Position numbers and translations under genes: made by a program
NCBI RefSeq assembly: GCF_002952055.1
Contig: NZ_CP021255.1
Span: 2,488,001-2,552,000 of the forward strand
Direction of reading: 5' to 3'
DNA length: 64,000 nucleotides
DNA from: Desulfobulbus oralis
GTDB lineage: Bacteria > Desulfobacterota > Desulfobulbia > Desulfobulbales > Desulfobulbaceae
The notes under the pieces: model-generated
What the model saw: only the letters and a program-made list of their open reading frames with translations
Database searches by the model: none
What the model was told of the DNA's origin: nothing
Shown: piece after piece, positions 1-64,000 of the stretch
How positions within the stretch are numbered: position 1 is the stretch's first letter
How the letters are laid out: each line of letters begins with the position of its first letter

Positions 1-116
1 GCCAGCAGGCGGGCCAGCGGGTACAGGCAGAGGCCTGTCAGGCGGTAGATATCCAGGAGCAGGGAGCGGCGCACACGCTTTCCTTGGGTCAGGGGCAGGA
101 AAAAATCCGTGTACAC
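1..116 (-). CDS. 5' end of an unidentified protein, cut by window edge
   Basis: An open frame starts with GTG at 116 and runs off the left edge of the window, giving about 38 codons. An AAGG lies 5 bases before the GTG. The visible peptide begins VYTDFFLPLTQGKRVRRS and continues with a leucine-rich stretch that could be a membrane or amphipathic segment. It is too short to assign to a family. The frame is supported only by its openness and the weak ribosome binding site, so it may not be a real gene. Confidence 0.35.
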   Translation of the reverse strand, partial: MYTDFFLPLTQGKRVRRSLLLDIYRLTGLCLYPLARLL

Positions 117-223
117 TATAACCTTGCGGAAAAAAGGTCAAGAAACATGAAAAGGCAGGGCCAACGCGGCTGCAAAAAAGGGCGAACCCATTGGCCCGCC
201 CTTGTGTCCCGCCGGGTGCCGGC

Positions 224-1168
224 TCACCACCTGCAGCGGCATGTGAGGGGCTCGGCGCTTTCGTGCGTGCCGGGATGCCAGAGGCCTTCCGCCTCCAGGA
301 TGCAGGTGGCGGCGGTCATGGCATCCAGAAGCCTGTTATCCAGCCTGGCGAGTCCGGCCACCAGCAGTTCGGGTTCCACAGTGTAATAGGCCTCGGCAAT
401 CGCGCCGGTGATCGCGGCCTGGGTGTCGCAGTCACCGCCCATGGAAATCGCCAGGCCAAGCGCGTGCCTGAAGCTCGTGCTCTCCAGAAAGCTCACAATC
501 GCCACCATCACCGAGCCGGGGCAGGTGGCATGGAGCCCGTGCATGGGGCGAAGCGCATCCAGGGTGAAACTCAGATCATAGTGCTTCTGCGCGAATTTCA
601 GCACATCCCGCTTGCTCCCGCCGGTCTTCAGGAGATAGATGCAGCCGGCCACCACCCCGGTCGCCTCGATGGCCACCGGGTTGTCGTGGGTGGCCGCGGC
701 GGAGAGCTGGCCCAGAAGCTGGGCCTCTGCCATGGTGGTGGCATACCAGCCGGGGAAGGCCGCCCGCATGGCCGCGCCGTTGCCATAGCTGTTGTAGGCC
801 TCCAGGGAATCGGAGCTGGCCCAGTCCCAGAAGCGCTTGCCGTAGCCGGCATAAGGATACTGCCGGGCATAGTTCCTGAGCGCCAGGGCCAGTTCCTTTT
901 TGACCAGGCTCTGGTTCTGCTGCGATGCGGCCAGTCCTGCCCGGCCCACCTTCTCCACCCCGGCCCGCATACCCTCGGCAACGGCGCAGGACAGCACGGT
1001 CTCATCGGTGTAATGACTGTAGGCGCCAATCAACTCCTTTGGAATCGCCTTCTCAAACTTGCCTTCGTGCGTGGAACCGGCAATGTCGCCCAGAGCCGTG
1101 CCGCTCAGGGCCAGGTGGGCGCGTTCAACCCCGGATTCCGGTACCGGTGCGCAGGAAAAGTGGTCCAT
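224..1168 (-). CDS. ADP-ribosylglycohydrolase family protein, copy 1
   Basis: A 314-residue protein of the DraG/ARH fold, which hydrolyses ADP-ribose from modified proteins or related substrates using a binuclear magnesium site. The family motifs are visible: GDIAGSTHEG near residue 27, TDET near residue 53 and MGGDCDT near residue 244. The second metal-site residue is Glu (TDET), whereas copy 2 and most of the family have TDDT. The start is supported by GGGGAGAAATT before the ATG. It is the last gene of the trpB-trpA operon, 68 bases after its paralog, and shares the C-terminal ESAEPLxCRC pattern with it. The substrate is unknown. Confidence 0.85.
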   Translation of the reverse strand: MDHFSCAPVPESGVERAHLALSGTALGDIAGSTHEGKFEKAIPKELIGAYSHYTDETVLSCAVAEGMRAGVEKVGRAGLAASQQNQSLVKKELALALRNYARQYPYAGYGKRFWDWASSDSLEAYNSYGNGAAMRAAFPGWYATTMAEAQLLGQLSAAATHDNPVAIEATGVVAGCIYLLKTGGSKRDVLKFAQKHYDLSFTLDALRPMHGLHATCPGSVMVAIVSFLESTSFRHALGLAISMGGDCDTQAAITGAIAEAYYTVEPELLVAGLARLDNRLLDAMTAATCILEAEGLWHPGTHESAEPLTCRCRW

Positions 1169-1236
1169 AATTTCTCCCCTGGTACATGAATGAAAGGCGG
1201 CCAGCCGGCCGCCCGTATCCTATCCTCATCTTTTGT

Positions 1237-2220
1237 CTATGCCCGGCTGGTGCGGGGGTCAAGCGAATTGTTCGCACCGGCGCCAGGCTCCTGCCAGGTG
1301 CAGCGGCACCGGAGCGGCTCGGCGCTTTCACGAGTCCCGGGGCGCCAGAGTCCATGCGCCCTGAGCACATGGGTGGCGGAACGCAGGTCTGCCAGCAGCG
1401 CGTCGTCCAGCCTGGAGAGCCCGGCTGCCAAGAGATCCCCCGGGATGGCATAGTAGGCCTCCGCAAGCGACCCGGTAACTGCGGCCAGGGTATCGCAATC
1501 GCCGCCCATGGAAATCGCCAGGCCCAGGGCATGGGCAAAGCTGCTGCTTTCCAGAAAACAGACCAGGGCGACCATCACCGTGCCCTTGCCGGTGATGTTG
1601 CAGGCGTGCACCGGCCGAAGCGCGTCCAGGGTGAAGCTCAGGTCGTAATGGGTACGCGCAAATGCCAGCAGGTCCTTCTTGGCGCCGCCGCTTTGCAAAA
1701 TGAAGATGCAGGCCGCCACCACGGCCGCCGCCTCTTCCGCGTCCGGGTGGTTGTGGGTCGGTCGGGCCGTGAGTGTGCCAAAAAGCTGCGCTTCGGCAAG
1801 GGTTTTGGCATACCAGCCCGCAAAGGCACAGCGCATGGCCGCACCGTTGCCGTAGCTGTGGTAGCCCGCCAACGTGTCGCTTTCCACCCAGCTTCTGAAA
1901 CGGCTGCCATAGCCGGCCTGCGGATAGCGCCGCGCATAGCTTTTGATGGCGCGGGCAAGATCAGCCACCACCTGGGCCTGCATTTCCGGCCTGCAGGACA
2001 AGGCGGCCCGGTCAAGACGAAAGAGGCTCTCCTGCAGTCCGGCGGCAACCGCGCAGGTGAGCACCGTGTCATCGGTGAAATGGCTGTGCGGGCCGATCAG
2101 TTGCTCCGGAATGACCTTGTCATAACGGCCTTCATGGGTGGAACCGGCAATGTCGCCCAGTACCGGCCCGCTCAGGGCCGGATGAGCGCATGCGCCATTT
2201 TCCGGACTGTCCGCCTCCAT
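1237..2220 (-). CDS. ADP-ribosylglycohydrolase family protein, copy 2
   Basis: A 327-residue paralog of the next gene downstream. It has the DraG/ARH metal-binding motifs GDIAGSTHEG, FTDDT and MGGDCDT, so the magnesium site looks complete. The open frame extends further upstream into trpA, but the start at 2220 (MEADSPE) is preferred: a GAGGAG precedes it and it follows the trpA stop by 13 bases. It has about 17 extra C-terminal residues beyond copy 1. Its position directly after trpA suggests co-transcription with tryptophan synthase, an unusual association. Whether it acts on proteins, nucleic acids or a small ADP-ribose conjugate cannot be told from sequence. Confidence 0.86.
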   Translation of the reverse strand: MEADSPENGACAHPALSGPVLGDIAGSTHEGRYDKVIPEQLIGPHSHFTDDTVLTCAVAAGLQESLFRLDRAALSCRPEMQAQVVADLARAIKSYARRYPQAGYGSRFRSWVESDTLAGYHSYGNGAAMRCAFAGWYAKTLAEAQLFGTLTARPTHNHPDAEEAAAVVAACIFILQSGGAKKDLLAFARTHYDLSFTLDALRPVHACNITGKGTVMVALVCFLESSSFAHALGLAISMGGDCDTLAAVTGSLAEAYYAIPGDLLAAGLSRLDDALLADLRSATHVLRAHGLWRPGTRESAEPLRCRCTWQEPGAGANNSLDPRTSRA

Positions 2221-2233
2221 GCCTTCCCGCTCC

Positions 2234-3010
2234 TCAATCCTCGAGGAGGCCCCGGATATAGGGGCCCAGGGCAGCCGGGCCTTCCCGGTCCACCAGCTCG
2301 ATGGCGGCAGTGCCCACAATCGCCATGTCCGCCTTGCCCCTGAGGCTCTGCACATCGTCCCGGGAGCTGATGCCGAAACCCACGGCCAGCGGCAGGCTGG
2401 TCGCCTTGCGACAGCGGGCCAGATATGCGGCGATGTCCGCATCGATTTCGGTGTGTCTGCCGGTCACGCCGCGGCGGGCCACGCAGTACACGAAACCTTC
2501 GCCTTGCCGGCCGTTGGCCGCCAGACGCGCATCCGTCGAGGTGGGCGCAAAAAAGGACACTGGCGAGAGGCCGAGCTCGCGGCTCGAGGCAATGTAGCTG
2601 GCGCCCTCTTCCGGCGGCAAATCCGGCACAATGGCACCGCAGCAGCCGATGTCCCGGCATCTTTCCAGAAAGGGCCGCTCACCGTACTGAAAGAGGATAT
2701 TGTAATAGGTCATGAAAAAAAAATGCACCGCGGGGTATGCGGCCGCCATTTCCCGGCCGAAATCCAGACAGTCGGCCACCCTGGTGCCTGCCTCCAGGCT
2801 CTTCCGGCCAGCCTGCAGAATCGCCGGGCCGTCGGCAATGGGTTCGGAAAAGGGAATCTGCAGCTCGATGCAGTCCACGCCGCCCGCAGCCATCTGGCCG
2901 ACAAGCTCGCGGTTCACCGCAAAGGACGGATAGCCCAGCATCAGGTGGGTCATCAGGAGAATCGGCTTGTGGCGCAGCCGCTCCTTCAAATCGCGTTCCA
3001 GTTCGTTCAT
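2234..3010 (-). CDS. trpA: Tryptophan synthase alpha subunit
   Basis: A 258-residue TIM-barrel subunit that cleaves indole-3-glycerol phosphate to indole and glyceraldehyde 3-phosphate. The active-site block ELQIPFSEPIADGP (near residue 48) holds the catalytic Glu and Asp. The usual G-I-P-F-S-D is Q-I-P-F-S-E here, a mild departure. The phosphate-binding GFGIS is near residue 207 and the protein ends ...LLED. The ATG at 3010 overlaps the trpB stop by ATGA, so the two are translationally coupled. No trpE, D, C or F genes are in the window. The pair could complete a pathway encoded elsewhere or salvage indole. Confidence 0.95.
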   Translation of the reverse strand: MNELERDLKERLRHKPILLMTHLMLGYPSFAVNRELVGQMAAGGVDCIELQIPFSEPIADGPAILQAGRKSLEAGTRVADCLDFGREMAAAYPAVHFFFMTYYNILFQYGERPFLERCRDIGCCGAIVPDLPPEEGASYIASSRELGLSPVSFFAPTSTDARLAANGRQGEGFVYCVARRGVTGRHTEIDADIAAYLARCRKATSLPLAVGFGISSRDDVQSLRGKADMAIVGTAAIELVDREGPAALGPYIRGLLED

Positions 3011-4266
3011 TCGCCCGCCTCCTGATGCAGCGCCTGTTTGTACTCCTCGCCCTTGGCCACGATGAAGCGCTGCCATGAAGGATCGCGGAAGGCCTGGGCA
3101 ATGGTGAAAATATCCTTGTCCCCGCGGCCCGACATGTTGATGATGATGGCCTCGTCCTGCGGCAGGCTCGGCGCTTCCTTGAAGGCCTGCGCAAAGGCGT
3201 GGGCCGATTCCATGGCCGGAATCAGGCCCTCGAGCCGCATGGTGAGCGCCAGGGCTGCCAGCACCTCGGCGTCGGTGGCCGAAACAAAACGCACCCGGCC
3301 CGTTTCCGCCAGATTCGCCAGCATGGGCGACACGCCCACGTAGTCGAGGCCGGCGGCAATGGAATGGGTGTCCTTCATCTGGCCGTCCGCATCCTGCAAG
3401 AACATGCTCCTGTAGCCCTGGGCCACACCAGGCCTGGCGCCGCTGCCCTCGGCCAGACGTGCGGCGTGCCGACCGCTCGCTATGCCCAGGCCGCCGGCTT
3501 CCACGCCGACCAGTTCGACCTTGTCCGGGCCATCGTTCAAAAAGCCCTGAAACAGCCCCATGGCGTTGGAACCGCCGCCCACGCAGGCATAGACCCGCGC
3601 CGGCACCTTGCCGTGCTGCGCCAGAATCTGGCGTCTGGCCTCCTTGCCGATGATGGACTGGAACCAGGCCACCATCTCCGGAAAGGGATGCGGCCCGCAG
3701 ACCGTGCCGATAACGTAGTGGGTGCCGTCCATGGAGGCGACCCAGTCGCGAAAGGCCTCGTTCATGGCGTCCTTCAGGGTGCGCGAGCCGTCCGTGACCG
3801 ACGCCACGGTGGCGCCCAGCTTTTCCATCCAGAACACGTTGGAGCGCTGCCGGGCCACATCTTCCGCGCCCATGTAAATCGTGCATTCGAAGCCAAAGCG
3901 CGCGGCCATGGTGGCCGTCGCCACGCCGTGCTGGCCCGCCCCGGTCTCCGCGATCACCCGGGTCTTGCCCATGCGCCGGACCAGAAGCCCCTGCCCCATC
4001 ACGTTGTTGGCCTTGTGCGCGCCGGTGTGATTCAGGTCTTCGCGCTTGATGTAGATCTGGGCGCCGCCAAAATGGCGGCTCAGATTTTCCGCATGGGTGA
4101 GCGGCGTGGGCCGGCAGGAATAGTTGCCCATCAGATCCACGTATTCCTGCCAGAAGCCCGCATCGGCCCGGGCCGCCTCATAGGCCCTGTTCAGATCGGC
4201 AAAGGCGGCCTGCAGCACTTCCGGAATAAAAGCGCCGCCCCATTGGCCATAGTATCCTTTTCTCAT
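3007..4266 (-). CDS. trpB: Tryptophan synthase beta subunit
   Basis: A 419-residue PLP enzyme that condenses indole with serine. The PLP lysine lies in KREDLNHTGAHKANN near residue 90, and the phosphate-cradling glycine loop CVGGGSNA is near residue 231. The length and the MRKGYYGQWGGAFIPE start are typical of the TrpB1 class that pairs with TrpA. Its start overlaps the stop of the 540-residue upstream gene by ATGA and its own stop overlaps trpA in the same way, so the three form one tightly coupled operon. Confidence 0.97.
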   Translation of the reverse strand: MRKGYYGQWGGAFIPEVLQAAFADLNRAYEAARADAGFWQEYVDLMGNYSCRPTPLTHAENLSRHFGGAQIYIKREDLNHTGAHKANNVMGQGLLVRRMGKTRVIAETGAGQHGVATATMAARFGFECTIYMGAEDVARQRSNVFWMEKLGATVASVTDGSRTLKDAMNEAFRDWVASMDGTHYVIGTVCGPHPFPEMVAWFQSIIGKEARRQILAQHGKVPARVYACVGGGSNAMGLFQGFLNDGPDKVELVGVEAGGLGIASGRHAARLAEGSGARPGVAQGYRSMFLQDADGQMKDTHSIAAGLDYVGVSPMLANLAETGRVRFVSATDAEVLAALALTMRLEGLIPAMESAHAFAQAFKEAPSLPQDEAIIINMSGRGDKDIFTIAQAFRDPSWQRFIVAKGEEYKQALHQEAGE

Positions 4267-5885
4267 CGTCTGCTCTCCGCAAGATGCAGCCGGCAGGCCG
4301 CAGCAAAGTCTTCGGGATAGTGCCCGGACACATAGCGCGTCTGCGCCTCGGTAAAGCCACCCATGGCCCAGGGCAGTTTGGGCAAAAAGGCGTAGAGCAG
4401 GGGCTGGCCGTTGTGCAGCCCCAGCCGCTTGCCGTATTCGATGGTGGTGACCATGCGCGCATGCATTCCGGCCAGCACCTGCTGGGCAATGAGCATGGCC
4501 CGGTCAATGGAGGCCCGCACCGCGGGCCCTGCCTCGAAAATATTGCCCACCGGGCCCTCTGCTGTGTCGGCGATGAGCATCAGATTCAGTTCCCACTGGG
4601 ATGTCTGGGCCTTGGGCACAAACAGCAGCACGTTTTCGTCTTCATGAACCACCAGCGAGGCCGGCTGCCCCGTCGCCCCGTCGGTGCGGGTATTGGCACG
4701 GATGCACCTGAGATAATCGGCAAAAAAATCACTGCCGTGTTCGGCCCGGTAGGCAGCGGCGCAATCCGCCACCATATCGCCGCAGGCAAAGGCGGGCAGA
4801 GGCTCGCCCCGGGTGCCGGCCACGGTCTCCGGCACCAGCGCGTACTGCTGGTGGATCATCTGGTGCGAGGCGTGGAGCCGGTAGCCGGTGGGTGAAAAGT
4901 CGTAGCCGAAATTCCAGCCCCAGAGCGTGGCCGGATGCGGGCAGTCTGCGCCGCGGCGCTTCGCTTCCGCCAGCAGCGCAAGACGCAGACTTTCCAGTTC
5001 TTCGGCGGAAAGCGCGCGCCTGCCCTCCGGCACGGCGAGGCCCAGGAGACCCGCCAGCAGCAGATAGCCGCGCTGATAGTAGAGATGCCTGAGCCCCTGC
5101 ATATCGGCCAGACTCAGTTCGGAGATCGCGTAGCGCCGGGAGCTATGGGCGAAATTGGCCGCATAGTGGCCGCCCGGAATGTAGGAATTGGTGCGCAGAT
5201 ATTCAAAAATTTCACCGGACTGGCCCCCTGCGCCATAGCGCTCGTCCGCGGTGATCGGGCTGTTGCCCTGGACCCCGGGCCGAAGCGCCATCACGATCTT
5301 GTACGCATCCGGCAGGGCCGGATTGTTGGCAATGGTCTCGAAGAGATCGGCATTGGTCATTTTCGGCCGGCAGCGACCGGGCTCGCCCTCATAGACCAGG
5401 CCCGTGGGGCTGCCATCCGGGGCGTGCAGGAAACTGGCCGTGCTCTCCGCCAGCCACACCAGCTCTTCCGCGTCGGTCGAGGTTTCGGCCAGGGCATAGC
5501 GCAGCGGCAGCGGCAGGGCGGCAATCAGGCTTCTTTGCGCCCCCGCGTCCAGGCCCTTTGTCGCCAGATGCGCCTTCAGCGAACAGGCCGGACCCGGCTG
5601 CATGGCAATGCCGGCGGGGTCCACGGCGCGGGATGCGGCCCAGGCTGCGTCGATATAGGTGGCGCCGCGGAAGGGCAAGGCGTTTCTGATCTCATAGACC
5701 GGATAGCCGGCCCGACCGCTCAGGTCGCCCTGCGGGAAATTGGCACGATTGTCCAGAACCGTGCCATCCGGCAGTTCGCCCAACACCAGCGGATAGGAGC
5801 GTTCCCGCAGGTTGCGGACCAGATATTCGGGTTGATGCCGGCCCACTCGAAAACGGCCGTCCGGATGCACGCAGCTTGTCAGCAT
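4263..5885 (-). CDS. Unrecognised 540-residue protein, possibly HIT/GalT-like
   Basis: First gene of the trpBA operon, with GAGG six bases before the ATG. I do not recognise a named family. The middle (around residues 330-350) has WGWNFGYDFSPTGYRLHASH followed by QMIHQQY. This recalls the Asn-Gly and His-x-His-x-Gln blocks of galactose-1-phosphate uridylyltransferase/HIT enzymes. A later block, LLFVPKAQTSQWELNLM, resembles the second HIT-like half. That reading is inference. There is no signal peptide or membrane segment, so it is probably cytoplasmic. The 4-base overlap with trpB suggests a role linked to tryptophan synthase or to the downstream ADP-ribosylglycohydrolases. Confidence 0.8.
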   Translation of the reverse strand: MLTSCVHPDGRFRVGRHQPEYLVRNLRERSYPLVLGELPDGTVLDNRANFPQGDLSGRAGYPVYEIRNALPFRGATYIDAAWAASRAVDPAGIAMQPGPACSLKAHLATKGLDAGAQRSLIAALPLPLRYALAETSTDAEELVWLAESTASFLHAPDGSPTGLVYEGEPGRCRPKMTNADLFETIANNPALPDAYKIVMALRPGVQGNSPITADERYGAGGQSGEIFEYLRTNSYIPGGHYAANFAHSSRRYAISELSLADMQGLRHLYYQRGYLLLAGLLGLAVPEGRRALSAEELESLRLALLAEAKRRGADCPHPATLWGWNFGYDFSPTGYRLHASHQMIHQQYALVPETVAGTRGEPLPAFACGDMVADCAAAYRAEHGSDFFADYLRCIRANTRTDGATGQPASLVVHEDENVLLFVPKAQTSQWELNLMLIADTAEGPVGNIFEAGPAVRASIDRAMLIAQQVLAGMHARMVTTIEYGKRLGLHNGQPLLYAFLPKLPWAMGGFTEAQTRYVSGHYPEDFAAACRLHLAESRR

Positions 5886-6100
5886 GATTGGCCTCGAGAT
5901 GGCGAAAAGAAAGAGCCGCCATTATAGCAGAAGGCTCGCCTTCATAGGAACAGAAAGACTGCGGACTGCACGAAAGACAGGATTTTTTTGCAAACCCGGC
6001 AACAGAGCCGGTGCTGCGGCCAGATCCCGGGCAACCGCCTGCTCTCTTTGTATCGCCAGCCGGGCAGTCTCCCGGGGGCGCCTGTATGTCGCCCGCCCCG

Positions 6101-7546
6101 CTACATCTGCACCCTGACCGTATAGCGCAGCACGCTTTCCCCCCCGGCCGGCACATCGACCAGCCACTGGGCAACGTGAGCCGAGACTTTGGTGGATTTC
6201 GCCGATTCAGCGCTCATCTTCCAGTCGCCGGGGATGGACTCCTGCACCTTGACCTGCACCGGCCGGTCTTTGGCGTTCTTCAGCTTCAGCTCATAACCGC
6301 TCTCGTATGCGTTGTTGCGCTTGGTGCTGTCGCCCAGCTTTCTGAAGGAGGTCTGGGTTCTGGAGGCGCTCACATCGAAGGCCGTACCCAGGTGCAGCCG
6401 CATGGCCGCCTTTTCCGGCGTGTGGTCGATGCTGTCTTCACCCACGAACTGCAGAAAGCCCTTGCTGTCCTTCTTGTACACCCGCACCGTGCCGGCCGGA
6501 ATGGGCAAACCCAGACCGCCCGCCTTCTCGTTTTTGATTTCCAGCTCGACCGCCACGTCGACTTTTTCCTCCAGACCGCCCCTCTCGCTTTTGTAATAGT
6601 GTTCGCTGCCGCGCAGAATCAGCTCCTTGCTGGCCTGCACGCCGGCCGCCTGCAGGAGCGCGACCTGCTTCTTCTGCCTTTCCAGCACCGTGGTCGGCCG
6701 GTCCAGGCTGTAGAGGTGATACTCGAACATGCTTTCCTCCGCCATGGCCGGCTTGGCAGCTGCCAGGGGCATCGGCGCATTTTCGGCATCCGCCTGCACG
6801 AGCTCCCGGCGCGGCACCTGGTGCACCTGACCGGCCACCAACTGCAGACGGGCGTTGCGGTAGCTGGCCCCGCTTTCATTGGTCAGGGTGACCCAGCCGC
6901 TCAAGTCCAGCCGCTTTTCATCGGCCGAGAGTTCGGCAACATAGTCGGCCTGCCAGGAAAGGCCCTGGCTCAGGTAGGAAAGCTCCATCTCCCTGGGGCC
7001 CTGCGCTTCGTTCTGCACCAGCATGGTCAGGGTGGGCCGGTCGCGCAGATTGGCCGGCAGGTCCGGATAGACCAGCCGTCCGGGAATGCCGGCCTCGATA
7101 TGGCCGTCCATCTGCAGCACCGCTCCGCCCTCGGCGCTCAGCACCTTGGCCTGCTGCTGGGGCAGATCCGTGCCGTTTGCGGGATTGCTTCTGATGACCC
7201 CCACCTCACGGCCCACGTACTTCTCGAGCAGCGACTCGGGAGAGAGCAGGTCGTATTCAAAATTCTGCTCGATAACCTCCGGCCCGCCGGAAAGCAGGAC
7301 CGTTTCCGGCCACATCCGGGCGCTCACCTCGCGCAGGGCGAGCTGGCTCTGGCCTGCGGGCAGGGCAATTTTGCGCCTGTCCTTGATGAGCGCCAGATTG
7401 TTGTTGTAAATGGTCAGGCTGATGGCGCTCTGGTCATTTGCGGTGGAAACGATTTCGGCAGGCTGCTGCACGGTGTCCGCACCGGCCAGCGCCGGGGGGG
7501 CCAGCAGAACCAGGGCGGCGGAAAGTATACGGCGGTACTGTTTCAT
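6101..7546 (-). CDS. Exported DUF4139 domain protein
   Basis: A 481-residue protein with an N-terminal signal peptide (MKQYRRILSAALVLLAPPA, cleavage near residue 23) followed by the beta-rich DUF4139 architecture. Conserved cues include ISLTIYNNNLALIKDRR near residue 43, LSYLSQGLSWQADYVAEL in the middle and a C-terminal beta domain. The ATG at 7546 is chosen because GGAG sits six bases upstream; the ATG at 7552 would be too close. It stands alone between polA and the trp operon. The molecular role of the family is unknown; a periplasmic or surface location is likely. Confidence 0.85.
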   Translation of the reverse strand: MKQYRRILSAALVLLAPPALAGADTVQQPAEIVSTANDQSAISLTIYNNNLALIKDRRKIALPAGQSQLALREVSARMWPETVLLSGGPEVIEQNFEYDLLSPESLLEKYVGREVGVIRSNPANGTDLPQQQAKVLSAEGGAVLQMDGHIEAGIPGRLVYPDLPANLRDRPTLTMLVQNEAQGPREMELSYLSQGLSWQADYVAELSADEKRLDLSGWVTLTNESGASYRNARLQLVAGQVHQVPRRELVQADAENAPMPLAAAKPAMAEESMFEYHLYSLDRPTTVLERQKKQVALLQAAGVQASKELILRGSEHYYKSERGGLEEKVDVAVELEIKNEKAGGLGLPIPAGTVRVYKKDSKGFLQFVGEDSIDHTPEKAAMRLHLGTAFDVSASRTQTSFRKLGDSTKRNNAYESGYELKLKNAKDRPVQVKVQESIPGDWKMSAESAKSTKVSAHVAQWLVDVPAGGESVLRYTVRVQM

Positions 7547-7791
7547 ATTCATCTCCTGTTGTGGTTGATTGCCGTTTGAATGCGCCGGGCCGTACCTGGC
7601 ACGGCCTGGCAAAAAAAACACTGCTACCGGCGGCTATGACGGACTGGAAGACCCAGCCCCGGTTGCAAACACTGCATCTGCCTATGCTCGGCACAGGGGA
7701 GCCCCTATCCGGAAAAGACAAGGCGTCCCCTCTCCGGAAATCCGGCGGGAAAAAGCTGGCGCAGCCGGAAAGGCTCTGTGCTCTCAAGTCT

Positions 7792-10470
7792 TCAGTCCCT
7801 GTCCAGACTCGGCCCGCTGCTGATATTGACCACAAGCGGCACGGCCAGCGCCATGGCCTGCTCCATGGTCTCGCGGGTCAGGACGGCAAGGGTCTCCAGC
7901 TCGGCCTCGGGCATTTCCAGCACCAGCTCGTCGTGAATTTGCAGCACCATGCGGCTCGCCAGCTTCTCTGCCGCAAGCCGTGCCTGCAGGCGGAGCATGG
8001 CGATTTTTATAATATCCGCCGCAGTGCCCTGAATGGGGGTATTGATGGCCGTGCGCTCGGCAAATTCCCGCACCGCGCGGTTTTTGCTCTGCAGGTCGGG
8101 CAGATAGCGGCGGCGTCCGGCAAGGGTGCTCACAAAACCCTGCGCATGGGCTTCTGCGATCACGCGCTCCATAAAGGCCCTGATGCCAGGGAAGTGCGTA
8201 AAATAGCGGTCGATAAAACCCTGCGCCTCCCGGCGTCCCACTTCGAGCTGCCGGGCCAGACCAAAGCTGGACATGCCATAGACAATGCCGAAATTGATGC
8301 TTTTCGCCACCCGCCGCATCTCGCCTGTCACCAGCTCCGGCATGACGCCAAAGATCTCGGCCGCGGTCTCCCGGTGGATGTCCGCACCGGAACGGAAGGC
8401 GGCCAGCAGCTCCGCATCCTGACTGTAATGAGCCAGGACGCGCAGGTCGATCTGCGAATAGTCGGCGGAGAGCAGCACCGCACCCGGGGGGGCGACAAAG
8501 GCGGCCCGGATGCGGCGGCCCTCCAGCGTGCGGATGGGCAGGTTCTGCAGATTCGGATTGGCGGAACTGAGGCGGCCCGTGGCGGTGCCGCACTGGTTGA
8601 AGGAACTGTGCACACGGCCCGTGTCCGCTTCACGCAGTTCGAGAAGGCGGTCCACATAGGTGTTTTTCAGCTTGGCGAGGTTCCGGTGGGCCAGCACCAG
8701 TGCCGGGAGCTCGTGCTCAAGCGCCAGCTTTTCCAGCACCTTCACGTCCGTAGACCAGCCGGTTTTGGTCTTGCGGCCATGGGGCAGAGCCAGTTTTTCA
8801 AAAAGGACCTCGCCAAGCTGTTTGGGCGAGGCGACGTTGAAGGGAGCGCCTGCGGCCGTGTAAATCTGCGCTTCAATCTCCGCCATCCGCTGGCCGAATT
8901 CTGCACCCAGCCGGGTCAGCAGCGCCGCGTCCACGGCCACTCCGGCCCGCTCCATGGCGGCCAGAACCAAAATGAAGGGAGCCTCCACCTCGCGCATCTG
9001 GGCCGTGAGTCCGGCAGCCTCCAGTTGCGGCTGCTGCGCGTGATAGAGCGCCAAAGCCACAGCCGCATCCTCGCAACTGTAATCCCGGGCCGCCTCCAGA
9101 CTGACGCGGCAGAAGGCATCGGCTGCCTTGTCGCCGTCTGTCACCTCAGCAAAGCTGGTCATGGCAAGGCCCAGTTCTCCCGCCACCTCGTCCAGTTTCA
9201 GGCTGCGACGCTCCGGGTTCAGCAGCCAGGCGCCGATCATGGTGTCGTAGAGCGGGCCGGAAAGCGCGATGCCCCCGTTCTGCGGGGCAGCCAGCATGGC
9301 CAGATCGAATTTCAGATTGTGACCGACCTTCAGGCTTTGCGGATTCGCCAGGAGGGGCGCCAGAGCGGCTGCCAGCGCGTCCGGCTCGAGCTGGCCCGGC
9401 AGGCGGGCGCCAGAGGGATCCTTATGGCCACAGGGCAGATACCACGCGTTTTTTTCATCCAGCGCCAGGGAGACGCCAACCAAGGTGTCGCGGCGCGGAT
9501 CCAGCCCCGTGGTTTCGGTGTCCACCGCCAGAACCGGCTCGGGCATGAGCCGCTGCACGAGCGCCCTCAGCTCCGCCCCGTCTGTCACCAGCCGGAAGCC
9601 GGATTTGTCCATCGTCTGCCGCTGCCCGGGCAGCTCCTTCAGCAGGGTCTGAAACTCCAGTCTGGTCCAGAGGGCACGCAGGGCCTCCGTGTCCGGGCCG
9701 GGCCAGGCGTAGGCGGCCAGTTCCCGCGGCACCTCCGCCCTGGTGTTCAGCCGCACGAGATCGCGGGAGAGGAAGGCCTGTTCCCTGTGCTCCAAAAGCG
9801 AGGTCACCGCCCTGCTCTGCCTCAAGCCCGGTGCAGCGGCGTAGAGGACCTCCAGGGTCCCGTATTCGGCGATGAATCTGGCCGCGGTTTTGGGGCCGAT
9901 GCCCGGCACGCCCGGCACATTGTCGGCGGTGTCGCCGGTCAGCGCCAGGTAGTCCAGCAGGTGGCCCGGGCCGACCCCGTATTTTGCCGCCACCCCGGCC
10001 TCGTCCAGCACCAGATTTTTCATCGGGTCCCACATCTGCACCCTGGCCGAAACCAGTTGCGCCAGGTCCTTGTCGCCGGAGACCACCACAATCTCCACGC
10101 CCTGCCCGCTCATGCAGGCGCTTGCCGAGGCGATCAAATCATCCGCCTCCTGGTCTCCAGCCATGAGGCTCAGGATGCCAAAGGCGCGCACAGTCTCGTG
10201 AATGGCCTCTATCTGCGCTGCCAGGTCTTCCGGCATAGGCGGCCGATTGGCCTTGTAGTCCGCGTAGAGGTCATGCCGGAACACCGGCCCCCTGGTGTCA
10301 AAGGCAACGGCCATGTACTGCGGCTCGCGCTCGCGGATAAGCCGCCTCAGAATGGTGGTGAAGCCGTACACCGCGTTCACCGGCTGGCCGACGCTGGTGG
10401 AGAGCGGGGCCACGGCGTGATAGGCGCGGTGGATGTAGGCGCTGCCGTCGATCAGATAGAGTATGGGCAT
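7792..10470 (-). CDS. polA: DNA polymerase I
   Basis: An 892-residue replication and repair polymerase with three domains in order. The 5'-3' exonuclease covers residues 1 to about 290 (LIDGSAYIHRAYHA at the start, GDKDLAQLV, GIGPKTAA). A 3'-5' exonuclease starts at DTETTGLD near residue 324, so proofreading residues appear kept. The polymerase domain has SADYSQIDLR and RRVAKSINFGIVYGMS, and ends with the QIHDELVLE motif. No clear Shine-Dalgarno precedes the ATG, but the N-terminus matches the family. It is monocistronic, flanked by about 245 bases downstream and a decayed IS30 fragment upstream. Confidence 0.97.
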   Translation of the reverse strand: MPILYLIDGSAYIHRAYHAVAPLSTSVGQPVNAVYGFTTILRRLIREREPQYMAVAFDTRGPVFRHDLYADYKANRPPMPEDLAAQIEAIHETVRAFGILSLMAGDQEADDLIASASACMSGQGVEIVVVSGDKDLAQLVSARVQMWDPMKNLVLDEAGVAAKYGVGPGHLLDYLALTGDTADNVPGVPGIGPKTAARFIAEYGTLEVLYAAAPGLRQSRAVTSLLEHREQAFLSRDLVRLNTRAEVPRELAAYAWPGPDTEALRALWTRLEFQTLLKELPGQRQTMDKSGFRLVTDGAELRALVQRLMPEPVLAVDTETTGLDPRRDTLVGVSLALDEKNAWYLPCGHKDPSGARLPGQLEPDALAAALAPLLANPQSLKVGHNLKFDLAMLAAPQNGGIALSGPLYDTMIGAWLLNPERRSLKLDEVAGELGLAMTSFAEVTDGDKAADAFCRVSLEAARDYSCEDAAVALALYHAQQPQLEAAGLTAQMREVEAPFILVLAAMERAGVAVDAALLTRLGAEFGQRMAEIEAQIYTAAGAPFNVASPKQLGEVLFEKLALPHGRKTKTGWSTDVKVLEKLALEHELPALVLAHRNLAKLKNTYVDRLLELREADTGRVHSSFNQCGTATGRLSSANPNLQNLPIRTLEGRRIRAAFVAPPGAVLLSADYSQIDLRVLAHYSQDAELLAAFRSGADIHRETAAEIFGVMPELVTGEMRRVAKSINFGIVYGMSSFGLARQLEVGRREAQGFIDRYFTHFPGIRAFMERVIAEAHAQGFVSTLAGRRRYLPDLQSKNRAVREFAERTAINTPIQGTAADIIKIAMLRLQARLAAEKLASRMVLQIHDELVLEMPEAELETLAVLTRETMEQAMALAVPLVVNISSGPSLDRD

Positions 10471-10574
10471 GATGCTGTTGCAGACGAAATTTCAGAATGA
10501 CTTTGCGACAAATGTACCCGCTTGCGGCTGATGGGCAAGATAAAAGATACGAGGAGGGAGGGGCCAGCAAAAAC

Positions 10575-10775
10575 CGGCCGGGTTCAGGAAGCTGGAGCGG
10601 GCAGCTCTCACGCACCTTCCTGTGCAGGCCGCATTCGTCCTGGCAGCGCGGCAGCAACGAGAACAGGGCGGCCTCGCAACTGGCTAACCGACCAGACGCC
10701 CGCCGAAGTGTTTAACCTTGCCCGCACTGCTGCACCTGCAAGTTGCATGCACCGGGTGGGCAGCACTTGACGCCC
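10575..10775 (+). mobile_element. IS30-family transposase remnant
   Basis: Translations in shifting plus frames give pieces of the C-terminal part of an IS30 transposase: CRPHSSWQRGSNEN in one frame and NWLTDQTPAEVFNLA in another. The DNA aligns by eye with the 3' part of the larger IS30 pseudogene near 25370-25620, including GCTGGAGCGGGCAG and ACTGCTGCACCTGCA. It is therefore probably a decayed copy of the same element. It lies between polA and tRNA-Arg and has no coding potential left. Confidence 0.7.
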
Positions 10776-10838
10776 TGCCAAAATAGCGCTACTATCGCGC
10801 AACTTGTCATTATATGGACAGTACACCATAGCAGCGAA

Positions 10839-10915
10839 GCGTCAGTAGCTCAGCTGGAGAGAGCAACGGCCTTCTAAGCCGTGGGTCGGGGGTTCGAATC
10901 CCTCCTGACGCGCCA
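10839..10915 (+). tRNA. tRNA-Arg (anticodon UCU)
   Basis: A complete 77-base cloverleaf. The acceptor stem GCGTCAG pairs with CTGACGC, the anticodon stem ACGGC/GCCGT holds the loop CTTCTAA (anticodon TCT), the T loop is TTCGAAT, and the CCA end is encoded. It reads AGA/AGG arginine codons. A strong terminator follows at once. It marks the left border of the accessory region. Confidence 0.96.
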
Positions 10916-10922
10916 GTAAAAT

Positions 10923-10961
10923 CAAGGGGTTAGGTGATTTGCCTAACCCTTGTCCTTTTTT
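10923..10961 (+). terminator. Rho-independent terminator after tRNA-Arg
   Basis: The stem CAAGGGGTTAGG pairs with CCTAACCCTTG around a 7-base loop and is followed by TCCTTTTTT. It starts seven bases after the tRNA CCA end. Confidence 0.85.
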
Positions 10962-11732
10962 GTCCACAGTCAACCTGCTTATGCGGACGCACCTTGCTCC
11001 TTCTCTGTTACCTTCCCCGGCACGGCTCTTCTTCGCTGCGTTGCCCAATTTTTCCGCAAAATTTATTCACACTGTCTCGCTCTAGACCGTGTAGTCACGA
11101 GACTGGAGCCATAAAACAGGGCAGCTGATATGAACGGCTGCGAGAAATGAAGTCGTATGCTTCGCGTACCGGGTGGCTATGCCACGCCGTCGCTTCAGCT
11201 GCAGCGAGGCATTTTCTCAGAGCCCAGACCGGGCCCAGAAACGCGAGCGCCAGGGCGCAGCAGCCAGCAACAGGCAGGCACAGGCCCGGCTGGCCGCTGG
11301 GCCATTTGACGTTCCAGGCGTAGGCGTGCCCGAGTCATGCGCCTAGACCCCTCTTTCTCTTTTGCAGTTTCTTCTTGCCTCTTCCCAGCGTTCCCGGTCA
11401 AGCTCAAGGCATCTCTGCGGGAATGTATCCCATGCTCCCCCGCCATCCATGCGCAGAAATGTGGAGCGTGTTGCATCCTTGCTCAGGTATTCGCCGCGGT
11501 TTGCTCTTGTTCCCGCATGTGCTGGATCATGATTGCAAGACCTGTGGCGCAAAGGAGATCTGCACGCCCCGTCTTGGCATACACTCGCGCACCTCTGCGC
11601 GGAAGAGCGGGTGCATGGCAGCGAGAAGCTCCGCGCAGGAGAGCGCCGTTTCCACAGCGGGGAAGATCTGAAAATCGGTGCTCATCTGCGTATTGCCTCT
11701 CGCTGCTTGCCCGTGCCCCAAAGGCAGCGCGG
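10962..11732. other. Stretch without a convincing gene; possible decayed ORF
   Basis: No frame here looks clearly coding. The best candidate is on the minus strand. A short frame starts at 11685 (MSTDFQIFPAVETALSCAEL) with GAGAGG ten bases upstream. A second minus frame ends at 11343 with a charged tail and could be its continuation after a frameshift near 11540. No family is recognised for either. The rest, 11000-11330, has only short shadow frames. Confidence 0.25.
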
Positions 11733-11993
11733 TTATTTTTTGCAGACAGTCGCCTCGTTCGGCTTCACGCTTTTGGCAAAGTTTTCGGCATCGCCTCGGT
11801 ATTCAAACTGCCGCAGGGGAAAGGTGTTGCTGCCCCGGGCCGACTTCATCTGCTCGGGATCGCGCATGTCCACCTCAATCTTGCCGTTCGCGCAGTACAC
11901 CGTGTAGTACGTCTTCGTTGGCCCGGCCTGGGCCGAAGCCCCGAAGCAGAGCGCACACAGACACAGAAGAGCCAGCATCATCAATGGTTTCAT
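11733..11993 (-). CDS. Small exported protein of unknown function
   Basis: An 86-residue protein with a clear signal peptide (MKPLMMLALLCLCALCFGA, cleavage near residue 22). The mature part has about 64 residues, two cysteines (YCANG and VCKK) and a charged middle. The ATG at 11993 is chosen because GGAGG stands five bases before it; the ATG four codons earlier has no site. The two cysteines could form a periplasmic disulfide. It belongs to a run of small exported proteins between tRNA-Arg and 17.8 kb. Confidence 0.75.
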   Translation of the reverse strand: MKPLMMLALLCLCALCFGASAQAGPTKTYYTVYCANGKIEVDMRDPEQMKSARGSNTFPLRQFEYRGDAENFAKSVKPNEATVCKK

Positions 11994-12030
11994 GGTTTCC
12001 TCCATAAAAAAGCGTCCGGATTGTGAACAA

Positions 12031-12051
12031 GGCCCCCGCCAACCGGGGGCC
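12031..12051. terminator. GC-rich hairpin, possible terminator
   Basis: GGCCCCCG and CGGGGGCC form a perfect 8-bp stem with loop CCAAC. It lies between the exported-protein genes at 12230 and 11993. There is no T-run on either side, so it may be a processing or attenuation hairpin rather than a terminator. Confidence 0.4.
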
Positions 12052-12229
12052 GCATTGCGTGCGTCCGGGCAGGTTGCGCACGAAGAGCCTTGCCGAAGTT
12101 GGGCGATGAACAGAAAATCCCCATAAAAGGCGAACGCATTCCAGCAGGAAAACTGCGCAGGTCTCCCCGCGCCCGACAGGGTTTCCTGCCTGGTAGGTTC
12201 CGCAGCCTGTTTCTTCCGCCCTCCCGCAA

Positions 12230-13009
12230 CTACTTGCTGTCCGTCTCCGTCCAGGAAAGCCGTTTCCAGGTGCCGGGCGCATCGCCGGGCGCGAGCTCCA
12301 GCGTAAAGCTGGTTTTTTTGCTGCCTCCGCCCTCGTCGCCAAAATAGTCCCGCAAGGTGCCGGAAAGCACATAGCCCTCGCCCTTGGGCGTGATGCTGTC
12401 CAAAACCGCCTCCCTGCCGTTGTCGCCGATGCCGTCCACCACGAAGAAGTAGCCCTCTTCCCGCGCCAAAACGCCTGCGGCCAGGATGCCCCTGGGCACA
12501 GCATCTGCGGGCAAGGTGTGCCCGGTGTAGCGCAGGGCGGCCAGTTCCGCAGCCTCGCGGCTCACAAAGACGTTGTAGGGCGTACGGCTCCCGCTCCCTT
12601 TATTGGGCGGCTCATCGAAAAGCTGCGCCTGAGGCAGGCCCTGAAAACGTGCCGGAGCTTCGTCCGGACTTTGCACCGCTTCTGGTCCCAGCTTTTTGCC
12701 GTTCACCCCCAGGATGATATCCGGCCCGGGCGGCAGCCCCTTTTCCCTGCGCTGCTCCCGGGCAAACTGCAGCCCGGCCTTGGCATCGTAGGCACCCCAA
12801 AGCGCGGCGGCCACGATATTTTCCGGCTTCCGAAAATCCGCCTCCACGGCCACGCCCGTGTAGTTCATGGCACTGTGGGTGTCCTGGAGAATCTGCTCCG
12901 CCTGGGCACGTTCCAGCACGCCCGCAGCGGAAGGCACGGGCGCTGCCACCAGGGCCAGCAGGGTAAAACTACAAAACAGAGAGCTTGGCAAAAGAAAAAA
13001 GGCACGCAT
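12230..13009 (-). CDS. Exported protein of unknown function
   Basis: A 259-residue protein starting MRAFFLLPSSLFCSFTLLAL, a signal peptide ending near APVPSAAG. The ATG at 13009 has GGAG six bases upstream, which the longer upstream frame lacks. The mature part has no motif I can name. It contains a glycine- and acid-rich C-terminal beta-type stretch (GYFFVVDGIGDNGREAVLDS). It is probably periplasmic. It precedes the small exported gene at 11993 on the same strand, with 236 bases and a hairpin between them, so co-transcription is uncertain. Confidence 0.75.
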   Translation of the reverse strand: MRAFFLLPSSLFCSFTLLALVAAPVPSAAGVLERAQAEQILQDTHSAMNYTGVAVEADFRKPENIVAAALWGAYDAKAGLQFAREQRREKGLPPGPDIILGVNGKKLGPEAVQSPDEAPARFQGLPQAQLFDEPPNKGSGSRTPYNVFVSREAAELAALRYTGHTLPADAVPRGILAAGVLAREEGYFFVVDGIGDNGREAVLDSITPKGEGYVLSGTLRDYFGDEGGGSKKTSFTLELAPGDAPGTWKRLSWTETDSK

Positions 13010-13142
13010 ACAAAGCTCCAAGGTGAAGAGAGGCTGCCGCCCACCGTCGCGGGTGGTCTGGGATTTGGGCATAGTACCGCCTGCACGTCACAAGGGGCAA
13101 AAAAATCGGGCCGGGTTTGTGCATTGGCTGGAAAGCGAGTAC

Positions 13143-13181
13143 CAAAACGCCGCTCTCCGAACGAACCGGGGGCGGCGTTTG
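13143..13181 (-). terminator. Terminator after the broken gene at 13209
   Basis: On the minus strand AAACGCCGC pairs with GCGGCGTTTT around an 18-base loop that can itself fold (CCGGTTCGTTCGG). It lies 28 bases past the stop of the minus-strand pseudogene. Confidence 0.6.
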
Positions 13182-13208
13182 TGTTCGGGCGTTCAGGCAC
13201 GTGCGTCC

Positions 13209-13700
13209 TTACTTGGCCTTCTGCATGGCCTTTTCAAGCTTCCGGGTCATGTCGGCGTCGTCCTTGAGCGCCGGGGCTAGGGCCTGCAGGCCCGCCTTGC
13301 CGCCATGGCTGGCGATCGCTTCCAGTGCATAATCTCGGGCCCGGCCGTTGGCCTGCGGGTCCTTGGCAATTTCAGCCAACGCGGCCACCAGGTCTTTTTC
13401 CTTGAATTCCCTGGCCAGCGTTTTCCACTCGGCTTTGGGCTCTTTCATAAGATTGCCGATGACCATCCAGGTCGGGAGATTGCCGGAGCGCGGCGTCTTT
13501 TTGAGATAGGCCAGGGTCATCTGCTAGGCCCTGGAGTCAAAGCTGTCAAAGAAGGGGTAATGATACCAGAGTGTGGTCAGGCCTTCGACGCAAGCGCCCA
13601 GCAACTCGCCCTGCGACGCGTCGCCGTTTGCGATCATGGCCTCGATCCTGGGCATGACCTGCGGATTATTCGCCCGGGCCCATTGCGTGAACCCGAGCAA
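13209..13700 (-). pseudogene. Broken gene with an internal amber stop
   Basis: Two minus-strand segments in the same frame are separated by one TAG (13521-13523). The upstream segment contains FTQWARANNPQVMPRIEAMI and ends FFDSFDSRA. The downstream segment continues QMTLAYLKKTPRSGNLPTWM to a charged, alanine-rich end (KLEKAMQKAK). Residue composition is continuous across the stop, so this is most simply one gene inactivated by a nonsense change. Its 5' end is lost or unclear: the frame runs into the opposite-strand gene at 13822 with no ribosome binding site. The product resembles no family I know; the C-terminal half looks alpha-helical. Confidence 0.55.
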
Positions 13701-13821
13701 TAATTTAAGACAGAGCACCCAAGATCTTACAAAAGATCCAGGTCTGCCAGATGCCAGATTGCGACTTGCCCCTGGACCGGGTTTTGGCCCATTCGCATTG
13801 CCCTGCTTCAGGAGAAACACC

Positions 13822-14445
13822 ATGCAGAAAAAAATGCTTTTTCTGACCTTTGCCTTGGGCGCTTGCTGTGCCCTGCCGAGCGTGGCGCCCGCAGCCCCGG
13901 GGGCAAAAGGCGAAATCGTGAAAACCCTGGAATTTACGGACCAGAACGGCCAAAATTCCGTGGTATTGCGGCTCACCGGGGAATTCGCCCGTCCCGAGGA
14001 CAGGCCGGAGAGCGACGCGAACCGGGCGGAACACAGCCGGGAGCTCTTTGCCGAATGCTTTGTGGAAAAGGATGGACAACAGAAGCAGGCCTGGCGGGTC
14101 TATGATTTTATCCACGGCTGCCCCTTTCAACTGCGCCTGGGCTTTTTCCCGGATCTGGCGGCGGTGACCGACCTGGATCGGGACGGCATCTCCGAGGTCT
14201 GGCTGCCCTATTACGGGGCCTGCCAGAGCGACATCACCCCGCCCGGCATGAAGATCATCATGTACGAAGGCGGCCAGAAACACGCTGTCCGGGGCGAGGC
14301 CCATCATCCCGAGGTGCCGGACAGCGGCAGGTACCAGGCGGACGCGGCCTTCAAAAAAGCGCCCCAGTCCTTCCGGCGCTACGCGGACGAGTTGTGGCAG
14401 AAAATGCTGAAGGCAGAATCCCAATTGGACTACAATACTATGTAA
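13822..14445 (+). CDS. Exported protein, tandem paralog 1
   Basis: A 207-residue protein with a signal peptide (MQKKMLFLTFALGACCALPS). AGGAG lies eight bases before the ATG. The mature part has a calcium-loop-like block, TDLDRDGISEVWLPY, near residue 131, followed by MKIIMYEGGQKHAVRG. It ends with a helical segment (DAAFKKAPQSFRRYADELWQ). The next gene is a diverged duplicate with the same order of blocks. The D-x-D-x-D-G loop recalls FG-GAP or EF-hand metal sites. The function is unknown; periplasmic or surface location is likely. Confidence 0.82.
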   Translation: MQKKMLFLTFALGACCALPSVAPAAPGAKGEIVKTLEFTDQNGQNSVVLRLTGEFARPEDRPESDANRAEHSRELFAECFVEKDGQQKQAWRVYDFIHGCPFQLRLGFFPDLAAVTDLDRDGISEVWLPYYGACQSDITPPGMKIIMYEGGQKHAVRGEAHHPEVPDSGRYQADAAFKKAPQSFRRYADELWQKMLKAESQLDYNTM

Positions 14446-14456
14446 TGGAGGCCAGC

Positions 14457-15076
14457 ATGAAAGCGTGCAAGCTATGCAGGAACGCAGTTCTGGCCTGCGC
14501 CCTCTGCACATTTGCCCTGCCCGCCACGGCTGCCGAATACCCCGGTCTTGAGGGCGACATCGTGAAGGAACTGCGTTTTCAGGACAAAAGCGGCGAGAAT
14601 GCGGTGGTACTGACCGAGCGGGAAAAGATCCGGGAGCAGGAAGGCTCCAGCCTGTGGAGCAAGGACATCCGCGCCTACCGCTACCGCCTGCAAGGGGATG
14701 CGGCCAGCCAGGCGTGGCAGATTCATGACTATGTTCACGACTGCGAGACGAGCGTGACCGCCGAATTTCTGCAAGACGAGATTGCCATCACCGACCTGGA
14801 CGACAACGGCCAATCCGAAATCTGGGTGCCCTATCTCATCCGCTGCGCGGGCGATGTGAGCCCGTCCACCATGAAAATCATCATGTACGAGGGCCAAAAG
14901 AAGCACGCCCTGCGCGGCAGGAACCTTTTGCCCAGCATGCGGGCTACACCGGCGAGCCGGGCGAAGGCGAATACAGGGCGGACGCGGCCTTTCAGAAGGC
15001 CAAGCCGCAAATCCGCAAATTCGGCGATCTGCTTTGGCAACGCGCCCTGAAAGCCAGTTTGCAGGGGCAGCAATAG
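14457..15076 (+). pseudogene. Exported protein, tandem paralog 2, frameshifted near its end
   Basis: Starts MKACKLCRNAVLACALCTFA with GGAGG before the ATG, 11 bases after paralog 1 ends. It carries the paralog blocks TDLDDNGQSEIWVPY and MKIIMYEGQKKHALRG. The original frame then becomes arginine/serine-rich and stops at 15050. A change of frame around 14925-14940 instead gives HAGYTGEPGEGEYRADAAFQ and a helical end ...LLWQRALKASLQGQQ stopping at 15076. This matches the paralog's C-terminus (DAAFKK...LWQKMLKAESQ). One base is therefore missing or extra: either a real mutation or a sequencing error. About 47 C-terminal residues are affected. Confidence 0.8.
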
Positions 15077-15117
15077 CCTGACGGGCCTTTCACCAATCCC
15101 CGGAGAGGAGCAACACC

Positions 15118-15861
15118 ATGCAGAAGAACAGGTTTTTGCTTGCCTGCACCGCGACCGTGGCCGCGCTGCTTCCCCTGGCCCTGGCCGCGCCCGGCCTCGC
15201 GGCTACGGCGCCGCTGATGCTCCTCACCCAGTGCGAGGACGCGGGCGACTACAAGCTCACCATGAGCCTCCAGGCCGAGCGGAGCCTGACGCTGACCGAA
15301 GGCACGATTGACTTCGCGCGCAGCACCAATGGCCCGGCATTCAAGGAAGTGCAGCGGAAGAGCCTGAAGATGGGCGAAAGCTACGAGTTCAAGACCGGCA
15401 TCCCGGAAACCATGCCCCTTGTCCAGATCTGTGCGGACCCGGGCGGGAGCATGAAAAAATGCTGGGAACCCATGTGGAGTCAGGCGGACGACGCGGACGG
15501 CTTTCCGACCATGCAGACAGGCTTCGCGCTGGCGACCCCTCTGAAAAAGGACTGGATTTCCGGCTGGCTGGGCCGCTACCAGTGGACGGACAAGGCGGGC
15601 AGGCAATACGCCCTGACCCTGCGGCGGGATGCCTGCCGCCCCGGTGCCTGGATGGATGCGGCGGGCGATGACTTTCTGGCCACCTTCCAAGGGGACAGGG
15701 ATCGGGTGGCAGTCTATCGGGTGGATGTGAACAACGGCCACAAACCCACCGAAAGGCTCTTCACCCTGAAAAGGGAAGGCGGCGAGCTCACGACCGAATG
15801 GGCCGGGATGCGGCCCGCTGGCACGGACGAAAGCGGCAGGTTTTTTGCGCCTGCCCGGTGA
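15118..15861 (+). CDS. Exported protein of unknown function
   Basis: A 247-residue protein with a signal peptide (MQKNRFLLACTATVAALLPL, cleavage near residue 29), preceded by GGAGAGGAG. The mature part starts with TAPLMLLTQCEDAGDYKLTM and has cysteines in CADPGG and KKCWEP that could pair. Tryptophan-containing beta stretches (WLGRYQWTDKAGRQYALTL) suggest a beta-sandwich or lipocalin-like domain, but I do not recognise the family. It follows the two tandem paralogs and precedes an LprI-like gene on the same strand, with small gaps throughout, so an operon is likely. Confidence 0.8.
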   Translation: MQKNRFLLACTATVAALLPLALAAPGLAATAPLMLLTQCEDAGDYKLTMSLQAERSLTLTEGTIDFARSTNGPAFKEVQRKSLKMGESYEFKTGIPETMPLVQICADPGGSMKKCWEPMWSQADDADGFPTMQTGFALATPLKKDWISGWLGRYQWTDKAGRQYALTLRRDACRPGAWMDAAGDDFLATFQGDRDRVAVYRVDVNNGHKPTERLFTLKREGGELTTEWAGMRPAGTDESGRFFAPAR

Positions 15862-15947
15862 GAGTGCTCTGGTTTTGGGTGCGCGGACAGGACCAGTCGG
15901 CCCCGCGTGCACCCCGTTTGCACCACAAGCGCTGGCAAAAGGAAACC

Positions 15948-16394
15948 ATGAAGGAACGCCATCCAGCGCGAACCATTTTCTGCGCAGGCCTTGCGCTTGC
16001 TGCCCTCTTCCTGTCTGCGCCCGCGCTGTTCGCGGACGAGCTGGCTCCTGGCTATGATGCCTGCACGGCAAAAGCTGGAAGCGAAACCGCCGCATTGCAG
16101 GAGTGCAACGCCGCTGCCCTGGCCTATTGGGACAGGAAGCTGAACGAGAACTACAAGGCGCTCAAGGCCCTGTGCGGCTACGCCGAGGAGGCGGACAGGG
16201 CCAGGTGTCGCGAGGCGCTGGTCAGGGGGCAACGCGCCTGGATCACCTACCGGGATGCCATGAAGACCGTGGTCTATTACCGCAACGGCGGCGGCACCCT
16301 GTCCAGTCCGCTGGCAGCCCGCTTCCTGGTGGCAGAGACCAGAAGGCAGGCGGAATTTCTGGGCAATGCTATGCACAACGCAGAAGCCCAATAA
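15948..16394 (+). CDS. LprI-like (DUF1311) exported protein
   Basis: A 148-residue protein with a signal peptide ending near ALFADE. The following domain has the LprI N-terminal layout: YDACTAKAGSETAALQECN, then YWDRKLNENYKALKAL, C-x-x-A-x-x-ARCREALVRGQRAWITYRD. The conserved cysteines and the W-x-x-Y/R helix fit the lysozyme-inhibitor LprI family (DUF1311). The ATG at 15948 is chosen for the AAGGAAACC upstream. In the family's best-studied member the domain inhibits host lysozyme; that role here is inference. Confidence 0.8.
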   Translation: MKERHPARTIFCAGLALAALFLSAPALFADELAPGYDACTAKAGSETAALQECNAAALAYWDRKLNENYKALKALCGYAEEADRARCREALVRGQRAWITYRDAMKTVVYYRNGGGTLSSPLAARFLVAETRRQAEFLGNAMHNAEAQ

Positions 16395-16493
16395 GGCAGA
16401 CGCGCCATTGTGCGGCAGGGCGGGCCGCCATGCCCACGCGAACGCGTATCCGCTGGCGGTTACACATTTTTTCCATTTTTGAAGGAAACAGGT

Positions 16494-17777
16494 ATGGCGT
16501 ACACAGAAACCACAACAACCGGCTATTTCCAGCGTCTGGGCTCGTCATTTTCCGGCATGGGCCTGGGCATCGTGCTCTTCATCGTCGGTTCCGGGCTCCT
16601 GTGGTGGAACGAGGGCAACTTCGTGGCCACCCGGAATGCGCTGAACGAGGCCCAGGGCCTTTCCATGGAGCTGGCCAGCGTGGATCAGGTCGATCCTGCG
16701 GCCGACGGCAAGCTGGTGCACGCGGTGGGCAACGCCGTCACCCAGGACCTGCTGATTGACAGCATCTTTGGGGTGAGCGTGCAGGGCATGCAACTGAAAC
16801 GCAAGGTGGAATTCTACCAGTGGACCGAGAGGTCCAGCACCCAGAAGCGCCAAAAGCTGGGCGGCGGCGAGGAAACGGTCACCACCTACACCTATGAGCA
16901 GGCGTGGCAGGCCGAGCCCGTGAATTCCCAGAACTTCAAGGATCCCCAGGCAAGAACGGCCCATGTCAACACCACGGCCCTCACGGTGCAAAACGAGACC
17001 TTCAAGGCAACCAACGTCACCTTTGGTGCGTACAGGCTCCCGGATTTTCTCATCAGCAGCATCAGCGGTGCACAGCCCCTCAACGTGCAGTTGACCCAGG
17101 AGCAGAAGAACGGCCTGAACCAGCAGATCAGAAACCAGCACGCCGCGGCGGCGCGGCAACAGGGTGGCGGTATGTGGAGCGCAGCCCAGGGCGGATATGG
17201 CTACGGCGCTACCGATATGGTGCACGAGCAGGGCAACGTAGTCTATGTGGGCGCAGCCCCGAACGCGCCCCAGATCGGGGACGTGCGTGTAACCTTCACC
17301 TATGTGCAGCCCGCCAAGCAGATCAGCGTTCTGGCCCAGGTGAACGGCAACACCTTCCAGCCCTTCAAGAGCAAGAACGGCAAGACGGTGAGCGGCTTGA
17401 GCATGGGCGTGAAGAGCATGGACGAAATGTACGAGGCCAAGCACACCAGCAACTCCATGCTGAGCTGGGTTCTGCGCTTTGCGGGTGCGGGCCTGGTCAT
17501 CGCCGGCCTCAAGGTGCTGTTTGCCCCGCTTTCGGTGCTGGCGAGCGTGGTCCCGATTTTGGGCAGAATCGTGGGCGCGGGCGCGGGCCTGGTGAGTTCG
17601 CTGTTGGGCGGCGCCTGGTCGCTTCTGGTGCTCTCCCTGGCCTGGTTGCGTTTCCGGCCCATGATTGGCGGCATTATGCTGGCCATCGCGCTGGTACTGG
17701 TGAGCCTGCTCATGCTGCGCGGCAAGGGCAAGGGTGCGGTGCCGCCTCCCGCGCCACCGGCCCAGCCTGCGGCGTGA
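16494..17777 (+). CDS. TMEM43-family membrane protein
   Basis: A 427-residue protein with one N-terminal transmembrane helix (GLGIVLFIVGSGLLWWNEGN, residues about 23-42). A long extracytoplasmic domain follows, and then about three C-terminal hydrophobic segments between residues 325 and 410. The WWNEGNFVATRNALNEAQG block and overall topology match the TMEM43 (DUF1625) family, whose bacterial role is unknown. The ATG at 16494 has AAGGA eight bases upstream. The end is proline/alanine rich. It is the last intact gene before a run of gene fragments. Confidence 0.82.
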   Translation: MAYTETTTTGYFQRLGSSFSGMGLGIVLFIVGSGLLWWNEGNFVATRNALNEAQGLSMELASVDQVDPAADGKLVHAVGNAVTQDLLIDSIFGVSVQGMQLKRKVEFYQWTERSSTQKRQKLGGGEETVTTYTYEQAWQAEPVNSQNFKDPQARTAHVNTTALTVQNETFKATNVTFGAYRLPDFLISSISGAQPLNVQLTQEQKNGLNQQIRNQHAAAARQQGGGMWSAAQGGYGYGATDMVHEQGNVVYVGAAPNAPQIGDVRVTFTYVQPAKQISVLAQVNGNTFQPFKSKNGKTVSGLSMGVKSMDEMYEAKHTSNSMLSWVLRFAGAGLVIAGLKVLFAPLSVLASVVPILGRIVGAGAGLVSSLLGGAWSLLVLSLAWLRFRPMIGGIMLAIALVLVSLLMLRGKGKGAVPPPAPPAQPAA

Positions 17778-17879
17778 ATGCTGGAACACTGGGCGCGGCC
17801 ACGACAGGGGGGGTCGGCTCCTTTGGCCCGGAAAACCGGAAAGCAGGTAGGCCGCGTAAGAAAAGGGGTACGGCACAAA

Positions 17880-18236
17880 ACCGGCCTTTGCGCTGGTGGA
17901 CCAGCACGCGGTCCACTGCATCATTGACACCGTGCGCGCCAATCCCGGCCAGGTGACCATCGCGGCCATCGGCCCCTGTGCTGCCCTGCATCCCAGCGCG
18001 GACTGCATCCAACAGCTTTTAAGCGCAGGCGCAAATGCGCACGCCGTGGACGCTTGTGGCCGTACCGCCTTGATGCGGGCCTGGATAGGCCGGACGGCCA
18101 TGTGGACTTTGTGCTGTTCATCGGCATGACCGATGCGGAACTGCGAACCCTTGCCGATGGCAGACATGACGTTCGGGAGCTGTACGGGAAATACGGCAGC
18201 GACCTGACCGACTACCGGAGAAATTTCTTGTGTTGA
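17880..18236 (+). pseudogene. Mosaic of fragments: nucleoside hydrolase, ankyrin repeat, unknown
   Basis: The frame from about 17880 gives AVHCIIDTVRANPGQVTIAA, which matches the core of inosine-uridine nucleoside hydrolases. It then changes to CIQQLLSAGANAHAVDACGR and TALM, an ankyrin-repeat unit. Another frame from about 18080 to 18236 continues FVLFIGMTDAELRTLADGRH, of unknown family. No start site or complete domain is present. These are debris of at least two genes, truncated and joined. Confidence 0.55.
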
Positions 18237-18261
18237 GAAGAAAATCGAGGGGACGAAAAAG

Positions 18262-18475
18262 GCAAGGCTCGGGCAGTTCTGCACCCGGAGAAACGCTACC
18301 TCGTTGTTCTGTCGGAGTATCTGGCCGAGGGCGGCGATGACAATGCGGTGCTGAGCCAGGGCAAGGCGATTGAGGGCACGGACCCCATTGACACGGATCT
18401 TTTGAGCGAATACGTGAAAACACACACGCCGGTCACGGTCACGCCGGGCCGCCTGGTGCTGAAGAACCGGAAGGA
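18262..18475 (+). pseudogene. C-terminal fragment of a 5'-nucleotidase
   Basis: The frame gives HPEKRYLVVLSEYLAEGGDD and then IDTDLLSEYVKTHTPVTVTP with a GRLV ending. This is the characteristic C-terminal region of UshA-type 5'-nucleotidase/2',3'-cyclic phosphodiesterases (usual form Y-x-V-x-x-x-FLAAGGDG ... GRI). The catalytic metallophosphatase domain is absent and a stop lies upstream at 18234, so only the tail remains. It lies beside a nucleoside-hydrolase fragment, so a nucleotide-salvage cluster may have stood here. Confidence 0.6.
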
Positions 18476-18605
18476 GCGGGCCAGACCGGAGCGCTGGCCG
18501 TGGACTTGCCCCGGGCCGCAAGGCTCGGGGCGTTTTTTTATCTCGTGCCCATTTTGCCGGATTGGGCGCGAGCCCCTGGGTGGCCTGGGCAAAGAGCGTG
18601 TCCAT

Positions 18606-19277
18606 TCACATTGTCCAGGGCTCCAACAGGAGCGCTCTGCCCTCAAAGAAACGGCGGCGAAAGTTGGCGAACTGATAGTCGTCCGCCAGGATCGGCTCCG
18701 GGGGATGGACTTTTTGCAGAACTTCGTATTCGTGGGCCGTGAGTTCGACAAGGCTCCGATACCTGTCCGGATGGCCGAGGGCGTTCGGATTGCCGATCCA
18801 GACGAAAAAACGGGGGCCATCATCCATTTCCCGATACCCGATGCCGTAAAATTGCCTGTGGCCAGCAAGCGGTCCTGAGCCGCGCCCCGGGCCAGAGCCG
18901 GATTGCCGTCCGCCCGGATGACGAGTCCGCCCACGATAATCCAGTACGAAAAGCTATGGCGCGTGAATGCACCATACCCCTTGCCGCGGAAAAAGACGCT
19001 CTCGCACTGGATGCTGTCCAAGCGGGCATCAGGACGGATCAGCTCCACGGCGTACTCGCCCTCGTGGTCGCATGATCAGGCCCAGGCTTTGCCGCTTGGG
19101 GGCACTGGTATTCGTGATAATCTGCACCGTATTCCGGTTTGCAGCCAAATCCACCTTTTTCGGCAAAAGGCGCAATAATTCCGACACCAGGGCACTGTCG
19201 GGCACGTCCAGCAGACAGCGGTGGTCGTGGGCGTCGTCTGCCTGGCAGACGCTTTCCCGGTCAAAAAGAATACGCAT
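18606..19277 (-). pseudogene. Unknown gene broken by two frameshifts
   Basis: Three overlapping minus-strand frames join into one protein of about 220 residues. Part 1 starts at 19277 (MRILFDRESVCQADDAHDHR; GGAGG eight bases upstream) and runs to LGLIM. The frame shifts near 19070 to DHEGEYAVELIRPDARLDSI and on to AQDRLLATG. It shifts again near 18855 to QFYGIGYREMDDGPRFFVWI and ends ALLLEPWTM at 18606. Each join is seamless in sense and the text on both sides looks coding. The family is not recognised. It is either recently inactivated or affected by sequencing errors. Confidence 0.65.
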
Positions 19278-19559
19278 GACGGATACCTCCAATGGGACAG
19301 GTTATGTCGTGTGTAGGCTAAAGTTGGCAAACCGGGCCAGCCTGCAGGAGAAAAACGCCCGTGAAGGAGCTGCCCGAAATGAACATCCACACACAGTACA
19401 GTTTCTCGTTCGCTTGCTGTAAGACGGTTATTGCCCATGGGGCTCAGTCTCCTTCGCTGATTGTGCTCGCAAAATTCATTATGGAGAATAATAACTGCCG
19501 TCTATGGGCTTTTTATCTTCTCTCAGCCACTCCTGTTGTATTCAATTGTAAGTGCAAGC
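19278..19559. other. Intergenic stretch, no supported gene
   Basis: This AT-richer stretch lies between the broken gene and the IS481 fragment. A plus frame from 19361 runs through it into the transposase remnant, but the part before about 19560 has no recognisable content. Confidence 0.4.
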
Positions 19560-19725
19560 TGAAGCAGGAGGCCAAACGCTGCAACAACAAGTACCCCGGC
19601 CGGCTGATACACATGGACTGCAGGCGTCTTCCCCTGTTGAAAGGACAAGACAAAATCGGGCCTCGCGAGTATATGTATGTGGCCATCGACAGCTTTAACC
19701 AGGAGCTTTACGCTGCTGTTACACT
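19560..19725 (+). mobile_element. IS481-type transposase fragment
   Basis: The plus frame reads KYPGRLIHMDCRRLPLLKGQ and then GPREYMYVAIDSFNQELYAA. This is the start of the rve/DDE integrase core of IS481-like transposases (first catalytic Asp in HMD, second in AID). Both ends of the gene are missing. It lies directly upstream of the intact IS element. Confidence 0.65.
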
Positions 19726-19813
19726 TCTTCTCTCAGGAGTTTGTAAATAACTCTTGCATTTCTTACACCTTACATCTTTACAAAGGAAGAATTCATGCCT
19801 TCACCTGCTCTTA

Positions 19814-21312
19814 GCAGCCCGTTGAAAAAGTCTTCAGGCAAGGCATAATAATGCACAGGCGATCAAATTATGTTGAGGAGGCGTCATGAGTCTTGGCCGG
19901 AAGCAGGCAGAGCAGAAGAGCATGTGGCTGATCTATGATCAGCTGCCCCAAAGTCAGGGGCATGTCTTTTACGAGCGGCTGCAGAAGCTCCTGCACCAGA
20001 AAGCATTTGACGCCTTCCTCGAAAAGCTCTGTGCACCCTTCTACGCCGAAAAGCTCGGCCGCAGGTCCATCCCGCCTGGCCGTTATTTCCGCATGCTTTT
20101 GATCGGCTACTTCGAGGGCATCGATTCCGAGCGCGGCATCTGTTGGCGCTGTGCCGACTCCCTTTCTCTGCGCGAATTCCTCGGGCTCGGCCCCACCGAA
20201 TCCGTGCCTGATCACTCCTCCCTGTGCCGCATCCGGGGGCGCCTGCCGCTGGAAGTGCATCACGAAATGTTTGTCTTTGTGCTGCGGATTTTGGAGCAAG
20301 CCAAGCTGCTGAACGGGAAATATCTGGGCATCGACGCTTCGACCATGGAGGCGAACGCGGCCATGAAAAGCATTGTCCGTCGGGATACGGGCGAGACGTA
20401 TCAGGAAATGCTGGAACGCCTGGCCGAAGAGAGCGGCATCAGGACGCCGACCAGGGCGGAATTGATCGCCTTTGACCGCAAGCGCCAGGGCAGAAAGACC
20501 TCCAACAAGGATTGGCAATCGAGCACCGATGAGGATGCGCGCATAGCCAAACTCAAGGATGGCCGCACCCACATGGCGTACAAGCCCGAGCATGTGGTTG
20601 ATCTGGAATCCGGGGCCATTGTTTCTGCGGTGATACACCCTGCGGATCGGGGTGATACCACAACGCTTGCCACCACACTTGACGACGCCCAGGCCAAGCT
20701 GTGCGCGGTCAGGGACAAGGAAGGAGCGCCCGGCATTGACGAGCCCTTTGCTCTGGTGGCGGACAAGGGCTATCACAGCCGGAACGTGCTGAAGGATTTG
20801 CCGGATGCCTGCACAAGCCGGATCAGTGAACCGGCGCACAAGGGGCGATTGCGCTGGAAAGGCGACATGGATGCCCGGGATGCGGTGTACGGGAACCGTG
20901 GCCGGCTGAAATCCGAAAAGGGCAAGGCGCTGATGCGGGCGCGGGGCGAGCGGGTGGAGCGCAGCTTTGCCCACTGTCTTGACCGGGGCGGCATGCGGCG
21001 GGTGCATCTTCGCGGATTGGCCAATGTGGAGAAGCGCTACATTATTCATGTTGCCGGGTTCAATTTGGGGATCCTGCTGCGGGCCCTGTTTGGTTTTGGC
21101 AGCCCCAGGGGCTGGGCCGATGCCCCTGCGGCACTGCTTTTTGCCCGAATCGGCAACCTGAACCTGCTCATATTGGTCTTTGAGCTGCCGAATGCGGCTG
21201 ATACTCCAGATTGTGTCATGATGGTCATTTCGAGATGGCACAACTGACAGGCGTAGGTACGATGACCTCTTTGCGACACCTTCGGAAAATCAACCTTTCT
21301 TCAACGGGTGCT
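19814..21312 (+). mobile_element. Intact IS5/IS1182-type insertion sequence
   Basis: An element of about 1.5 kb bounded by imperfect inverted repeats. The left end is AGCCCGTTGAAAAAG at 19814; the right end, read in reverse, is AGCACCCGTTGAAGAAAG, ending at 21312. It carries one full transposase gene. It has separated a gene (21313-22360) from its own 5' end. No clear target duplication could be read by eye. Confidence 0.8.
19886..21247 (+). CDS. Transposase of the IS5/IS1182-type element
   Basis: A 453-residue DDE transposase. The N-terminal part (residues 20-110) is a DUF772-like domain: FYAEKLGRRSIPPGRYFRML, then PDHSSLCRIRGRL. The DDE core starts at LGIDASTMEANAA near residue 150, with the second Asp in LVADKGYHS near residue 290 and the Glu in RVERSFAHC near residue 370. 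GAGGAGG precedes the ATG. The frame is intact, so the element may be active. Confidence 0.9.
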   Translation: MSLGRKQAEQKSMWLIYDQLPQSQGHVFYERLQKLLHQKAFDAFLEKLCAPFYAEKLGRRSIPPGRYFRMLLIGYFEGIDSERGICWRCADSLSLREFLGLGPTESVPDHSSLCRIRGRLPLEVHHEMFVFVLRILEQAKLLNGKYLGIDASTMEANAAMKSIVRRDTGETYQEMLERLAEESGIRTPTRAELIAFDRKRQGRKTSNKDWQSSTDEDARIAKLKDGRTHMAYKPEHVVDLESGAIVSAVIHPADRGDTTTLATTLDDAQAKLCAVRDKEGAPGIDEPFALVADKGYHSRNVLKDLPDACTSRISEPAHKGRLRWKGDMDARDAVYGNRGRLKSEKGKALMRARGERVERSFAHCLDRGGMRRVHLRGLANVEKRYIIHVAGFNLGILLRALFGFGSPRGWADAPAALLFARIGNLNLLILVFELPNAADTPDCVMMVISRWHN

Positions 21313-22360
21313 GTGCCTGCTCTCGCTCCTGCGCTGTCCCATGCCGAGGGCTTTGACTTCAGCGAGGACGCGGATGATATTGCCTTGCGGCAGGCAGACG
21401 CGGCCAAAGACCTGGAGCAGCCTGTCAAGCAGATGCCATTTTCCCAGTTTGTGGACCAGTGTCAGGCCACATTGCAGAAGGAATTGCAGCAAAAAATCCG
21501 CGGGAACGAGGATACCCTGATTGCCCATGCCAAGATCAGGGCCGCCTACATCAACATCGATCAGGCTTGCAATGCCACCCGCTGGGCCAAGGAAGCGAAT
21601 ATTTCCAATGCCAGCGGCGTGCCGGGCCTTGGCCTGTACATAGATCTGTACCAGGGCGTGCTCAAAAAGCCGGAGCGTCTGGCCCGGGCGCTGCACGAAA
21701 AGCACTTTTTCTATCACCTGTACCGCTACCGGCAACTGATGCAGTGGTACAACGAGGCGGGCAAGAAGCATGAGACGGGTCTCGAAAATCTGCCGCAGCA
21801 GTTTCTGTCCCTGATTTCCACCATATCCAAGGTCAAGGTGCAGAGCCCTGTTGGCCGGGTGGCTCTCCTGAAGGATCTGCCTGTCTGGGGCATATGCGCC
21901 GTTGGCACGGCGCAGGAGATCGACCGCACGGCACAACAACTGTCGCGCTACTGCTTACCCAGCAGCGCGGCGCGGGATTTGGGCAGGCACAGCTCTATGG
22001 CGCTGGACCACAAGGCCGAGCGGGAGGCTGTGGGGCAGGCGGCGCTGAGCCAGATCGTTGCCCCGCAACACACCATTTCCGCCGAGTGGCAGGATAAAAT
22101 CGTGCAGGCCAACACGCCCTATACCCGGCAATTTTTAATATGCTGAAAGAGACCCAAGCGACCCTGGCTTTTTCCAGCAGGAGGCCAAGGATTTCAACCG
22201 GCTCCACGAGGAGGCCACCAAGCCGGGCAAGCCTTTGGCCGATCTGCTGAACGGCGACCTTTTGCGCAAGTCGCTGGGCAGCGCCATCCCCGGCCACTTT
22301 GATGGAAGCCACCAAGGAGAGGCCATCTGTTCCGCCGTGTGCGCCGTTCTGGCCCAGTAG
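21313..22360 (+). pseudogene. IS-interrupted exported-protein gene with frameshifts
   Basis: Directly after the right IS end the frame reads ALAPALSHAEGFDFSEDADD, like the end of a signal peptide and a mature start. It continues as a helical protein (FVDQCQATLQKELQQKIRGN) to a stop at 22146. Changes of frame at the T-runs near 22130 and 22170 restore FFQQEAKDFNRLHEEATKPG and an end ...CSAVCAVLAQ at 22360. The gene thus lost its 5' end to the IS and has about two further frameshifts. A possible original start (AAGGAAGAATTCATG near 19783-19797) lies before the IS. The function is unknown. Confidence 0.65.
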
Positions 22361-22394
22361 GCAGGCAGGAGCAAAGTCTGGCCCTGGATGCAGC

Positions 22395-22414
22395 GGGGCC
22401 GGAGGACCGGCCCC
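22395..22414. repeat. Perfect 8-bp hairpin
   Basis: GGGGCCGG, loop AGGA, CCGGCCCC. It stands 18 bases before a second, longer hairpin, between the interrupted gene and the IS5 fragment. Confidence 0.6.
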
Positions 22415-22432
22415 CATGGCGCCCCAGCGCAC

Positions 22433-22470
22433 GTTGCCCCGACAGGGATCGCGGTCCCTGCCGGGGCAAC
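22433..22470. repeat. 16-bp hairpin with one mismatch
   Basis: GTTGCCCCG(A)CAGGGA pairs with TCCCTG(C)CGGGGCAAC around a TCGCGG loop. There is no T-run. It sits at the point where similarity to the IS5 ORF B stops, so it may belong to a lost element end or an older repeat family. Confidence 0.6.
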
Positions 22471-22479
22471 TCGTTGTGG

Positions 22480-22945
22480 CGTCTTGCAGGGTGGCTCCTT
22501 TGTAGTCGCTCACCTGGCCTGCCGTGAGCGTCGCAAAGGGCATGGTTTTGGAGTTCAGCCCGCCCTTTGTGCGGCCGATGCAGCGGGAAAGAGCCCTTTT
22601 TTGAGCAAACTGGCGGCGCTTCGATGCGCCTTGAGGTGGGTCGCATCGATCATCACCTGGCCATCCTGTCCCGCTGTTTTTGCCAATTCGGTAAAAATAT
22701 TGTTGAAGATGCCCATCCGGCTCCAGCGCAAAAAACGATTGTAGAGCGTTTTATACGGGCCATACTCGCGCGGCGCGTCTTTCCACTGCAGGCCATGCTT
22801 GATGACATAAATGATGCCGCTGATGACCTTCCGGTCATCGACCCGCGGAATACCATGAGAACGTGGAAAGAGGGGCTTGATACGTTCGAGTTGTTCGGTA
22901 GAAAGGGAGAACAGTTGGCTCATGACGTCCTCCCTGAGCACAACT
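22480..22945 (-). mobile_element. Truncated IS5 (IS427-group) element
   Basis: The first ORF starts at 22923 (MSQLFSLSTEQLERIKPLFP; GGGAGG upstream) and matches the N-terminal half of two-frame IS5 transposases. Blocks include RVDDRKVISGIIYVIKHGLQ and MIDATHLKAHRSA. It carries the AAAAAAG slip site used for -1 frameshifting near 22600. After the slip the second frame reads RCIGRTKGGLNSK and AGQVSDYKGATL, then similarity ends near 22480. Most of the DDE core is missing, so it cannot transpose itself. Confidence 0.8.
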
Positions 22946-23030
22946 AACCAGATTTTCTGCTTTTTGGCAATTCATGAGGCTGGGGCCCAGACACAAGATG
23001 GTCGGGCATCCATACCGCGACCTGCGGCTG

Positions 23031-24512
23031 CTATTTCTGCACGGCGACCGACTGCATCCAGGCAAACAGCTCGTCCAAATCGTAATCACCGCTATGTCCC
23101 ACGCCCCAGGGCAGGGCGTAATCCACGTTTTTGCCGTGTGCCTGCAAGTTGAGCGCGAGCAGTTGGGAGACGGCCAGCGAGGTGTCGCGGTCGTTTTCGC
23201 CGGCGCGGATGCGGTAGTGCTGCGTGCCGCCCTGTTTGATGAAATTCATGGCGTTCATGATGCGGACGGTGGCCGCGTCTGCCGTTTGCGCGCCAGATAT
23301 GGTGCTGTTTTGCGCGCTGAACGCGGTAAAGTGTTTGGCTTGGGTTTGCGCGTCGCCGAACAGGTTGTTCTCACCGGTGGATAAGTCCACGCCGTCAAAT
23401 GCGGGCGCGGTTTTTTGTCTGCCGACAAATTGGGCGTAGGCAGAAAAATCGGCGGCTTTGACTTTGCCGTTTTCTATTGTCAGCCAGGTTTGGCCGGACA
23501 GGTCTTTGCCTTCGCCCAAGGCTTTTTGCGCGGATTGGGCGAGCATGGATTCGATTTGCGCTTTGAAGCTGCCGTTGCCGTTTTTGTCCAGCGTCATCAA
23601 CACGCCTTGGGCGTTTTTCAGCTTCAGGCTGTTCACATAGGCTGGGAACAGTTTTTTCAGGCCGTCTGAAAGGCGTATCTGCTCGGCGGTTTGCGTGCCG
23701 CGAACGGTTTTGCGCTGCACATGGTAGTCCAGCATGGCAATGTCGATTTTTTCGTAGTCGTTCACGCCGTTGAACTGCCATTCGTAGGCGGCATCGGCGT
23801 GTTCCAGATTGGTAATCGGGCAATAGGCGGACACGGCGAACACGTCGTCTGTGGCGTTGGCCGCACCCAGTGCGCGCAGATAGGGCGCGTATTCGGGGGC
23901 GTTGCCGCTGGTGCCGAGCAGTGCCGACAATGCGCCGCCCGCGCTGGTGCCGTTGCTGATGATTTTGCCGGCATTGCCCGCCATTTGGGCGTCGTTGGCT
24001 TTGAGGTAGCGCACGGCGGCTTTCAAATCGACAATGGCGGCGGGCGCACGCCCGTTGGCTTCGGTGCGCCCACGCGCGCCTGCGCTGGCCACCACATAGC
24101 CTTGCGACAGGGCGACGGCGATGGCGTTGGGCTTGCCGCTGCCGGGCGAATCGGTTTCAGGCTGTCCTGCTTCGCCCGGCATATAGCCGCCCACGTTGTT
24201 CGGAAAGAAAATCGGTGCGGTGTCTTTGGTAAAGCCGTTCACGCTGCCACCTTGGAAATAGGCTTCGGGGATGTACACGTTCATGATTTGGTAGCGCGTG
24301 TCGGTAGGCTTCATCACGTAAACGATGTGCTCGAAGGCGCGGTATTGCACGCTCTGCCCGTTCACGTCGATTGTTTTTTGGCTGCCTGCAACTTGGGCAA
24401 AGTCGAGGTTTTTCGGCACGGGGTAGCGCGGCAGCTCCGCCTGTTGCGGCAATGCGGCTTGGGCGGACAGGGCTGTGGCCAGCAGCAGGACGGGGATATG
24501 TTGGAGTTTCAT
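23031..24512 (-). CDS. Exported subtype-B tannase, probably from Neisseriaceae
   Basis: A 493-residue alpha/beta hydrolase with a signal peptide (MKLQHIPVLLLATALSAQA). It follows the subtype-B tannase family throughout: NVYIPEAYFQGGSVNGF, FFPNNVGGYMPG, the nucleophile Ser190 in NGTSAGG, NLEHADAAYEWQFNG, the catalytic Asp in ENDRDTS near 441-443 and His473 in GHSGDYDLDE. The family cleaves galloyl esters of gallotannins. A sampled stretch is about 53% G+C against about 60% in core genes. An AG-type Neisseria DNA uptake sequence lies inside it, and IS debris flanks both sides. All this indicates transfer from an oral Neisseria relative. Confidence 0.9.
   Translation of the reverse strand: MKLQHIPVLLLATALSAQAALPQQAELPRYPVPKNLDFAQVAGSQKTIDVNGQSVQYRAFEHIVYVMKPTDTRYQIMNVYIPEAYFQGGSVNGFTKDTAPIFFPNNVGGYMPGEAGQPETDSPGSGKPNAIAVALSQGYVVASAGARGRTEANGRAPAAIVDLKAAVRYLKANDAQMAGNAGKIISNGTSAGGALSALLGTSGNAPEYAPYLRALGAANATDDVFAVSAYCPITNLEHADAAYEWQFNGVNDYEKIDIAMLDYHVQRKTVRGTQTAEQIRLSDGLKKLFPAYVNSLKLKNAQGVLMTLDKNGNGSFKAQIESMLAQSAQKALGEGKDLSGQTWLTIENGKVKAADFSAYAQFVGRQKTAPAFDGVDLSTGENNLFGDAQTQAKHFTAFSAQNSTISGAQTADAATVRIMNAMNFIKQGGTQHYRIRAGENDRDTSLAVSQLLALNLQAHGKNVDYALPWGVGHSGDYDLDELFAWMQSVAVQK
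23659..23670 (+). other. Neisseria DNA uptake sequence (AG-DUS)
   Basis: A perfect AGGCCGTCTGAA, the 12-base AG dialect of the DNA uptake sequence that Neisseriaceae take up selectively and hold in very many copies. It lies inside the tannase gene. I found no other copy in the window. Confidence 0.9.
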
Positions 24513-24571
24513 GTTTTTTCTTTGCGGGAGGGTTGCAAAAGTCCGTTCCAGTGACAGTATCTGGCAGCATC

Positions 24572-24599
24572 AGCATACGCGGTAGATTCTCATTGTCAA
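24572..24599 (-). promoter_or_regulatory. Sigma-70 promoter of the tannase gene, with a Fur-like half site
   Basis: On the minus strand TTGACA, 16 bases, then TATGCT, about 60 bases before the tannase ATG. The spacer begins AATGAGAAT, which differs from the Fur half-site AATGATAAT at one position. Iron control is only a suggestion. Confidence 0.6.
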
Positions 24600-24689
24600 G
24601 GAACCGCTCGGTCAGGGTGAGCAGAAGTTCAAAGGGCAGGACGGGATTCTGGTCGAGTTGGCAGTGTCAAATACCAAGCAGCCAGAAGG

Positions 24690-25630
24690 AGCCGGCCGTG
24701 CCCGGCGTCCATCTTACCCTGGCAGAACGCATCGGCACCGGAGTATTTGTAACCTTGGGATGGGTTGCCGGGACATTGCCGGATGCCCTGGCCCGCCGCC
24801 ACAGCATCATTTCCAGCAAGCAGCGCCAGGGCAGCTCCAAATCCTGCTTCGTACCCGGACTGCTGACTGCCGGACCCGAAAAAGACGGAAGACGCTGCGC
24901 CACTACCACTGCATGAGCCGCTCCGATCTGCTTGCCCGAACGGATTGCGGGCCGTCTGCGGCCGCACTATCCAGCAGGTGCAGGTATGCGCATCAGTGGG
25001 AGAGCATCTCCTGCTGGATTTACGCTGCCGCACAGCCTGGTGATACCAGCTATCGCCATTTGCGCCGCGCCCGCAGACGCCGCAGGCGGCAAGGCAGGTG
25101 CCTGTTTCCCCGGCGTATCGATAAAGCCCGGCGGCCACTGCCTGTTGCCGACAGAACCCGCTTTGGGGACCGGGAGGCGGATATGGTCTGTGCCTCCAGG
25201 GCAAGGCGCACTGCTCAGTTGCAAGGAGCGCAAAAGTAGCTTTCTGCTGCCGGCCAGGGTTGAGAACAAGATGCCGCCTCGGGCGAGGCGCTCCTGCCGT
25301 GCTTGTGTGAGCTGCCACCGACTCTGCTGCAGACGCTGACCCTTGATAATGACTCGGAAATGGCCGGGTTCGGGGAGCTGGAGCGGGCAGACCTGCGCAT
25401 GTACTTTTGCAGGCCGCATGCTCCGTGGCAACGGGGCACGAACGAGAATGAGGGTGCCTGCTGCGACAGTTTTTCCAGGAGACATCAGCTTGCACAAAAT
25501 CACGGGGAAGATGCTCTTCAGGGCAGCTCATCGGCTGAATAGAAGGTCTCACAACTGGTTAAGCTACCAGATTCCCGCTGAAGTCTGGAACCGTGCTCTC
25601 ACTGCTGCACCTGCATGCTGAATGCATCCA
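24690..25630 (+). mobile_element. Degenerate IS30-family transposase pseudogene
   Basis: Pieces of an IS30 transposase appear in order across shifting plus frames. An N-terminal helix-turn-helix-like block (LTLAERIGTGVFVTLGW) is near 24715. ISCWIYAAAQPGDTSYRHLR and TRFGDREADMVC run near 25005-25190. TLDNDSEMAGFGELERADLR and FCRPHAPWQRGTNENEG run near 25330-25455, and SYQIPAEVWNRALTAA ends it near 25610. At least three frameshifts break it. The 3' part matches the shorter remnant at 10575-10775. Confidence 0.75.
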
Positions 25631-25668
25631 CTCCCTGGGCATGCCGAAGCCAGAGCGGGAGCCGCAGC

Positions 25669-26409
25669 TCAGGGCTTTTTTGTCTCCGGGCTCCTGGCTG
25701 GAGCTACTTCAGAGCCGAGTTCCCCGCCCTGCCTGCGCGGTGCGCTTTCTGCCTCGTCCGCTTCGGCCGCCTGGATGAAGTCCTTGAGGGGCATGCCGCC
25801 TGGAGTGATGAGATTTGGATGGGAGGTCAACAACTGTTTCCATTCCGCCAGTGCGCCTTGTTTGGCGCCCAGCCCGTTGTACAGCACCACCCCCCTGTTG
25901 AAGCGGGCCTGGGGATGATTCGGATCAATGCTGAGCACCTTGTCAAATTCGAGCAGAGCCAGCTCGGGCTTCCCGGCCTGAAAGAAGGCGCTGCCCAGGT
26001 CCGTGCGCACATCGTGGTTGTCCGGATCCACCGCGAGGGCGCGAGTGTAGGCGGCGATAGCGTCCTCTGCCTGGCCGTGATCGGAGAAGGCGTTGCCCAG
26101 CTCTTCCCAGACTTTTGCATTGTCCGGGTCCTGTTCGGCCCGCTGCTCCAGGGCAACCAGCATTTCCGGCGTAATCACCCCGGGTTGGCGGGGCTTGTCC
26201 GTAGTCTGCTGCGCAGGGGCCGGAGCGGGCGCCGCCTTGAAGGCGCTGTAGCCGACACCGCCCACAAAGCCCAGAATACAGGCGGCGCAGACAGCCAGAT
26301 AAAGCGTTGACCGGGAAACGGAGCCACCCGGACTTTGCATAGAGGGGGGTGGCCTGCTTTCGGCTGTGGATGCAACCGGATTGGGATAATCGTCTGGGGT
26401 CTTCGGCAT
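25669..26409 (-). CDS. Membrane-anchored TPR protein
   Basis: A 246-residue protein with a proline-rich cytoplasmic N-terminus, one transmembrane helix (about residues 35-57) and an Ala/Pro linker. Tetratricopeptide repeats cover roughly residues 96-195 (NAKVWEELGNAFSDHGQAED, then DVRTDLGSAFFQAGKPELAL). The ATG at 26409 has AGGAG seven bases upstream, so the longer frame is not used. TPR domains mediate protein contacts; the partner is unknown. It follows the small zinc-finger-like gene at 26858, 107 bases away on the same strand. Confidence 0.85.
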   Translation of the reverse strand: MPKTPDDYPNPVASTAESRPPPSMQSPGGSVSRSTLYLAVCAACILGFVGGVGYSAFKAAPAPAPAQQTTDKPRQPGVITPEMLVALEQRAEQDPDNAKVWEELGNAFSDHGQAEDAIAAYTRALAVDPDNHDVRTDLGSAFFQAGKPELALLEFDKVLSIDPNHPQARFNRGVVLYNGLGAKQGALAEWKQLLTSHPNLITPGGMPLKDFIQAAEADEAESAPRRQGGELGSEVAPARSPETKKP

Positions 26410-26516
26410 GAAGGGACTCCTGCCTTTGTGTGGGGATAGTGCTGGGCAAGGCATAAGCGCCTGCGCAGAGAGGCACTTCGGGATAGCGGGGTGCCCCGGC
26501 AAACCGGGAGGCGGTT

Positions 26517-26858
26517 TCAGAGTTCCCCGCCTTCGTCGCTCTCCGGTTCTTCACCCTCTCCGCCACCTGCAAATTCGTCATCCGCCTCGTCGACCACCTC
26601 GCTTTCCTCCTCGTAGGCCTCTTCGTTATCCTCCTCGTCGGCGTTTTCCACCTGAATTGGGGTAATCAGCCGGGCTTCCGGGAAAATAAACTCGCGGATC
26701 TTTTCCACCTCATCGGGGAGCAGAAGATCCTTGGCGCAGATCGGGCAGTTTTTAATGTGCTGGTCAATAAAAAGCATCATGCGGGCCGGCGCCAAGGTTT
26801 CATGGATCTTTTGCAGGTACCATTCCTTGATCAGGCGGTTCAGTTGTTCACATTCCAT
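26517..26858 (-). CDS. Small acidic protein with a Cys pair
   Basis: A 113-residue protein. The N-terminal half is helical with HIKNCPICAKDLLLPDEVEK, a His/Cys-x-x-Cys arrangement that could bind zinc, as in anti-sigma-factor-like zinc-finger proteins. The last 45 residues are almost all Glu, Asp and Gly. No strong Shine-Dalgarno is seen. It was not recognised as a named family. Confidence 0.75.
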   Translation of the reverse strand: MECEQLNRLIKEWYLQKIHETLAPARMMLFIDQHIKNCPICAKDLLLPDEVEKIREFIFPEARLITPIQVENADEEDNEEAYEEESEVVDEADDEFAGGGEGEEPESDEGGEL

Positions 26859-27013
26859 AAAAGGCTCTGCAGAAGGGCGGAAGGACGTACAGGCGCCCGG
26901 TTGGGGGTTGGGGATGAGAATCGGGCGGCACTATAATAAAAAGTTGTTTTTCCGGTCAACACCTATTAAACAATCCCCTGTCGGTAAATTTGTCTGTGGC
27001 TGACCGGTATCGT

Positions 27014-27110
27014 GGAAGTGGTCAGGGCACTGGTGGCTCTCCCGGACTTCAAATCCGGTGTGCCGGTTGCAAAACCGGCAGGTGGGTTCGATTCCCATGC
27101 ACTTCCGCCA
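27014..27110 (+). tRNA. selC: tRNA-Sec (anticodon UCA)
   Basis: A 97-base tRNA with a long variable arm (TGTGCCGGTTGCAAAACCGG). The anticodon stem CCGGA/TCCGG holds the loop CTTCAAA (anticodon TCA), and the CCA end is encoded. The acceptor GGAAGTG pairs with CACTTCC; the eighth pair usual in bacterial tRNA-Sec is a G-G opposition here. It reads UGA as selenocysteine, so the genome should encode SelA, SelB, SelD and selenoproteins elsewhere. Confidence 0.93.
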
Positions 27111-27320
27111 TGTAACGGCAATCGGACCGCTCCGAGTTCTTCGGAAGGGTCCGACTGCATGGCCAACTGTACCGAATACTTCCCGAATCCCTGAGCAGTG
27201 AGGCACAAGCATCAACGCTGAATGAGGCCCAAACCACACTGGCTCATCCTTCGCTATTCCGCCAGGAGCGGCCTCCGGACTGCTGCGCGGACAATGCCGC
27301 CCACGGGCCCGCCCGCCCCT

Positions 27321-28196
27321 TCAGTGGCTGTCCACCTGGGGCCGCTTGCGTTCATTGCGTACCTCGAAAACAAAGGTGGCTGTCTTTTTTTCCGTCAGAA
27401 ATTCCGTCTTTTGCGCTTCGGATGCCGGGGTCTTGCTGAAGAAGCGAACAAACCAGCGGCCGGCATGGTCTATCGGCACGACGAATTTGCCGTCTCTGGC
27501 CCTGGTCTGGGGAATATACATATCCTCCGCTTCGGTGGAAAAACCGCTGTAGGTGGCATCCCAGGTGCCCTCTCCGGTGTAGGGCATCTTGTCGGCGTAC
27601 ACCTGAAAGGCCAGACTGTCGCCCTCTTTCAGAGCGGCCAGGTTGGCGGCAGGCACCAGCTCCAGAGGCAGGCCCACCGGCCCGGGCGCCGGTTCGGAAG
27701 CCTTGTCGCTGACAACATAGGTCTTGGCCCACTGGCTGCTGCGCATGCTGGAACGGACCTCCCGGGCCTCGCCGGCAAAGGTGCTCAAGGGCTTGAGCGA
27801 GTGGCGTTCGCGCCCTTTTTTGTCCACGTACATGGCGAAATAGCCCGGCGTGGTTTCAGCGGTCAGGATATAGGTGCCGGGCTGCTCGTAGTGCACCAGA
27901 TAGGAGTGCAGGGAATGTTCGTCCCGTACCTGCACATCGGTGACGCTGCGGTCGGGAGCGATCACCTGCACGTGGGCCAGCTTGTTCCCCTGAATGGCAT
28001 CGTCCACCGGAAAATGATGCCCGTAGCAGAAGAACAGCGGCGAGGCCTTGCCAGGATTGACCTGCATGCGGCCCGACTGGATGAACAGCGAGTGCGCGCC
28101 GGCCTGGGCAACAAACAGCCACGGCGCAGCCAGCAGCAGCAAAGCCCCGCAGAGAATGCCGCGGTGGGATAGGGTTTGTCTTAAGCAATGGGTCAT
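27321..28196 (-). CDS. Exported DUF4198 protein (feo-linked, 1)
   Basis: A 291-residue protein with a signal sequence ending AQAGAHS. The mature N-terminus HSLFIQSGRMQVNPGKASPL and the YGHHFPVDD block fit DUF4198, a periplasmic family linked to iron, nickel or cobalt uptake. His residues after cleavage and in GHHFP could bind metal. GGAGG precedes the ATG at 28196. It lies 70 bases after feoB, separated by a perfect 12-bp hairpin, so it is probably in the feo operon with modulated expression. Confidence 0.85.
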   Translation of the reverse strand: MTHCLRQTLSHRGILCGALLLLAAPWLFVAQAGAHSLFIQSGRMQVNPGKASPLFFCYGHHFPVDDAIQGNKLAHVQVIAPDRSVTDVQVRDEHSLHSYLVHYEQPGTYILTAETTPGYFAMYVDKKGRERHSLKPLSTFAGEAREVRSSMRSSQWAKTYVVSDKASEPAPGPVGLPLELVPAANLAALKEGDSLAFQVYADKMPYTGEGTWDATYSGFSTEAEDMYIPQTRARDGKFVVPIDHAGRWFVRFFSKTPASEAQKTEFLTEKKTATFVFEVRNERKRPQVDSH

Positions 28197-28228
28197 GTTT
28201 GTCCTCCGGTGAGCAATGGACGGCTGCA

Positions 28229-28256
28229 GCTGGGCCCGCCAGCAGGCGGGCCCAGC
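28229..28256 (-). promoter_or_regulatory. Perfect 12-bp hairpin between feoB and the DUF4198 gene
   Basis: GCTGGGCCCGCC, loop AGCA, GGCGGGCCCAGC. It has no T-run, so it is more likely an mRNA processing or stability element, or a leaky attenuator, than a full terminator. Confidence 0.55.
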
Positions 28257-28266
28257 TCCTCCCTGT

Positions 28267-30819
28267 TCAGACTGGCTGCGGTGCCGGCAGCCGCGGCCGC
28301 AGTTGCCAGGAGCGTACAAAGCCGAGAATCACGGTCAGCAGCACCACGGCGCCGTAGAACAGACCCATCATCTGGATGCCGCTCAGGCCCAGAATACGGC
28401 CGCCGGTGAAGAGCAGCACCGCGACAAGAAAGCCCAGACTGGTCGGAAAGAGGATGGAGAAGAGCATCCACTTGTACGAGCCGGTCTGCACCTTGATCAT
28501 GATGGTGGTGGCCAGGCAGGGCGGGTACATGGCAAAGAAGACCATAATGGCCAGGGCATGCAGGGGTGTGAAGTCGTCTCCCCCGGCCTCTGCGCCCATG
28601 CGTTCCTCCAGTTTTTTGTTTTCATCGGCCCCCTGCTGGTACAGGACGCCGATGGTGGCCACGCTGGATTCCCTGGCTGCGAAAGAGGAAAGAATGGCCA
28701 CATTGATCTTCCAGTTGAAGCCGGCCCACTGGGTGAGGGGCTCGAGCGAGCGGCCGATCATGCCCAGAAGACTGGTTTCGATCTGTCGCTCCTTGATCTG
28801 GCGGCGCAGCAGTTCGCGCTGGGACGACAGGTTACGCAGGGCCTTGCTGACCGTCTGCCCGTCCTTGTCGCCCTTTTTGGGCTTGAGCAGGGGAAAGAGC
28901 GCCGGATATTTCTGCTCGTAGCGGGCATCCAGGGCCTGGGAGGCGCTCGCGCCGCTGACGTTGAGTTTGGCAGCCTTGTAGGTGCCGTACAGGTTGATCA
29001 GATCCAGCAGGGCGGCATCGTCCTGCAACTGCCCGCTGTACTTGGTTTTCTGGATCTTGCCGCGGAAATCGCCCACCGCCTGGTCCATCTGCTTTTGAAA
29101 GCCGGCCATCGTGTCCTCGCCTACGCCTGGAAACTGCAGGAGGCTGAAGACGCAGACGGAAACGGCTATCACTATGGTACCGACCTTTTTGATGTACTGC
29201 CAGGTGCGCTCTATGGCCCGCTGGCCCACGCCAAACAGGGTCGGCATGTGGTAGCGCGGCAGCTCCATGACAAAGGGGGCGGTTTCCGTGGTTCGCAGGA
29301 CGGTCGCGGTCAGCAGGCGGGCCACCAGAAGCGCCACGAAGATGGTGATGGTGGACAAAAACAGCATGACCCAGGACTTGTACGGCGCGAAGAAGACGTT
29401 GATGATCAGGGTGTAGAAAGGAATCTTGGCCAGACAGTTCATGTAGGGCACGGTCAGAATCGTGGCCATGCGGGAGCGGTGATCCGGAATGCCCTTGGTG
29501 GCCATGACGCCGGGAACCGCACAGCCGCCGGCGAAAACACCGCCGAGGATATAGGGCAGGGTCGATTGGCCGTGCAGACCGAAGAGGTGCAGAAGCTTGT
29601 CGAGGATGAAGGCTATTCTGGCCATGTAGCCGCTGTCCTCGAGGATAGCGATAAGGGAGAAGAGGATGAGGAAGATTGGAATGTAGTTCAGCAGCGCATT
29701 GGCCGAATCCACCATCCACAGTCCCATGGAGCGGATATAGCTGTCCTCCAGCATGCCCGCGTCGGGCAGAATGTCTGCAACCAGTGCCCGGAATTTGGCC
29801 AGCACCGGCCACCAGTACTGGGTGAGTTCGTAGCCCTTGACGATGGAGAGCTGGTAGATAAGAAAGACCGTGGCCACCAGAACGATGGGCGCGGCCAGGC
29901 GGTTGAGCACCAGACTGTCGATGCGGTCCGACAGGGTCTTGCGGCCCTTGCGGGTTTCCCTGACGTTCGCCTCCACCAGGGCGCAGGCCAGTTTGTTCCG
30001 GCAGGAGAACATGTAGTCGGCCACATCCATGCCGGAGTCCCGCTCAAAGTCTTCGCGGGCGCGGCGGGCCTGCTCCAGCAAAGCATGCTGCGCGCCCAGT
30101 GTGCCTGCAACCAGCCGCTCGGCCTCCCGGTCACCCTCGATCAGCTTGACGGCGAGCCAGCGCCCCGGGTAGGCCCGGGGGAATTCCGCTCTTTCTACTT
30201 GCTGCCGCAGGGCCTCGATTTCCGGTTCCAGCTCGTTGTAGTTGACCTGCAGCGCCCCCTTGCCGTGCTGGCCCACAGTGGCCAGCACAGCGCTCTGCAG
30301 CTCCTTTTTGCCCACGCCCTTGCGGCCGATCAGGGGAACGACCCGCACGCCCAACTGAGCTTCGAGGCCAGCGATATCGACCTCGATGCCGTTTTGTCTG
30401 GCCACGTCCATCATGTTGCAGCCCAGGACGACCGGCAGGCCCATTTCCATGATCTGGAAGGTGAAGTTGAGGCTGCGCCTCAGGGTGGAAACGTCCACCA
30501 CGTTGACGATCACGTCGGGGCCGCCGTGCATCAGAAAGTCCCGGGCCACCCGCTCCTCCAGGGAGAAGGAGGTGAGACTGTAGGTGCCGGGCAGGTCAAC
30601 GACCTCTGCCCTGACCCCCTGAAAGCTGTAGTACCCTGTTTTCTTGTCAACCGTGACGCCGGGATAGTTGGCAATGTGCTGGTTGGCCCCGGTCAGCATG
30701 TTGAACACGGTGGACTTGCCCGCATTCTGCTGACCAGCCAGGCCGACGCGCAGATTTTTTTTCGGCTCCTGCACGGGAACCTCTGTTGTTTCGTGTTCGT
30801 GAGCAGCGACTGCAACCAT
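28267..30819 (-). CDS. feoB: Ferrous iron transporter FeoB
   Basis: An 850-residue inner-membrane Fe(II) transporter. The N-terminal G domain has G1 GQQNAGKST (residues 30-37), a T in ANYPGVTVDKKTG, G3 DLPG and G4 NMMD. The membrane part has two Gate motifs, with conserved Cys in FAGGCAVPGVMATKG and MYPPCLATTIM. The G1 sequence with QQN instead of NPN is a variant I associate with deltaproteobacterial FeoB. The ATG at 30819 follows the feoA stop by two bases; the upstream in-frame extension overlaps feoA and is not used. A long hydrophilic insertion lies between the two gates. Confidence 0.96.
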   Translation of the reverse strand: MVAVAAHEHETTEVPVQEPKKNLRVGLAGQQNAGKSTVFNMLTGANQHIANYPGVTVDKKTGYYSFQGVRAEVVDLPGTYSLTSFSLEERVARDFLMHGGPDVIVNVVDVSTLRRSLNFTFQIMEMGLPVVLGCNMMDVARQNGIEVDIAGLEAQLGVRVVPLIGRKGVGKKELQSAVLATVGQHGKGALQVNYNELEPEIEALRQQVERAEFPRAYPGRWLAVKLIEGDREAERLVAGTLGAQHALLEQARRAREDFERDSGMDVADYMFSCRNKLACALVEANVRETRKGRKTLSDRIDSLVLNRLAAPIVLVATVFLIYQLSIVKGYELTQYWWPVLAKFRALVADILPDAGMLEDSYIRSMGLWMVDSANALLNYIPIFLILFSLIAILEDSGYMARIAFILDKLLHLFGLHGQSTLPYILGGVFAGGCAVPGVMATKGIPDHRSRMATILTVPYMNCLAKIPFYTLIINVFFAPYKSWVMLFLSTITIFVALLVARLLTATVLRTTETAPFVMELPRYHMPTLFGVGQRAIERTWQYIKKVGTIVIAVSVCVFSLLQFPGVGEDTMAGFQKQMDQAVGDFRGKIQKTKYSGQLQDDAALLDLINLYGTYKAAKLNVSGASASQALDARYEQKYPALFPLLKPKKGDKDGQTVSKALRNLSSQRELLRRQIKERQIETSLLGMIGRSLEPLTQWAGFNWKINVAILSSFAARESSVATIGVLYQQGADENKKLEERMGAEAGGDDFTPLHALAIMVFFAMYPPCLATTIMIKVQTGSYKWMLFSILFPTSLGFLVAVLLFTGGRILGLSGIQMMGLFYGAVVLLTVILGFVRSWQLRPRLPAPQPV

Positions 30820-30821
30820 GG

Positions 30822-31082
30822 TCAGCGTTCCACCTCGATGAGTGCGGCTTCCGCCAGTCTGAGGGCGATCTTCAGATTGTCCACCTCGCACTCGATGGGG
30901 TCACCCAGGGGGGCGCGACGAACCACGTTGATGTATGTCAGAGGCACGAAGCCCAAATCAAGCAGGCGCTGGCGAATGGCGCCCTCGGCATGATGGCGGC
31001 GGATGCAGGCCCGGTCGCCGGGTCGCAGCGTGTTGAGACGGCAGGAAGCTCCGTTGCCGTGGCGGTGTTGATGTCGTTGCAT
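30822..31082 (-). CDS. feoA: Ferrous iron transport protein FeoA
   Basis: An 86-residue SH3-like protein that supports FeoB. The domain runs from LRPGDRACIRRHH to the end, with QRLLDLGFVPLTYINVVRRA and the C-terminal VDNLKIALRLAEAALIEVER typical of FeoA. The first 15 residues are His-rich (QRHQHRHGN). AGGAG lies seven bases before the ATG at 31082, and a promoter is visible about 80 bases upstream. Confidence 0.92.
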   Translation of the reverse strand: MQRHQHRHGNGASCRLNTLRPGDRACIRRHHAEGAIRQRLLDLGFVPLTYINVVRRAPLGDPIECEVDNLKIALRLAEAALIEVER

Positions 31083-31163
31083 GGAAAGTCTCCTTTTGTG
31101 AGAGGCCATTAGGCTTGCTCGATGCACAGGGCACGAATTTTTACTGAACTCCTTGTATCCGTG

Positions 31164-31192
31164 TAATTAGGGACTGCTAAATGTTTTTTCAA
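31164..31192 (-). promoter_or_regulatory. Probable sigma-70 promoter of feoAB
   Basis: On the minus strand TTGAAA, 17 bases, TAATTA. The predicted transcript starts near 31157 and leaves a leader of about 75 bases. I see no convincing full Fur box. Confidence 0.5.
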
Positions 31193-31322
31193 GCACAAAT
31201 TTCAGAATTTCCGGGTGACTTGAGCGGGCAGAGTCCGGAGCCCAACAGGGACATGAATTTAATATTTATATATTCCACCGGCTTATATGGAAAACGGGCT
31301 GACATCCTGCCAAGAAAAGAGC

Positions 31323-31374
31323 AAAAAGAAAATGCGGGCAGTGGAACAGGCAAGAGCCCGATACCCCTGCCCGC
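31323..31374 (-). terminator. Terminator after the DUF4198 gene at 31410
   Basis: On the minus strand GCGGGCAG pairs with CTGCCCGC around a 25-base loop, followed by ATTTTCTTTTT. It separates the upstream DUF4198/Cys-rich genes from feoAB. Confidence 0.6.
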
Positions 31375-31409
31375 CGTTGGGCCGGAAACAATCTGCCGCC
31401 CAGGCCCTG

Positions 31410-32192
31410 TTACGGTTGCTTGCCGATGTAAAAGGAGAGGGTGCCTACAGCAACGATTTCGTCGCACACCTTCGTGTCCGCGTACGGAGCCTTATGCTTG
31501 GCCTGGATAAACCAGTATCCGGCCTGCAGGGGAATCACCTCGATCATGCCTTTCAAGTCGGTGTGACCGTAGAAGGCCTTGCTTTCCTTGGAAAGAAAAT
31601 CTGCGAAGGTGGCTGTGACCTCGGCTGTTTTCACCGGTTTGCCGTCGTAGAGCACCTGTACTGGAAAGGCCGCTCCCGGCTTTACTGTCGCCGGATTGAC
31701 CTGGGGCACGATTTCCAGCTTTTGGCCCTGCACCTGGGTAATCAGGGCCGTGTCCATGCCGCCGTCCACGTTGAGAATGCTCTTGGCGGTCATCACCGCT
31801 TCTTCGCAGTAGCTGGCGTCGCTCATCTGGCTGCGGTTGGCCTGCTTCCAGCCTTCGGCGTTCTTGGACCAGAAGGTGGGCTTGTAGTCGCCCAGCACAA
31901 GGTAGCTGCCCTTTTTCAAGGCCTTCTTGCTCTCGTAGGCGTAATTTTCCCCTTTCTGCGTCATTTCCGTGGCCCCGTCGGGGGTCACCAGACGCAGCGG
32001 ATTGAAAATGTGCGCCCGATCCGCAGCAATGGCCTCGGGCTCGGGAAAGCCGTGTCCATAGCCGATCTGCGCCTTGACCTGCGCCTTGTTCGCATCCTGG
32101 GCAGCATTGACCCAGAAATCATGGGCCATGGCCTGCAGAGGCAGAGCCAGGGTACAGAAGGCCAGAGTCAGGCTGCACGTCAGTCGATTCAT
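31410..32192 (-). CDS. Exported DUF4198 protein (feo-linked, 2)
   Basis: A 260-residue protein with a signal peptide (MNRLTCSLTLAFCTLALPLQ) cleaved before HDFWVN, leaving an N-terminal His as in related metal-uptake proteins. HDFWVNAAQDANK, IGYGHGFPEPE and the C-terminal IQAKHKAPYADTKVCDEI fit DUF4198. GGAGG precedes the ATG at 32192, which overlaps the stop of the Cys-rich gene by ATGA. A periplasmic metal-binding helper for iron uptake is the likely role, by context. Confidence 0.87.
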   Translation of the reverse strand: MNRLTCSLTLAFCTLALPLQAMAHDFWVNAAQDANKAQVKAQIGYGHGFPEPEAIAADRAHIFNPLRLVTPDGATEMTQKGENYAYESKKALKKGSYLVLGDYKPTFWSKNAEGWKQANRSQMSDASYCEEAVMTAKSILNVDGGMDTALITQVQGQKLEIVPQVNPATVKPGAAFPVQVLYDGKPVKTAEVTATFADFLSKESKAFYGHTDLKGMIEVIPLQAGYWFIQAKHKAPYADTKVCDEIVAVGTLSFYIGKQP

Positions 32193-32416
32193 CTTTTCCT
32201 CCATGTTTTTGGTTTGTCAGTTCGGCCCGGAAGGGTCTCCGGGCTTGTTCTCATCCCGCTTTGCGGGGGTGGCGGAGGACAGGCGCCGCCACAGCCGCAC
32301 CCGCAGCCACAAGAAGACTGGCCCGGTCGCGTCATTTTTCTGAAGCGGCTGTACAAATACCAGACGGCGACAGCTACCACCGCAACAACAACAAGGATCT
32401 GGACGAGAGCATTCAT
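32189..32416 (-). CDS. FeoB-associated Cys-rich membrane protein
   Basis: A 75-residue protein with one N-terminal transmembrane helix (VQILVVVAVVAVAVWYLYSR). A Cys-rich segment (SSCGCGCGCGGACPPPPP) and a basic tail follow. This layout matches the small FeoB-associated Cys-rich proteins usually found beside feoB. The cysteines may bind Fe(II) at the membrane. Its stop overlaps the DUF4198 start, so the two are coupled. Confidence 0.85.
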   Translation of the reverse strand: MNALVQILVVVAVVAVAVWYLYSRFRKMTRPGQSSCGCGCGCGGACPPPPPQSGMRTSPETLPGRTDKPKTWRKR

Positions 32417-32546
32417 GATGAGCTTATACCTTCACCTGTAAGAAAATGAATGGCAAGGGCCAAAGACAGCCATCAGGGCTCCAGGTTTGCCTGTTCCCAA
32501 ACCGCAGGATTCAGGATCTGACCCGCCTCCGAGCCAATCCGGGGCA

Positions 32547-33359
32547 TTATTTCATGTCAACCGCCTTGATCCACATAACCGCATCCCGGGAGCACTTCTT
32601 GCCTTTGTACTTGTACTCGGGGTCAAGATCGAGAGCGGCAAAACCCCACCAGCCCGCCCTGGGAATGCCAAAAGTGAAGACGCCGTTGTCGTCGGCGAAA
32701 ATGGTCTGCAGGGCAAAGGCGCTCTGCGGAGCCTTGACCTCGGCCTTTGCGGCAAAGGCCTTTTTGTCGAGCAGGGGCTCGTGGTTGAGGTATTCGATCT
32801 CTATTTCGGCGCCAGGCACGGGCTTGCCGTTCAGGAGCACCTTGCCCTGGAACACGTTGCCGGTCCAGCGGTCATAGGGTTTGGCCAGCGGCACGATTTC
32901 CGTGTCCATGCCTACCGGCTCCATCCAGGCGCCGGGCTCGCCGCCCACATTCACGATCACCTTGGTGCTCTGCTTGATGTACCCCTCTTCTTCCGGCTCA
33001 TAGTAGGGTTCCGGAACCAGACAGAAGGTATAGTCGCCGCCCCTGACCGCATATTCGGTTTCCCAGGCCTTGCCGCTGTTGGTCAGGCTGGTCCAGGTCA
33101 TGGGCTTCAGGGTTTTCAGCAGATCGGTTTTCTGGGGCGCGTTTTCACCCCGGCTGCGGATAACGAAGAACTGCTCGGGCATGCCCATGTCCATGGTATG
33201 GCCCGCCTCGAAAGGGTGGGTAAAGACCAGGGCCAGGGGAATTTTCCCCCCTTCCTCCAGGGCCATTTCCGGGGTGTATATCATCTGGAAATGGGCGTAG
33301 GCCGGGGCAGCAGAAACAACGGCCGCGCAGCAGGCCAGGGTAGTCAGCATCCTTTTCAT
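32547..33359 (-). CDS. Exported DUF4198 protein (feo-linked, 3)
   Basis: A 270-residue protein with a signal peptide cleaved at AYA-HFQ, again leaving His as the mature N-terminus (HFQMIYTPEMALEEGGKIPL). The FTHPFEAGHTMDMG block and the C-terminal Ig-like part are typical of DUF4198 proteins related to the NikK-type metal-uptake component. AAGGAG precedes the ATG. It lies 130 bases upstream of the Cys-rich gene and 34 bases downstream of the small exported gene. Confidence 0.88.
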   Translation of the reverse strand: MKRMLTTLACCAAVVSAAPAYAHFQMIYTPEMALEEGGKIPLALVFTHPFEAGHTMDMGMPEQFFVIRSRGENAPQKTDLLKTLKPMTWTSLTNSGKAWETEYAVRGGDYTFCLVPEPYYEPEEEGYIKQSTKVIVNVGGEPGAWMEPVGMDTEIVPLAKPYDRWTGNVFQGKVLLNGKPVPGAEIEIEYLNHEPLLDKKAFAAKAEVKAPQSAFALQTIFADDNGVFTFGIPRAGWWGFAALDLDPEYKYKGKKCSRDAVMWIKAVDMK

Positions 33360-33393
33360 ACGTACTCCTTATTAAACTCCATGTGAACTTGCG

Positions 33394-33717
33394 TCATTCG
33401 ACGATGTCTTTCCCGTTGATCTCGAGCCGGTGACCTTCGCCGCCATCAAAGATGACCTTGTAGTCGGTCTTCGGCTTGTCGAAAACAAATTCGCTGTTTG
33501 CGCTCATCTGTCCATCGATCAGCACCTTGCCCGCGCTGTCTTCGACGCGCATCTTCACGCCAGAGGCGGAGGAGCCGTCGGAAAAGCCGCCTTCGCAGGT
33601 GATCGTGCCGTCGCCGTTGTCATAACAGGAGCACAGGGGGGTATGGGCCCAAGCCTGGACTGCCACGAAGAGGAATGACATCGCAGCAGCCAACAACAAC
33701 ATCTTTTTTGTGAACAT
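33394..33717 (-). CDS. Small exported protein at the head of the feo-linked group
   Basis: A 107-residue protein with a signal peptide (MFTKKMLLLAAAMSFLFVAV) cleaved near AWA-HTP, so its mature form also starts with His. The CSCYDNGDGTITCEGGFSDG block has three Cys and an Asp/Gly loop; the rest looks like a small Ig-type fold. AAGGAGG lies eight bases before the ATG at 33717. It was not recognised as a named family; context suggests metal handling. Confidence 0.8.
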   Translation of the reverse strand: MFTKKMLLLAAAMSFLFVAVQAWAHTPLCSCYDNGDGTITCEGGFSDGSSASGVKMRVEDSAGKVLIDGQMSANSEFVFDKPKTDYKVIFDGGEGHRLEINGKDIVE

Positions 33718-33932
33718 CTTTCTTTCCTCCTTCCTGATAGCTGATGATGAAAAACAGGCCGATGGAAGCTCAATGCCGCGCCCGGCTCGCCGCCGAAGTG
33801 CTGCCAGCGCTTCCGGACAGTGGGACGAAAAAGGCCTCATTTTCTAGAACTTAAATATATTAGCCAAAGGCAATTTTAGCAGCAGAATGATCTACCCTTC
33901 CGGTTTTGTCAACTGTTTTTCACGGCACCTGC

Positions 33933-33950
33933 AAAACGCCAGGATGGCGT
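33933..33950 (-). terminator. Short terminator after the siderophore-type ABC genes
   Basis: On the minus strand ACGCCA, loop TCC, TGGCGT, then TTTGC. The stem is only 6 bp and the T-run is short. It lies 30 bases past the ABC gene stop. Confidence 0.45.
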
Positions 33951-33980
33951 GCGCGAATTCCTGAAACGCTTCAGCGCGCC

Positions 33981-35720
33981 TCAGTCTCCGGTCAGGCTCC
34001 AGCCCACGGACTCGTTCTGCAGGGTCCAGAGCCGCGCGTAGAGCCCGCCGCGCTCCAGAAGCTCCGCATGGCGGCCCTGGTCCACCACGCGCCCCGCCTC
34101 CATCACCACGATGTTGTCCGCGTTCTGGGTCGTGCGCAGCTTATGGGCGATCACCACCACGGTGCGCCCCTCCACCAGCGCGTTGACGGCCCGCTGCACC
34201 TCCACCTCGTTCTCCGGGTCCAGGCTCGCCGTGGCCTCGTCCAGCAGGACGACCGGCGCGTTCTTGAGCAGCGCCCGGGCGATGGAGATCCGCTGCTTCT
34301 CCCCGCCAGAGAGGGTGGAGCCGCCCTCCCCCACCATCGTGTCGTAGCCCTGGGGCAGCCGCATGATGAAGTCGTGGGCGCAGGCCCGCTTCGCCGCCTC
34401 CTCCACCTCGGCCTCCGTCGCCCCCTCACGTCCGAAGGCGATGTTGTTCCGCACCGTGTCCCGGAACAGGTACACGTCCTGGAAGACGAAGGATATCCGC
34501 CGCATCAGTTTCTCCGGATCCAGCCCGCGCTCGTCCGCGCCGCCGAAGAGCACCGTCCCGGACTGCGGGTCGTAGAAGCGGGCCATGACCTTCATCAGGG
34601 TTGTCTTTCCGCACCCCGACGGGCCCACCAGCGCGGTCAGCTTCCCCTGCGGAAACGTCAGGCTCACGTCCCGAAGCACAGGCTCGCCGCCGTAGCCGAA
34701 CGTGACGTTCTTCAGCTCGATGTCGTGCCGCTCGGGCGCGTCGCCCTCCCCGCTCATCTCGGGCTCCTCCATCAGGCGAAGGATGCGCTTTCCGGCCTGG
34801 GTGGAATAGCGGAAGACGAAGAAGTTGAGCAGCGCCGCCGTCAGGGGGTCGTACACGCGCGTCCCGACGATGAGGAATGCGACAAAGGTCAGGGGGTCGA
34901 GGGTCCCGCCGATCATCAGGTGCACACCCAGCACGATCATCAGGGTCAGCCCCAGGCGGATCAGGGAGATCGCCAGCATGGCGAAGGGACCCAGGGCCGC
35001 CTCGATGCGGATGCTCTCCCGCATGAAGCCCTGGAAGGCGCTCTCCATCCGGGCAAAGCGCTCCCCCGTCAGATTGCAGGCCTTGATGACGCGGATGCCG
35101 TTCATGTACTCCTGAATGCGGTTCCCCGCGTCGATCTTGGCCCGCATGTGCTTCTGGCTCAGCCGGTTCTGGAGCCTCGTCGAGAGCAGGAGCACCAGGG
35201 CCCCGGCCGGGAGCGAGACGAACATGGCGATGGCCATGGGCGGGTTCCAGAAGCACAGGCCCACGAAGGCGATGACGGGCAGGACGAGGCCGCCGACCAT
35301 CTGTGGCACCTGATGGGAGATCGCGGTCTCCAGCAGCAGGAAGTCGCCCATGATCATGTTCACGAGGTCGCCGGGGTCGCGCCGGGCAAAGTAGCCCAGC
35401 GGGAGCTTGCGCAGCTTCTCCGCCAGCTCGACCCGCCCCCGGGCCGAGGCGCTGTAGGCGTCCCGGTAACAGGCCCGGTAGGCTGGCACCTCCGCGGCAT
35501 ACATCACAATCAGCCAGCCAAACAGCAAGGCGCACAGCCCCCACAGCTTCGCCATATCCGGCGCGCCGCCGGCCGACCAGGCTGCGAACACGATATGCAC
35601 CACCTCGATGGAGATGCCGAAGGGAACGATGTTCACCAGATAGGAGAGGATCGTGTACCAGAGCGATTTGCGCAGTTTTTTGGGATGCCCTGCCGTTACT
35701 GCCCGCAACATGTCCTTCAT
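33981..35720 (-). CDS. ABC transporter half-protein, siderophore type (second gene)
   Basis: A 579-residue fused membrane and ATPase half-transporter. The six-helix domain fills residues 1 to about 320. The ATPase follows with Walker A GPSGCGKTT, signature LSGGEKQR and Walker B VVLLDEATASLD. Its ATG overlaps the stop of the partner gene by ATGA, so the two form a heterodimer operon. The pair has the build of YbtPQ/IrtAB-type siderophore importers, and the iron genes next door support that. An exporter role is the main alternative. Sampled G+C is 67-75%, above the neighbours. Confidence 0.85.
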   Translation of the reverse strand: MKDMLRAVTAGHPKKLRKSLWYTILSYLVNIVPFGISIEVVHIVFAAWSAGGAPDMAKLWGLCALLFGWLIVMYAAEVPAYRACYRDAYSASARGRVELAEKLRKLPLGYFARRDPGDLVNMIMGDFLLLETAISHQVPQMVGGLVLPVIAFVGLCFWNPPMAIAMFVSLPAGALVLLLSTRLQNRLSQKHMRAKIDAGNRIQEYMNGIRVIKACNLTGERFARMESAFQGFMRESIRIEAALGPFAMLAISLIRLGLTLMIVLGVHLMIGGTLDPLTFVAFLIVGTRVYDPLTAALLNFFVFRYSTQAGKRILRLMEEPEMSGEGDAPERHDIELKNVTFGYGGEPVLRDVSLTFPQGKLTALVGPSGCGKTTLMKVMARFYDPQSGTVLFGGADERGLDPEKLMRRISFVFQDVYLFRDTVRNNIAFGREGATEAEVEEAAKRACAHDFIMRLPQGYDTMVGEGGSTLSGGEKQRISIARALLKNAPVVLLDEATASLDPENEVEVQRAVNALVEGRTVVVIAHKLRTTQNADNIVVMEAGRVVDQGRHAELLERGGLYARLWTLQNESVGWSLTGD

Positions 35721-37546
35721 GCCGCCCCCTCCTTCGTACTCCTGCCGAGCCGCCAGCTCTCCGCCCCGACATAGGCCCGCCACATGCGGGCGTAGAGCCC
35801 GTCTGCCGCCAGCAGCTCGTCGTGCCGCCCCCGTTCCTCGAGGCGCCCCTCCTGCAGCACCAGGATCTGCTCGGCCCTTCGGATCGAGGAGAGCCGGTGT
35901 GCGATCACCAGCACCGTCTTGCCCTTGATGAGCGCCGTCAGGGCCCTCTGGATCTCGAACTCGTTCTCCGGATCGGCAAAGGCCGTCGCCTCGTCCAGCA
36001 CCAGGATGGGCGCGTTCTTCAGGACGGCCCGGGCGATGCAGACGCGCTGCTCCTCCCCGCCGGACAGGTAGACGCCGCCCGAGCCGATGAGGGTGCCGTA
36101 GCCCTGGGGCAGGCGCTCGATGAACTCGTGGCACTGGGCGGCCCGTGCCGCGGCGATCACCTCGTCGTCCGTCGCCTCCGGCCGCCCGAGCCGGATGTTG
36201 TTCATCACGGAGTCGAAGAACAGGAAGTTGTCCTGGAACACGAACGACACCGTGTCCATCAGCGTCTCGTTCGGGATGTCCCAGACGTCCACGCCCCCGA
36301 TGAGGATCTCTCCTTCCCCCTCCCCCAGGTCCCAGAAGCGTGGGATCAGGCTGGCGACGGTGGATTTGCCCCCGCCCGATGGGCCCACGAGGGCAGTCAC
36401 CCTCCCCTCCTCCGCATGAAAGGAAACGGACGACAGGGCCTGGGCCCGCGTGGAGAGGGCGCTCGCGTTTTCCGGTCCCTCCGCCTCGTAGGAAAAGCTC
36501 ACGTCCCGGAACTCCACGTCGAAGCGCTCCGGAATCCTGGGCCTTGCGGGCTCAGACACGGGCCTGCGTGCCATCACGGCCTCGATGCGTTCCACGCCCT
36601 CGTCGATCTGGCGGCTCTGCATGGCCAGCATCGTCAGACTCATCATGGGCGAGGCCGCACCCGGGGCCATCACCACGAAGAACAGGAAGCTCAGCGCCAG
36701 TGCCCGGCTTCCCGGATCGTTTTGAATCATCAGGAGTCCCACGGGCAGCAGGAAGGTGAAGAAGGAGCTGGCTACGACCTTGAACAGGATATAGCCGCGC
36801 TCATAGCGGTCGGTGAACTGGAGACAGAAAGCGCTATAGGCCTGGATGTCGTCGCAAAGACCCCGAAAGGACTGCACGGTGCGGCCGAAGACCTTGACCA
36901 CCTGCATGCCCCGGACATACTGCACCGCCGAGGCGTTGACCCGCTCCAGCGAATCGTAGTACTGTTTGAGGGCGTCCTTGCCCTGCGCGCCAAACCACAG
37001 CGAAGCCTGCATGAAAAGCGCTGCGGCAAACGCGCCCAGGCAGGCCAGAGCCAGGGGGAAGCTGAGCCAGAGCAGCGCTCCGGCCAGAATCAGCGTCGTA
37101 GCCAGCGCGTCGACCAGTTCCGGAATGCGGTGGGCCACGAAGAGCTCGATGTCCTCGACGTTCTGCTCCATCGTCTTCTTGACCGCGCCGATGGTGGTGC
37201 CCGAGAGGAAGCCCAGCGGCAGCCTGCCGATGTGGCGGGCGAGGCCCATTCGGATGCCGTACAGAATCCGGAACGCAGCCACGTGCGAGACTATCAGGGA
37301 CGCATAGCGAACGACGAAGCCCAGCACCATGGCCCCAAAGGCGATCAAAGCCTGGCGGCCGAAGAAAGCGGCGTTCTCCGGGCCAGCTCCCCGCGCCAAA
37401 AGCTCGCCCAGGATGCGGTACACGCTCAGGAAGGGCACCAGCATCAGCGCCGCGCTGAGTGCCGAGAGCACGCAGGAGAGCATCACCAGTCCTCGTCGTT
37501 CCCCGGCAATTGCCAGCAGCCGGGTCATGCCGCTCTTTTTTTTCAT
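35717..37546 (-). CDS. ABC transporter half-protein, siderophore type (first gene)
   Basis: A 609-residue partner of the next gene, also membrane domain plus ATPase. Walker A is GPSGGGKST and Walker B is ILVLDEATAFADPENE; the F-A-D-P-E-N-E ending is characteristic of the YbtPQ/IrtAB iron-siderophore subgroup. The signature is LSGGEEQR, an unusual Glu at the fifth place. GGGGAGG precedes the ATG. The gene is GC-rich, which hints at acquisition from another lineage. Confidence 0.86.
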   Translation of the reverse strand: MKKKSGMTRLLAIAGERRGLVMLSCVLSALSAALMLVPFLSVYRILGELLARGAGPENAAFFGRQALIAFGAMVLGFVVRYASLIVSHVAAFRILYGIRMGLARHIGRLPLGFLSGTTIGAVKKTMEQNVEDIELFVAHRIPELVDALATTLILAGALLWLSFPLALACLGAFAAALFMQASLWFGAQGKDALKQYYDSLERVNASAVQYVRGMQVVKVFGRTVQSFRGLCDDIQAYSAFCLQFTDRYERGYILFKVVASSFFTFLLPVGLLMIQNDPGSRALALSFLFFVVMAPGAASPMMSLTMLAMQSRQIDEGVERIEAVMARRPVSEPARPRIPERFDVEFRDVSFSYEAEGPENASALSTRAQALSSVSFHAEEGRVTALVGPSGGGKSTVASLIPRFWDLGEGEGEILIGGVDVWDIPNETLMDTVSFVFQDNFLFFDSVMNNIRLGRPEATDDEVIAAARAAQCHEFIERLPQGYGTLIGSGGVYLSGGEEQRVCIARAVLKNAPILVLDEATAFADPENEFEIQRALTALIKGKTVLVIAHRLSSIRRAEQILVLQEGRLEERGRHDELLAADGLYARMWRAYVGAESWRLGRSTKEGAA

Positions 37547-38176
37547 GGATGCCTCCCCGGAAAAACAGGAGCGGATCTGCCAGGCATCATGGCCAGATGC
37601 GCCTGACCTTCAAGCTGCGCAAGGGCAGACCCAATCCCTTTATAGGCAGTATGATGACAGCCGGAAAAAATTACAATACCAAAACATAATTTTTCTTGCC
37701 TAAAAATTTCCCCTGTTCTTTTCGCTGGTTTTTCCGGAAGGGGATACCTTTGCCGTGCTCCATTGGGATGGAGCGCCCTGCCCCTTCGCGTCGTCCGGGG
37801 CGTTTGGTGCAGGAAGCCCAGAAGCAGCCGCCTCTGCACAGGGGCTTTGCGGGACGGCTCCCTTGCGCCGGTCTGCGTGGAAAGCTTGTTCCATGCCGGG
37901 TGACTGCGGGACTTGGCAGGATCCTCCGGCTCTCTGTTCGCGGCTGCACTCGGTTCTGCCGGAACGCTGCCTTGTACAGTACGGCTCGCCGCTGACCCTG
38001 CACTGGAGGGAGGTAGTGCCGCCTGCGCAACAGATCGATTTTTGGGGGCTGTTTGCAAGGGCAAGAGGGTATCCTGCGCGGCGCTGACTGTGCAACGGGC
38101 TCTGAGGGCGCCCATCCGCATGGCCGGCTGCCCGCTCAGGGGTGGCAGCCGCTTCCTGAAACTGCCGTGGCGGGCC
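37547..38176. other. 630-base stretch without a supported gene
   Basis: Several overlapping short frames are open on both strands but none shows a family motif or a good ribosome binding site. The promoter of the ABC genes should lie in the AT-rich part near 37600-37700 (a TATAAA occurs on the minus strand near 37640). A plus frame at 37755-38087 is the least unlikely coding frame; I could not assign it. Confidence 0.4.
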
Positions 38177-39142
38177 TTAGGCCAAGGAGTCCAGGCAACG
38201 GCCGATATCTCCGGTCGTGGTGCAGGTCAGCACCTTTTGCCGGGCCGTGGCCGCACCGTTCAGGCCGGCGAGAAAACGGCAGACCTGGTTCCGGATGCGA
38301 AAGAGAACCCGCTCCACCGGCAGATAGGCCTCACACAGGGCCAGATAGCGATGCAGGAGCGGCAGGCGGCCGGCAAGCGTCTGCGGCCGCTCCCGGCCGG
38401 CAAAGAGCCAGGGGTTGCCGAGCGCTCCCCGGCCCACCATGACCGCCGCACAGGCACTGGCCTGAAGTCGTTCCTGCGCGGTGGCGAAGCTGTCGATATC
38501 ACCATTGCCAATGACCGGGATGCGCACTGCCTCCCGCACGGCCCGTACCAGGCTCCAGTCTGCCTGACCGCCAAAGGCCTGGGCCCAGGTACGGCCATGA
38601 ATCGTCAGAAAGGCCGCGCCCGCATCTTCGGCCATGCGGGCGAATGAGACGGCGTTCAGATGCGCCGCGTCCCTGCCGCTGCGGAACTTGACCGAGACCG
38701 GCAGGGAACTGGCCGCGCACACCGCCTGGATGATGGCGGCCGCCCGTTCCGGCTCGCTCATCAACGCTGCGCCCGCCCCCCGCCTCGTGACTTTGCGCAC
38801 CGGGCAGCCCATGTTCAGATCGATGCCATCCACCGGCAACTCGCAGATCCGGGCAGCGGCAGCGGCCATGATGTCGGGCTCGGCGCCGAAGAGCTGCACG
38901 ACAAGGGGACGCTCTTCCGGAACGCTCTGCAGCATGGCCGCGCTTTTCTTCTGCCCCTGATGCAGACCGTGGGAGCTGACCATTTCGGAGAAGACCAGCC
39001 CTGCCCCCAGCTCACGGCACAGGAGCCGGAAAGGCAGGTCGGTATAACCGGCCAGCGGGGCCAGCACTAGTCGGCTTTGCAGGTGCAGCCTGCCCACAAC
39101 AGGAAAGGGCGCCGGAGAGGCGCCCTGAAGGATACGGAACAT
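38177..39142 (-). CDS. dusB: tRNA-dihydrouridine synthase (DusB-like)
   Basis: A 321-residue FMN enzyme that reduces uridines in tRNA D-loops. Visible motifs are VLAPLAGYTDLPFR near residue 26, the GIDLNMGCPVRKVTRRGAGA block with the catalytic Cys near residue 112, KFRSG, TIHGRT and the FMN-phosphate block VIGNGDI...VMVGRGALGNPWLF. It is last in the leuS-lptE-dusB run, 11 bases after lptE, and lacks an obvious Shine-Dalgarno. Confidence 0.92.
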   Translation of the reverse strand: MFRILQGASPAPFPVVGRLHLQSRLVLAPLAGYTDLPFRLLCRELGAGLVFSEMVSSHGLHQGQKKSAAMLQSVPEERPLVVQLFGAEPDIMAAAAARICELPVDGIDLNMGCPVRKVTRRGAGAALMSEPERAAAIIQAVCAASSLPVSVKFRSGRDAAHLNAVSFARMAEDAGAAFLTIHGRTWAQAFGGQADWSLVRAVREAVRIPVIGNGDIDSFATAQERLQASACAAVMVGRGALGNPWLFAGRERPQTLAGRLPLLHRYLALCEAYLPVERVLFRIRNQVCRFLAGLNGAATARQKVLTCTTTGDIGRCLDSLA

Positions 39143-39153
39143 GGTGCTGCGGC

Positions 39154-39711
39154 CTATTCGGCAAACTGGCCCTTGCCGGATGTGGGTTCCTTTGCCTGCT
39201 GGCGGCGAATACGGTGCAGCGTGCCCATGTAGATGTCTTCGGCAATATCGTCCACGATCTCGCGCAGGGCCAGCTCATCGCCCGCGGCACTGATTTTTTT
39301 CTCCGTATAGTCGGCGGTGTAGAGCTTGCTCGGCACCTCCCAGACGATCTTGCCGCTCTTCAGATCCTTCAGCACGTAGCGCACCACCAGCTTGACGTTG
39401 ACGCCCGAGGCCCGGGAGACGCCATCCCAGGAAACGCTGGGCAGATCGATGCCCACGATTTCGCCGGCCAGGATATAGTCGGCTCCGCCCCGTTCCTTGG
39501 TGAGCTGCACGGCTTCCGATTTCTGGAACCAGCGCGCCAGGACCTGATAGATGCGGTTGTCCAGCCCCAGTTTGCTGGTGCGGTTTTCCCAGTCAGGCAT
39601 ATACACCACCTGCTCCGGCCCGTCATACACATGGGGGAAATAGTAGCCGCAACCGGCAAGGGCCAGCAGGGCAATCAAAAGCAGTGCACAAGCAAAGCGG
39701 CCTGATTTCAT
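39154..39711 (-). CDS. lptE: LPS-assembly lipoprotein LptE
   Basis: A 185-residue lipoprotein with the lipobox LAGC near residue 21. After it comes GYYFPHVYDGPEQVVYMPDW and a fold of the LptE family (NRTSKLGLDNRIYQVLARWF). LptE plugs the outer-membrane LptD barrel in LPS export. The position directly downstream of leuS is the same as in many proteobacteria, which supports the name. Confidence 0.87.
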   Translation of the reverse strand: MKSGRFACALLLIALLALAGCGYYFPHVYDGPEQVVYMPDWENRTSKLGLDNRIYQVLARWFQKSEAVQLTKERGGADYILAGEIVGIDLPSVSWDGVSRASGVNVKLVVRYVLKDLKSGKIVWEVPSKLYTADYTEKKISAAGDELALREIVDDIAEDIYMGTLHRIRRQQAKEPTSGKGQFAE

Positions 39712-39747
39712 GGCGATTCCTGTAGGTATGGCACAAAGAGGACAGAT

Positions 39748-42198
39748 TCAGCACACAATGTTAACGAGTTTCCCCGGAACAACAACAATTTTTTTCGGCC
39801 GCTTGCCGGCCAGAAACTGTACGATTTTTTCGTCTGCCAGAGCCATGGCCTGCACAGCCTCGTTGTCCGTGCCCTCGGCAACCAGCACCTTGCCGCGCAG
39901 CTTGCCGTTGACCTGGATGACAATGGTGATTTCGTCTTCTCTGGCCGCCTCGGCGCTGTAGTCGGGCCAGGCGCAGTCGGCCAGCCGGGTCCTGTGGCCG
40001 CTCGCCTCCCAGAGTTCCTCACAGATGTGGGGCGCCATCGGGAAGAGCAGCGTCAGCACGGTTTCCAGCGCCTGGCGCAGCACGGCGCTATCCAGCTTGC
40101 CCGCCTCTTCCGGTACGCCTATGGCATTGACCAGCTCCATCACCCCGGCAATGGCGGTGTTGAAGTGGAAATTGCTCTCTATGCTCTCCGTGACCCGGTG
40201 GATGGTCTGGTGGGTTTTGCGGTATACCTTGCGGGATGCCGGATCCAGCCCCTCGGGCGCCAGTTCCGCCGTGTTCGCGAGGCAGTCCGTGTTCAGCGCG
40301 ATCAGGTGGTGGATTTTGGCCAGAAAACGGGCCGCACCTTCCACGCCCTGGGGGTTCCAGTCCAGATCCCGTTCCGGCGGGGCGGCGAACATGGAGAAGA
40401 GCCGCACCGTGTCGGCCCCGTACTGTTCGATCAGAATGCTCGGGTCTTCCACGTTGCCCCTGGACTTGGACATCTTGGCGCCATTCTTCAGCACCATGCC
40501 CTGGGTGAGCAGGTTGGTAAAGGGTTCGTCGATGCCTACATAGCCCAGATCGCGCAGCATCTTGGCGAAAAAGCGCGAGTAGAGCAGGTGCAGAATGGCG
40601 TGCTCCACGCCCCCGATGTACTGATCCACCGGCAGCCAGCCGGCCGCGGCCTCTTTGTTCACCAGGCCGCCCCGGTAGTCCGGGCACAGGTAGCGCATGT
40701 AGTACCAGGATGATTCGACAAAGGTATCCAGGGTATCGCTCTCCCGCCGGGCCGGGCCGCCACAGACCGGGCAGGCGGTGGCGAGAAAGCTTTCCTGCTG
40801 GTGCAGGGGCTGGTAGCTGTCCGGCAGGACCACCGGCAACTGCTCCTCGGGCACCGGCACAATGCCGCAGTGCGGGCAGTGCACCACCGGAATCGGCGCA
40901 CCCCAGTAGCGCTGGCGGGAAACGCCCCAGTCACGCAGGCGATACGTCACCATGGGGCGGCCAAAGCCCTGCTGCTCGGCGTGCCTGATAATGGCCTGCT
41001 TGGCCTCTTCGGAATCCAGACCACTGAAGGCGCCGGAATTGACCAGGCGGCCTGCCACGGTGCTGGCCGCTGTCATCGTTTCCGGACTCAGGGGCTCGCC
41101 TTCCGCCTGGATCACGATGCGGATGGGCAGACCATAGGCGCGGGCAAAGTCGAAGTCGCGCTGGTCGTGGGCTGGCACGGCCATGACCGCGCCGGTACCG
41201 TATTCCATGAGCACGAAGTTGGCCGCATAGATGGGCACCTGCTCCCCGCTGAAGGGATTGATGCAGTAGCGCCCGGTAAAGACGCCCCGTTTTTCCGGCT
41301 CCTGATCCGGAGTGGCCCGCTGCTTGGCAATCATGGTCTCCTGGATGAAGGCCTGCACGGCCTCGTGCTGCGGCAGGCCCTGGCTCAGGGTTTTCAGCAG
41401 CGGGTGCTCCACGGCCAGGGACATGAAGGTGACACCGAAGATGGTATCCGGGCGGGTGGTAAAAATGCTGATCCTGTCCTCGCTGCCTGCCACCTGAAAG
41501 TCGCAGGAAAGTCCGGTGCTCCTGCCGATCCAGTTGCGCTGCATGGCCACTACCCGCTCCGGCCAACCGCTGAGCCGGTCGAGATCGGCCAGGAGCTCCC
41601 CGGCATAACGGGTGATGTTGAAAAACCAGCCCGGCATTTTCCTGGGCATGACCGGCTGGCCGCAGCGCCAGCAGGCGCCCTCTTCCACCTGCTCCCGGGC
41701 CAGCACGGTCTGACAGCTCTCGCACCAGTTGAGCGTGGTTTCCCTGCGGTAGACCAGGCCTTCTTTCAGCATCTTCAGGAAAAGCTGCTGTTCCCAGCGA
41801 TAGTAGTCCGGCTCGCAGGTGGCCAGCTCCCGCCGCCAGTCGTAGCTCAGGCCAATGGCCCTGAGCTGGCCCCGCATGTAGGCGATGTTGTCCTGCGTCC
41901 AGGCCGCCGGGTGGGTGCCGTGTTTCATGGCCGCATTTTCCGCCGGCAGGCCGAAGGCGTCCCAGCCCATGGGATGCATGACCTGAAAACCCCGCATCCG
42001 CTTGTAGCGGGCGATCACATCGCCGATGGTGTAGTTGCGCACGTGACCCATGTGAATCCGGCCCGAGGGGTAGGGAAACATCTCGAGCACGTAATACTTC
42101 CTGCCGGTCGGAACGTCAGGCACCCGGTCGGGCTCCTCTGCCAGCCAGCGCTGCTGCCACTTGCGTTCTATGGCCTTGAAATCGTAGCGGTCGTTCAT
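39748..42198 (-). CDS. leuS: Leucyl-tRNA synthetase
   Basis: An 816-residue class I synthetase. The HIGH motif is HMGH in FPYPSGRIHMGHVRNY near residue 49. The CP1 editing domain with TTRPDTIFGVTF is near residue 237, and the KMSKS motif is in KNGAKMSKSRGNV near residue 575. The ATG at 42198 (MNDRYDFKAIERKW) has AGGAG five bases upstream. It lies 32 bases after dnaB and leads the leuS-lptE-dusB run. Confidence 0.97.
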   Translation of the reverse strand: MNDRYDFKAIERKWQQRWLAEEPDRVPDVPTGRKYYVLEMFPYPSGRIHMGHVRNYTIGDVIARYKRMRGFQVMHPMGWDAFGLPAENAAMKHGTHPAAWTQDNIAYMRGQLRAIGLSYDWRRELATCEPDYYRWEQQLFLKMLKEGLVYRRETTLNWCESCQTVLAREQVEEGACWRCGQPVMPRKMPGWFFNITRYAGELLADLDRLSGWPERVVAMQRNWIGRSTGLSCDFQVAGSEDRISIFTTRPDTIFGVTFMSLAVEHPLLKTLSQGLPQHEAVQAFIQETMIAKQRATPDQEPEKRGVFTGRYCINPFSGEQVPIYAANFVLMEYGTGAVMAVPAHDQRDFDFARAYGLPIRIVIQAEGEPLSPETMTAASTVAGRLVNSGAFSGLDSEEAKQAIIRHAEQQGFGRPMVTYRLRDWGVSRQRYWGAPIPVVHCPHCGIVPVPEEQLPVVLPDSYQPLHQQESFLATACPVCGGPARRESDTLDTFVESSWYYMRYLCPDYRGGLVNKEAAAGWLPVDQYIGGVEHAILHLLYSRFFAKMLRDLGYVGIDEPFTNLLTQGMVLKNGAKMSKSRGNVEDPSILIEQYGADTVRLFSMFAAPPERDLDWNPQGVEGAARFLAKIHHLIALNTDCLANTAELAPEGLDPASRKVYRKTHQTIHRVTESIESNFHFNTAIAGVMELVNAIGVPEEAGKLDSAVLRQALETVLTLLFPMAPHICEELWEASGHRTRLADCAWPDYSAEAAREDEITIVIQVNGKLRGKVLVAEGTDNEAVQAMALADEKIVQFLAGKRPKKIVVVPGKLVNIVC

Positions 42199-42230
42199 CT
42201 TGACTCCTGCAGACAAAAAAGTTCACCCCA

Positions 42231-43658
42231 TCAGGGCATCATATCCGGCGCCCAGCCGGGGTCGGGCATGGCATCCGGTGGTGGCCCGGGTGGTTCGTCG
42301 GCCCGCGGGGTGAAGGGTTCAAAGGAGGCGTACTGCCCCAGAAAAGACAGCTTCACCGTGCCGGTGGGGCCATTGCGCTGCTTGCCGATGATGATTTCGG
42401 CAATGCCTCTGTTCTTGTTGGTCTCGGACTTGTTGTACACTTCATCCCGGTAGATGAACAGAATGAGGTCCGCGTCCTGTTCGATGGCGCCGGATTCGCG
42501 CAGGTCGGAGAGCTGGGGCCTGCGGTCGTCCCGGTGTTCCAGGCTGCGGTTGAGCTGGGAGAGCGCCAGCACCGGCACGTCCAGCTCCTTGGCCATGGCC
42601 TTGAGGGAACGGGAAATTTCCGAAATTTCCTGCACCCGGCTTTCGCTGCCGCCCCGGCCCTGCATCAGTTGCAGATAGTCCACCACGATCAGGCCCAGCT
42701 CGTGTTCGGACTTCAGCCGCCTGGACTTGGCCCGCATTTCGAGCGCGGTCAGCCCGGAAGTGTCATCGATATAGATCGGCGCTTCGGAGAGCTGGGCCGT
42801 GGCCCGCTGCAAACGGGGCCAGTCGCTGTCCTGCAGATTGCCGGTGCGCAGACGCTGGGCGTCGACTTTGCCCACCGAGCAGAGCATGCGCATGGCCAGC
42901 GCCTGGGCGGACATTTCCAGACTGAAGACCGCAACCGGCGCCTTTTTCAGCAGGGCCACGTTCTGCACGATGTTCATGGCCAGCGCCGTTTTGCCCATGG
43001 AAGGCCGGGCCGCGAGCACGATCATGTCGGCCGGCTGCAGGCCCGCGGTCATGCGGTCCAGATCGGCATAGCCGGTGGCTGTGCCGGTGATGCCGCCGCC
43101 CAGTTTTGCCCTTTCGCTGATGCGGTCGAAGGCGGCCGGCACAATCTCACCCACGACCTGGAAGGCCTGGTCGCTCTTGGCGTGGGCGATCTCGAAGATC
43201 GTACGCTCGGCGTCGTCGATGAGCGCGTCAATGTCGCCCGGCGCGTCGTAGCAACGGGCAGCCAGCTCCGTACTGGTGCGGATGAGCTGGCGCAGTACGG
43301 ATTTTTGCCGGATCAGACGGGCGTGGTGCGTCAGCGTGCCGGTGAAGGGAATGACATTGGTCAGCGAGGCCAGATAGGCGGTTCCGCCGGCGTTTTCCAG
43401 CTTGTGCTGATCGGTCAGGAACGAGGCGACGCTGATCAGATCCTGGGGTTCGCGCCGTTCGAACAGGCCAAGCATGGCGGCGAAGATGATCCGGTGGGCC
43501 TCACGGTAGAAATCCTCGGCCTTGAGAATTTCCACCACCTGCAGGATAGCGTCGGGCTGGAGCAGGATGGTGCCCAGCACCGCCTGTTCGGCCTCCAGAC
43601 TCTGGGGGGGGAGCATGCGGGGATCGGGGCGGGGAGCCACATCTTCAAAGGCAGGCAT
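42231..43658 (-). CDS. dnaB: Replicative DNA helicase DnaB
   Basis: A 475-residue hexameric helicase. The N-terminal domain starts LPPQSLEAEQAVLGTILLQP. The RecA-like motor has Walker A in ARPSMGKTALAMN, Walker B in LGLIVVDYLQLM and the arginine-finger region DLRESGAIEQDADLILFIYR. The end is proline-rich. It lies just past the rplI terminator; no Shine-Dalgarno is evident before the ATG. Confidence 0.97.
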   Translation of the reverse strand: MPAFEDVAPRPDPRMLPPQSLEAEQAVLGTILLQPDAILQVVEILKAEDFYREAHRIIFAAMLGLFERREPQDLISVASFLTDQHKLENAGGTAYLASLTNVIPFTGTLTHHARLIRQKSVLRQLIRTSTELAARCYDAPGDIDALIDDAERTIFEIAHAKSDQAFQVVGEIVPAAFDRISERAKLGGGITGTATGYADLDRMTAGLQPADMIVLAARPSMGKTALAMNIVQNVALLKKAPVAVFSLEMSAQALAMRMLCSVGKVDAQRLRTGNLQDSDWPRLQRATAQLSEAPIYIDDTSGLTALEMRAKSRRLKSEHELGLIVVDYLQLMQGRGGSESRVQEISEISRSLKAMAKELDVPVLALSQLNRSLEHRDDRRPQLSDLRESGAIEQDADLILFIYRDEVYNKSETNKNRGIAEIIIGKQRNGPTGTVKLSFLGQYASFEPFTPRADEPPGPPPDAMPDPGWAPDMMP

Positions 43659-43687
43659 GATGCATTAGGCTGTTTCGGAGCGGCCTG

Positions 43688-43727
43688 AAAAAAAGATGCC
43701 TTTTCCGGGCAAGAAAAGGCATCTTTT
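43688..43727 (-). terminator. Strong terminator after rplI
   Basis: AAAAGATGCCTTTTC pairs with GAAAAGGCATCTTTT, a 15-bp stem with a 7-base loop and a T-run on the minus-strand side. It closes the rpsF-rpsR-rplI operon before dnaB. Confidence 0.9.
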
Positions 43728-43761
43728 GGCAGGCAATGTGCCGGGCAGCGCCCGGTGGACT

Positions 43762-44229
43762 TCAGTTCTCTTCCGGCGTGGCCGCCTCTTCGGGCACAAC
43801 CTGTACCACAAGCTGGGCCGTGGTCTGGTAGCCGGTTCTGACCTGCACGCGGTATTCTCCCAGCACCTTGATGGGCTCGGCGAGCACGATGACCTTGCGA
43901 TCGAGGCTCAGCCCCGCAGTGCCCAGCGCCTCGGCAATGTCTGCGGTGGTCACAGAGCCGAACAGCCGGTTCTCGTCGCCGGCGCGGCGCGGGATCACCA
44001 CAAGCTGACCGTCCAGTTTTTCGGCCAGAGTTCTGGCCTCGGCCTGCTGGGCGGCCAGACGCGCGGCAATGGCCTGCTTTTCCTGCTCCAGCCGGGCCAG
44101 AGAGGCCTTGGTGACAGGTACGGCCTTGCCGGTCGGGAACAGGTAGTTTCTGGCATAGCCGGGCTTGACTTTGACGATTTCGCCTTCCCGGCCCAGCGTA
44201 TCGATGGTTTCTTTCAGTATGATTTCCAT
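43762..44229 (-). CDS. rplI: Ribosomal protein bL9
   Basis: A 155-residue large-subunit protein. The N-terminal rRNA-binding domain is MEIILKETIDTLGREGEIVK followed by VKPGYARNYLFPTGKA. A central helix rich in Gln, Ala and Glu links it to the C-terminal domain (NRLFGSVTTADIAEAL). GGAGG precedes the ATG. It is the last gene of the rpsF-rpsR-rplI operon. Confidence 0.97.
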   Translation of the reverse strand: MEIILKETIDTLGREGEIVKVKPGYARNYLFPTGKAVPVTKASLARLEQEKQAIAARLAAQQAEARTLAEKLDGQLVVIPRRAGDENRLFGSVTTADIAEALGTAGLSLDRKVIVLAEPIKVLGEYRVQVRTGYQTTAQLVVQVVPEEAATPEEN

Positions 44230-44244
44230 ATCGCCTCCTGCTGC

Positions 44245-44484
44245 TTAGGGCTCGACCGCACCCGTGTAGGGCAGCAGGGCCAGATGACGGGCCCGCTTGA
44301 CCGCCTCGTTCAGTTGGCGCTGGTGCCTGGCGCAGGTGCCGTAGATGCGGCGGGGAATGATCTTGCCCCGCTCGGTCACCAGATTTTTCAGGCTGCGGAT
44401 ATCCTTGTAGTCAATGACCAGTTCCTTGTCGGTGCAAAAACGGCAAACCCGGCGACGGGTAAAAACTTTTCTCGGTGCTGCCAT
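44245..44484 (-). CDS. rpsR: Ribosomal protein bS18
   Basis: A 79-residue small-subunit protein with the S18 core [20 protein letters not shown] and [15 protein letters not shown]. The N-terminal CRFC pair with the later C-x-x-H suggests the zinc-binding form. AAGGAG precedes the ATG. It binds S6, encoded just upstream. Confidence 0.97.
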
Positions 44485-44508
44485 GATCGTCTCCTTGTCT
44501 GTTCCGGG

Positions 44509-45006
44509 TTATTCCGCTGCTACGGCTGCCTGGGCGGCATCGTCACCGTCGTCGTCCTGAGTGTCGGCCATCCGCCTGTCAGCGCTGCCCGATTCATCGC
44601 GGCGGCGCCCCCGGCTCTGGGCCTCTTCCTCGGCCTCTGCGGCATCGCGGGCAATGCGGGCGGCACGAGCCTTTTCCAGTCGCTGCCGTTCCGCCTCCAT
44701 GCCGGCCTCGTCGATACTGTCGGCCAGTTTGACGGTGAGATAGCGGAGCACCCCGTCGTCAATGCGGAAAACACGCTCAACCTCCGCCACGGCCTCGGCT
44801 GGCGCGGCGTAGTTGAGATAAAAATAGTAGCCCTGGCTTTCTTTTTTGATCATATAGGCCAGCTTGCGCAGGCCGATGCGCTCCAGCGCAATCACCGCGC
44901 CGCCAAAGGTACCGGTCACAGTGCCGGTGCAGCGTTCAATGACTTCGGTAAAGCCGGCTTCGCCCAGATTCGGGCGCAGAACACAGGTCGTCTCGTAGTG
45001 ACGCAT
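44509..45006 (-). CDS. rpsF: Ribosomal protein bS6, with an extended tail
   Basis: A 165-residue S6. The core starts MRHYETTCVLRPNLGEAGF and includes GLRKLAYMIKKESQGYYFYL. The ATG at 45006 has GGAGG upstream, so the longer open frame is not used. The protein is about 30 residues longer than typical S6. The additional tail from about residue 120 is charged, with an RGRRRDE segment and an acidic end. It is first in the operon, behind a consensus promoter and a leader of about 87 bases. Confidence 0.95.
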   Translation of the reverse strand: MRHYETTCVLRPNLGEAGFTEVIERCTGTVTGTFGGAVIALERIGLRKLAYMIKKESQGYYFYLNYAAPAEAVAEVERVFRIDDGVLRYLTVKLADSIDEAGMEAERQRLEKARAARIARDAAEAEEEAQSRGRRRDESGSADRRMADTQDDDGDDAAQAAVAAE

Positions 45007-45054
45007 CGTTCCTCCTCGTGGACTTTGGCCCCAGGCTTTGGGAGCAAGAAGGTT

Positions 45055-45079
45055 GGCTCGCTGCCGGCTCGCTGCCGGC
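45055..45079 (-). promoter_or_regulatory. Tandem repeat and hairpin in the rpsF leader
   Basis: Two perfect copies of GGCTCGCTGCC plus GGC. On the transcript this reads GCCGGCAGCGAGCCGGC, a 6-bp hairpin. It lies in the untranslated leader where many bacteria carry an S6:S18-binding autoregulatory RNA; that role is inference. Confidence 0.4.
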
Positions 45080-45099
45080 AAATGAAATATGAGAGGAAG

Positions 45100-45129
45100 A
45101 TTCTATTCTTTTTGCAAAGCCCGTGTCAA
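45100..45129 (-). promoter_or_regulatory. Sigma-70 promoter of the rpsF operon
   Basis: On the minus strand a perfect TTGACA, 18 bases, TAGAAT (five of six). Transcription should start near 45093. Confidence 0.8.
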
Positions 45130-45148
45130 GCAAAAATCAGGCTGCCCC

Positions 45149-45550
45149 TCAACTGCCTCCTGCCTGCCCCCGCTTTTCGGCAGCCTTGATCTCGGCCCAC
45201 TGCCGCTGCAGTTCCTCTTCGGTTCTGGCGGTGGCATGGCCAAAGACATGCGGGTGTCTCCTGACCATCTTGGCGTGCAGCTCCGCGCAGACCTCCTGCC
45301 AGGTGAAGGCATTCTGCTGTTCATAGAGGCGCACGATAAAGGCCAGCGTGAAGAGCAAATCACCGCTTTCTTCCCGAACCGCGGCCGGGTCGCCCGATTC
45401 AATGGCAGCGACCAGTTCCTGGCATTCATCCAGCAGGTATCTGCTCATGCTTCGGGCCGTCTGCCGCTGGTCCCAGGGGCAGCCGCCCTCGCCCCGGAGC
45501 CGGTCGATCAGCGCCATCAGGGCGCTGAGGCTTTCCGTATCCCCTTGCAT
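45149..45550 (-). CDS. mazG: MazG-type nucleotide pyrophosphohydrolase, short form
   Basis: A 133-residue single-domain MazG enzyme that hydrolyses nucleoside triphosphates to monophosphates. It has RLRGEGGCPWDQRQT near residue 18, the E-x-x-E pair in LLDECQELVAAIESGD and the E-x-x-D pair in VREESGDLLFTL. E. coli MazG is about twice as long with two domains. The ATG at 45550 is preferred; two in-frame GTG codons at 45559 and 45556 are alternatives, since the gene almost overlaps the preceding stop. Confidence 0.88.
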   Translation of the reverse strand: MQGDTESLSALMALIDRLRGEGGCPWDQRQTARSMSRYLLDECQELVAAIESGDPAAVREESGDLLFTLAFIVRLYEQQNAFTWQEVCAELHAKMVRRHPHVFGHATARTEEELQRQWAEIKAAEKRGQAGGS

Positions 45551-45552
45551 GC

Positions 45553-46794
45553 TCACCACCCCACCCAGGAAGCCGGCGCGCTCCTGTAGGGCACCAGCTC
45601 GAAGCTGCGTTTGTACGGGTCTATGCGAATGTGGTAGTAGCGATCCTGGGGAATGTAGATATAGGGAATTTCCTCTTCCTGCCGTGACAGGAAACGGGAG
45701 AGGATCATGCGGTTCACGGCCCTGTGGCCCACGATCATGATGTTTTCGTCATAGTTGCCCAGATAAAAAACCTTTTTCAGGCCCCGCACGACCCGCTCGG
45801 CCATGGTGGCATAGCCCTCGCCGCCGGGATACACGTAGCGGTACTTGTCGGCGGCACGTCCCCTCGCCACTTCCGGCATTTTCTGGCGCGCCTCCTCATA
45901 GGTCAGCCCTTCGCAGACCCCGGCATGGATCTCGTTGAGCTCGGGCAGGGCGATGATGGAACAGGGCTCCTGCCGGGCAGCGATGGGCCGGGCGGTTTGC
46001 AGGGTACGGCGGTGGTTGCTGGTAAAGATGATGGGAATCCGCACGGTGGCAAAGTGCTCGGCCAGGGCTTCGGCCTGTTCTTCGCCCCTGGGTGTCAGGC
46101 TGGAGTCGCCGCCGATGCGGTTTTCGGTATTGTACACGGTCTCGCCATGGCGCACCAGAAAGAGGTTGCGCACCACCCGGGTGGTGATGATGTCGCGGAT
46201 ACGGTCGTAATAGGGCAAAACCTCGCTGATCTGCTCCTGCAGGATGCACGAATCAAAGGAATCGACCAGAATACGGTTGGGTTCGTCGGACAGCGGTTCG
46301 TAGATCTGCTCGTAGTAGGCAATACGCTGGCCAAAGTTTTCGAGCGCCTTCTCCCGGGGCAGATCCTGAAACTCGGGCAGCGCGGCCTTGCGTTCCAGAT
46401 TGGCGGCCAGGGCCTCTTCGTCGGCGTTCAGGCATTCGACAAAGCACAGGGGAACAGGGGCAAAGGCGGCCATGATGCCGGCCCGGCGCTCCCTGGTGAT
46501 ATTCGTGGCATCGAGGATGGCCACCTGGCCCTCGCCGGCCAGAAAGGCCTGGGCCGCCTCGATGTTTTGGCGTGCGATCTCTTCCCGCATCTGCAGGCCG
46601 AAACTGTTGGCCGGCGAGAAAAAATCGGCCGTGCTGCAGCTCGCCCCGGATGCCATCTGACGGCGCAGCTTGCCGTTGTTGAACACCTGCACCCTGACCC
46701 CATCCTGCTCCAGGGTGCGGCCCAGTTTACGGGCCATGGTGGATTTTCCGCGGGCCGGCAGACCCACCATGGCGATCACCAGTTTTGCCTTCAT
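45553..46794 (-). CDS. Bifunctional 6-phosphofructo-2-kinase/fructose-2,6-bisphosphatase-like
   Basis: A 413-residue two-domain protein. The N-terminal kinase has Walker A GLPARGKST, FNNGKLRRQ, DFFSPAN and ILDATNITRERR, the pattern of eukaryotic PFK-2. The C-terminal histidine phosphatase has LVRHGETVYNTENRIGGDSS, the second RxxxTxxTA (SNHRRTLQTA), ELNEIHAGVCEGLTYEE and a late GHRAVNR His. In animals it makes and removes fructose 2,6-bisphosphate; a regulatory role in glycolysis or gluconeogenesis here is inferred. Its ATG overlaps the aroB stop. Confidence 0.88.
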   Translation of the reverse strand: MKAKLVIAMVGLPARGKSTMARKLGRTLEQDGVRVQVFNNGKLRRQMASGASCSTADFFSPANSFGLQMREEIARQNIEAAQAFLAGEGQVAILDATNITRERRAGIMAAFAPVPLCFVECLNADEEALAANLERKAALPEFQDLPREKALENFGQRIAYYEQIYEPLSDEPNRILVDSFDSCILQEQISEVLPYYDRIRDIITTRVVRNLFLVRHGETVYNTENRIGGDSSLTPRGEEQAEALAEHFATVRIPIIFTSNHRRTLQTARPIAARQEPCSIIALPELNEIHAGVCEGLTYEEARQKMPEVARGRAADKYRYVYPGGEGYATMAERVVRGLKKVFYLGNYDENIMIVGHRAVNRMILSRFLSRQEEEIPYIYIPQDRYYHIRIDPYKRSFELVPYRSAPASWVGW

Positions 46795-47927
46795 GTTGCC
46801 TCCTGCGTACGGGAGCGCATGCGCTGAGATGGCCCATCGGGATGCCGCCGGAGGCCCAGAATCTGCAGAAACGCCCTGGCATCGACCTGATCCGTCACCG
46901 TCACCTTGCCCAGTGCGCTCGGCATCACCCAGAAAAGCCGCTGGCCGGCCATTTTTTTATCTGCCTGCACAAAAGCGGCAATGCGTTCCGCCGCAATCGT
47001 TTTGGGGATGGCCGTGGGCAGGCCGTAGGCGCTCAGCAGGCCGGCGATTTCCTCGCGGAGCGCCGGCTGGGCAAAGCCCGTGCGGACTGCCAGGTCGGCA
47101 ACCGCCACCATGCCGATGGCCACGGCAAAGCCGTGCAGCAGGGTAAAGCCCGAGGCCGCCTCCACCGCATGACCAATGGTGTGGCCGAAGTTGAGTACCC
47201 GCCGGAGGCCGCTTTCCCGCTCGTCCGCCGCCACGACCCCTGCCTTCAGCGTGCAACAGAGCCTGATCACATGCCTCAGGCAGCCTGCGTCCAGCGCCAG
47301 GATCTGTTCGCGCCGCTCTGCCAGGTAGTGAAAAAAACCGGCATCCAGGCTGACGCCGTACTTGATGACTTCCCCCAGACCGGCCAGCAGCTCATCGTGG
47401 GGCAGGGTCTGCAGCAGCTCCGTGTCGATCAGCACCAGGCGGGGCTGGTAAAAGGCGCCCAGGATGTTCTTGCCCAGGGCGATATCCACCCCGGTCTTGC
47501 CGCCCACCGAACTGTCCACCTGGGCCAGCAGTGAGGTTGGCACCTGCACAAAGGGGATGCCGCGCATGTAGATGGCGGCCAGAAAACCGGCCATATCGCC
47601 GCTCACGCCACCGCCCAGGGCCAGGATGGCGTGGCTGCGGTCAAAGCCTTTCTGGAGCATATGGCCGGCCAGCGCTTCTATGGTCGCAAGGCGCTTGCCG
47701 GCCTCGCCCGCCGGAAAGGTGAAGAGCTCGCCGGAGAGCCCGGCCGCCTGCAAGGCGGCCAGCACTTTCCCGCCGTAGAGGGCTGCCACCTGATCGTCGC
47801 TGATGACAGCATAGCGCAGGGACTGGAGCCGGGCGCGCAGGTAGGCCCCCAGCCTGGGCAGAATGCCGCTGCCAATATGAATGGGATAGGCCCTCTCCTG
47901 AAGGCCCACGGTAAGCGTCTCTTCCAT
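46791..47927 (-). CDS. aroB: 3-Dehydroquinate synthase
   Basis: A 378-residue NAD- and metal-dependent enzyme of the shikimate pathway, converting DAHP to 3-dehydroquinate. Motifs are GGGVSGDMAGFLAAIYMRGI, the PTSLLAQVDSSVGGKTGVD block, GLGEVIKYG and the metal-binding NFGHTIGHA...HG. The ATG at 47927 has GGAGG four bases upstream, so the longer frame is rejected. A basic tail follows the core. It forms an operon with the PFK-2-like gene and mazG. Confidence 0.96.
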   Translation of the reverse strand: MEETLTVGLQERAYPIHIGSGILPRLGAYLRARLQSLRYAVISDDQVAALYGGKVLAALQAAGLSGELFTFPAGEAGKRLATIEALAGHMLQKGFDRSHAILALGGGVSGDMAGFLAAIYMRGIPFVQVPTSLLAQVDSSVGGKTGVDIALGKNILGAFYQPRLVLIDTELLQTLPHDELLAGLGEVIKYGVSLDAGFFHYLAERREQILALDAGCLRHVIRLCCTLKAGVVAADERESGLRRVLNFGHTIGHAVEAASGFTLLHGFAVAIGMVAVADLAVRTGFAQPALREEIAGLLSAYGLPTAIPKTIAAERIAAFVQADKKMAGQRLFWVMPSALGKVTVTDQVDARAFLQILGLRRHPDGPSQRMRSRTQEAT

Positions 47928-48024
47928 AGCTCCTCCCAATGCCTGCCGGATCAGGCCCTGGAGCCCAAACCGGCGCGCTGTTCCGCACGATGCGCAGGTC
48001 ACGTCATCCGGTCTGGAAAGTACA

Positions 48025-48064
48025 CAAAAAAAAGGGATTCCGCCAGATGGCGGAATCCCTTTTG
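48025..48064 (-). terminator. Strong terminator after sat
   Basis: AAAAGGGATTCCGCC, loop AGAT, GGCGGAATCCCTTTT, a 15-bp stem with eight T on the minus-strand side. Confidence 0.92.
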
Positions 48065-48082
48065 TTCTCGGGACAGGAACAC

Positions 48083-49363
48083 TTACTGCATCTTGTCGCC
48101 GGAAGCGGCATGCTGCATCTTGATCTCGACCTTCTCGGTCAGGCCTTCATAGTACTTGCGCAGAATGACCAGAACTTCGTCGCGGCCAAAGTGATCCGGC
48201 ACTTCCAGACCTTCGGAGAGCATCTTGCGCAGCTTGGTGCCCGACAGGATGACCCGATCTTCCTTGGTATGCGGGCAGGTGCGCATGGAGGCCATGCCGT
48301 CGCATTTCTTGCAGTAGAAGGTCCAGTCGATCTTCAGCGGCTCGCAGAGCAGATCCTGACCCGGCTTGCCGGTTTTCGGAATGCGATCGAAGATTTCCTG
48401 CGCCTCGAACAGGCCGTAGAAGTCGCCGACTCCGGCATGGTCACGACCGATGATCATCTTGTTGACGCCGTAGTTCTGACGGAAGGTGGCGTGGAGCAGG
48501 GCCTCGCGCGGGCCGGCATAGCGCATGTCCAGAGGATAGCCGGCGCTGTACACGTTTTCCTTGACAAAATAGTGATCGATCAGGGTTTCAATGGCCTGGA
48601 TGCGCACTTTGGCCGGGATGTCGCCTTTTTTCAGGTTGCCGATCAGGGAGTGAATCAGCACGCCGTCGCAGACCTCCACCGCAATCTTGGCCAGGAACTC
48701 GTGGGAACGGTGCATCGGGTTGCGGAGCTGCAGGGCGGCGACATTGGCCCAGCCGCGCTCGTCGAACATCTTGCGGGTCTCGGCAGGCCGCAGATACACG
48801 CCCGGATACTCTTTCGGGTACTCGCCTTCGGACAAAACCTTGACCGGGCCGGCCAGATTGACGTCCTTCTGGGCCATGACCATCTTGACGCCAGGATGAT
48901 CTTCCAGGGCAACCTTCCAGAACTTGTCGTCAGCGGAATCTTCACCATGACCCTTGAAGACCTGCTCGCATTCCCATTTCTTGTCGGCCTCGGTCATTTC
49001 ATACTTCTCTTCGACCTTCATGGTGGCGTAGGTCTCGCCTTCGCGAACCAGGGCGATCTCGTCGCCGACCTTGATGGCATCGGCGTCGGCTTTGGAGACA
49101 TCCAGTGTAATGGGCACCGGCCAGAAGGTTCCGTCGTCCATCTGGAATTTTTCGCAAACGCCCTTCCAGTCGGCCTTGCCCATGAAGCCGGTCAGCGGGG
49201 AAAAACCGCCGATGCCCATCATGATCAGGTCGCCCTTGGCGCGCGGGCTGATCTCCACCTGCTTCAGACCCTTGGCCTTCTTCAGTTCGGCCTCGCGGGC
49301 GCTGCCCTCAAGCAATGCGCAAACCAGACCCTTTCCCCCGTGTGGTGCAACCAACTTGCTCAT
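48083..49363 (-). CDS. sat: Sulfate adenylyltransferase (ATP sulfurylase)
   Basis: A 426-residue enzyme that activates sulfate to APS, the first step of dissimilatory sulfate reduction. The active-site H-x-x-H block is [12 protein letters not shown], and the second block is [15 protein letters not shown] zinc site is likely in [16 protein letters not shown]. The length and the zinc cysteines fit the homo-oligomeric prokaryotic form of sulfate reducers. It has its own promoter and terminator, so it is monocistronic; aprAB and dsrAB are not in the window. Confidence 0.96.
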
Positions 49364-49452
49364 GTGATGTCCTCTCTAGTGGTGAGTTTGTGAGAGCCGC
49401 CTCCAGTGGCCCCAAAGGCAGCCGATAAACACAAATCGCATAATGGGGGGAG

Positions 49453-49481
49453 AGGCTAGTCTGAGCCGGAAATAAAGTCAA
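49453..49481 (-). promoter_or_regulatory. Probable sigma-70 promoter of sat
   Basis: On the minus strand TTGACT, 17 bases, TAGCCT, about 90 bases before the sat ATG and just after the pilY1 terminator. Confidence 0.5.
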
Positions 49482-49485
49482 GCAG

Positions 49486-49529
49486 AAAAACCAATGGCAT
49501 GCATCAGTCTTTCTGATGCATGCCATTGG
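49486..49529 (-). terminator. Terminator after pilY1
   Basis: A perfect 17-bp stem, CCAATGGCATGCATCAG with CTGATGCATGCCATTGG, loop TCTTT, and TTTTT on the minus-strand side. Confidence 0.88.
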
Positions 49530-49602
49530 TCAGCTTGCGCTGCGGGCAAAAAGGCGGCTTCGACAGAGCTGTGCCCCTGGCGGGTCGCTGCTCAGGACAC
49601 CG

Positions 49603-52600
49603 CTAGTCCATATTGTCTTCCTCCCAGGAAATACGCCCGGAGCGTACTCCCTCCGTAGTCTTTGCCTTGACGGCCTCGATGCTGCCGGTTGAAAGTTGGG
49701 TGTTGACTGTAACCGTGTTGTTACCGCCATCCTTGCCGGCAGAGATCGATATGCCTCCTGCGCTACCCGAGCCCAGCAGTACAAAGGTTTTCGCCAAATA
49801 ACGCACCACCCCGTGTACATTAACAGTCTTGGCACCCAATGTGAGTGTTTTCGGGTTGGCGGTGCCGGTACGGTAATCCAGACCGTACAGTGCGCTCTGG
49901 CCCAGACCTTTGCAGGGGTCACTACTTGGCTGAAAGACTGTGGAGAAGAGCACGCCGCCGGCCAGCGCCGAGCGGGTCAGATTTCTGGTACTTGGCGCCC
50001 CGGCTGCATGGCTGATCAGGCCTGGAATTTTGCGTTTCCATCCCGCCGCCTTGTTCACCGCTTCACCCAGCAGCTCGTTAAAGGTAGTCAGTGTGCCGGA
50101 TGAACCCACGACTGTCGAAGTCAGTGCACCGTCGCTGTAGACATCGACCCCGGAAACATCCAGCAGATCGGCATCCAGTACCGGCAGCGCAGCGCCAGTG
50201 CTAGCCGCGTTGGCTTTGTCTTCCGCCGTGGCCAGCGGGTCCTTGATGCCATAGAGATAATGCTCGTCTGCCGTCAGCTTGTCCAGCATATTCCAGTAAC
50301 GGCCTGTGCCGAAGTAGATCCACTTGTGGCGCTTCTTGTCGATGCCGGCCAAAGGCTGAGCAGATACGGGCAGGTTCGTTTTCAGGAAAGTGTTCAGCGT
50401 CCAGCCCGACATGTCGGCCCTGTTGTTGAAGTCCAGCTTCAGCAGTGCGCCGCTGTCCGCGCTGTTGTTGGTTGCATTCTTTTTGCTGGCGTCAGAGGCC
50501 ACCACACCTATATAGGCTGCATCGCTCTTGAAATCGAGCTGCCAGTCCACGACCGAGGGATTGCCGACAAAGCTGTTGGCAATCCGGGTATCGCAAGCCA
50601 GTACCTTGAAGTCGGCTCCGTTCCTGATGGGCTGCACCGAACAGCCGTTGGGCACTGTCGAAGGCGTCACTCCGGTCTGCGTGCGGAGCTGACTCAAATC
50701 AAACAGATACACATGGGCATTCTGGCTGCTGGTATAGTCAATTCCGGTCGGCCCACTGCCCAGAAGCAGATACCAATCGTTGCAGGCCGAGCCGTTGCAG
50801 GTGGTGGCGCTGCCCCGATCCTGGAAAGCTACCGCTGCCGGATACATCGTGGTAAAGGTGGCGTCGGGCAGAGGGATCTCGCCCAGCAGGACCGGTGGCT
50901 TTTCCGGATTGGTCACGTCAAAGACTACATAGGCCGAATGGGTATAGTACGAGGGCGAAAAGCCGGTCAGCTCCATGCTGCCTCCGCCCCGCCCCATGCC
51001 CACGACCAGCAGCGTGCCCCAGCCATTAGGGTGATCCGTATCTTCGGAGAAAATCCGGGCGTCAAAGATACGCGGCTGGCCATCCACATACGAAACATGG
51101 GTAGTGTTGGCACCGTACTCAGGGGCTTTCAACCACTGCAGGTGCGGCAGCAGATTGCCCGGCGCATAGGCCCAGAGCTCGGCACCCAGCGGGTGCTCGA
51201 CCGCTGCCGTGCCGTCAGGCGTAGTGCCGCTGACCGAATACTTCATCAACGTCTGTTCCTTATCAGTGCCTGCCTCAAGGGTCTCGGTCGTATAGAAACC
51301 ACCGTTGAAGGCATGCAGCAGGCCGTCGTTCGCCCCTGCATAGACCACCGTACGCCGGTCCAGGTAACGGGTGCGGAAGGCGCGGTATGTCCTGTCACCG
51401 TAAATGATGTCAATATTTTCCCGCGGCGTACCGACAACCGCCGGTGAGGAGTGCATAACGTCGCCCAATCTCAGGATGTGGCTGGGGCTGGTACCGTCCG
51501 CCGCAGCTGGTATGGTTCTGGTTCTGGTGCCACTGATCTCCTCGCCGCGCACATAGTTGATAACGTCTTTGGCTTCCTGCAGATCAGCCACATCGAAGAA
51601 CTTGAGCGCGTCTGAGGCGCTAGTCAGCAGTCCGGTTTCAAAAGGCAGGTACTCGCCGCTGTCCACCTTGCCGTTCCTGTTGCTGTCCACCCAGGTCATG
51701 ATGTAACGGCCCGTTTTGGCGGTGGTATTCCATGTGCGGTTGGTGGTCACGGTCACGCCATCCAGGTAGAGCTGTTTCTCGGCGTTCCAGATGTAGCTGA
51801 CATTCTCAGAATTGATGGGTATGGATTCATAGCTGGCAGCCTGCACCACATCGCCTGCCGCCAACCAGGCCAGTTTCGGCGTGACCGTAAACGTCTTGCT
51901 GCCCGAATTGGCCAGCGTCAGTGGCGTGTTGCTGGTCCCCGTCCTTCCTTGGCTCAGGTTGGTCACACTCCAGGAATCAATGTTTGTACCTGCCGTCCCC
52001 TGCATATTGTAGGAAGAAAAGCGCGCCATCGTGCATCCGGTCAGTTCTGAACCAGGTTCCGAGCTCACAACAATGTCGCTTTGGGATGTAAAGTTGTCCA
52101 AGGTGAGATCAATGCCTGAGATAGCGCCGCTGCCACTGCCAGCCAGGCATTCCACCTGCCAGGATTTGAACACACTGCCATTTGGGCCCACCCGCCGCTT
52201 GGTTTCCAAGGTGATGGTGGTCGGAGCAATGGTGCCAGCAGCAGTGATGTTACCATCTGCATCGTAGGTGGGTGCCACCTTCCAGTTGACCAGCCAGTCG
52301 CCCGCAGGTTCTAGGGTAATCGTCGCGCTCGCGCCACTGGTAAAAGCCAGGCTTGAGCTGGTGGTGCCCCGGCCCGCACCGGCTGCCGTGGTCACATACC
52401 ACTCCGAGGCTGTGACCCCGGCCGGGCCTTTGCTCACGTCGTCGATGGTGATATTGGCCACGCCGGTTTCTGGGTTGTAATCCGTCACCGTGGCGCTCAA
52501 GCTGTAGGGTTCCAGGGTCAGTGTCCCTTCGTTGGCGTCATAGGTGATGTTACCTTCCATGGAGTTCGGCACCATCAGCACCTGACCGGTGCTGGCGTCA

Positions 52601-55600
52601 AAGGACTCGACCACGCCCTGCATGGAGTAGGACGTGAAGGCATCAGGAGTGGTACTGGCCAGAATTCTGCTTGTCAGTTTTTCGCCGTTATAGGTGGTCT
52701 CCACTATCTGGTCCACACAGTAGTCATCCAAGCGGCCATTGGGCACGCAGATGTCCGCCAGGTTTGTCGGGGTTTTCAGGCACAGCCCTGTGCTAGGATC
52801 AACGCCCAGTTGTCCTGCGATTGGTGTGCAGTCCTGCCGGTTGTGGCCGGCGCCATCCGACCACAGGGCCTGCACGGTGCCAAACCAACGCAGCTCCTGA
52901 TCATTGCCCACACTTTTTCGGGGCTGATAGTGCGACTGGTAAATCGCGCCCTCACCGCTACTGCTGCTGGGCGCCACCGCCGCAGAGGTTCCTGAGGCGA
53001 CCTGATCCAGCAAGGCGTCAAAAACTCGGGTCAACGAGTTTTCCAGCTCCTGCGGGTTGGTCGCGTAGAAATAGTTGTCCGGAATGCCATCGCTGCCAGT
53101 GCCACCGGTGGCGTTGTTCTGTGTATCCCACTTGCTGCTGTTGTCCGGCACCCGGCTGTCCTGCGGGTTGTTCTTATCATACTTGAATCCGCCGTACTTG
53201 GCCGCATACCATAAAGGTGACTCCAACTTTTTGGTCGCAGAGGTCCTCACTCTGTAGGTCTTGCGGGATGGGCCCTGCACAGAGCAGGTCGCAAAGGCTC
53301 CGTTTTTGGGGGTGCATTTACAACCGCCAATACCGTTTCCGGCACTGCAGTTTGGGTACCCGGCATCAACCCTTTCCTCGCGTACATACTGATTCATACC
53401 GCTGTGGGCATGGAAACCGTCCTCCGTGGTGCCACTGATGACATAGCCCAGGGCCATCTGGGGGCTGCCGGTCTGGCCATGCACCTGGGTGGTCATGGCA
53501 ATGGTGCCGGCATCGGCATCGTACTCGTAGTTCATGGTGCCCCACATGTCCATGTCGTAGTCACCGCCCTGCTCGCTATCCTCCCAGTTGACATAGGTCT
53601 TACCCATTACCTTGTTGCCCACGATCTCCTCGGACACAATCTTGAAGTCCACAATAGCGCAGTTGCCCGTTCTCTCGCCGTAGATCATGCGGCAGGCTGG
53701 CATAATGGTAATGCCCGATTTACCGCTGGCACTACCGTGCAGCGGCTGGGGTACCTCCACAATGGGCAGGCCCGAGGCCAGGGCCACGCCGTAGGTGTTG
53801 ACGTTCTGCTCATCCGGGATGTTTTGATTGACATCTGCCACGTGGGCGTAGTAGGCGAGACCTGCCAGGCGGTAGGAACCAAAGAGCCGCGGGGCCTCCG
53901 GGCAGAGACCACCGGCGCTGCCCAGTGAGGTCAGGGTTTTGGAGGTACAGAGCTGGTTGTTGTCGCCGACATCCGGGTTGCTGGGGTTGTAGGGCGTTTC
54001 CACGCTCCGCTGGCCAAAAAAGTAGTCAATATTGTACAGACCCTCGTGCGTGCCGACTTCATCGCTCATGGCGACCGTGTTTTTGTTGAAGGCCGACCCC
54101 CAAAGATCTGTGGGTTTGAAGGCAGTGCTACCCTCGGTATCCAGGTTGTCAGCGTCGTAGGAAAGCACGCTGGAGTTGAAGGCCAGAACATGCAACTGAG
54201 CGCAGTAGTCCTCCTGCGGCAGCCAGTTGCGGTCATAGCTTTCTGGCGCGGGCAAGCCTGGGATAACGCCTGCGTCCTTTGTCGTCGTATATTCGTTGAT
54301 TACGCCTTTGTCACCCATGTAGCTGATGGCCTGGGCAAAAATTTCCGCAAAGGGGTTGCCCCAGTTGCGGCAGCGGCCATCCGCAGCAATCTCCCCCTTG
54401 GCGGTCAGCAAATAGGTACAGTTGTCCCCACTGCCGTAGGAGTTGCCGTAGTTGTAGAGAAAGCCCACTGGACGGTAAAGACTCCAGGCATTGATGATGC
54501 CCTCTCCGGTGCTCGGATTGCCCGGCCGGGTGCTGGCAAAGCTGGCCACCTTGGGAAAGGAGCCATCCGTATTGACATTCACTTCACTCTTCAGGCTCTT
54601 GATGTTGCGCACCAGCGTCCCGCCCTTGGTGTGCTTGTGATAGGAACCAGCGATCATGCCAAAGAAGATGCTGTCACTATCGCCGTAGCGCTGCAGGAGG
54701 CCAACGGGCTTGTAGTTGTCGTCACTGGTACCGTTCAGGCCGTCCAGACCGGGGTAGAGCTTGCACTTCTCCTTGGTACTGCCGGAGATCGCCGCCACCT
54801 CGTCACTGTCGATCAGATTGGGCACACAGGCCTGCACCCGCACGGTGTAATCGCCCTGCCCCAGTCTTTCCTCCCACTTCGGGGCATCGCGGTAGGCGTA
54901 AATGCCCGATCTTGACTCATCGTTATAATTGGACGTATTCTTTTGATTGTGGTAAGGCGAGCCATCGTACCAAACGAGCTGTACCAGCGAGCCGGATGCC
55001 CAGAGGGAGTAATTGCCGACCACAGTCTTCAGAACCGGTGGATCCTCCACCTTTTCCGAATATCCGCTATAGCTGGGCGGCACATCTGTGGTATTGCCGA
55101 AGGTGACGCCAAGCCGCTTTGACTTCTTCGTATTGCCGCAGGCGGACAAGTGTTCGTCATCACAGTAGTAGTACAGACCGCCAGCGCTCACAGGATGCGT
55201 GCTGCTTGCCAGCTTGAAGGGCGTCAACTTGGGCAGGTCGGCTCCGGAGTAGTGCTTGGCCCAGCTGTGCGCGTCATAGGGTAGATAGGTCCGCTCCAGC
55301 ACGGTTTCGGTGGGGCTGTCGACGCGGCGGTGACCGCCAAAGAGGATCTTGCGCACAACATCGATCCTCGCCATGGTGGCCCAGTTCAAAAAGTTACCAC
55401 TCCAGTAGTTGTCCGCAGCGCCGGTACAGTACTTGTCGGTGGTAAAGCTTTTCGGCACAAAGCGACCCTTGCCTGTATCATAGTCGTAGCACTTGTAGCT
55501 GTCAAAATAACCGTAGTAGTTAAGAGCGTTCTTGTAGGTGGTGTCGTTGCTGCCATCCTTGTCCAGATCGTTGAAGTCGTTGTAGGCCTTGAAAAAGAGC

Positions 55601-55854
55601 TGGTGGTCGTTGGATGTCGCGATCATCAACCTTGGCACTGCACCTTGCTGCACCAGATTGACCGGCATGGTGTTGAACTCAGTCATGCTGTGTTTGGCAC
55701 TGGCCTGTACTGCAGTGGATGACAGGACACAGAGCGTCAGAGCACCGAGCAGTCCGAGCACTGCTTTTGCCAAGCCAGGACGCAAGGGGCTGTCGCACGA
55801 GGCAGCGCCCGAAGCTCCAGTCAGAATATTTGATTGTTTTCCGAAGAGTTGCAT
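49603..55854 (-). CDS. pilY1: Very large PilY1-type pilus tip/assembly protein
   Basis: A 2083-residue exported protein starting MQLFGKQSN (GAGG five bases upstream), with a long signal region to about residue 52. A calcium-loop-like DLDKDGSND lies near residue 96 and NYWSGNFLNWATMARIDVVR follows. The C-terminal third has an EF-hand-like DSNRNGKVDSGE near residue 1385. The PilY1 beta-propeller follows, from LGDVMHSSPAVVG near 1460 through VVYAGANDGLLHAF. Between about 1050 and 1350 there are Ig-like beta repeats absent from shorter PilY1. It is about twice the P. aeruginosa length and closes the minor-pilin operon. Confidence 0.9.
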   Translation of the reverse strand: MQLFGKQSNILTGASGAASCDSPLRPGLAKAVLGLLGALTLCVLSSTAVQASAKHSMTEFNTMPVNLVQQGAVPRLMIATSNDHQLFFKAYNDFNDLDKDGSNDTTYKNALNYYGYFDSYKCYDYDTGKGRFVPKSFTTDKYCTGAADNYWSGNFLNWATMARIDVVRKILFGGHRRVDSPTETVLERTYLPYDAHSWAKHYSGADLPKLTPFKLASSTHPVSAGGLYYYCDDEHLSACGNTKKSKRLGVTFGNTTDVPPSYSGYSEKVEDPPVLKTVVGNYSLWASGSLVQLVWYDGSPYHNQKNTSNYNDESRSGIYAYRDAPKWEERLGQGDYTVRVQACVPNLIDSDEVAAISGSTKEKCKLYPGLDGLNGTSDDNYKPVGLLQRYGDSDSIFFGMIAGSYHKHTKGGTLVRNIKSLKSEVNVNTDGSFPKVASFASTRPGNPSTGEGIINAWSLYRPVGFLYNYGNSYGSGDNCTYLLTAKGEIAADGRCRNWGNPFAEIFAQAISYMGDKGVINEYTTTKDAGVIPGLPAPESYDRNWLPQEDYCAQLHVLAFNSSVLSYDADNLDTEGSTAFKPTDLWGSAFNKNTVAMSDEVGTHEGLYNIDYFFGQRSVETPYNPSNPDVGDNNQLCTSKTLTSLGSAGGLCPEAPRLFGSYRLAGLAYYAHVADVNQNIPDEQNVNTYGVALASGLPIVEVPQPLHGSASGKSGITIMPACRMIYGERTGNCAIVDFKIVSEEIVGNKVMGKTYVNWEDSEQGGDYDMDMWGTMNYEYDADAGTIAMTTQVHGQTGSPQMALGYVISGTTEDGFHAHSGMNQYVREERVDAGYPNCSAGNGIGGCKCTPKNGAFATCSVQGPSRKTYRVRTSATKKLESPLWYAAKYGGFKYDKNNPQDSRVPDNSSKWDTQNNATGGTGSDGIPDNYFYATNPQELENSLTRVFDALLDQVASGTSAAVAPSSSSGEGAIYQSHYQPRKSVGNDQELRWFGTVQALWSDGAGHNRQDCTPIAGQLGVDPSTGLCLKTPTNLADICVPNGRLDDYCVDQIVETTYNGEKLTSRILASTTPDAFTSYSMQGVVESFDASTGQVLMVPNSMEGNITYDANEGTLTLEPYSLSATVTDYNPETGVANITIDDVSKGPAGVTASEWYVTTAAGAGRGTTSSSLAFTSGASATITLEPAGDWLVNWKVAPTYDADGNITAAGTIAPTTITLETKRRVGPNGSVFKSWQVECLAGSGSGAISGIDLTLDNFTSQSDIVVSSEPGSELTGCTMARFSSYNMQGTAGTNIDSWSVTNLSQGRTGTSNTPLTLANSGSKTFTVTPKLAWLAAGDVVQAASYESIPINSENVSYIWNAEKQLYLDGVTVTTNRTWNTTAKTGRYIMTWVDSNRNGKVDSGEYLPFETGLLTSASDALKFFDVADLQEAKDVINYVRGEEISGTRTRTIPAAADGTSPSHILRLGDVMHSSPAVVGTPRENIDIIYGDRTYRAFRTRYLDRRTVVYAGANDGLLHAFNGGFYTTETLEAGTDKEQTLMKYSVSGTTPDGTAAVEHPLGAELWAYAPGNLLPHLQWLKAPEYGANTTHVSYVDGQPRIFDARIFSEDTDHPNGWGTLLVVGMGRGGGSMELTGFSPSYYTHSAYVVFDVTNPEKPPVLLGEIPLPDATFTTMYPAAVAFQDRGSATTCNGSACNDWYLLLGSGPTGIDYTSSQNAHVYLFDLSQLRTQTGVTPSTVPNGCSVQPIRNGADFKVLACDTRIANSFVGNPSVVDWQLDFKSDAAYIGVVASDASKKNATNNSADSGALLKLDFNNRADMSGWTLNTFLKTNLPVSAQPLAGIDKKRHKWIYFGTGRYWNMLDKLTADEHYLYGIKDPLATAEDKANAASTGAALPVLDADLLDVSGVDVYSDGALTSTVVGSSGTLTTFNELLGEAVNKAAGWKRKIPGLISHAAGAPSTRNLTRSALAGGVLFSTVFQPSSDPCKGLGQSALYGLDYRTGTANPKTLTLGAKTVNVHGVVRYLAKTFVLLGSGSAGGISISAGKDGGNNTVTVNTQLSTGSIEAVKAKTTEGVRSGRISWEEDNMD

Positions 55855-55868
55855 GATTTCCTCACTGG

Positions 55869-56519
55869 TTATTGTGCATATGGGGCCAACTTCGTACAAT
55901 CAGGTTTGCCTATGGTCTGAAGCACGGAGCTGTTCAAGCGCCAGTGCGTGGTGATCTCCGACCTGCTGCCCTGCAGCCCTCTGTGCTGTGACTTGATGGT
56001 GTAAATGCGGTGTTGGGCTCCGGCACTCCCTACCCCAAAGCCTTCATAGCCGGAAAGCTGCAACATACCGGTTCCTGCACTGGTCTTGGTTGTATAGTAG
56101 GCCAGAATGTTCGTGTGCGGCCTGCCCAAGTCGCCCAAATCGCCCTCGGGAAAATACTGGATGGCATAGTTTGTATCCGAAACGGCTTTTTCTTTTTCGG
56201 TCTTGAGTTCGTCTTCGTGCACATCGAAAAAGCTCTTGCTGGAAAACCTGAGCAGTTGCCCCACCCTGTTGCTGCTGAATCCGCCAGAGGTGGTGGTGCA
56301 GACGGCGTTGGCATAGAGGAGACGCTCGGCAAGCTGGGTGCCGCTGTCCGCTTCGTAAAAAGTTTTTTTGTGCGTGCGGTCATTGCTGGCGATGTGCACA
56401 TCGAAAATACTGGTTTGCGAGGCCCAGACGCCCAGAATGGTCAAGAGAATCAGCATCACCAGAGCCAAGACCAGCACAAAACCCTGTTCTGATCGATGGA
56501 TTGCAGAAAATCCTGTCAT
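55869..56519 (-). CDS. pilX: Minor pilin assembly protein, PilX-like
   Basis: A 216-residue protein with a prepilin-type N-terminus: SEQG before FVLVLALVMLILLTILGVWA. Asp and Thr follow in the PilX manner. The large globular part has single Cys residues at AVCTTTS and PDCTKL that may pair. The ATG at 56519 is preferred over the GTG at 56528. It sits between pilV and pilY1, the usual order. Confidence 0.82.
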   Translation of the reverse strand: MTGFSAIHRSEQGFVLVLALVMLILLTILGVWASQTSIFDVHIASNDRTHKKTFYEADSGTQLAERLLYANAVCTTTSGGFSSNRVGQLLRFSSKSFFDVHEDELKTEKEKAVSDTNYAIQYFPEGDLGDLGRPHTNILAYYTTKTSAGTGMLQLSGYEGFGVGSAGAQHRIYTIKSQHRGLQGSRSEITTHWRLNSSVLQTIGKPDCTKLAPYAQ

Positions 56520-56528
56520 GTCTCCCAC

Positions 56529-57044
56529 CTAGATATTGTCATTCTTCAGCAGATCAAAGACCACCGGCCGCCGCGATCCGGGGGCATTGTCCTGGGTGTG
56601 CGCCCGGATTTTTTTGATGCCCTTGATGGGAAAATCCTCGACCACGTTGTACGTCATCGTGAACCGGCGATCCTCGGTTTTTCGCCAGTGGTCGGCCGTA
56701 TTCTCGGCAACATTATCCAGGCCAAAGTTATCGGCAGACACGCCATAGTTGGGGTCTGTAGCGCTGGCATTTTTGTACTTCCTGATAGGCTTACCGTCTT
56801 TTCTCTTCGATATCAGTTCATCGTTGTAGATCAACTGCAACAGCGTCTCCAACTGGGAGGAGGAGTAGTTGGCCGCCTGGCTGAGACTGCCGGCAAAATA
56901 ATTGGTGCGTACAGATGAAATTTGCATACTGTACAGGGCAAAAATACCGATGGACAAGATGACCATGGCCACCAGCACTTCGATCAGCGTAAATCCCCCA
57001 TGATCGGTAAAGTGATAATTGTTTTGCATATTCACGTTCTTCAT
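56529..57044 (-). CDS. pilV: Minor pilin, PilV-like
   Basis: A 171-residue prepilin with the cleavage motif GG-FTLIEVLVAMVILSIGIFAL and the conserved Glu5. The block LYSMQISSVRTNYFAGSLSQ and the short globular domain fit PilV. Its ATG overlaps the pilW stop by ATGA, so it is coupled to pilW. Confidence 0.88.
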   Translation of the reverse strand: MKNVNMQNNYHFTDHGGFTLIEVLVAMVILSIGIFALYSMQISSVRTNYFAGSLSQAANYSSSQLETLLQLIYNDELISKRKDGKPIRKYKNASATDPNYGVSADNFGLDNVAENTADHWRKTEDRRFTMTYNVVEDFPIKGIKKIRAHTQDNAPGSRRPVVFDLLKNDNI

Positions 57045-57847
57045 AGATTCATATTCCTCAACTGTATCGTTGCAATGGCTACTCGCCTGCGGTAATGGCC
57101 TTGCCTCTTATCTGCCTTGATTTTGTTGACATATTTCGTCCATTCGTTGTTTTTGTCGTGTACCTTAAAGGTAGAAAGCTTCGAAGCAGGGAGAAGCGTA
57201 TCCATATCACCGTTAAAATCCGGATCCGGAAAGGGGGCCCGCATCAAAAGTGAAACGGTTACTGCCTTTATCCTGGCAAGATTTTTGCCTGCGTGTGCGG
57301 GATCGACATACCATCGATCGTCTATCAGATACATGAACTCCAGCGCTTCTATGTTGTTGGCCACCGGCTGCGGCCCGCCGCCGGCACCGCTCTCTCGGGC
57401 CAGGGCAGGCGGAGGAGCATCGGGGGGATACGCGGTCACCACCCCCACCCGGTTGGGATCGTACTTGGCGGCGATGCAGTAGGTCAGATCCTCGTCCAGC
57501 GTGGTGTCATCCGCCCCGGAAGCGGTTTTATACTTGCGGTTCAGGGTAAACTGCAACAGGCCCGGCTGCGCCTTGACGATACCGGCGCCCGCTTCGCCGG
57601 TAGGATCAAAACCCGCCATGCGCACCTCAGAGGTGATCGTGACCATGGCAGCGCGCACATTTTCCTGCAGTTCGACCAGTTGCTCCTGCGCGTTCTGCGT
57701 CCGCGACTGTGTCCGGTAGGCGAGAAAAATGGCCGCGCCAACAAAGGAGGAAATCAGGAGCGCCATAAGCAGTTCCACCAGGGTAAAGCCGGCCCGGCCA
57801 GTCAGCAGCATCCGCACGCCCTTTTCTGTTGTTCTCTTCTTTCTCAT
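57041..57847 (-). CDS. pilW: Minor pilin, PilW-like
   Basis: A 268-residue prepilin. The cleavage site is GRAG-FTLVELLMALLISSFVGA with Glu5. The QVELQENVRAAMVTIT-type block (here QLVELQENVRAAMVTITSEV) and RMAGFDPTG are signatures of PilW. GAGGA precedes the ATG. It follows the FimT-like gene by 12 bases. Confidence 0.88.
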   Translation of the reverse strand: MRKKRTTEKGVRMLLTGRAGFTLVELLMALLISSFVGAAIFLAYRTQSRTQNAQEQLVELQENVRAAMVTITSEVRMAGFDPTGEAGAGIVKAQPGLLQFTLNRKYKTASGADDTTLDEDLTYCIAAKYDPNRVGVVTAYPPDAPPPALARESGAGGGPQPVANNIEALEFMYLIDDRWYVDPAHAGKNLARIKAVTVSLLMRAPFPDPDFNGDMDTLLPASKLSTFKVHDKNNEWTKYVNKIKADKRQGHYRRRVAIATIQLRNMNL

Positions 57848-57859
57848 AGTCTTCCTCGC

Positions 57860-58402
57860 TCACTCGCCGCTTCCTGTAGAGCAGTTATACTTGTCGGCCA
57901 GCCGTATCCGGCCCGTCATGGCCAGCACGGCATAGACATCGCGTTCCTTTGTATTCGTCAGAGCAATGCACCCGCCCTTAGCCTTGGGCATGCCATTGGG
58001 TTTGAAAACCACCTCTTCCAGACTACTCCTGCCCTTACACATGGCCACAAAAGGCGGAAAGTCACCTTGGAGGATATTTATTTCCCCACCACCATCCGTA
58101 TCGACGTAAGATACCCGAAAGCTGCCGCCCTGGCCGTGGCCTCCTGCCGGTATAGAACTCCCACAGGTCACCGGCGTCAATCTGACCGTCACCGCAGTGT
58201 TGCGCTTGACAGCTTCCATTTTCGCCTGCATGAGCGCCTGGTACACTGTCCGCGCCCCTTCCCGCAGACGGACATTGGGCAACACGGCCATTAAGGCGGG
58301 CGTGGCAATCGCTGCTATAATGCCTATAATGGCAATGACCGTAATCAGCTCAACCAGCGTAAACCCTTTTCTGTTCATCCCGATGCGTCCTCGCCTGTTC
58401 AT
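57860..58402 (-). CDS. Minor pilin, FimT/GspH-like
   Basis: A 180-residue prepilin that leads the minor-pilin operon. The cleavage site is RKG-FTLVELITVIAIIGIIAA with Glu5, followed by LREGARTVYQALMQAKMEAV and the GspH/FimT C-terminal domain with Cys residues that may pair. Two starts are possible: ATG at 58402, with GAGG upstream, and ATG at 58378, which gives the more usual short leader MNRKG. A sigma-54 promoter lies about 57 bases upstream. Confidence 0.85.
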   Translation of the reverse strand: MNRRGRIGMNRKGFTLVELITVIAIIGIIAAIATPALMAVLPNVRLREGARTVYQALMQAKMEAVKRNTAVTVRLTPVTCGSSIPAGGHGQGGSFRVSYVDTDGGGEINILQGDFPPFVAMCKGRSSLEEVVFKPNGMPKAKGGCIALTNTKERDVYAVLAMTGRIRLADKYNCSTGSGE

Positions 58403-58458
58403 GTCTCTTGCCTCTCCTCGTCAATTCTGTACGAATTTCGCATCAATATATGATTTCT

Positions 58459-58476
58459 AAGCAAGATGCGTTCCTG
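58459..58476 (-). promoter_or_regulatory. Sigma-54 promoter of the minor-pilin operon
   Basis: On the minus strand CAGGAACGCATCTTGCTT. The invariant GG and GC are spaced by exactly 10 bases, and only two positions of the YTGGCACG-N4-TTGCW consensus are off. Two GTGTC elements lie upstream (58500-58504 and 58596-58600) and could be activator sites. The adjacent regulator has the GAFTGA loop needed for sigma-54. Confidence 0.72.
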
Positions 58477-58685
58477 TTGGAAATCCCTCCTCGAGAAACG
58501 ACACAACCCCCGAAAAATACATTATTTCTGCACTACAAAAACTGGGACGCCATCGCCTTGCCCCCTCAATGGCAATATGAAACTCTGCGCTGAATGACAC
58601 TTATTTTATAAACTAAGTTAATAATGGGCAGGTCCATGCATTGCCGCAAACCGCATACCAGCATGGCAAATTTCCCCGTGCAGGC

Positions 58686-60124
<1,439 letters not shown>

Positions 60125-60128
<4 letters not shown>

Positions 60129-61636
60129 GGCTCCCCCTGCCCGGCCACTTCGGGAATATCCTCTGCCGCCCCACTGGCTGTCCTGGCCAGCGGCAGCATA
60201 ATGTGCAGCGCCATGCCGCCCTGCTCGCGGTTTTCGGCCGCCATGCTGCCACCCATGGCCTCGACCAGCGAGAGGGAAACCGAGAGTCCCAGCCCGGTGC
60301 CGGCCCCGGGTGCCTTGGTGCTGAAAAAGGGATCGAAGATCTTGCCGGCATGCTCGGGCGCAAGCCCAGGGCCACTGTCTGCCACACAAATATCCAGCCA
60401 GTTCCTGCCCTCCCGCTCCACATTGCGGGTGCCGATCTCGATGCTGCCGCTGTCCGCGGCGGTGGCGCGGATGGCGTCCACGGCGTTTAGCAGGCCGTTC
60501 AGAAGGATCTGGCGCAGCGTGTCTCCGGAGGCCTCCACGCTGTCCTCTTCCGCCTCCACATGCAGAACGAGCGCAATGCCCCTGAGCATGGCCTGGGGCC
60601 GCATGGCCCTGGCAAATTCCGTCACCAGGGGGTTGACCGCCACCGGCGCCAGCACCAGATCGCCGTGGCTGCGGGCAGTCTGGAGCAGGGTGCTGATCAG
60701 AACGTGCATGCGCCTTGTTTCCTGCAGGGCATTGGTCAGATACTCTGCCCGCTCCTCAGGGCTGCAGTCCCCTGCCTGCAAAAGCTCCAGATAACCCTGC
60801 ACCACACCTAAGGGATTGCCGATTTCGTGGGCCAGCCCGGCTGCCAGCCGACCCGTGGCCGCCAGCTTTTCGGTACGGATCATCTCCTGCTGGTTGGCCA
60901 GCAACTGCCTGTTTTTCCGGGCCAGTTCGGCTGCCGCTGCCCGCAGGGCGGCCCTGTCCTGTTCCAGACGCCGCAGCATGCGGTTCAGATTGAAGGAGAG
61001 CCGGTGCAGTTCGCCCAGTTGCTGCTCTTCGGGAAAAGGGTGCGGCTCCAGCTCGCCTGCACACTCGGCCGTGGCCACCAGCTTTTCCAGGGGCCGCCGG
61101 ATGCGGCGGGAATAGCTGAGCCAGGCCAGGGTCGTGAGGATCAGCGTGTAGAGGCCAATATAGGCCAGCACAAAGTACTGGGCCCGCAGCACCTGCCGAA
61201 ACACGGTCCGCGAACCCTCCCGCTCGGTGATGATCAGTTGCTTCGGGAGTTGATCAGCTCTGTCCCGCAGCAAGTGCACCGCGAAAAGGCCGTTATGAGA
61301 TGCGAGCCTCAGGGGCGAGAGGCTGCCTTCCGGAGATGGGGCCAGGTGGGCAGGCAGGGGACAGCTTTGCGCCAGAACGCGCTGGCTGACTTCGTCCAGC
61401 AGATAGAGACAAAAGGCGCCATCAGGCGACACACGCTCCAGCAGCGGCCCGGCGCTCTGCCCGCCTGCCAGAGGAACGGCAAAACTGTTCAGGATGTCCT
61501 GCATTCGGGCAAGACGGGCCTGTGTCGCCTGATAGTACCAGAGCGAGGAGACGAAAAAATCGACCAACAGCATGGCCAGCAGGAGCAGGGTGCCGGTCAT
61601 CAGGGTCGCCTGGGCGCTCATGCTGCGCAGCCACAT
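60125..61636 (-). CDS. pilS: Membrane sensor histidine kinase, PilS-like
   Basis: A 503-residue kinase. Two transmembrane helices (about 10-33 and 154-176) enclose a periplasmic sensor domain. A HAMP-like linker and coiled coil precede the H box with His270 in GRLAAGLAHEIGNPLG. The ATPase has N box LLNAVDAIRA, G1 DSGPGL and GTGLGLSVS. Two periplasmic helices differ from PilS of Pseudomonas, which has six membrane helices, so the signal sensed may differ. GAAGGAAAG precedes the ATG; the stop overlaps pilR. Confidence 0.87.
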
Positions 61637-61672
61637 CTTTCCTTCACAGGTTAAGGTGAAAAGAGGCGGGAA

Positions 61673-62593
61673 TCAGGGTGTATTCGTTGTATCCTGCTGG
61701 AGGGGTGGAGGTTGGGATTCCTTACCCTGTCCCTCGTTTTTTCTCACATGCGCTCCCTTGCTGGGGAAGGGATCGAAGCGCACCACACCATCTTTGTAAA
61801 AATAGGTGTCGTAATAAGGGTTGGCTGGCATAACGGCAAGATGGCCGGTCAGCAACAGAGTTTCCAGCATAGGTGGATTTTTGCCAAATTCGCTTCGGTA
61901 ACGCGCCATGGCTTTTTCCAAAACCAGCACGCCCTCAAGGGCAGCGATCCGCTTCTGATACATCTTTTTTTCCGATTCCTTGTCTGTTGTGGCCATCATG
62001 CGCTGCAAAAAGTCTATGCCTGCGGCTGCATTTCCAGCCTCCGCCTCCAGGCGCGCGGCCAGAGTCGCCAACAGTGCAGGTCCTGCCGGCCGTTCCGCCG
62101 CTTGCTGGAAATAGCGGGACGCAGCGGCATTGTCTTTCAGAAAAAAGTAGTAATCAAAACCGATGAAAAAGGTGGGCATCCAGTGCCAGTTGCGCTTTGC
62201 ATGCACTGGCTCCAGCAGGGCAATGGCCTCTTGCGGCCGGTTTGCAGTCCAGGGCAAATAGGCCTGAATGGCGCGAAAGGTCGGCTCAAAATACACATCC
62301 AGGGCAGTCGCCACGGCAAAGGCCTTTTGCACCCGATCCCATTCCTGGGTACTGAGCGCATCCGCCCGTCCCCCAAGGGAAGCAGCAATATCCAGATAGA
62401 GGAAATCGGCACTCAGGCCGGAAAATTCACCGGCTGCCACCTGGTAGAAACCCACCGGCAAGGGTAGCGAGCGCATGGCAAGGCCAGCCCTTTCCGGGCT
62501 GCGCAGATCCCGCAACTGCCGGTTGGCCCAAACATAGGCAGTCAGCGACAAAATGAGCGTCAGAGCAAAAACAAGGGCGCTTTTCACTTGCAT
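61673..62593 (-). CDS. Membrane-anchored helical protein, possible PilG-type partner
   Basis: A 306-residue protein with one N-terminal hydrophobic helix (SALVFALTLILSLTAYVWAN) and then an alpha-helical, TPR-like body. The end is Pro/Gln rich. It lies 6 bases after the ABC permease gene and 36 bases before the kinase, so it belongs to the same operon. In Myxococcus the pil cluster has pilG next to the ABC genes pilH and pilI. By position this gene could be the PilG counterpart, but I cannot show sequence similarity. Confidence 0.75.
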   Translation of the reverse strand: MQVKSALVFALTLILSLTAYVWANRQLRDLRSPERAGLAMRSLPLPVGFYQVAAGEFSGLSADFLYLDIAASLGGRADALSTQEWDRVQKAFAVATALDVYFEPTFRAIQAYLPWTANRPQEAIALLEPVHAKRNWHWMPTFFIGFDYYFFLKDNAAASRYFQQAAERPAGPALLATLAARLEAEAGNAAAGIDFLQRMMATTDKESEKKMYQKRIAALEGVLVLEKAMARYRSEFGKNPPMLETLLLTGHLAVMPANPYYDTYFYKDGVVRFDPFPSKGAHVRKNEGQGKESQPPPLQQDTTNTP

Positions 62594-62599
62594 GGCATC

Positions 62600-63403
62600 T
62601 CACGACAGTTCCTTGCGGGAAAAAACGAAAGTAGTCAGGAGCAGCACCAGAACCGTGTAGGCCAAGCCGTATAACAGTGTACAGCCGGCCAGCGACGGCG
62701 CGAGCGTCAGGCCGTAGGCAGCGTGTTGCTTCAGGTCAAAGGCGGCCAGATTGGGCAGCAGCCAGGCCGCCCACTTCAAAAATACCAGCACCGGACTGGA
62801 GCTGTCGGCACCGATCGTGAGCAGGGTGATGACCCGCTCCAGATACTGGCCGGCAAAGTAGACACCCAGCGTAAAGAGTACGGCCAAAAATGTCGAGGTG
62901 GACAGAACGGCAAAGAGCATGGCGCAGGCCAAAAGCATCAGGCAGCCGGTAAAGTGAAAGAGCAACGCCAGCGCAAACATGCCCCAGCCGAAGTTCACTG
63001 CCACATAGGCTGGCCGAAAATGGGCAATGATCCACACCGACATGGCTCCGCCCCCCCCCAGAATGAATTCGGTCAGCAGCAGCAATGCGGCAAAGCCGCA
63101 GAACTTGCCTAATATGTATTCGTACCGGGCCAGAGGCCTGGCCAGAAAGAGAAAGACGATGCGGCGGTCGATGTCCCGGCCCAACTGGTTGATGCAGAGA
63201 ATAAAAATGATGAGCAGGGAACAGAGGGCAATGGCCGACATGCTGATATCCACCGCCACCTTGCTCAACTCGAAGTTGAAGGAATCGGCCAGGGTGAAGT
63301 TCAAACCAAAAATCGCGGCGGCGAAGCAGAGGATACTGAGCAGAATGCGGTTGCGCAGGGCTTCCTTGAAGGTAATGCCGGCAATCAGGGCAATGTTTTT
63401 CAT
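62600..63403 (-). CDS. ABC-2 type permease, possible PilI-type
   Basis: A 267-residue membrane protein with about six hydrophobic segments and the ABC-2 arrangement: N-terminal amphipathic start ITFKEALRNRILLSILCFAA, a cytoplasmic turn GRDIDRRIVFLFLARPLARY, and a final helix before FSRKELS. Its ATG overlaps the stop of the ATPase gene by ATGA. Placement beside pilSR suggests the pilus-linked transporter known as PilHI in Myxococcus. Confidence 0.82.
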   Translation of the reverse strand: MKNIALIAGITFKEALRNRILLSILCFAAAIFGLNFTLADSFNFELSKVAVDISMSAIALCSLLIIFILCINQLGRDIDRRIVFLFLARPLARYEYILGKFCGFAALLLLTEFILGGGGAMSVWIIAHFRPAYVAVNFGWGMFALALLFHFTGCLMLLACAMLFAVLSTSTFLAVLFTLGVYFAGQYLERVITLLTIGADSSSPVLVFLKWAAWLLPNLAAFDLKQHAAYGLTLAPSLAGCTLLYGLAYTVLVLLLTTFVFSRKELS

Positions 63404-64000
63404 GCCAGTTCCTCCTCCCGCTTTTGCACCACGGCCAGAAAGGCTGCCTCCAGATCTGCATGACCCCGCATGAGTTCGTGCACCGAACCATGAAAACAGA
63501 GTTTACTTTTGTAGACAATGCCCACCCGGTCGCAGAGCCGTTCAATGTCGCTCAAAATGTGGGAACTCATGAAAATCGTCTTGCCCCGTTTTTTCAGATC
63601 GCCCAGAAGGGTGGCCACCAGATGCCGGCCCAGGGGATCCAGGCCGCTCATGGGTTCGTCCAGAATGAGGATGTCCGGGTCGTGCACCAGGGCCGCGGCC
63701 AGACCCAGCCTTTGGCTCATGCCCTTGGAAAAGGAGCGTACCGGCCGGCTTGCAGCCTCCGTCAACTCGAGCACCTCAAGCAGCTCCGCGCCCCGCTCCC
63801 TTACCTGCCTTTTCTCCATGCCCGAAGCCTGCCCGCAGAAGAGAAGGGTATCCCAGCCAGAAAGATAGTGATAAAAATACGGATTTTCAGGCAGATATCC
63901 AATGGGCCGCCGCGCCGGCGGCTGGCGGTTCGAGAGTCCTCGAATGCTGATGCTGCCGCTGTCCGGCCGGATGAGATCCAGGAGCAGCTTGATGCTGGTA
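63400..64000 (-). CDS. ABC transporter ATPase, cut by window edge, possible PilH-type
   Basis: The C-terminal 200 residues are visible; the Walker A lies outside the window. The frame enters as TSIKLLLDLIRPDSGSISIR and continues through GYLPENPYFYHYLSGWDTL (Q-loop region). The signature is SFSKGMSQRLGLAAAL, Walker B is ILILDEPMSGLDP and the switch His is in FMSSHILSD. It is the drug/ABC-2 type that pairs with the next gene. The stop overlaps the permease start. Confidence 0.9.
   Translation of the reverse strand, partial: TSIKLLLDLIRPDSGSISIRGLSNRQPPARRPIGYLPENPYFYHYLSGWDTLLFCGQASGMEKRQVRERGAELLEVLELTEAASRPVRSFSKGMSQRLGLAAALVHDPDILILDEPMSGLDPLGRHLVATLLGDLKKRGKTIFMSSHILSDIERLCDRVGIVYKSKLCFHGSVHELMRGHADLEAAFLAVVQKREEELA

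What the first reader, a model, noticed from the sequence alone, without database searches (positions are those of the whole stretch)
23031..24600. Neisserial tannase gene with DNA uptake sequence inside a sulfate reducer
The gene contains a perfect 12-base AG-type uptake sequence (23659-23670), has lower G+C than core genes in the stretch sampled, carries its own promoter and sits between IS5 and IS30 debris. DUS motifs are selectively enriched only in Neisseriaceae. Together this is strong evidence for transfer from an oral Neisseria-like donor into a deltaproteobacterium, bringing a galloyl-ester hydrolase of unclear use to a sulfate reducer.
Basis: partly seen in the sequence, partly recalled or inferred. 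Interest (0 to 1): 0.85.

Follow-up and report, generated by a model that had tools for sequence, protein, structure and literature searches.

The report
Neisseria elongata tannase in sulfate reducer
A sulfate-reducing bacterium, probably an oral Desulfomicrobium, carries one intact tannin-degrading enzyme gene that is 93% identical in DNA to the gene of the mouth bacterium Neisseria elongata and still bears the Neisseria DNA-uptake tag, so it is a clear single-gene transfer between distant bacteria.

Summary
Confirmed, and sharpened. Window 23031-24512 (-) is an intact 493-aa subtype B tannase (NF041556, E 1e-199). Its DNA is 92.8% identical, without gaps, over 1476 bp to Neisseria elongata ATCC 25295; the next Neisseria copies are about 72%. 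A maximum-likelihood tree puts it as sister to N. elongata (100/99), inside the Neisseriaceae clade. None of 23 congeners, and none of 394 other genomes sampled across its phylum, has the gene. The AG-DUS at 23659-23670 sits at the same place in the N. elongata gene and is the only exact copy in the 2.77-Mb genome, against 2809 in N. elongata. The alignable segment is essentially the coding sequence, lying between degraded ends of resident IS5-like and IS30-like elements; no comparable Neisseria DNA is nearby. Catalytic and gallate-binding residues are conserved and dN/dS is 0.23, so a secreted galloyl esterase is likely but untested. A solid cross-phylum transfer of a known enzyme: a new case of a known kind.

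The parts
23031..24512 (-). Subtype B tannase, 493 aa, with signal-peptide-like N terminus; Ser190-Asp441-His473 and Lys367, Glu381, Asp443
   Evidence: residue roles by alignment to solved tannases and PMC8958541
23052..24527 (-). Segment alignable to Neisseria elongata DNA, 92.8% identity, no gaps
23659..23670 (+). AG-DUS AGGCCGTCTGAA inside the gene, at the same place in the N. elongata gene
24572..24599 (-). Promoter-like match TTGACA-16-TATGCT; -35 (24594-24599) inside the IS30-like end, -10 (24572-24577) just outside it
   Evidence: IS boundary. Consensus match only (0.9 expected by chance)
22486..22989 (-). IS5-like element remnant (DUF4096 transposase fragment 22555-22941), its end abutting the tannase segment
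24581..25629 (+). Degraded IS30-like element, many diverged copies in the genome

Best explanation
A short stretch of DNA holding little more than the tannase coding sequence came from Neisseria elongata or a very close, unsampled relative into the chromosome of a Desulfomicrobium-type sulfate reducer, most likely in shared dental plaque (host identity and habitat inferred). It now lies between the ends of two resident, degraded insertion sequences. The DUS is a passenger that marks the donor. The protein most likely still works as a secreted or periplasmic serine esterase that releases gallic acid from galloyl esters such as tannins and tea catechin gallates, and it may be transcribed from a promoter partly formed by the IS30-like end. 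Shown: donor lineage, nesting, absence from relatives, intact ORF, active-site residues. Inferred: route of entry, expression, activity, benefit.
For: 92.8% DNA identity over 1476 bp to N. elongata, gap-free, next Neisseria about 72%. Tree: sister to N. elongata 100/99, within Neisseriaceae 100/99. No copy in 23 congeners or 394 phylum genomes. One exact DUS in this genome against 2809 in N. elongata, same position in both genes. Single closed contig with host IS on both sides. Tannase B model and solved structures, catalytic residues, dN/dS 0.23.
Against: 7% DNA divergence from the only N. elongata genome compared means that the direct donor may be another strain or sister species, or an intermediate host. 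Some of the constraint behind dN/dS may predate the transfer. No data on expression or activity. Host species name is inferred.
Confidence: 0.95

Rival explanations
1. The transfer is real but the gene is a relic: intact only because it arrived recently, not expressed and of no use to the host.
For: It lies among decayed IS elements; no alignable neisserial promoter came with it; the promoter match is of a kind expected 0.9 times by chance; somewhat more derived base changes on this branch than on that of N. elongata, 32 against 18.
Against: The frame is free of stops and frameshifts over 1.48 kb while the flanking IS are degraded; catalytic residues are intact; most differences are at third positions (64 of 110; 17 of 32 on this branch).
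Confidence: 0.35
2. Both species received the gene from a third, unsampled group, so that the similarity to N. elongata is not a direct donor relation.
For: Only one genome per species was searched; tannase is patchy in Neisseriaceae (22 of 83 genomes).
Against: The gene nests inside a wider Neisseriaceae clade and carries the N. elongata DUS dialect at the homologous position; the next closest genome with a tannase, G057, has no AG-DUS at all.
Confidence: 0.04
3. Assembly artefact or contamination by Neisseria DNA.
For: Reads were not available; the two organisms may share a habitat.
Against: 93% rather than 100% identity to N. elongata; the genome is one contig, 99.99% complete and 0.01% contaminated; host IS sequences abut both ends, and only a gene-sized segment is neisserial.
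Confidence: 0.01

Closest known systems
Subtype B tannase (NF041556; L. plantarum TanLp 4J0C, F. nucleatum 6YQ4, C. butyricum CbTan2 7Q6Y)
   Same: Full model match, catalytic Ser-Asp-His and gallate-binding Lys/Glu/Asp, similar length
   Different: Sequence moderately diverged from the solved ones; present in a phylum where none of 394 other sampled genomes has it
Neisseria elongata tannase (L001 6001-7476)
   Same: 93% DNA, 91% protein, same DUS position
   Different: Upstream and downstream flanks, ribosome-binding region and last seven codons differ; no N. elongata promoter region retained
DUS-dialect tracing of islands within Neisseriaceae (PMC7371117)
   Same: Uses DUS dialect to name the donor of transferred DNA
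   Different: That work traces elements within Neisseriaceae; here the watermark is in another phylum and in a single gene

Membership tests
Subtype B tannase | Match to NF041556 above its curated cut-off (300 bits) | tested here: met
   664.6 bits, E 1e-199; subtype A model is below its own cut-off
Subtype B tannase | Catalytic Ser in GxSxG, catalytic Asp and His; gallate-binding Lys, Glu, Asp | tested here: met
   Ser190, Asp441, His473, Lys367, Glu381, Asp443 (PMC8958541)
Subtype B tannase | Hydrolysis of galloyl esters | not testable with these tools
   Needs an enzyme assay
Neisseriaceae-derived gene | Nests among Neisseriaceae homologues in a supported tree | tested here: met
Neisseriaceae-derived gene | DUS of the donor dialect, not enriched in the recipient | tested here: met
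IS-bounded (composite-transposon-like) passenger gene | Two related, complete IS copies that could move the segment together | tested here: not met
   The two flanking elements are of different families (IS5-like, IS30-like) and degraded

The most novel reading that the evidence does not exclude
A foreign coding sequence without an alignable donor promoter was captured in an insertion-sequence-rich genome and is expressed from a promoter formed at the end of an IS30-like element, giving an oral sulfate reducer a working tannase that lets it tolerate or use galloylated polyphenols in dental plaque.
Probability: 0.25. Interest if true: 0.5.

Novelty: new member of a known kind. Interest (0 to 1): 0.42.

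Why it matters
It is a clean, well-bounded example of a single gene crossing phyla, probably between co-resident mouth bacteria, with the donor named to species level by both a tree and a DNA uptake watermark. It suggests that uptake motifs can be used to trace the outflow of Neisseria DNA into unrelated bacteria; searching for rare exact DUS in non-Neisseriaceae genomes would be a cheap scan. No paper reporting this transfer was found among those held.

Tried and rejected
Carriage on a plasmid, phage or virus: no match in plasmid records, phage records or viral contigs. A larger neisserial island: only the tannase matches N. elongata strongly in 20 kb around it, apart from one weak match of 96 bp at 73% (E 1e-6), which falls at window 31632-31727. 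Genome-wide, DUS with up to one mismatch are fewer than in the reversed control (16 against 27), so there is no sign of much more DUS-rich DNA. G+C as evidence: rejected. Empty site in congeners: looked for with a 20-kb query, but the left flank is accessory and gene order is not kept in relatives, so no clean empty site could be defined. Alignable neisserial sequence in the 41 bp after the stop (22990-23030) and in 24528-24580: only scattered matches. Structure prediction was not run because solved tannases already match over nearly the full length.

Full report
What is there. The minus strand of 23031-24512 is one open frame of 493 aa. NCBIfam calls it a subtype B tannase with E 1e-199 over the whole model. 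Near full-length homology to solved tannases (6YQ4, 7Q6Y, 4J0C and others) is clear. The active-site residues are in place: Ser190 in GTSAGG, Asp441, His473, and the gallate-binding Lys367, Glu381 and Asp443 (roles as described in PMC8958541; the residue correspondence was read from the alignment). The N terminus looks like a cleavable signal peptide (read from the sequence).

Where it comes from. The closest relative among the species genomes searched is Neisseria elongata ATCC 25295, 91% in protein and 92.8% in DNA, 1369 of 1476 bases without a gap. Among 46 genomes of that genus the next copies are about 72% in DNA. In the family, 22 of 83 genomes have a match, two of them only broken or partial copies. 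A maximum-likelihood tree of 32 tannases puts the window protein beside N. elongata with 100/99 support, and both inside a Neisseriaceae clade supported 100/99 against Bacteroidota, Verrucomicrobiota, Bacillota and Synergistota sequences. On the recipient side, 23 congeners and 394 genomes sampled over the phylum lack the gene (the two sets overlap, and some congeners are incomplete). The direction Neisseria to sulfate reducer therefore needs one event.

The uptake sequence. The exact 12-mer AGGCCGTCTGAA at 23659-23670 occurs once in the 2.77-Mb genome and 2809 times in N. elongata. It is present at the same place in the N. elongata gene. AG-DUS is the dialect of N. elongata (PMC3630211). The 10-mer core is no commoner in this genome than its reversed control (9 and 9), and in the window near-matches are at chance level. 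The DUS is thus inherited with the gene and marks the donor. Nothing here suggests that it drove uptake by this recipient.

The edges. Alignment to N. elongata covers 23052-24527: it stops 15 bp before the start codon and within the last seven codons. The N. elongata intergenic flanks, with their own DUS copies, are missing. Left of the gene, an IS5-like remnant ends at about 22989; right of it an IS30-like remnant begins at about 24581. Both families are repeated many times in this genome, and a 20-kb query holding them gave no IS match in the N. elongata genome. No other neisserial segment of comparable strength lies in that 20 kb. How such a short piece entered is not shown. Illegitimate recombination of acquired DNA, followed or accompanied by IS insertion, is the simplest inference.

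Expression. The only sigma-70-like match upstream has its -35 hexamer (TTGACA, 24594-24599) inside the IS30-like terminus and its -10 (TATGCT, 24572-24577) just outside. Several other IS30-like copies read TTGGCA at that position, so the perfect box looks particular to this copy. About one such match is expected by chance in the region, so this remains a suggestion.

Selection. Pairwise dN/dS with N. elongata is 0.23 (dS 0.197, dN 0.045), and differences concentrate at third positions. Polarised against other Neisseria, 32 changed bases fall on this branch and 18 on the N. elongata branch, a mild excess. The frame is intact while both neighbouring IS are degraded. A working enzyme is more likely than a relic, but not proved.

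Host. A single 2,774,417-bp contig with many congeners fits Desulfomicrobium orale, a periodontal sulfate reducer, from my own knowledge; this was not confirmed (one search found no record). N. elongata is an oral commensal (own knowledge), so a shared plaque habitat is plausible.

Judgement. It is an ordinary kind of event (single-gene transfer of a known enzyme) with unusually clean evidence, across phyla and with a donor watermark.

Noticed in passing
L001 6001-7476 and L069 to L086: Many other Neisseria tannases begin with a lipoprotein-like signal (LSACA type), while the N. elongata and window copies have a signal without such a cysteine (LSAQA), which suggests a different location.
   Followed up: no
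window 11000-25650: Most of this stretch has no counterpart in congeners and holds remains of at least three IS families (IS1182-like at 19886-21247, IS5-like, IS30-like), each repeated in the genome; it looks like an accessory region between polA with a tRNA and the tRNA-Sec at 27014.
   Followed up: partly
window 15798-17777: A LprI-type (lysozyme inhibitor) protein and a TMEM43-family membrane protein lie side by side in the accessory region.
   Followed up: no
G100 and G123 (Neisseriaceae genomes): Two Neisseriaceae genomes hold broken or partial tannase genes, so the gene is being lost in parts of the donor family.
   Followed up: no

Follow-up and report, generated by a model that had tools for sequence, protein, structure and literature searches.

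A probable bacterial 6-phosphofructo-2-kinase/fructose-2,6-bisphosphatase in Desulfobulbus oralis and related Desulfobacterota

Does a sulfate-reducing bacterium carry the enzyme that makes and breaks fructose 2,6-bisphosphate (Fru-2,6-P2), and if so, which step of its carbon metabolism would that signal control? The question is raised by a gene in a 64,000-nucleotide stretch of Desulfobulbus oralis DNA (NZ_CP021255.1, positions 2,488,001 to 2,552,000, forward strand), to which we refer as the window. Animals, plants, and fungi form and degrade Fru-2,6-P2 with a bifunctional enzyme. In eukaryotes, Fru-2,6-P2 activates PFK and inhibits fructose-1,6-bisphosphatase (FBPase), and in plants it activates PFP (PMC12965863). 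Here, we describe the gene and the residues of its two domains, and then consider its spread, its neighbors, and its possible metabolic partners. The features of the region are as follows, with the base coordinates of the two domains computed from residue numbers.

45149..45559, minus strand: short MazG-domain nucleotide pyrophosphohydrolase-like gene, 136 aa (PF03819, 2.7e-20)
45553..46794, minus strand: PFK-2/FBPase-2 homolog, 413 aa, kinase and phosphatase on a single chain
45598..46164, minus strand: fructose-2,6-bisphosphatase-like histidine phosphatase domain (PF00300), residues 211-399
46267..46788, minus strand: 6-phosphofructo-2-kinase domain (PF01591), residues 3-176, with Walker A at G11-S18 and the fructose 6-phosphate (Fru-6-P) pocket residues
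46791..48002, minus strand: aroB, 3-dehydroquinate synthase (TIGR01357, 362.8 bits, cut-off 305)
48030..48063, minus strand: hairpin resembling a terminator (15-pair stem followed by a run of T) in the gap separating sat from aroB
48083-49363: sat, upstream of aroB

An earlier note on this DNA had placed a PFK-2/FBPase-2 gene of a sulfate reducer at 45553-46794. An ORF with exactly these coordinates lies on the minus strand, where it starts with an ATG at 46794 preceded by an AGGAGG motif; the plus-strand reading of the same interval contains an internal stop. Both the presence of sat in the window and the genus fit a sulfate-reducing host. Residues 3-176 match Pfam 6PF2K at 1.9e-42 (145.5 bits versus a cut-off of 27), and residues 211-399 match His_Phos_1 at 6.5e-43 (147.1 bits versus 21.7). 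By phmmer against PDB sequences, the closest solved relatives are the PFKFB enzymes 3bif, 1bif, and 1k6m (E values of 5e-63 to 8e-63, residues 6-384), with 38% identity to 3bif and 1k6m across about 366 aligned positions. The gene and its domain matches exceed chance by far, and the gene is under purifying selection, with dN/dS of 0.08-0.18 against six relatives.

To assess the kinase site, we compared the window protein with PFKFB3 and with 67 distinct relatives, drawn from 102 fetched loci with a match. These loci sample the positive genomes rather than cover all of them (30 loci for 43 positives in the host's order and 30 for 57 positives in the phylum), and they are supplemented with 20 stretches and 22 named records. 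Inhibitor contacts in the PFKFB3 pocket are R74, R75, R98, D124, T126, R132, R189, Y193, and T48, with V70 and F87 as pocket walls and Tyr424 nearby (PMC3177832); a docking study lists R74, R132, K168, R189, Y193, and Tyr424 (PMC10491774). In our alignment, PFKFB3 R74, R75, R98, D124, and T126 correspond to R44, R45, R70, D95, and T97 of the window protein, and R132, K168, R189, and Y193 correspond to R103, K136, R157, and Y161. All nine polar Fru-6-P pocket residues tested within the aligned region are thus identical between the two proteins; PFKFB3 Tyr424 falls outside this region. Eight of the nine are invariant in all 67 relatives; the ninth, T97, is Thr in 38, Ser in 25, Gly in 2, and Ala in 2.

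The remaining pocket positions differ in a consistent way. PFKFB3 Thr48 is Ser in the window protein, as in 66 of 67 relatives (Thr in one), and the wall residue V70, which is Leu in the human liver enzyme, is Asn in 66 of 67 (N40 in the window protein), the one relative with Val being locus L055. The F87 position is Phe in 42 relatives and Tyr in 25. K17, which we take to be the Walker A lysine, is present in 67/67 relatives, as are D95 and R103, presumably the Asp and Arg of the kinase site; the Walker A Thr of PFKFB is replaced by Ser in the window protein. The earlier note had asked whether Fru-6-P-binding residues are missing. None of the nine is missing in the window protein, so the claim is not refuted on this point.

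The phosphatase half is similarly well conserved. R215, H216, N222, R263, and E288 are present in 67/67 relatives and H357 in 66/67, the remaining row being a gap; we take these six to be the catalytic residues. Four further positions, which we assume from the rat enzyme literature to form the sugar-phosphate side that binds the 6-phosphate of Fru-2,6-P2, are also kept: R313 and K317 in 67/67, R362 in 66/67 (again with a gap in the other row), and Y299 in 65/67. The position of Q391 in the rat testis enzyme, for which a numbering offset of 4 relative to PFKFB3 was deduced from the alignment, is Arg in 56/67. Altogether, the earlier note was right that both domains keep their catalytic motifs, K17, D95, and R103 in the kinase and the catalytic set in the phosphatase.

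The host genome encodes two further histidine phosphatases (E up to 0.001), and both keep the catalytic set but differ at I227, G228, Y299, and K317. R362 is common to both and R313 occurs in one, so the sugar-side residues discriminate only partly between these proteins. By reading of the neighboring proteins, one of the two is CobC-like and lies beside cobalamin-like genes, while the other lies behind a nucleotidyltransferase-like gene. The C-terminal fold and catalytic residues of the window protein resemble those of the alpha-ribazole phosphatase CobC and other branch-1 histidine phosphatases, which, unlike the window protein, have no kinase domain. The window protein scores 98.8 bits against TIGR03162 (CobC), below the cut-off of 162.9, and falls under every histidine-phosphatase cut-off among the 25 of 35 NCBIfam matches listed. 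With these scores, and with the sugar-side residues kept, we rejected CobC, phosphoglycerate mutase, and other plain phosphatases as identities for the protein.

Predicted structures are consistent with a PFKFB-like enzyme in a possibly different arrangement. AlphaFold2 models reach a mean pLDDT of 87.8 and pTM of 0.82 for the window protein, and 90.0 and 0.86 for L102, a relative that is 52% identical; the two models are not independent, since all 15 alignment rows of the L102 model are among the 17 of the window model. Nearly the full length of the window model can be matched to PFKFB structures (Z 29-31). Across both predicted monomers, comparison with PFKFB chains gives Z of 29-32 and a whole-chain rmsd of 15-17 A, which suggests that the relative placement of the two domains may differ from that in PFKFB. 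With eukaryotic PFKFB1-4 (3bif, 1bif, 1k6m, and 2axn), the window protein shares domain order, Walker A, the charged Fru-6-P pocket, the phosphohistidine site, and the phosphatase sugar-side residues. Unlike PFKFB, it starts 10 residues before Walker A without a long N-terminal extension, and its C-terminal tail is short. The bacterial enzyme further differs in its Asn for V70, its Ser for the Walker A Thr, its predicted domain placement, and a rebuilt segment behind the kinase core, which is conserved among the bacterial relatives and unlike its eukaryotic counterpart.

How widespread is this gene? In the host's order, a relative (E up to 1e-30) occurs in 43 of 242 genomes and 12 of 68 genera. 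Across the phylum, PF01591 (1e-10) is found in 57 of 395 sampled genomes, about one in seven, and in 30 of 246 genera, versus none of 14 control genomes; the three phylum searches, of 395 genomes each, were treated as one set. Carriers cluster in ten families of the phylum sample, and the named relatives belong to Desulfobulbus, Desulfogranum, and uncultured Desulfobulbaceae and Desulfobacterales.

The earlier note had also called for a tree of bacterial homologs. Our tree, whose 69 rows are the 67 relatives and two vertebrate sequences, covers the phylum, and its branching agrees well with family labels, needing 12 label changes where the minimum is 11. This fits mostly vertical inheritance with losses. 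The sole relative of 67 that groups with vertebrate PFKFB is L055, from one genome (G586) of family f72. Its placement involves long branches and is flagged as unsure by the tree tool, and it shares 39% identity with the vertebrate sequences and 38% with the window protein; L055 is possibly a separate acquisition.

We also considered recent mobile origin and rejected it as a simple account of the gene. No plasmid match to the kinase-phosphatase was found at 1e-15. Six phage records matched at 1e-10; the matches lie in the phosphatase half, span 36-39% of the query, and have 31-33% identity. A peptide-pattern search of viral contigs matched 10 stretches, none of which encodes a relative, though distant relatives can escape such a pattern. 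The GC3 of the gene (0.79) is like that of its neighbors (0.76-0.79).

The earlier note had described the gene as part of an operon with aroB and mazG, and the overlaps on which this rests are there: the stop of aroB and the start of the kinase gene share the four bases ATGA, and the MazG-domain gene begins within the 3' end of the kinase-phosphatase gene. The aroB profile matches from residue 39, and the gene therefore probably begins downstream of 48002. The MazG-domain product reaches the cut-off of none of the NCBIfam models listed for it. Since the terminator-like hairpin lies between sat and aroB, sat is probably in a separate transcript; three terminator-like sites were found in the region versus 4.1 expected in shuffles, with the stem at 48030..48063 the longest.

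This setting is not supported as a clue to function, for it occurs in close relatives alone. Of 29 order-level loci (about 4 kb each), five, the window's own among them, have mazG next to the gene, and 10 include at least part of aroB. Among 22 named-record loci (4.0-13.2 kb, partly from the same genomes), aroB occurs in 14 and mazG in four. In 20 wider-phylum loci of 9-12 kb, mostly from other families, tblastn at 1e-12 found aroB, mazG, and sat in none. Gene calling by ORF length took antisense ORFs in GC-rich loci, and neighbor tables were therefore restricted to cases in which the proteins made sense on reading. Because the neighbors are not conserved, we rejected the aroB-mazG operon as a functional guide.

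Two other observations concern the surroundings of the gene. A promoter-like site on the minus strand (window 45129-45100) matches at 11/12 positions, with 0.7 such sites expected in shuffles, and it lies just upstream of an rpsF-like gene, for which it might provide a separate transcript start. At 49603-55899 on the minus strand, there is a 2098-aa ORF that, by our reading, resembles a PilY1-type pilus protein.

A better lead than the aroB-mazG setting is class I FBPase (PF00316), which is present in all 57 carriers versus 171 of 338 non-carriers (Fisher 9e-16) and, by genus, in 30/30 carrier versus 103/216 non-carrier genera (Fisher 2e-9). Among the matches listed, it is also found in 16 of 17 non-carriers of carrier families (G297 of f34, G306 of f44, five genomes of f53, three of f54, and six of f72), the one without it being G332 of f34. 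Since the carriers cluster in ten families, and listed non-carrier kin have the FBPase as well, the co-occurrence indicates that a potential target is in place and falls short of proof.

In a subset of carriers, the FBPase gene is also a neighbor. Of 14 carriers of families f47 and f63, 10 have the FBPase stretch 2.7-4.8 kb upstream of the PFK-2/FBPase-2 gene and on its strand; in the other four, it is about 35 kb away on the same contig (one), about 1 Mb away (one), or on another contig (two). At four of the ten near loci (L086, L090, L101, and L102), the FBPase and the PFK-2/FBPase-2 gene are separated by opposite-strand genes, including Bax-inhibitor-like and radical SAM-like genes (named by reading), and are not one operon. 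For 37 further carriers, the FBPase is on a different contig in 33 and about 1 Mb or more apart in four. These gene-distance counts leave out six carriers of f44.

PFK (PF00365) is found in 56 of 57 carriers (G482 has none) versus 293 of 338 non-carriers. GlpX occurs in 2/30 carrier genera versus 11/50 non-carrier genera (Fisher 0.12), where the 50 non-carrier genera were hand-chosen with one genome each. The D. oralis genome has a single PF00316 FBPase together with two PFKs, and a search of it for GlpX gave no match. The two PFK ORFs, L105 and L106, are single-length (369 and 414 aa). Both have PKTIDND, together with GGDGS in L105 and GGGGT in L106; we take GGDGS/GGGGT to be the phosphate-donor motif of PFK, and L105 and L106 to be an unusual mix.

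Taken together, we think it likely that the window gene encodes a bacterial PFK-2/FBPase-2 that sets the level of Fru-2,6-P2 and thereby regulates the Fru-6-P/Fru-1,6-P2 step. In the proposed scheme, the N-terminal kinase would phosphorylate fructose 6-phosphate at C2 in an ATP-dependent reaction, and the C-terminal domain would strip the C2 phosphate via a phosphohistidine on H216, so that the balance of kinase and phosphatase would determine the Fru-2,6-P2 level. Fru-2,6-P2 would most likely inhibit class I FBPase and could possibly act through the PFKs. Because sulfate reducers live largely on small organic acids and obtain their sugars through gluconeogenesis, a brake on FBPase would fit, although here we infer both the target and the direction of its regulation. 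In yeast and mammals, the PFK effector site for Fru-2,6-P2 derives from a former active site, following gene duplication (PMC12203962). Given such an origin and the single-length PFK ORFs in this genome, FBPase would be a likelier target than PFK.

The residues that depart from PFKFB allow another interpretation, namely that this is a kinase-phosphatase of the same family acting on a different sugar phosphate, for example another ketose phosphate, to yield a different bisphosphate signal or intermediate. The V70-to-Asn change in 66/67 relatives puts a polar group on the pocket wall, the segment behind the kinase core is rebuilt, and the position of rat testis Q391 is Arg in 56/67. However, the eight kinase-pocket residues that are Arg, Lys, Asp, or Tyr are invariant, the phosphatase sugar-side residues are kept in 65 to 67 of 67 relatives, and every carrier has a class I FBPase, so we regard a change of substrate as unlikely. 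Alternatively, just one of the two activities may operate in the cell, a situation reported for certain yeast and filamentous fungal proteins that have both domains (PMC9721465). Here, however, the catalytic residues of both halves are kept among the sampled relatives, which would be surprising if one half were idle throughout; we see only a slim chance of a one-way enzyme.

The overlapping genes in the window might also point to a housekeeping enzyme tied to aroB and mazG, serving sugar-phosphate clean-up or shikimate supply with no signaling. This is highly improbable: mazG is beside the gene in just five of 29 order-level loci, and in 20 loci mostly from other families the protein itself is kept while tblastn at 1e-12 matches neither aroB nor mazG nor sat. 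We thus return to a PFK-2/FBPase-2 that may act on class I FBPase as our preferred reading.

A bacterial Fru-2,6-P2 system would not be new as such. The earlier note had regarded this signal as mainly eukaryotic; according to PMC9721465, which cites Rider 2004, Fru-2,6-P2 occurs in almost all eukaryotes and not in bacteria, with the exception of Desulfovibrio desulfuricans. This sole named exception is, like the host of the window, a sulfate reducer, which means that the present gene would not be the first bacterial case among such organisms; D. oralis belongs to another genus, and the comparison is with the citing statement. A 2026 preprint describes PFK regulation by Fru-2,6-P2 as apparently specific to eukaryotes (PMC12873801). 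Among the literature matches listed, the titles and abstract beginnings mention no assay of a bacterial PFK-2/FBPase-2 and no Fru-2,6-P2 measurement in Desulfobacterota. As far as our searches show, what is new here is the phylum-wide spread, the integrity of the pocket, its Asn signature, and the FBPase neighborhood.

We offer one broader proposal tentatively, as a possibility that we consider rather doubtful: that the Desulfobacterota own a mostly vertically inherited Fru-2,6-P2 switch on class I FBPase, built on a rearranged enzyme with an Asn in its pocket, and that the eukaryotic system is possibly of bacterial derivation. With an intact-looking enzyme in 57 of 395 Desulfobacterota genomes, a switch known as "eukaryotic" becomes testable in bacteria, and suitable cultured carriers include Desulfobulbus elongatus DSM 2908 (L046) and Desulfobulbus rhabdoformis DSM 8777 (L048). 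If the PFK-2/FBPase-2 reading is true, it would add a regulatory layer to the carbon flow of sulfate reducers, and it would bear on the origin of the eukaryotic Fru-2,6-P2 switch.
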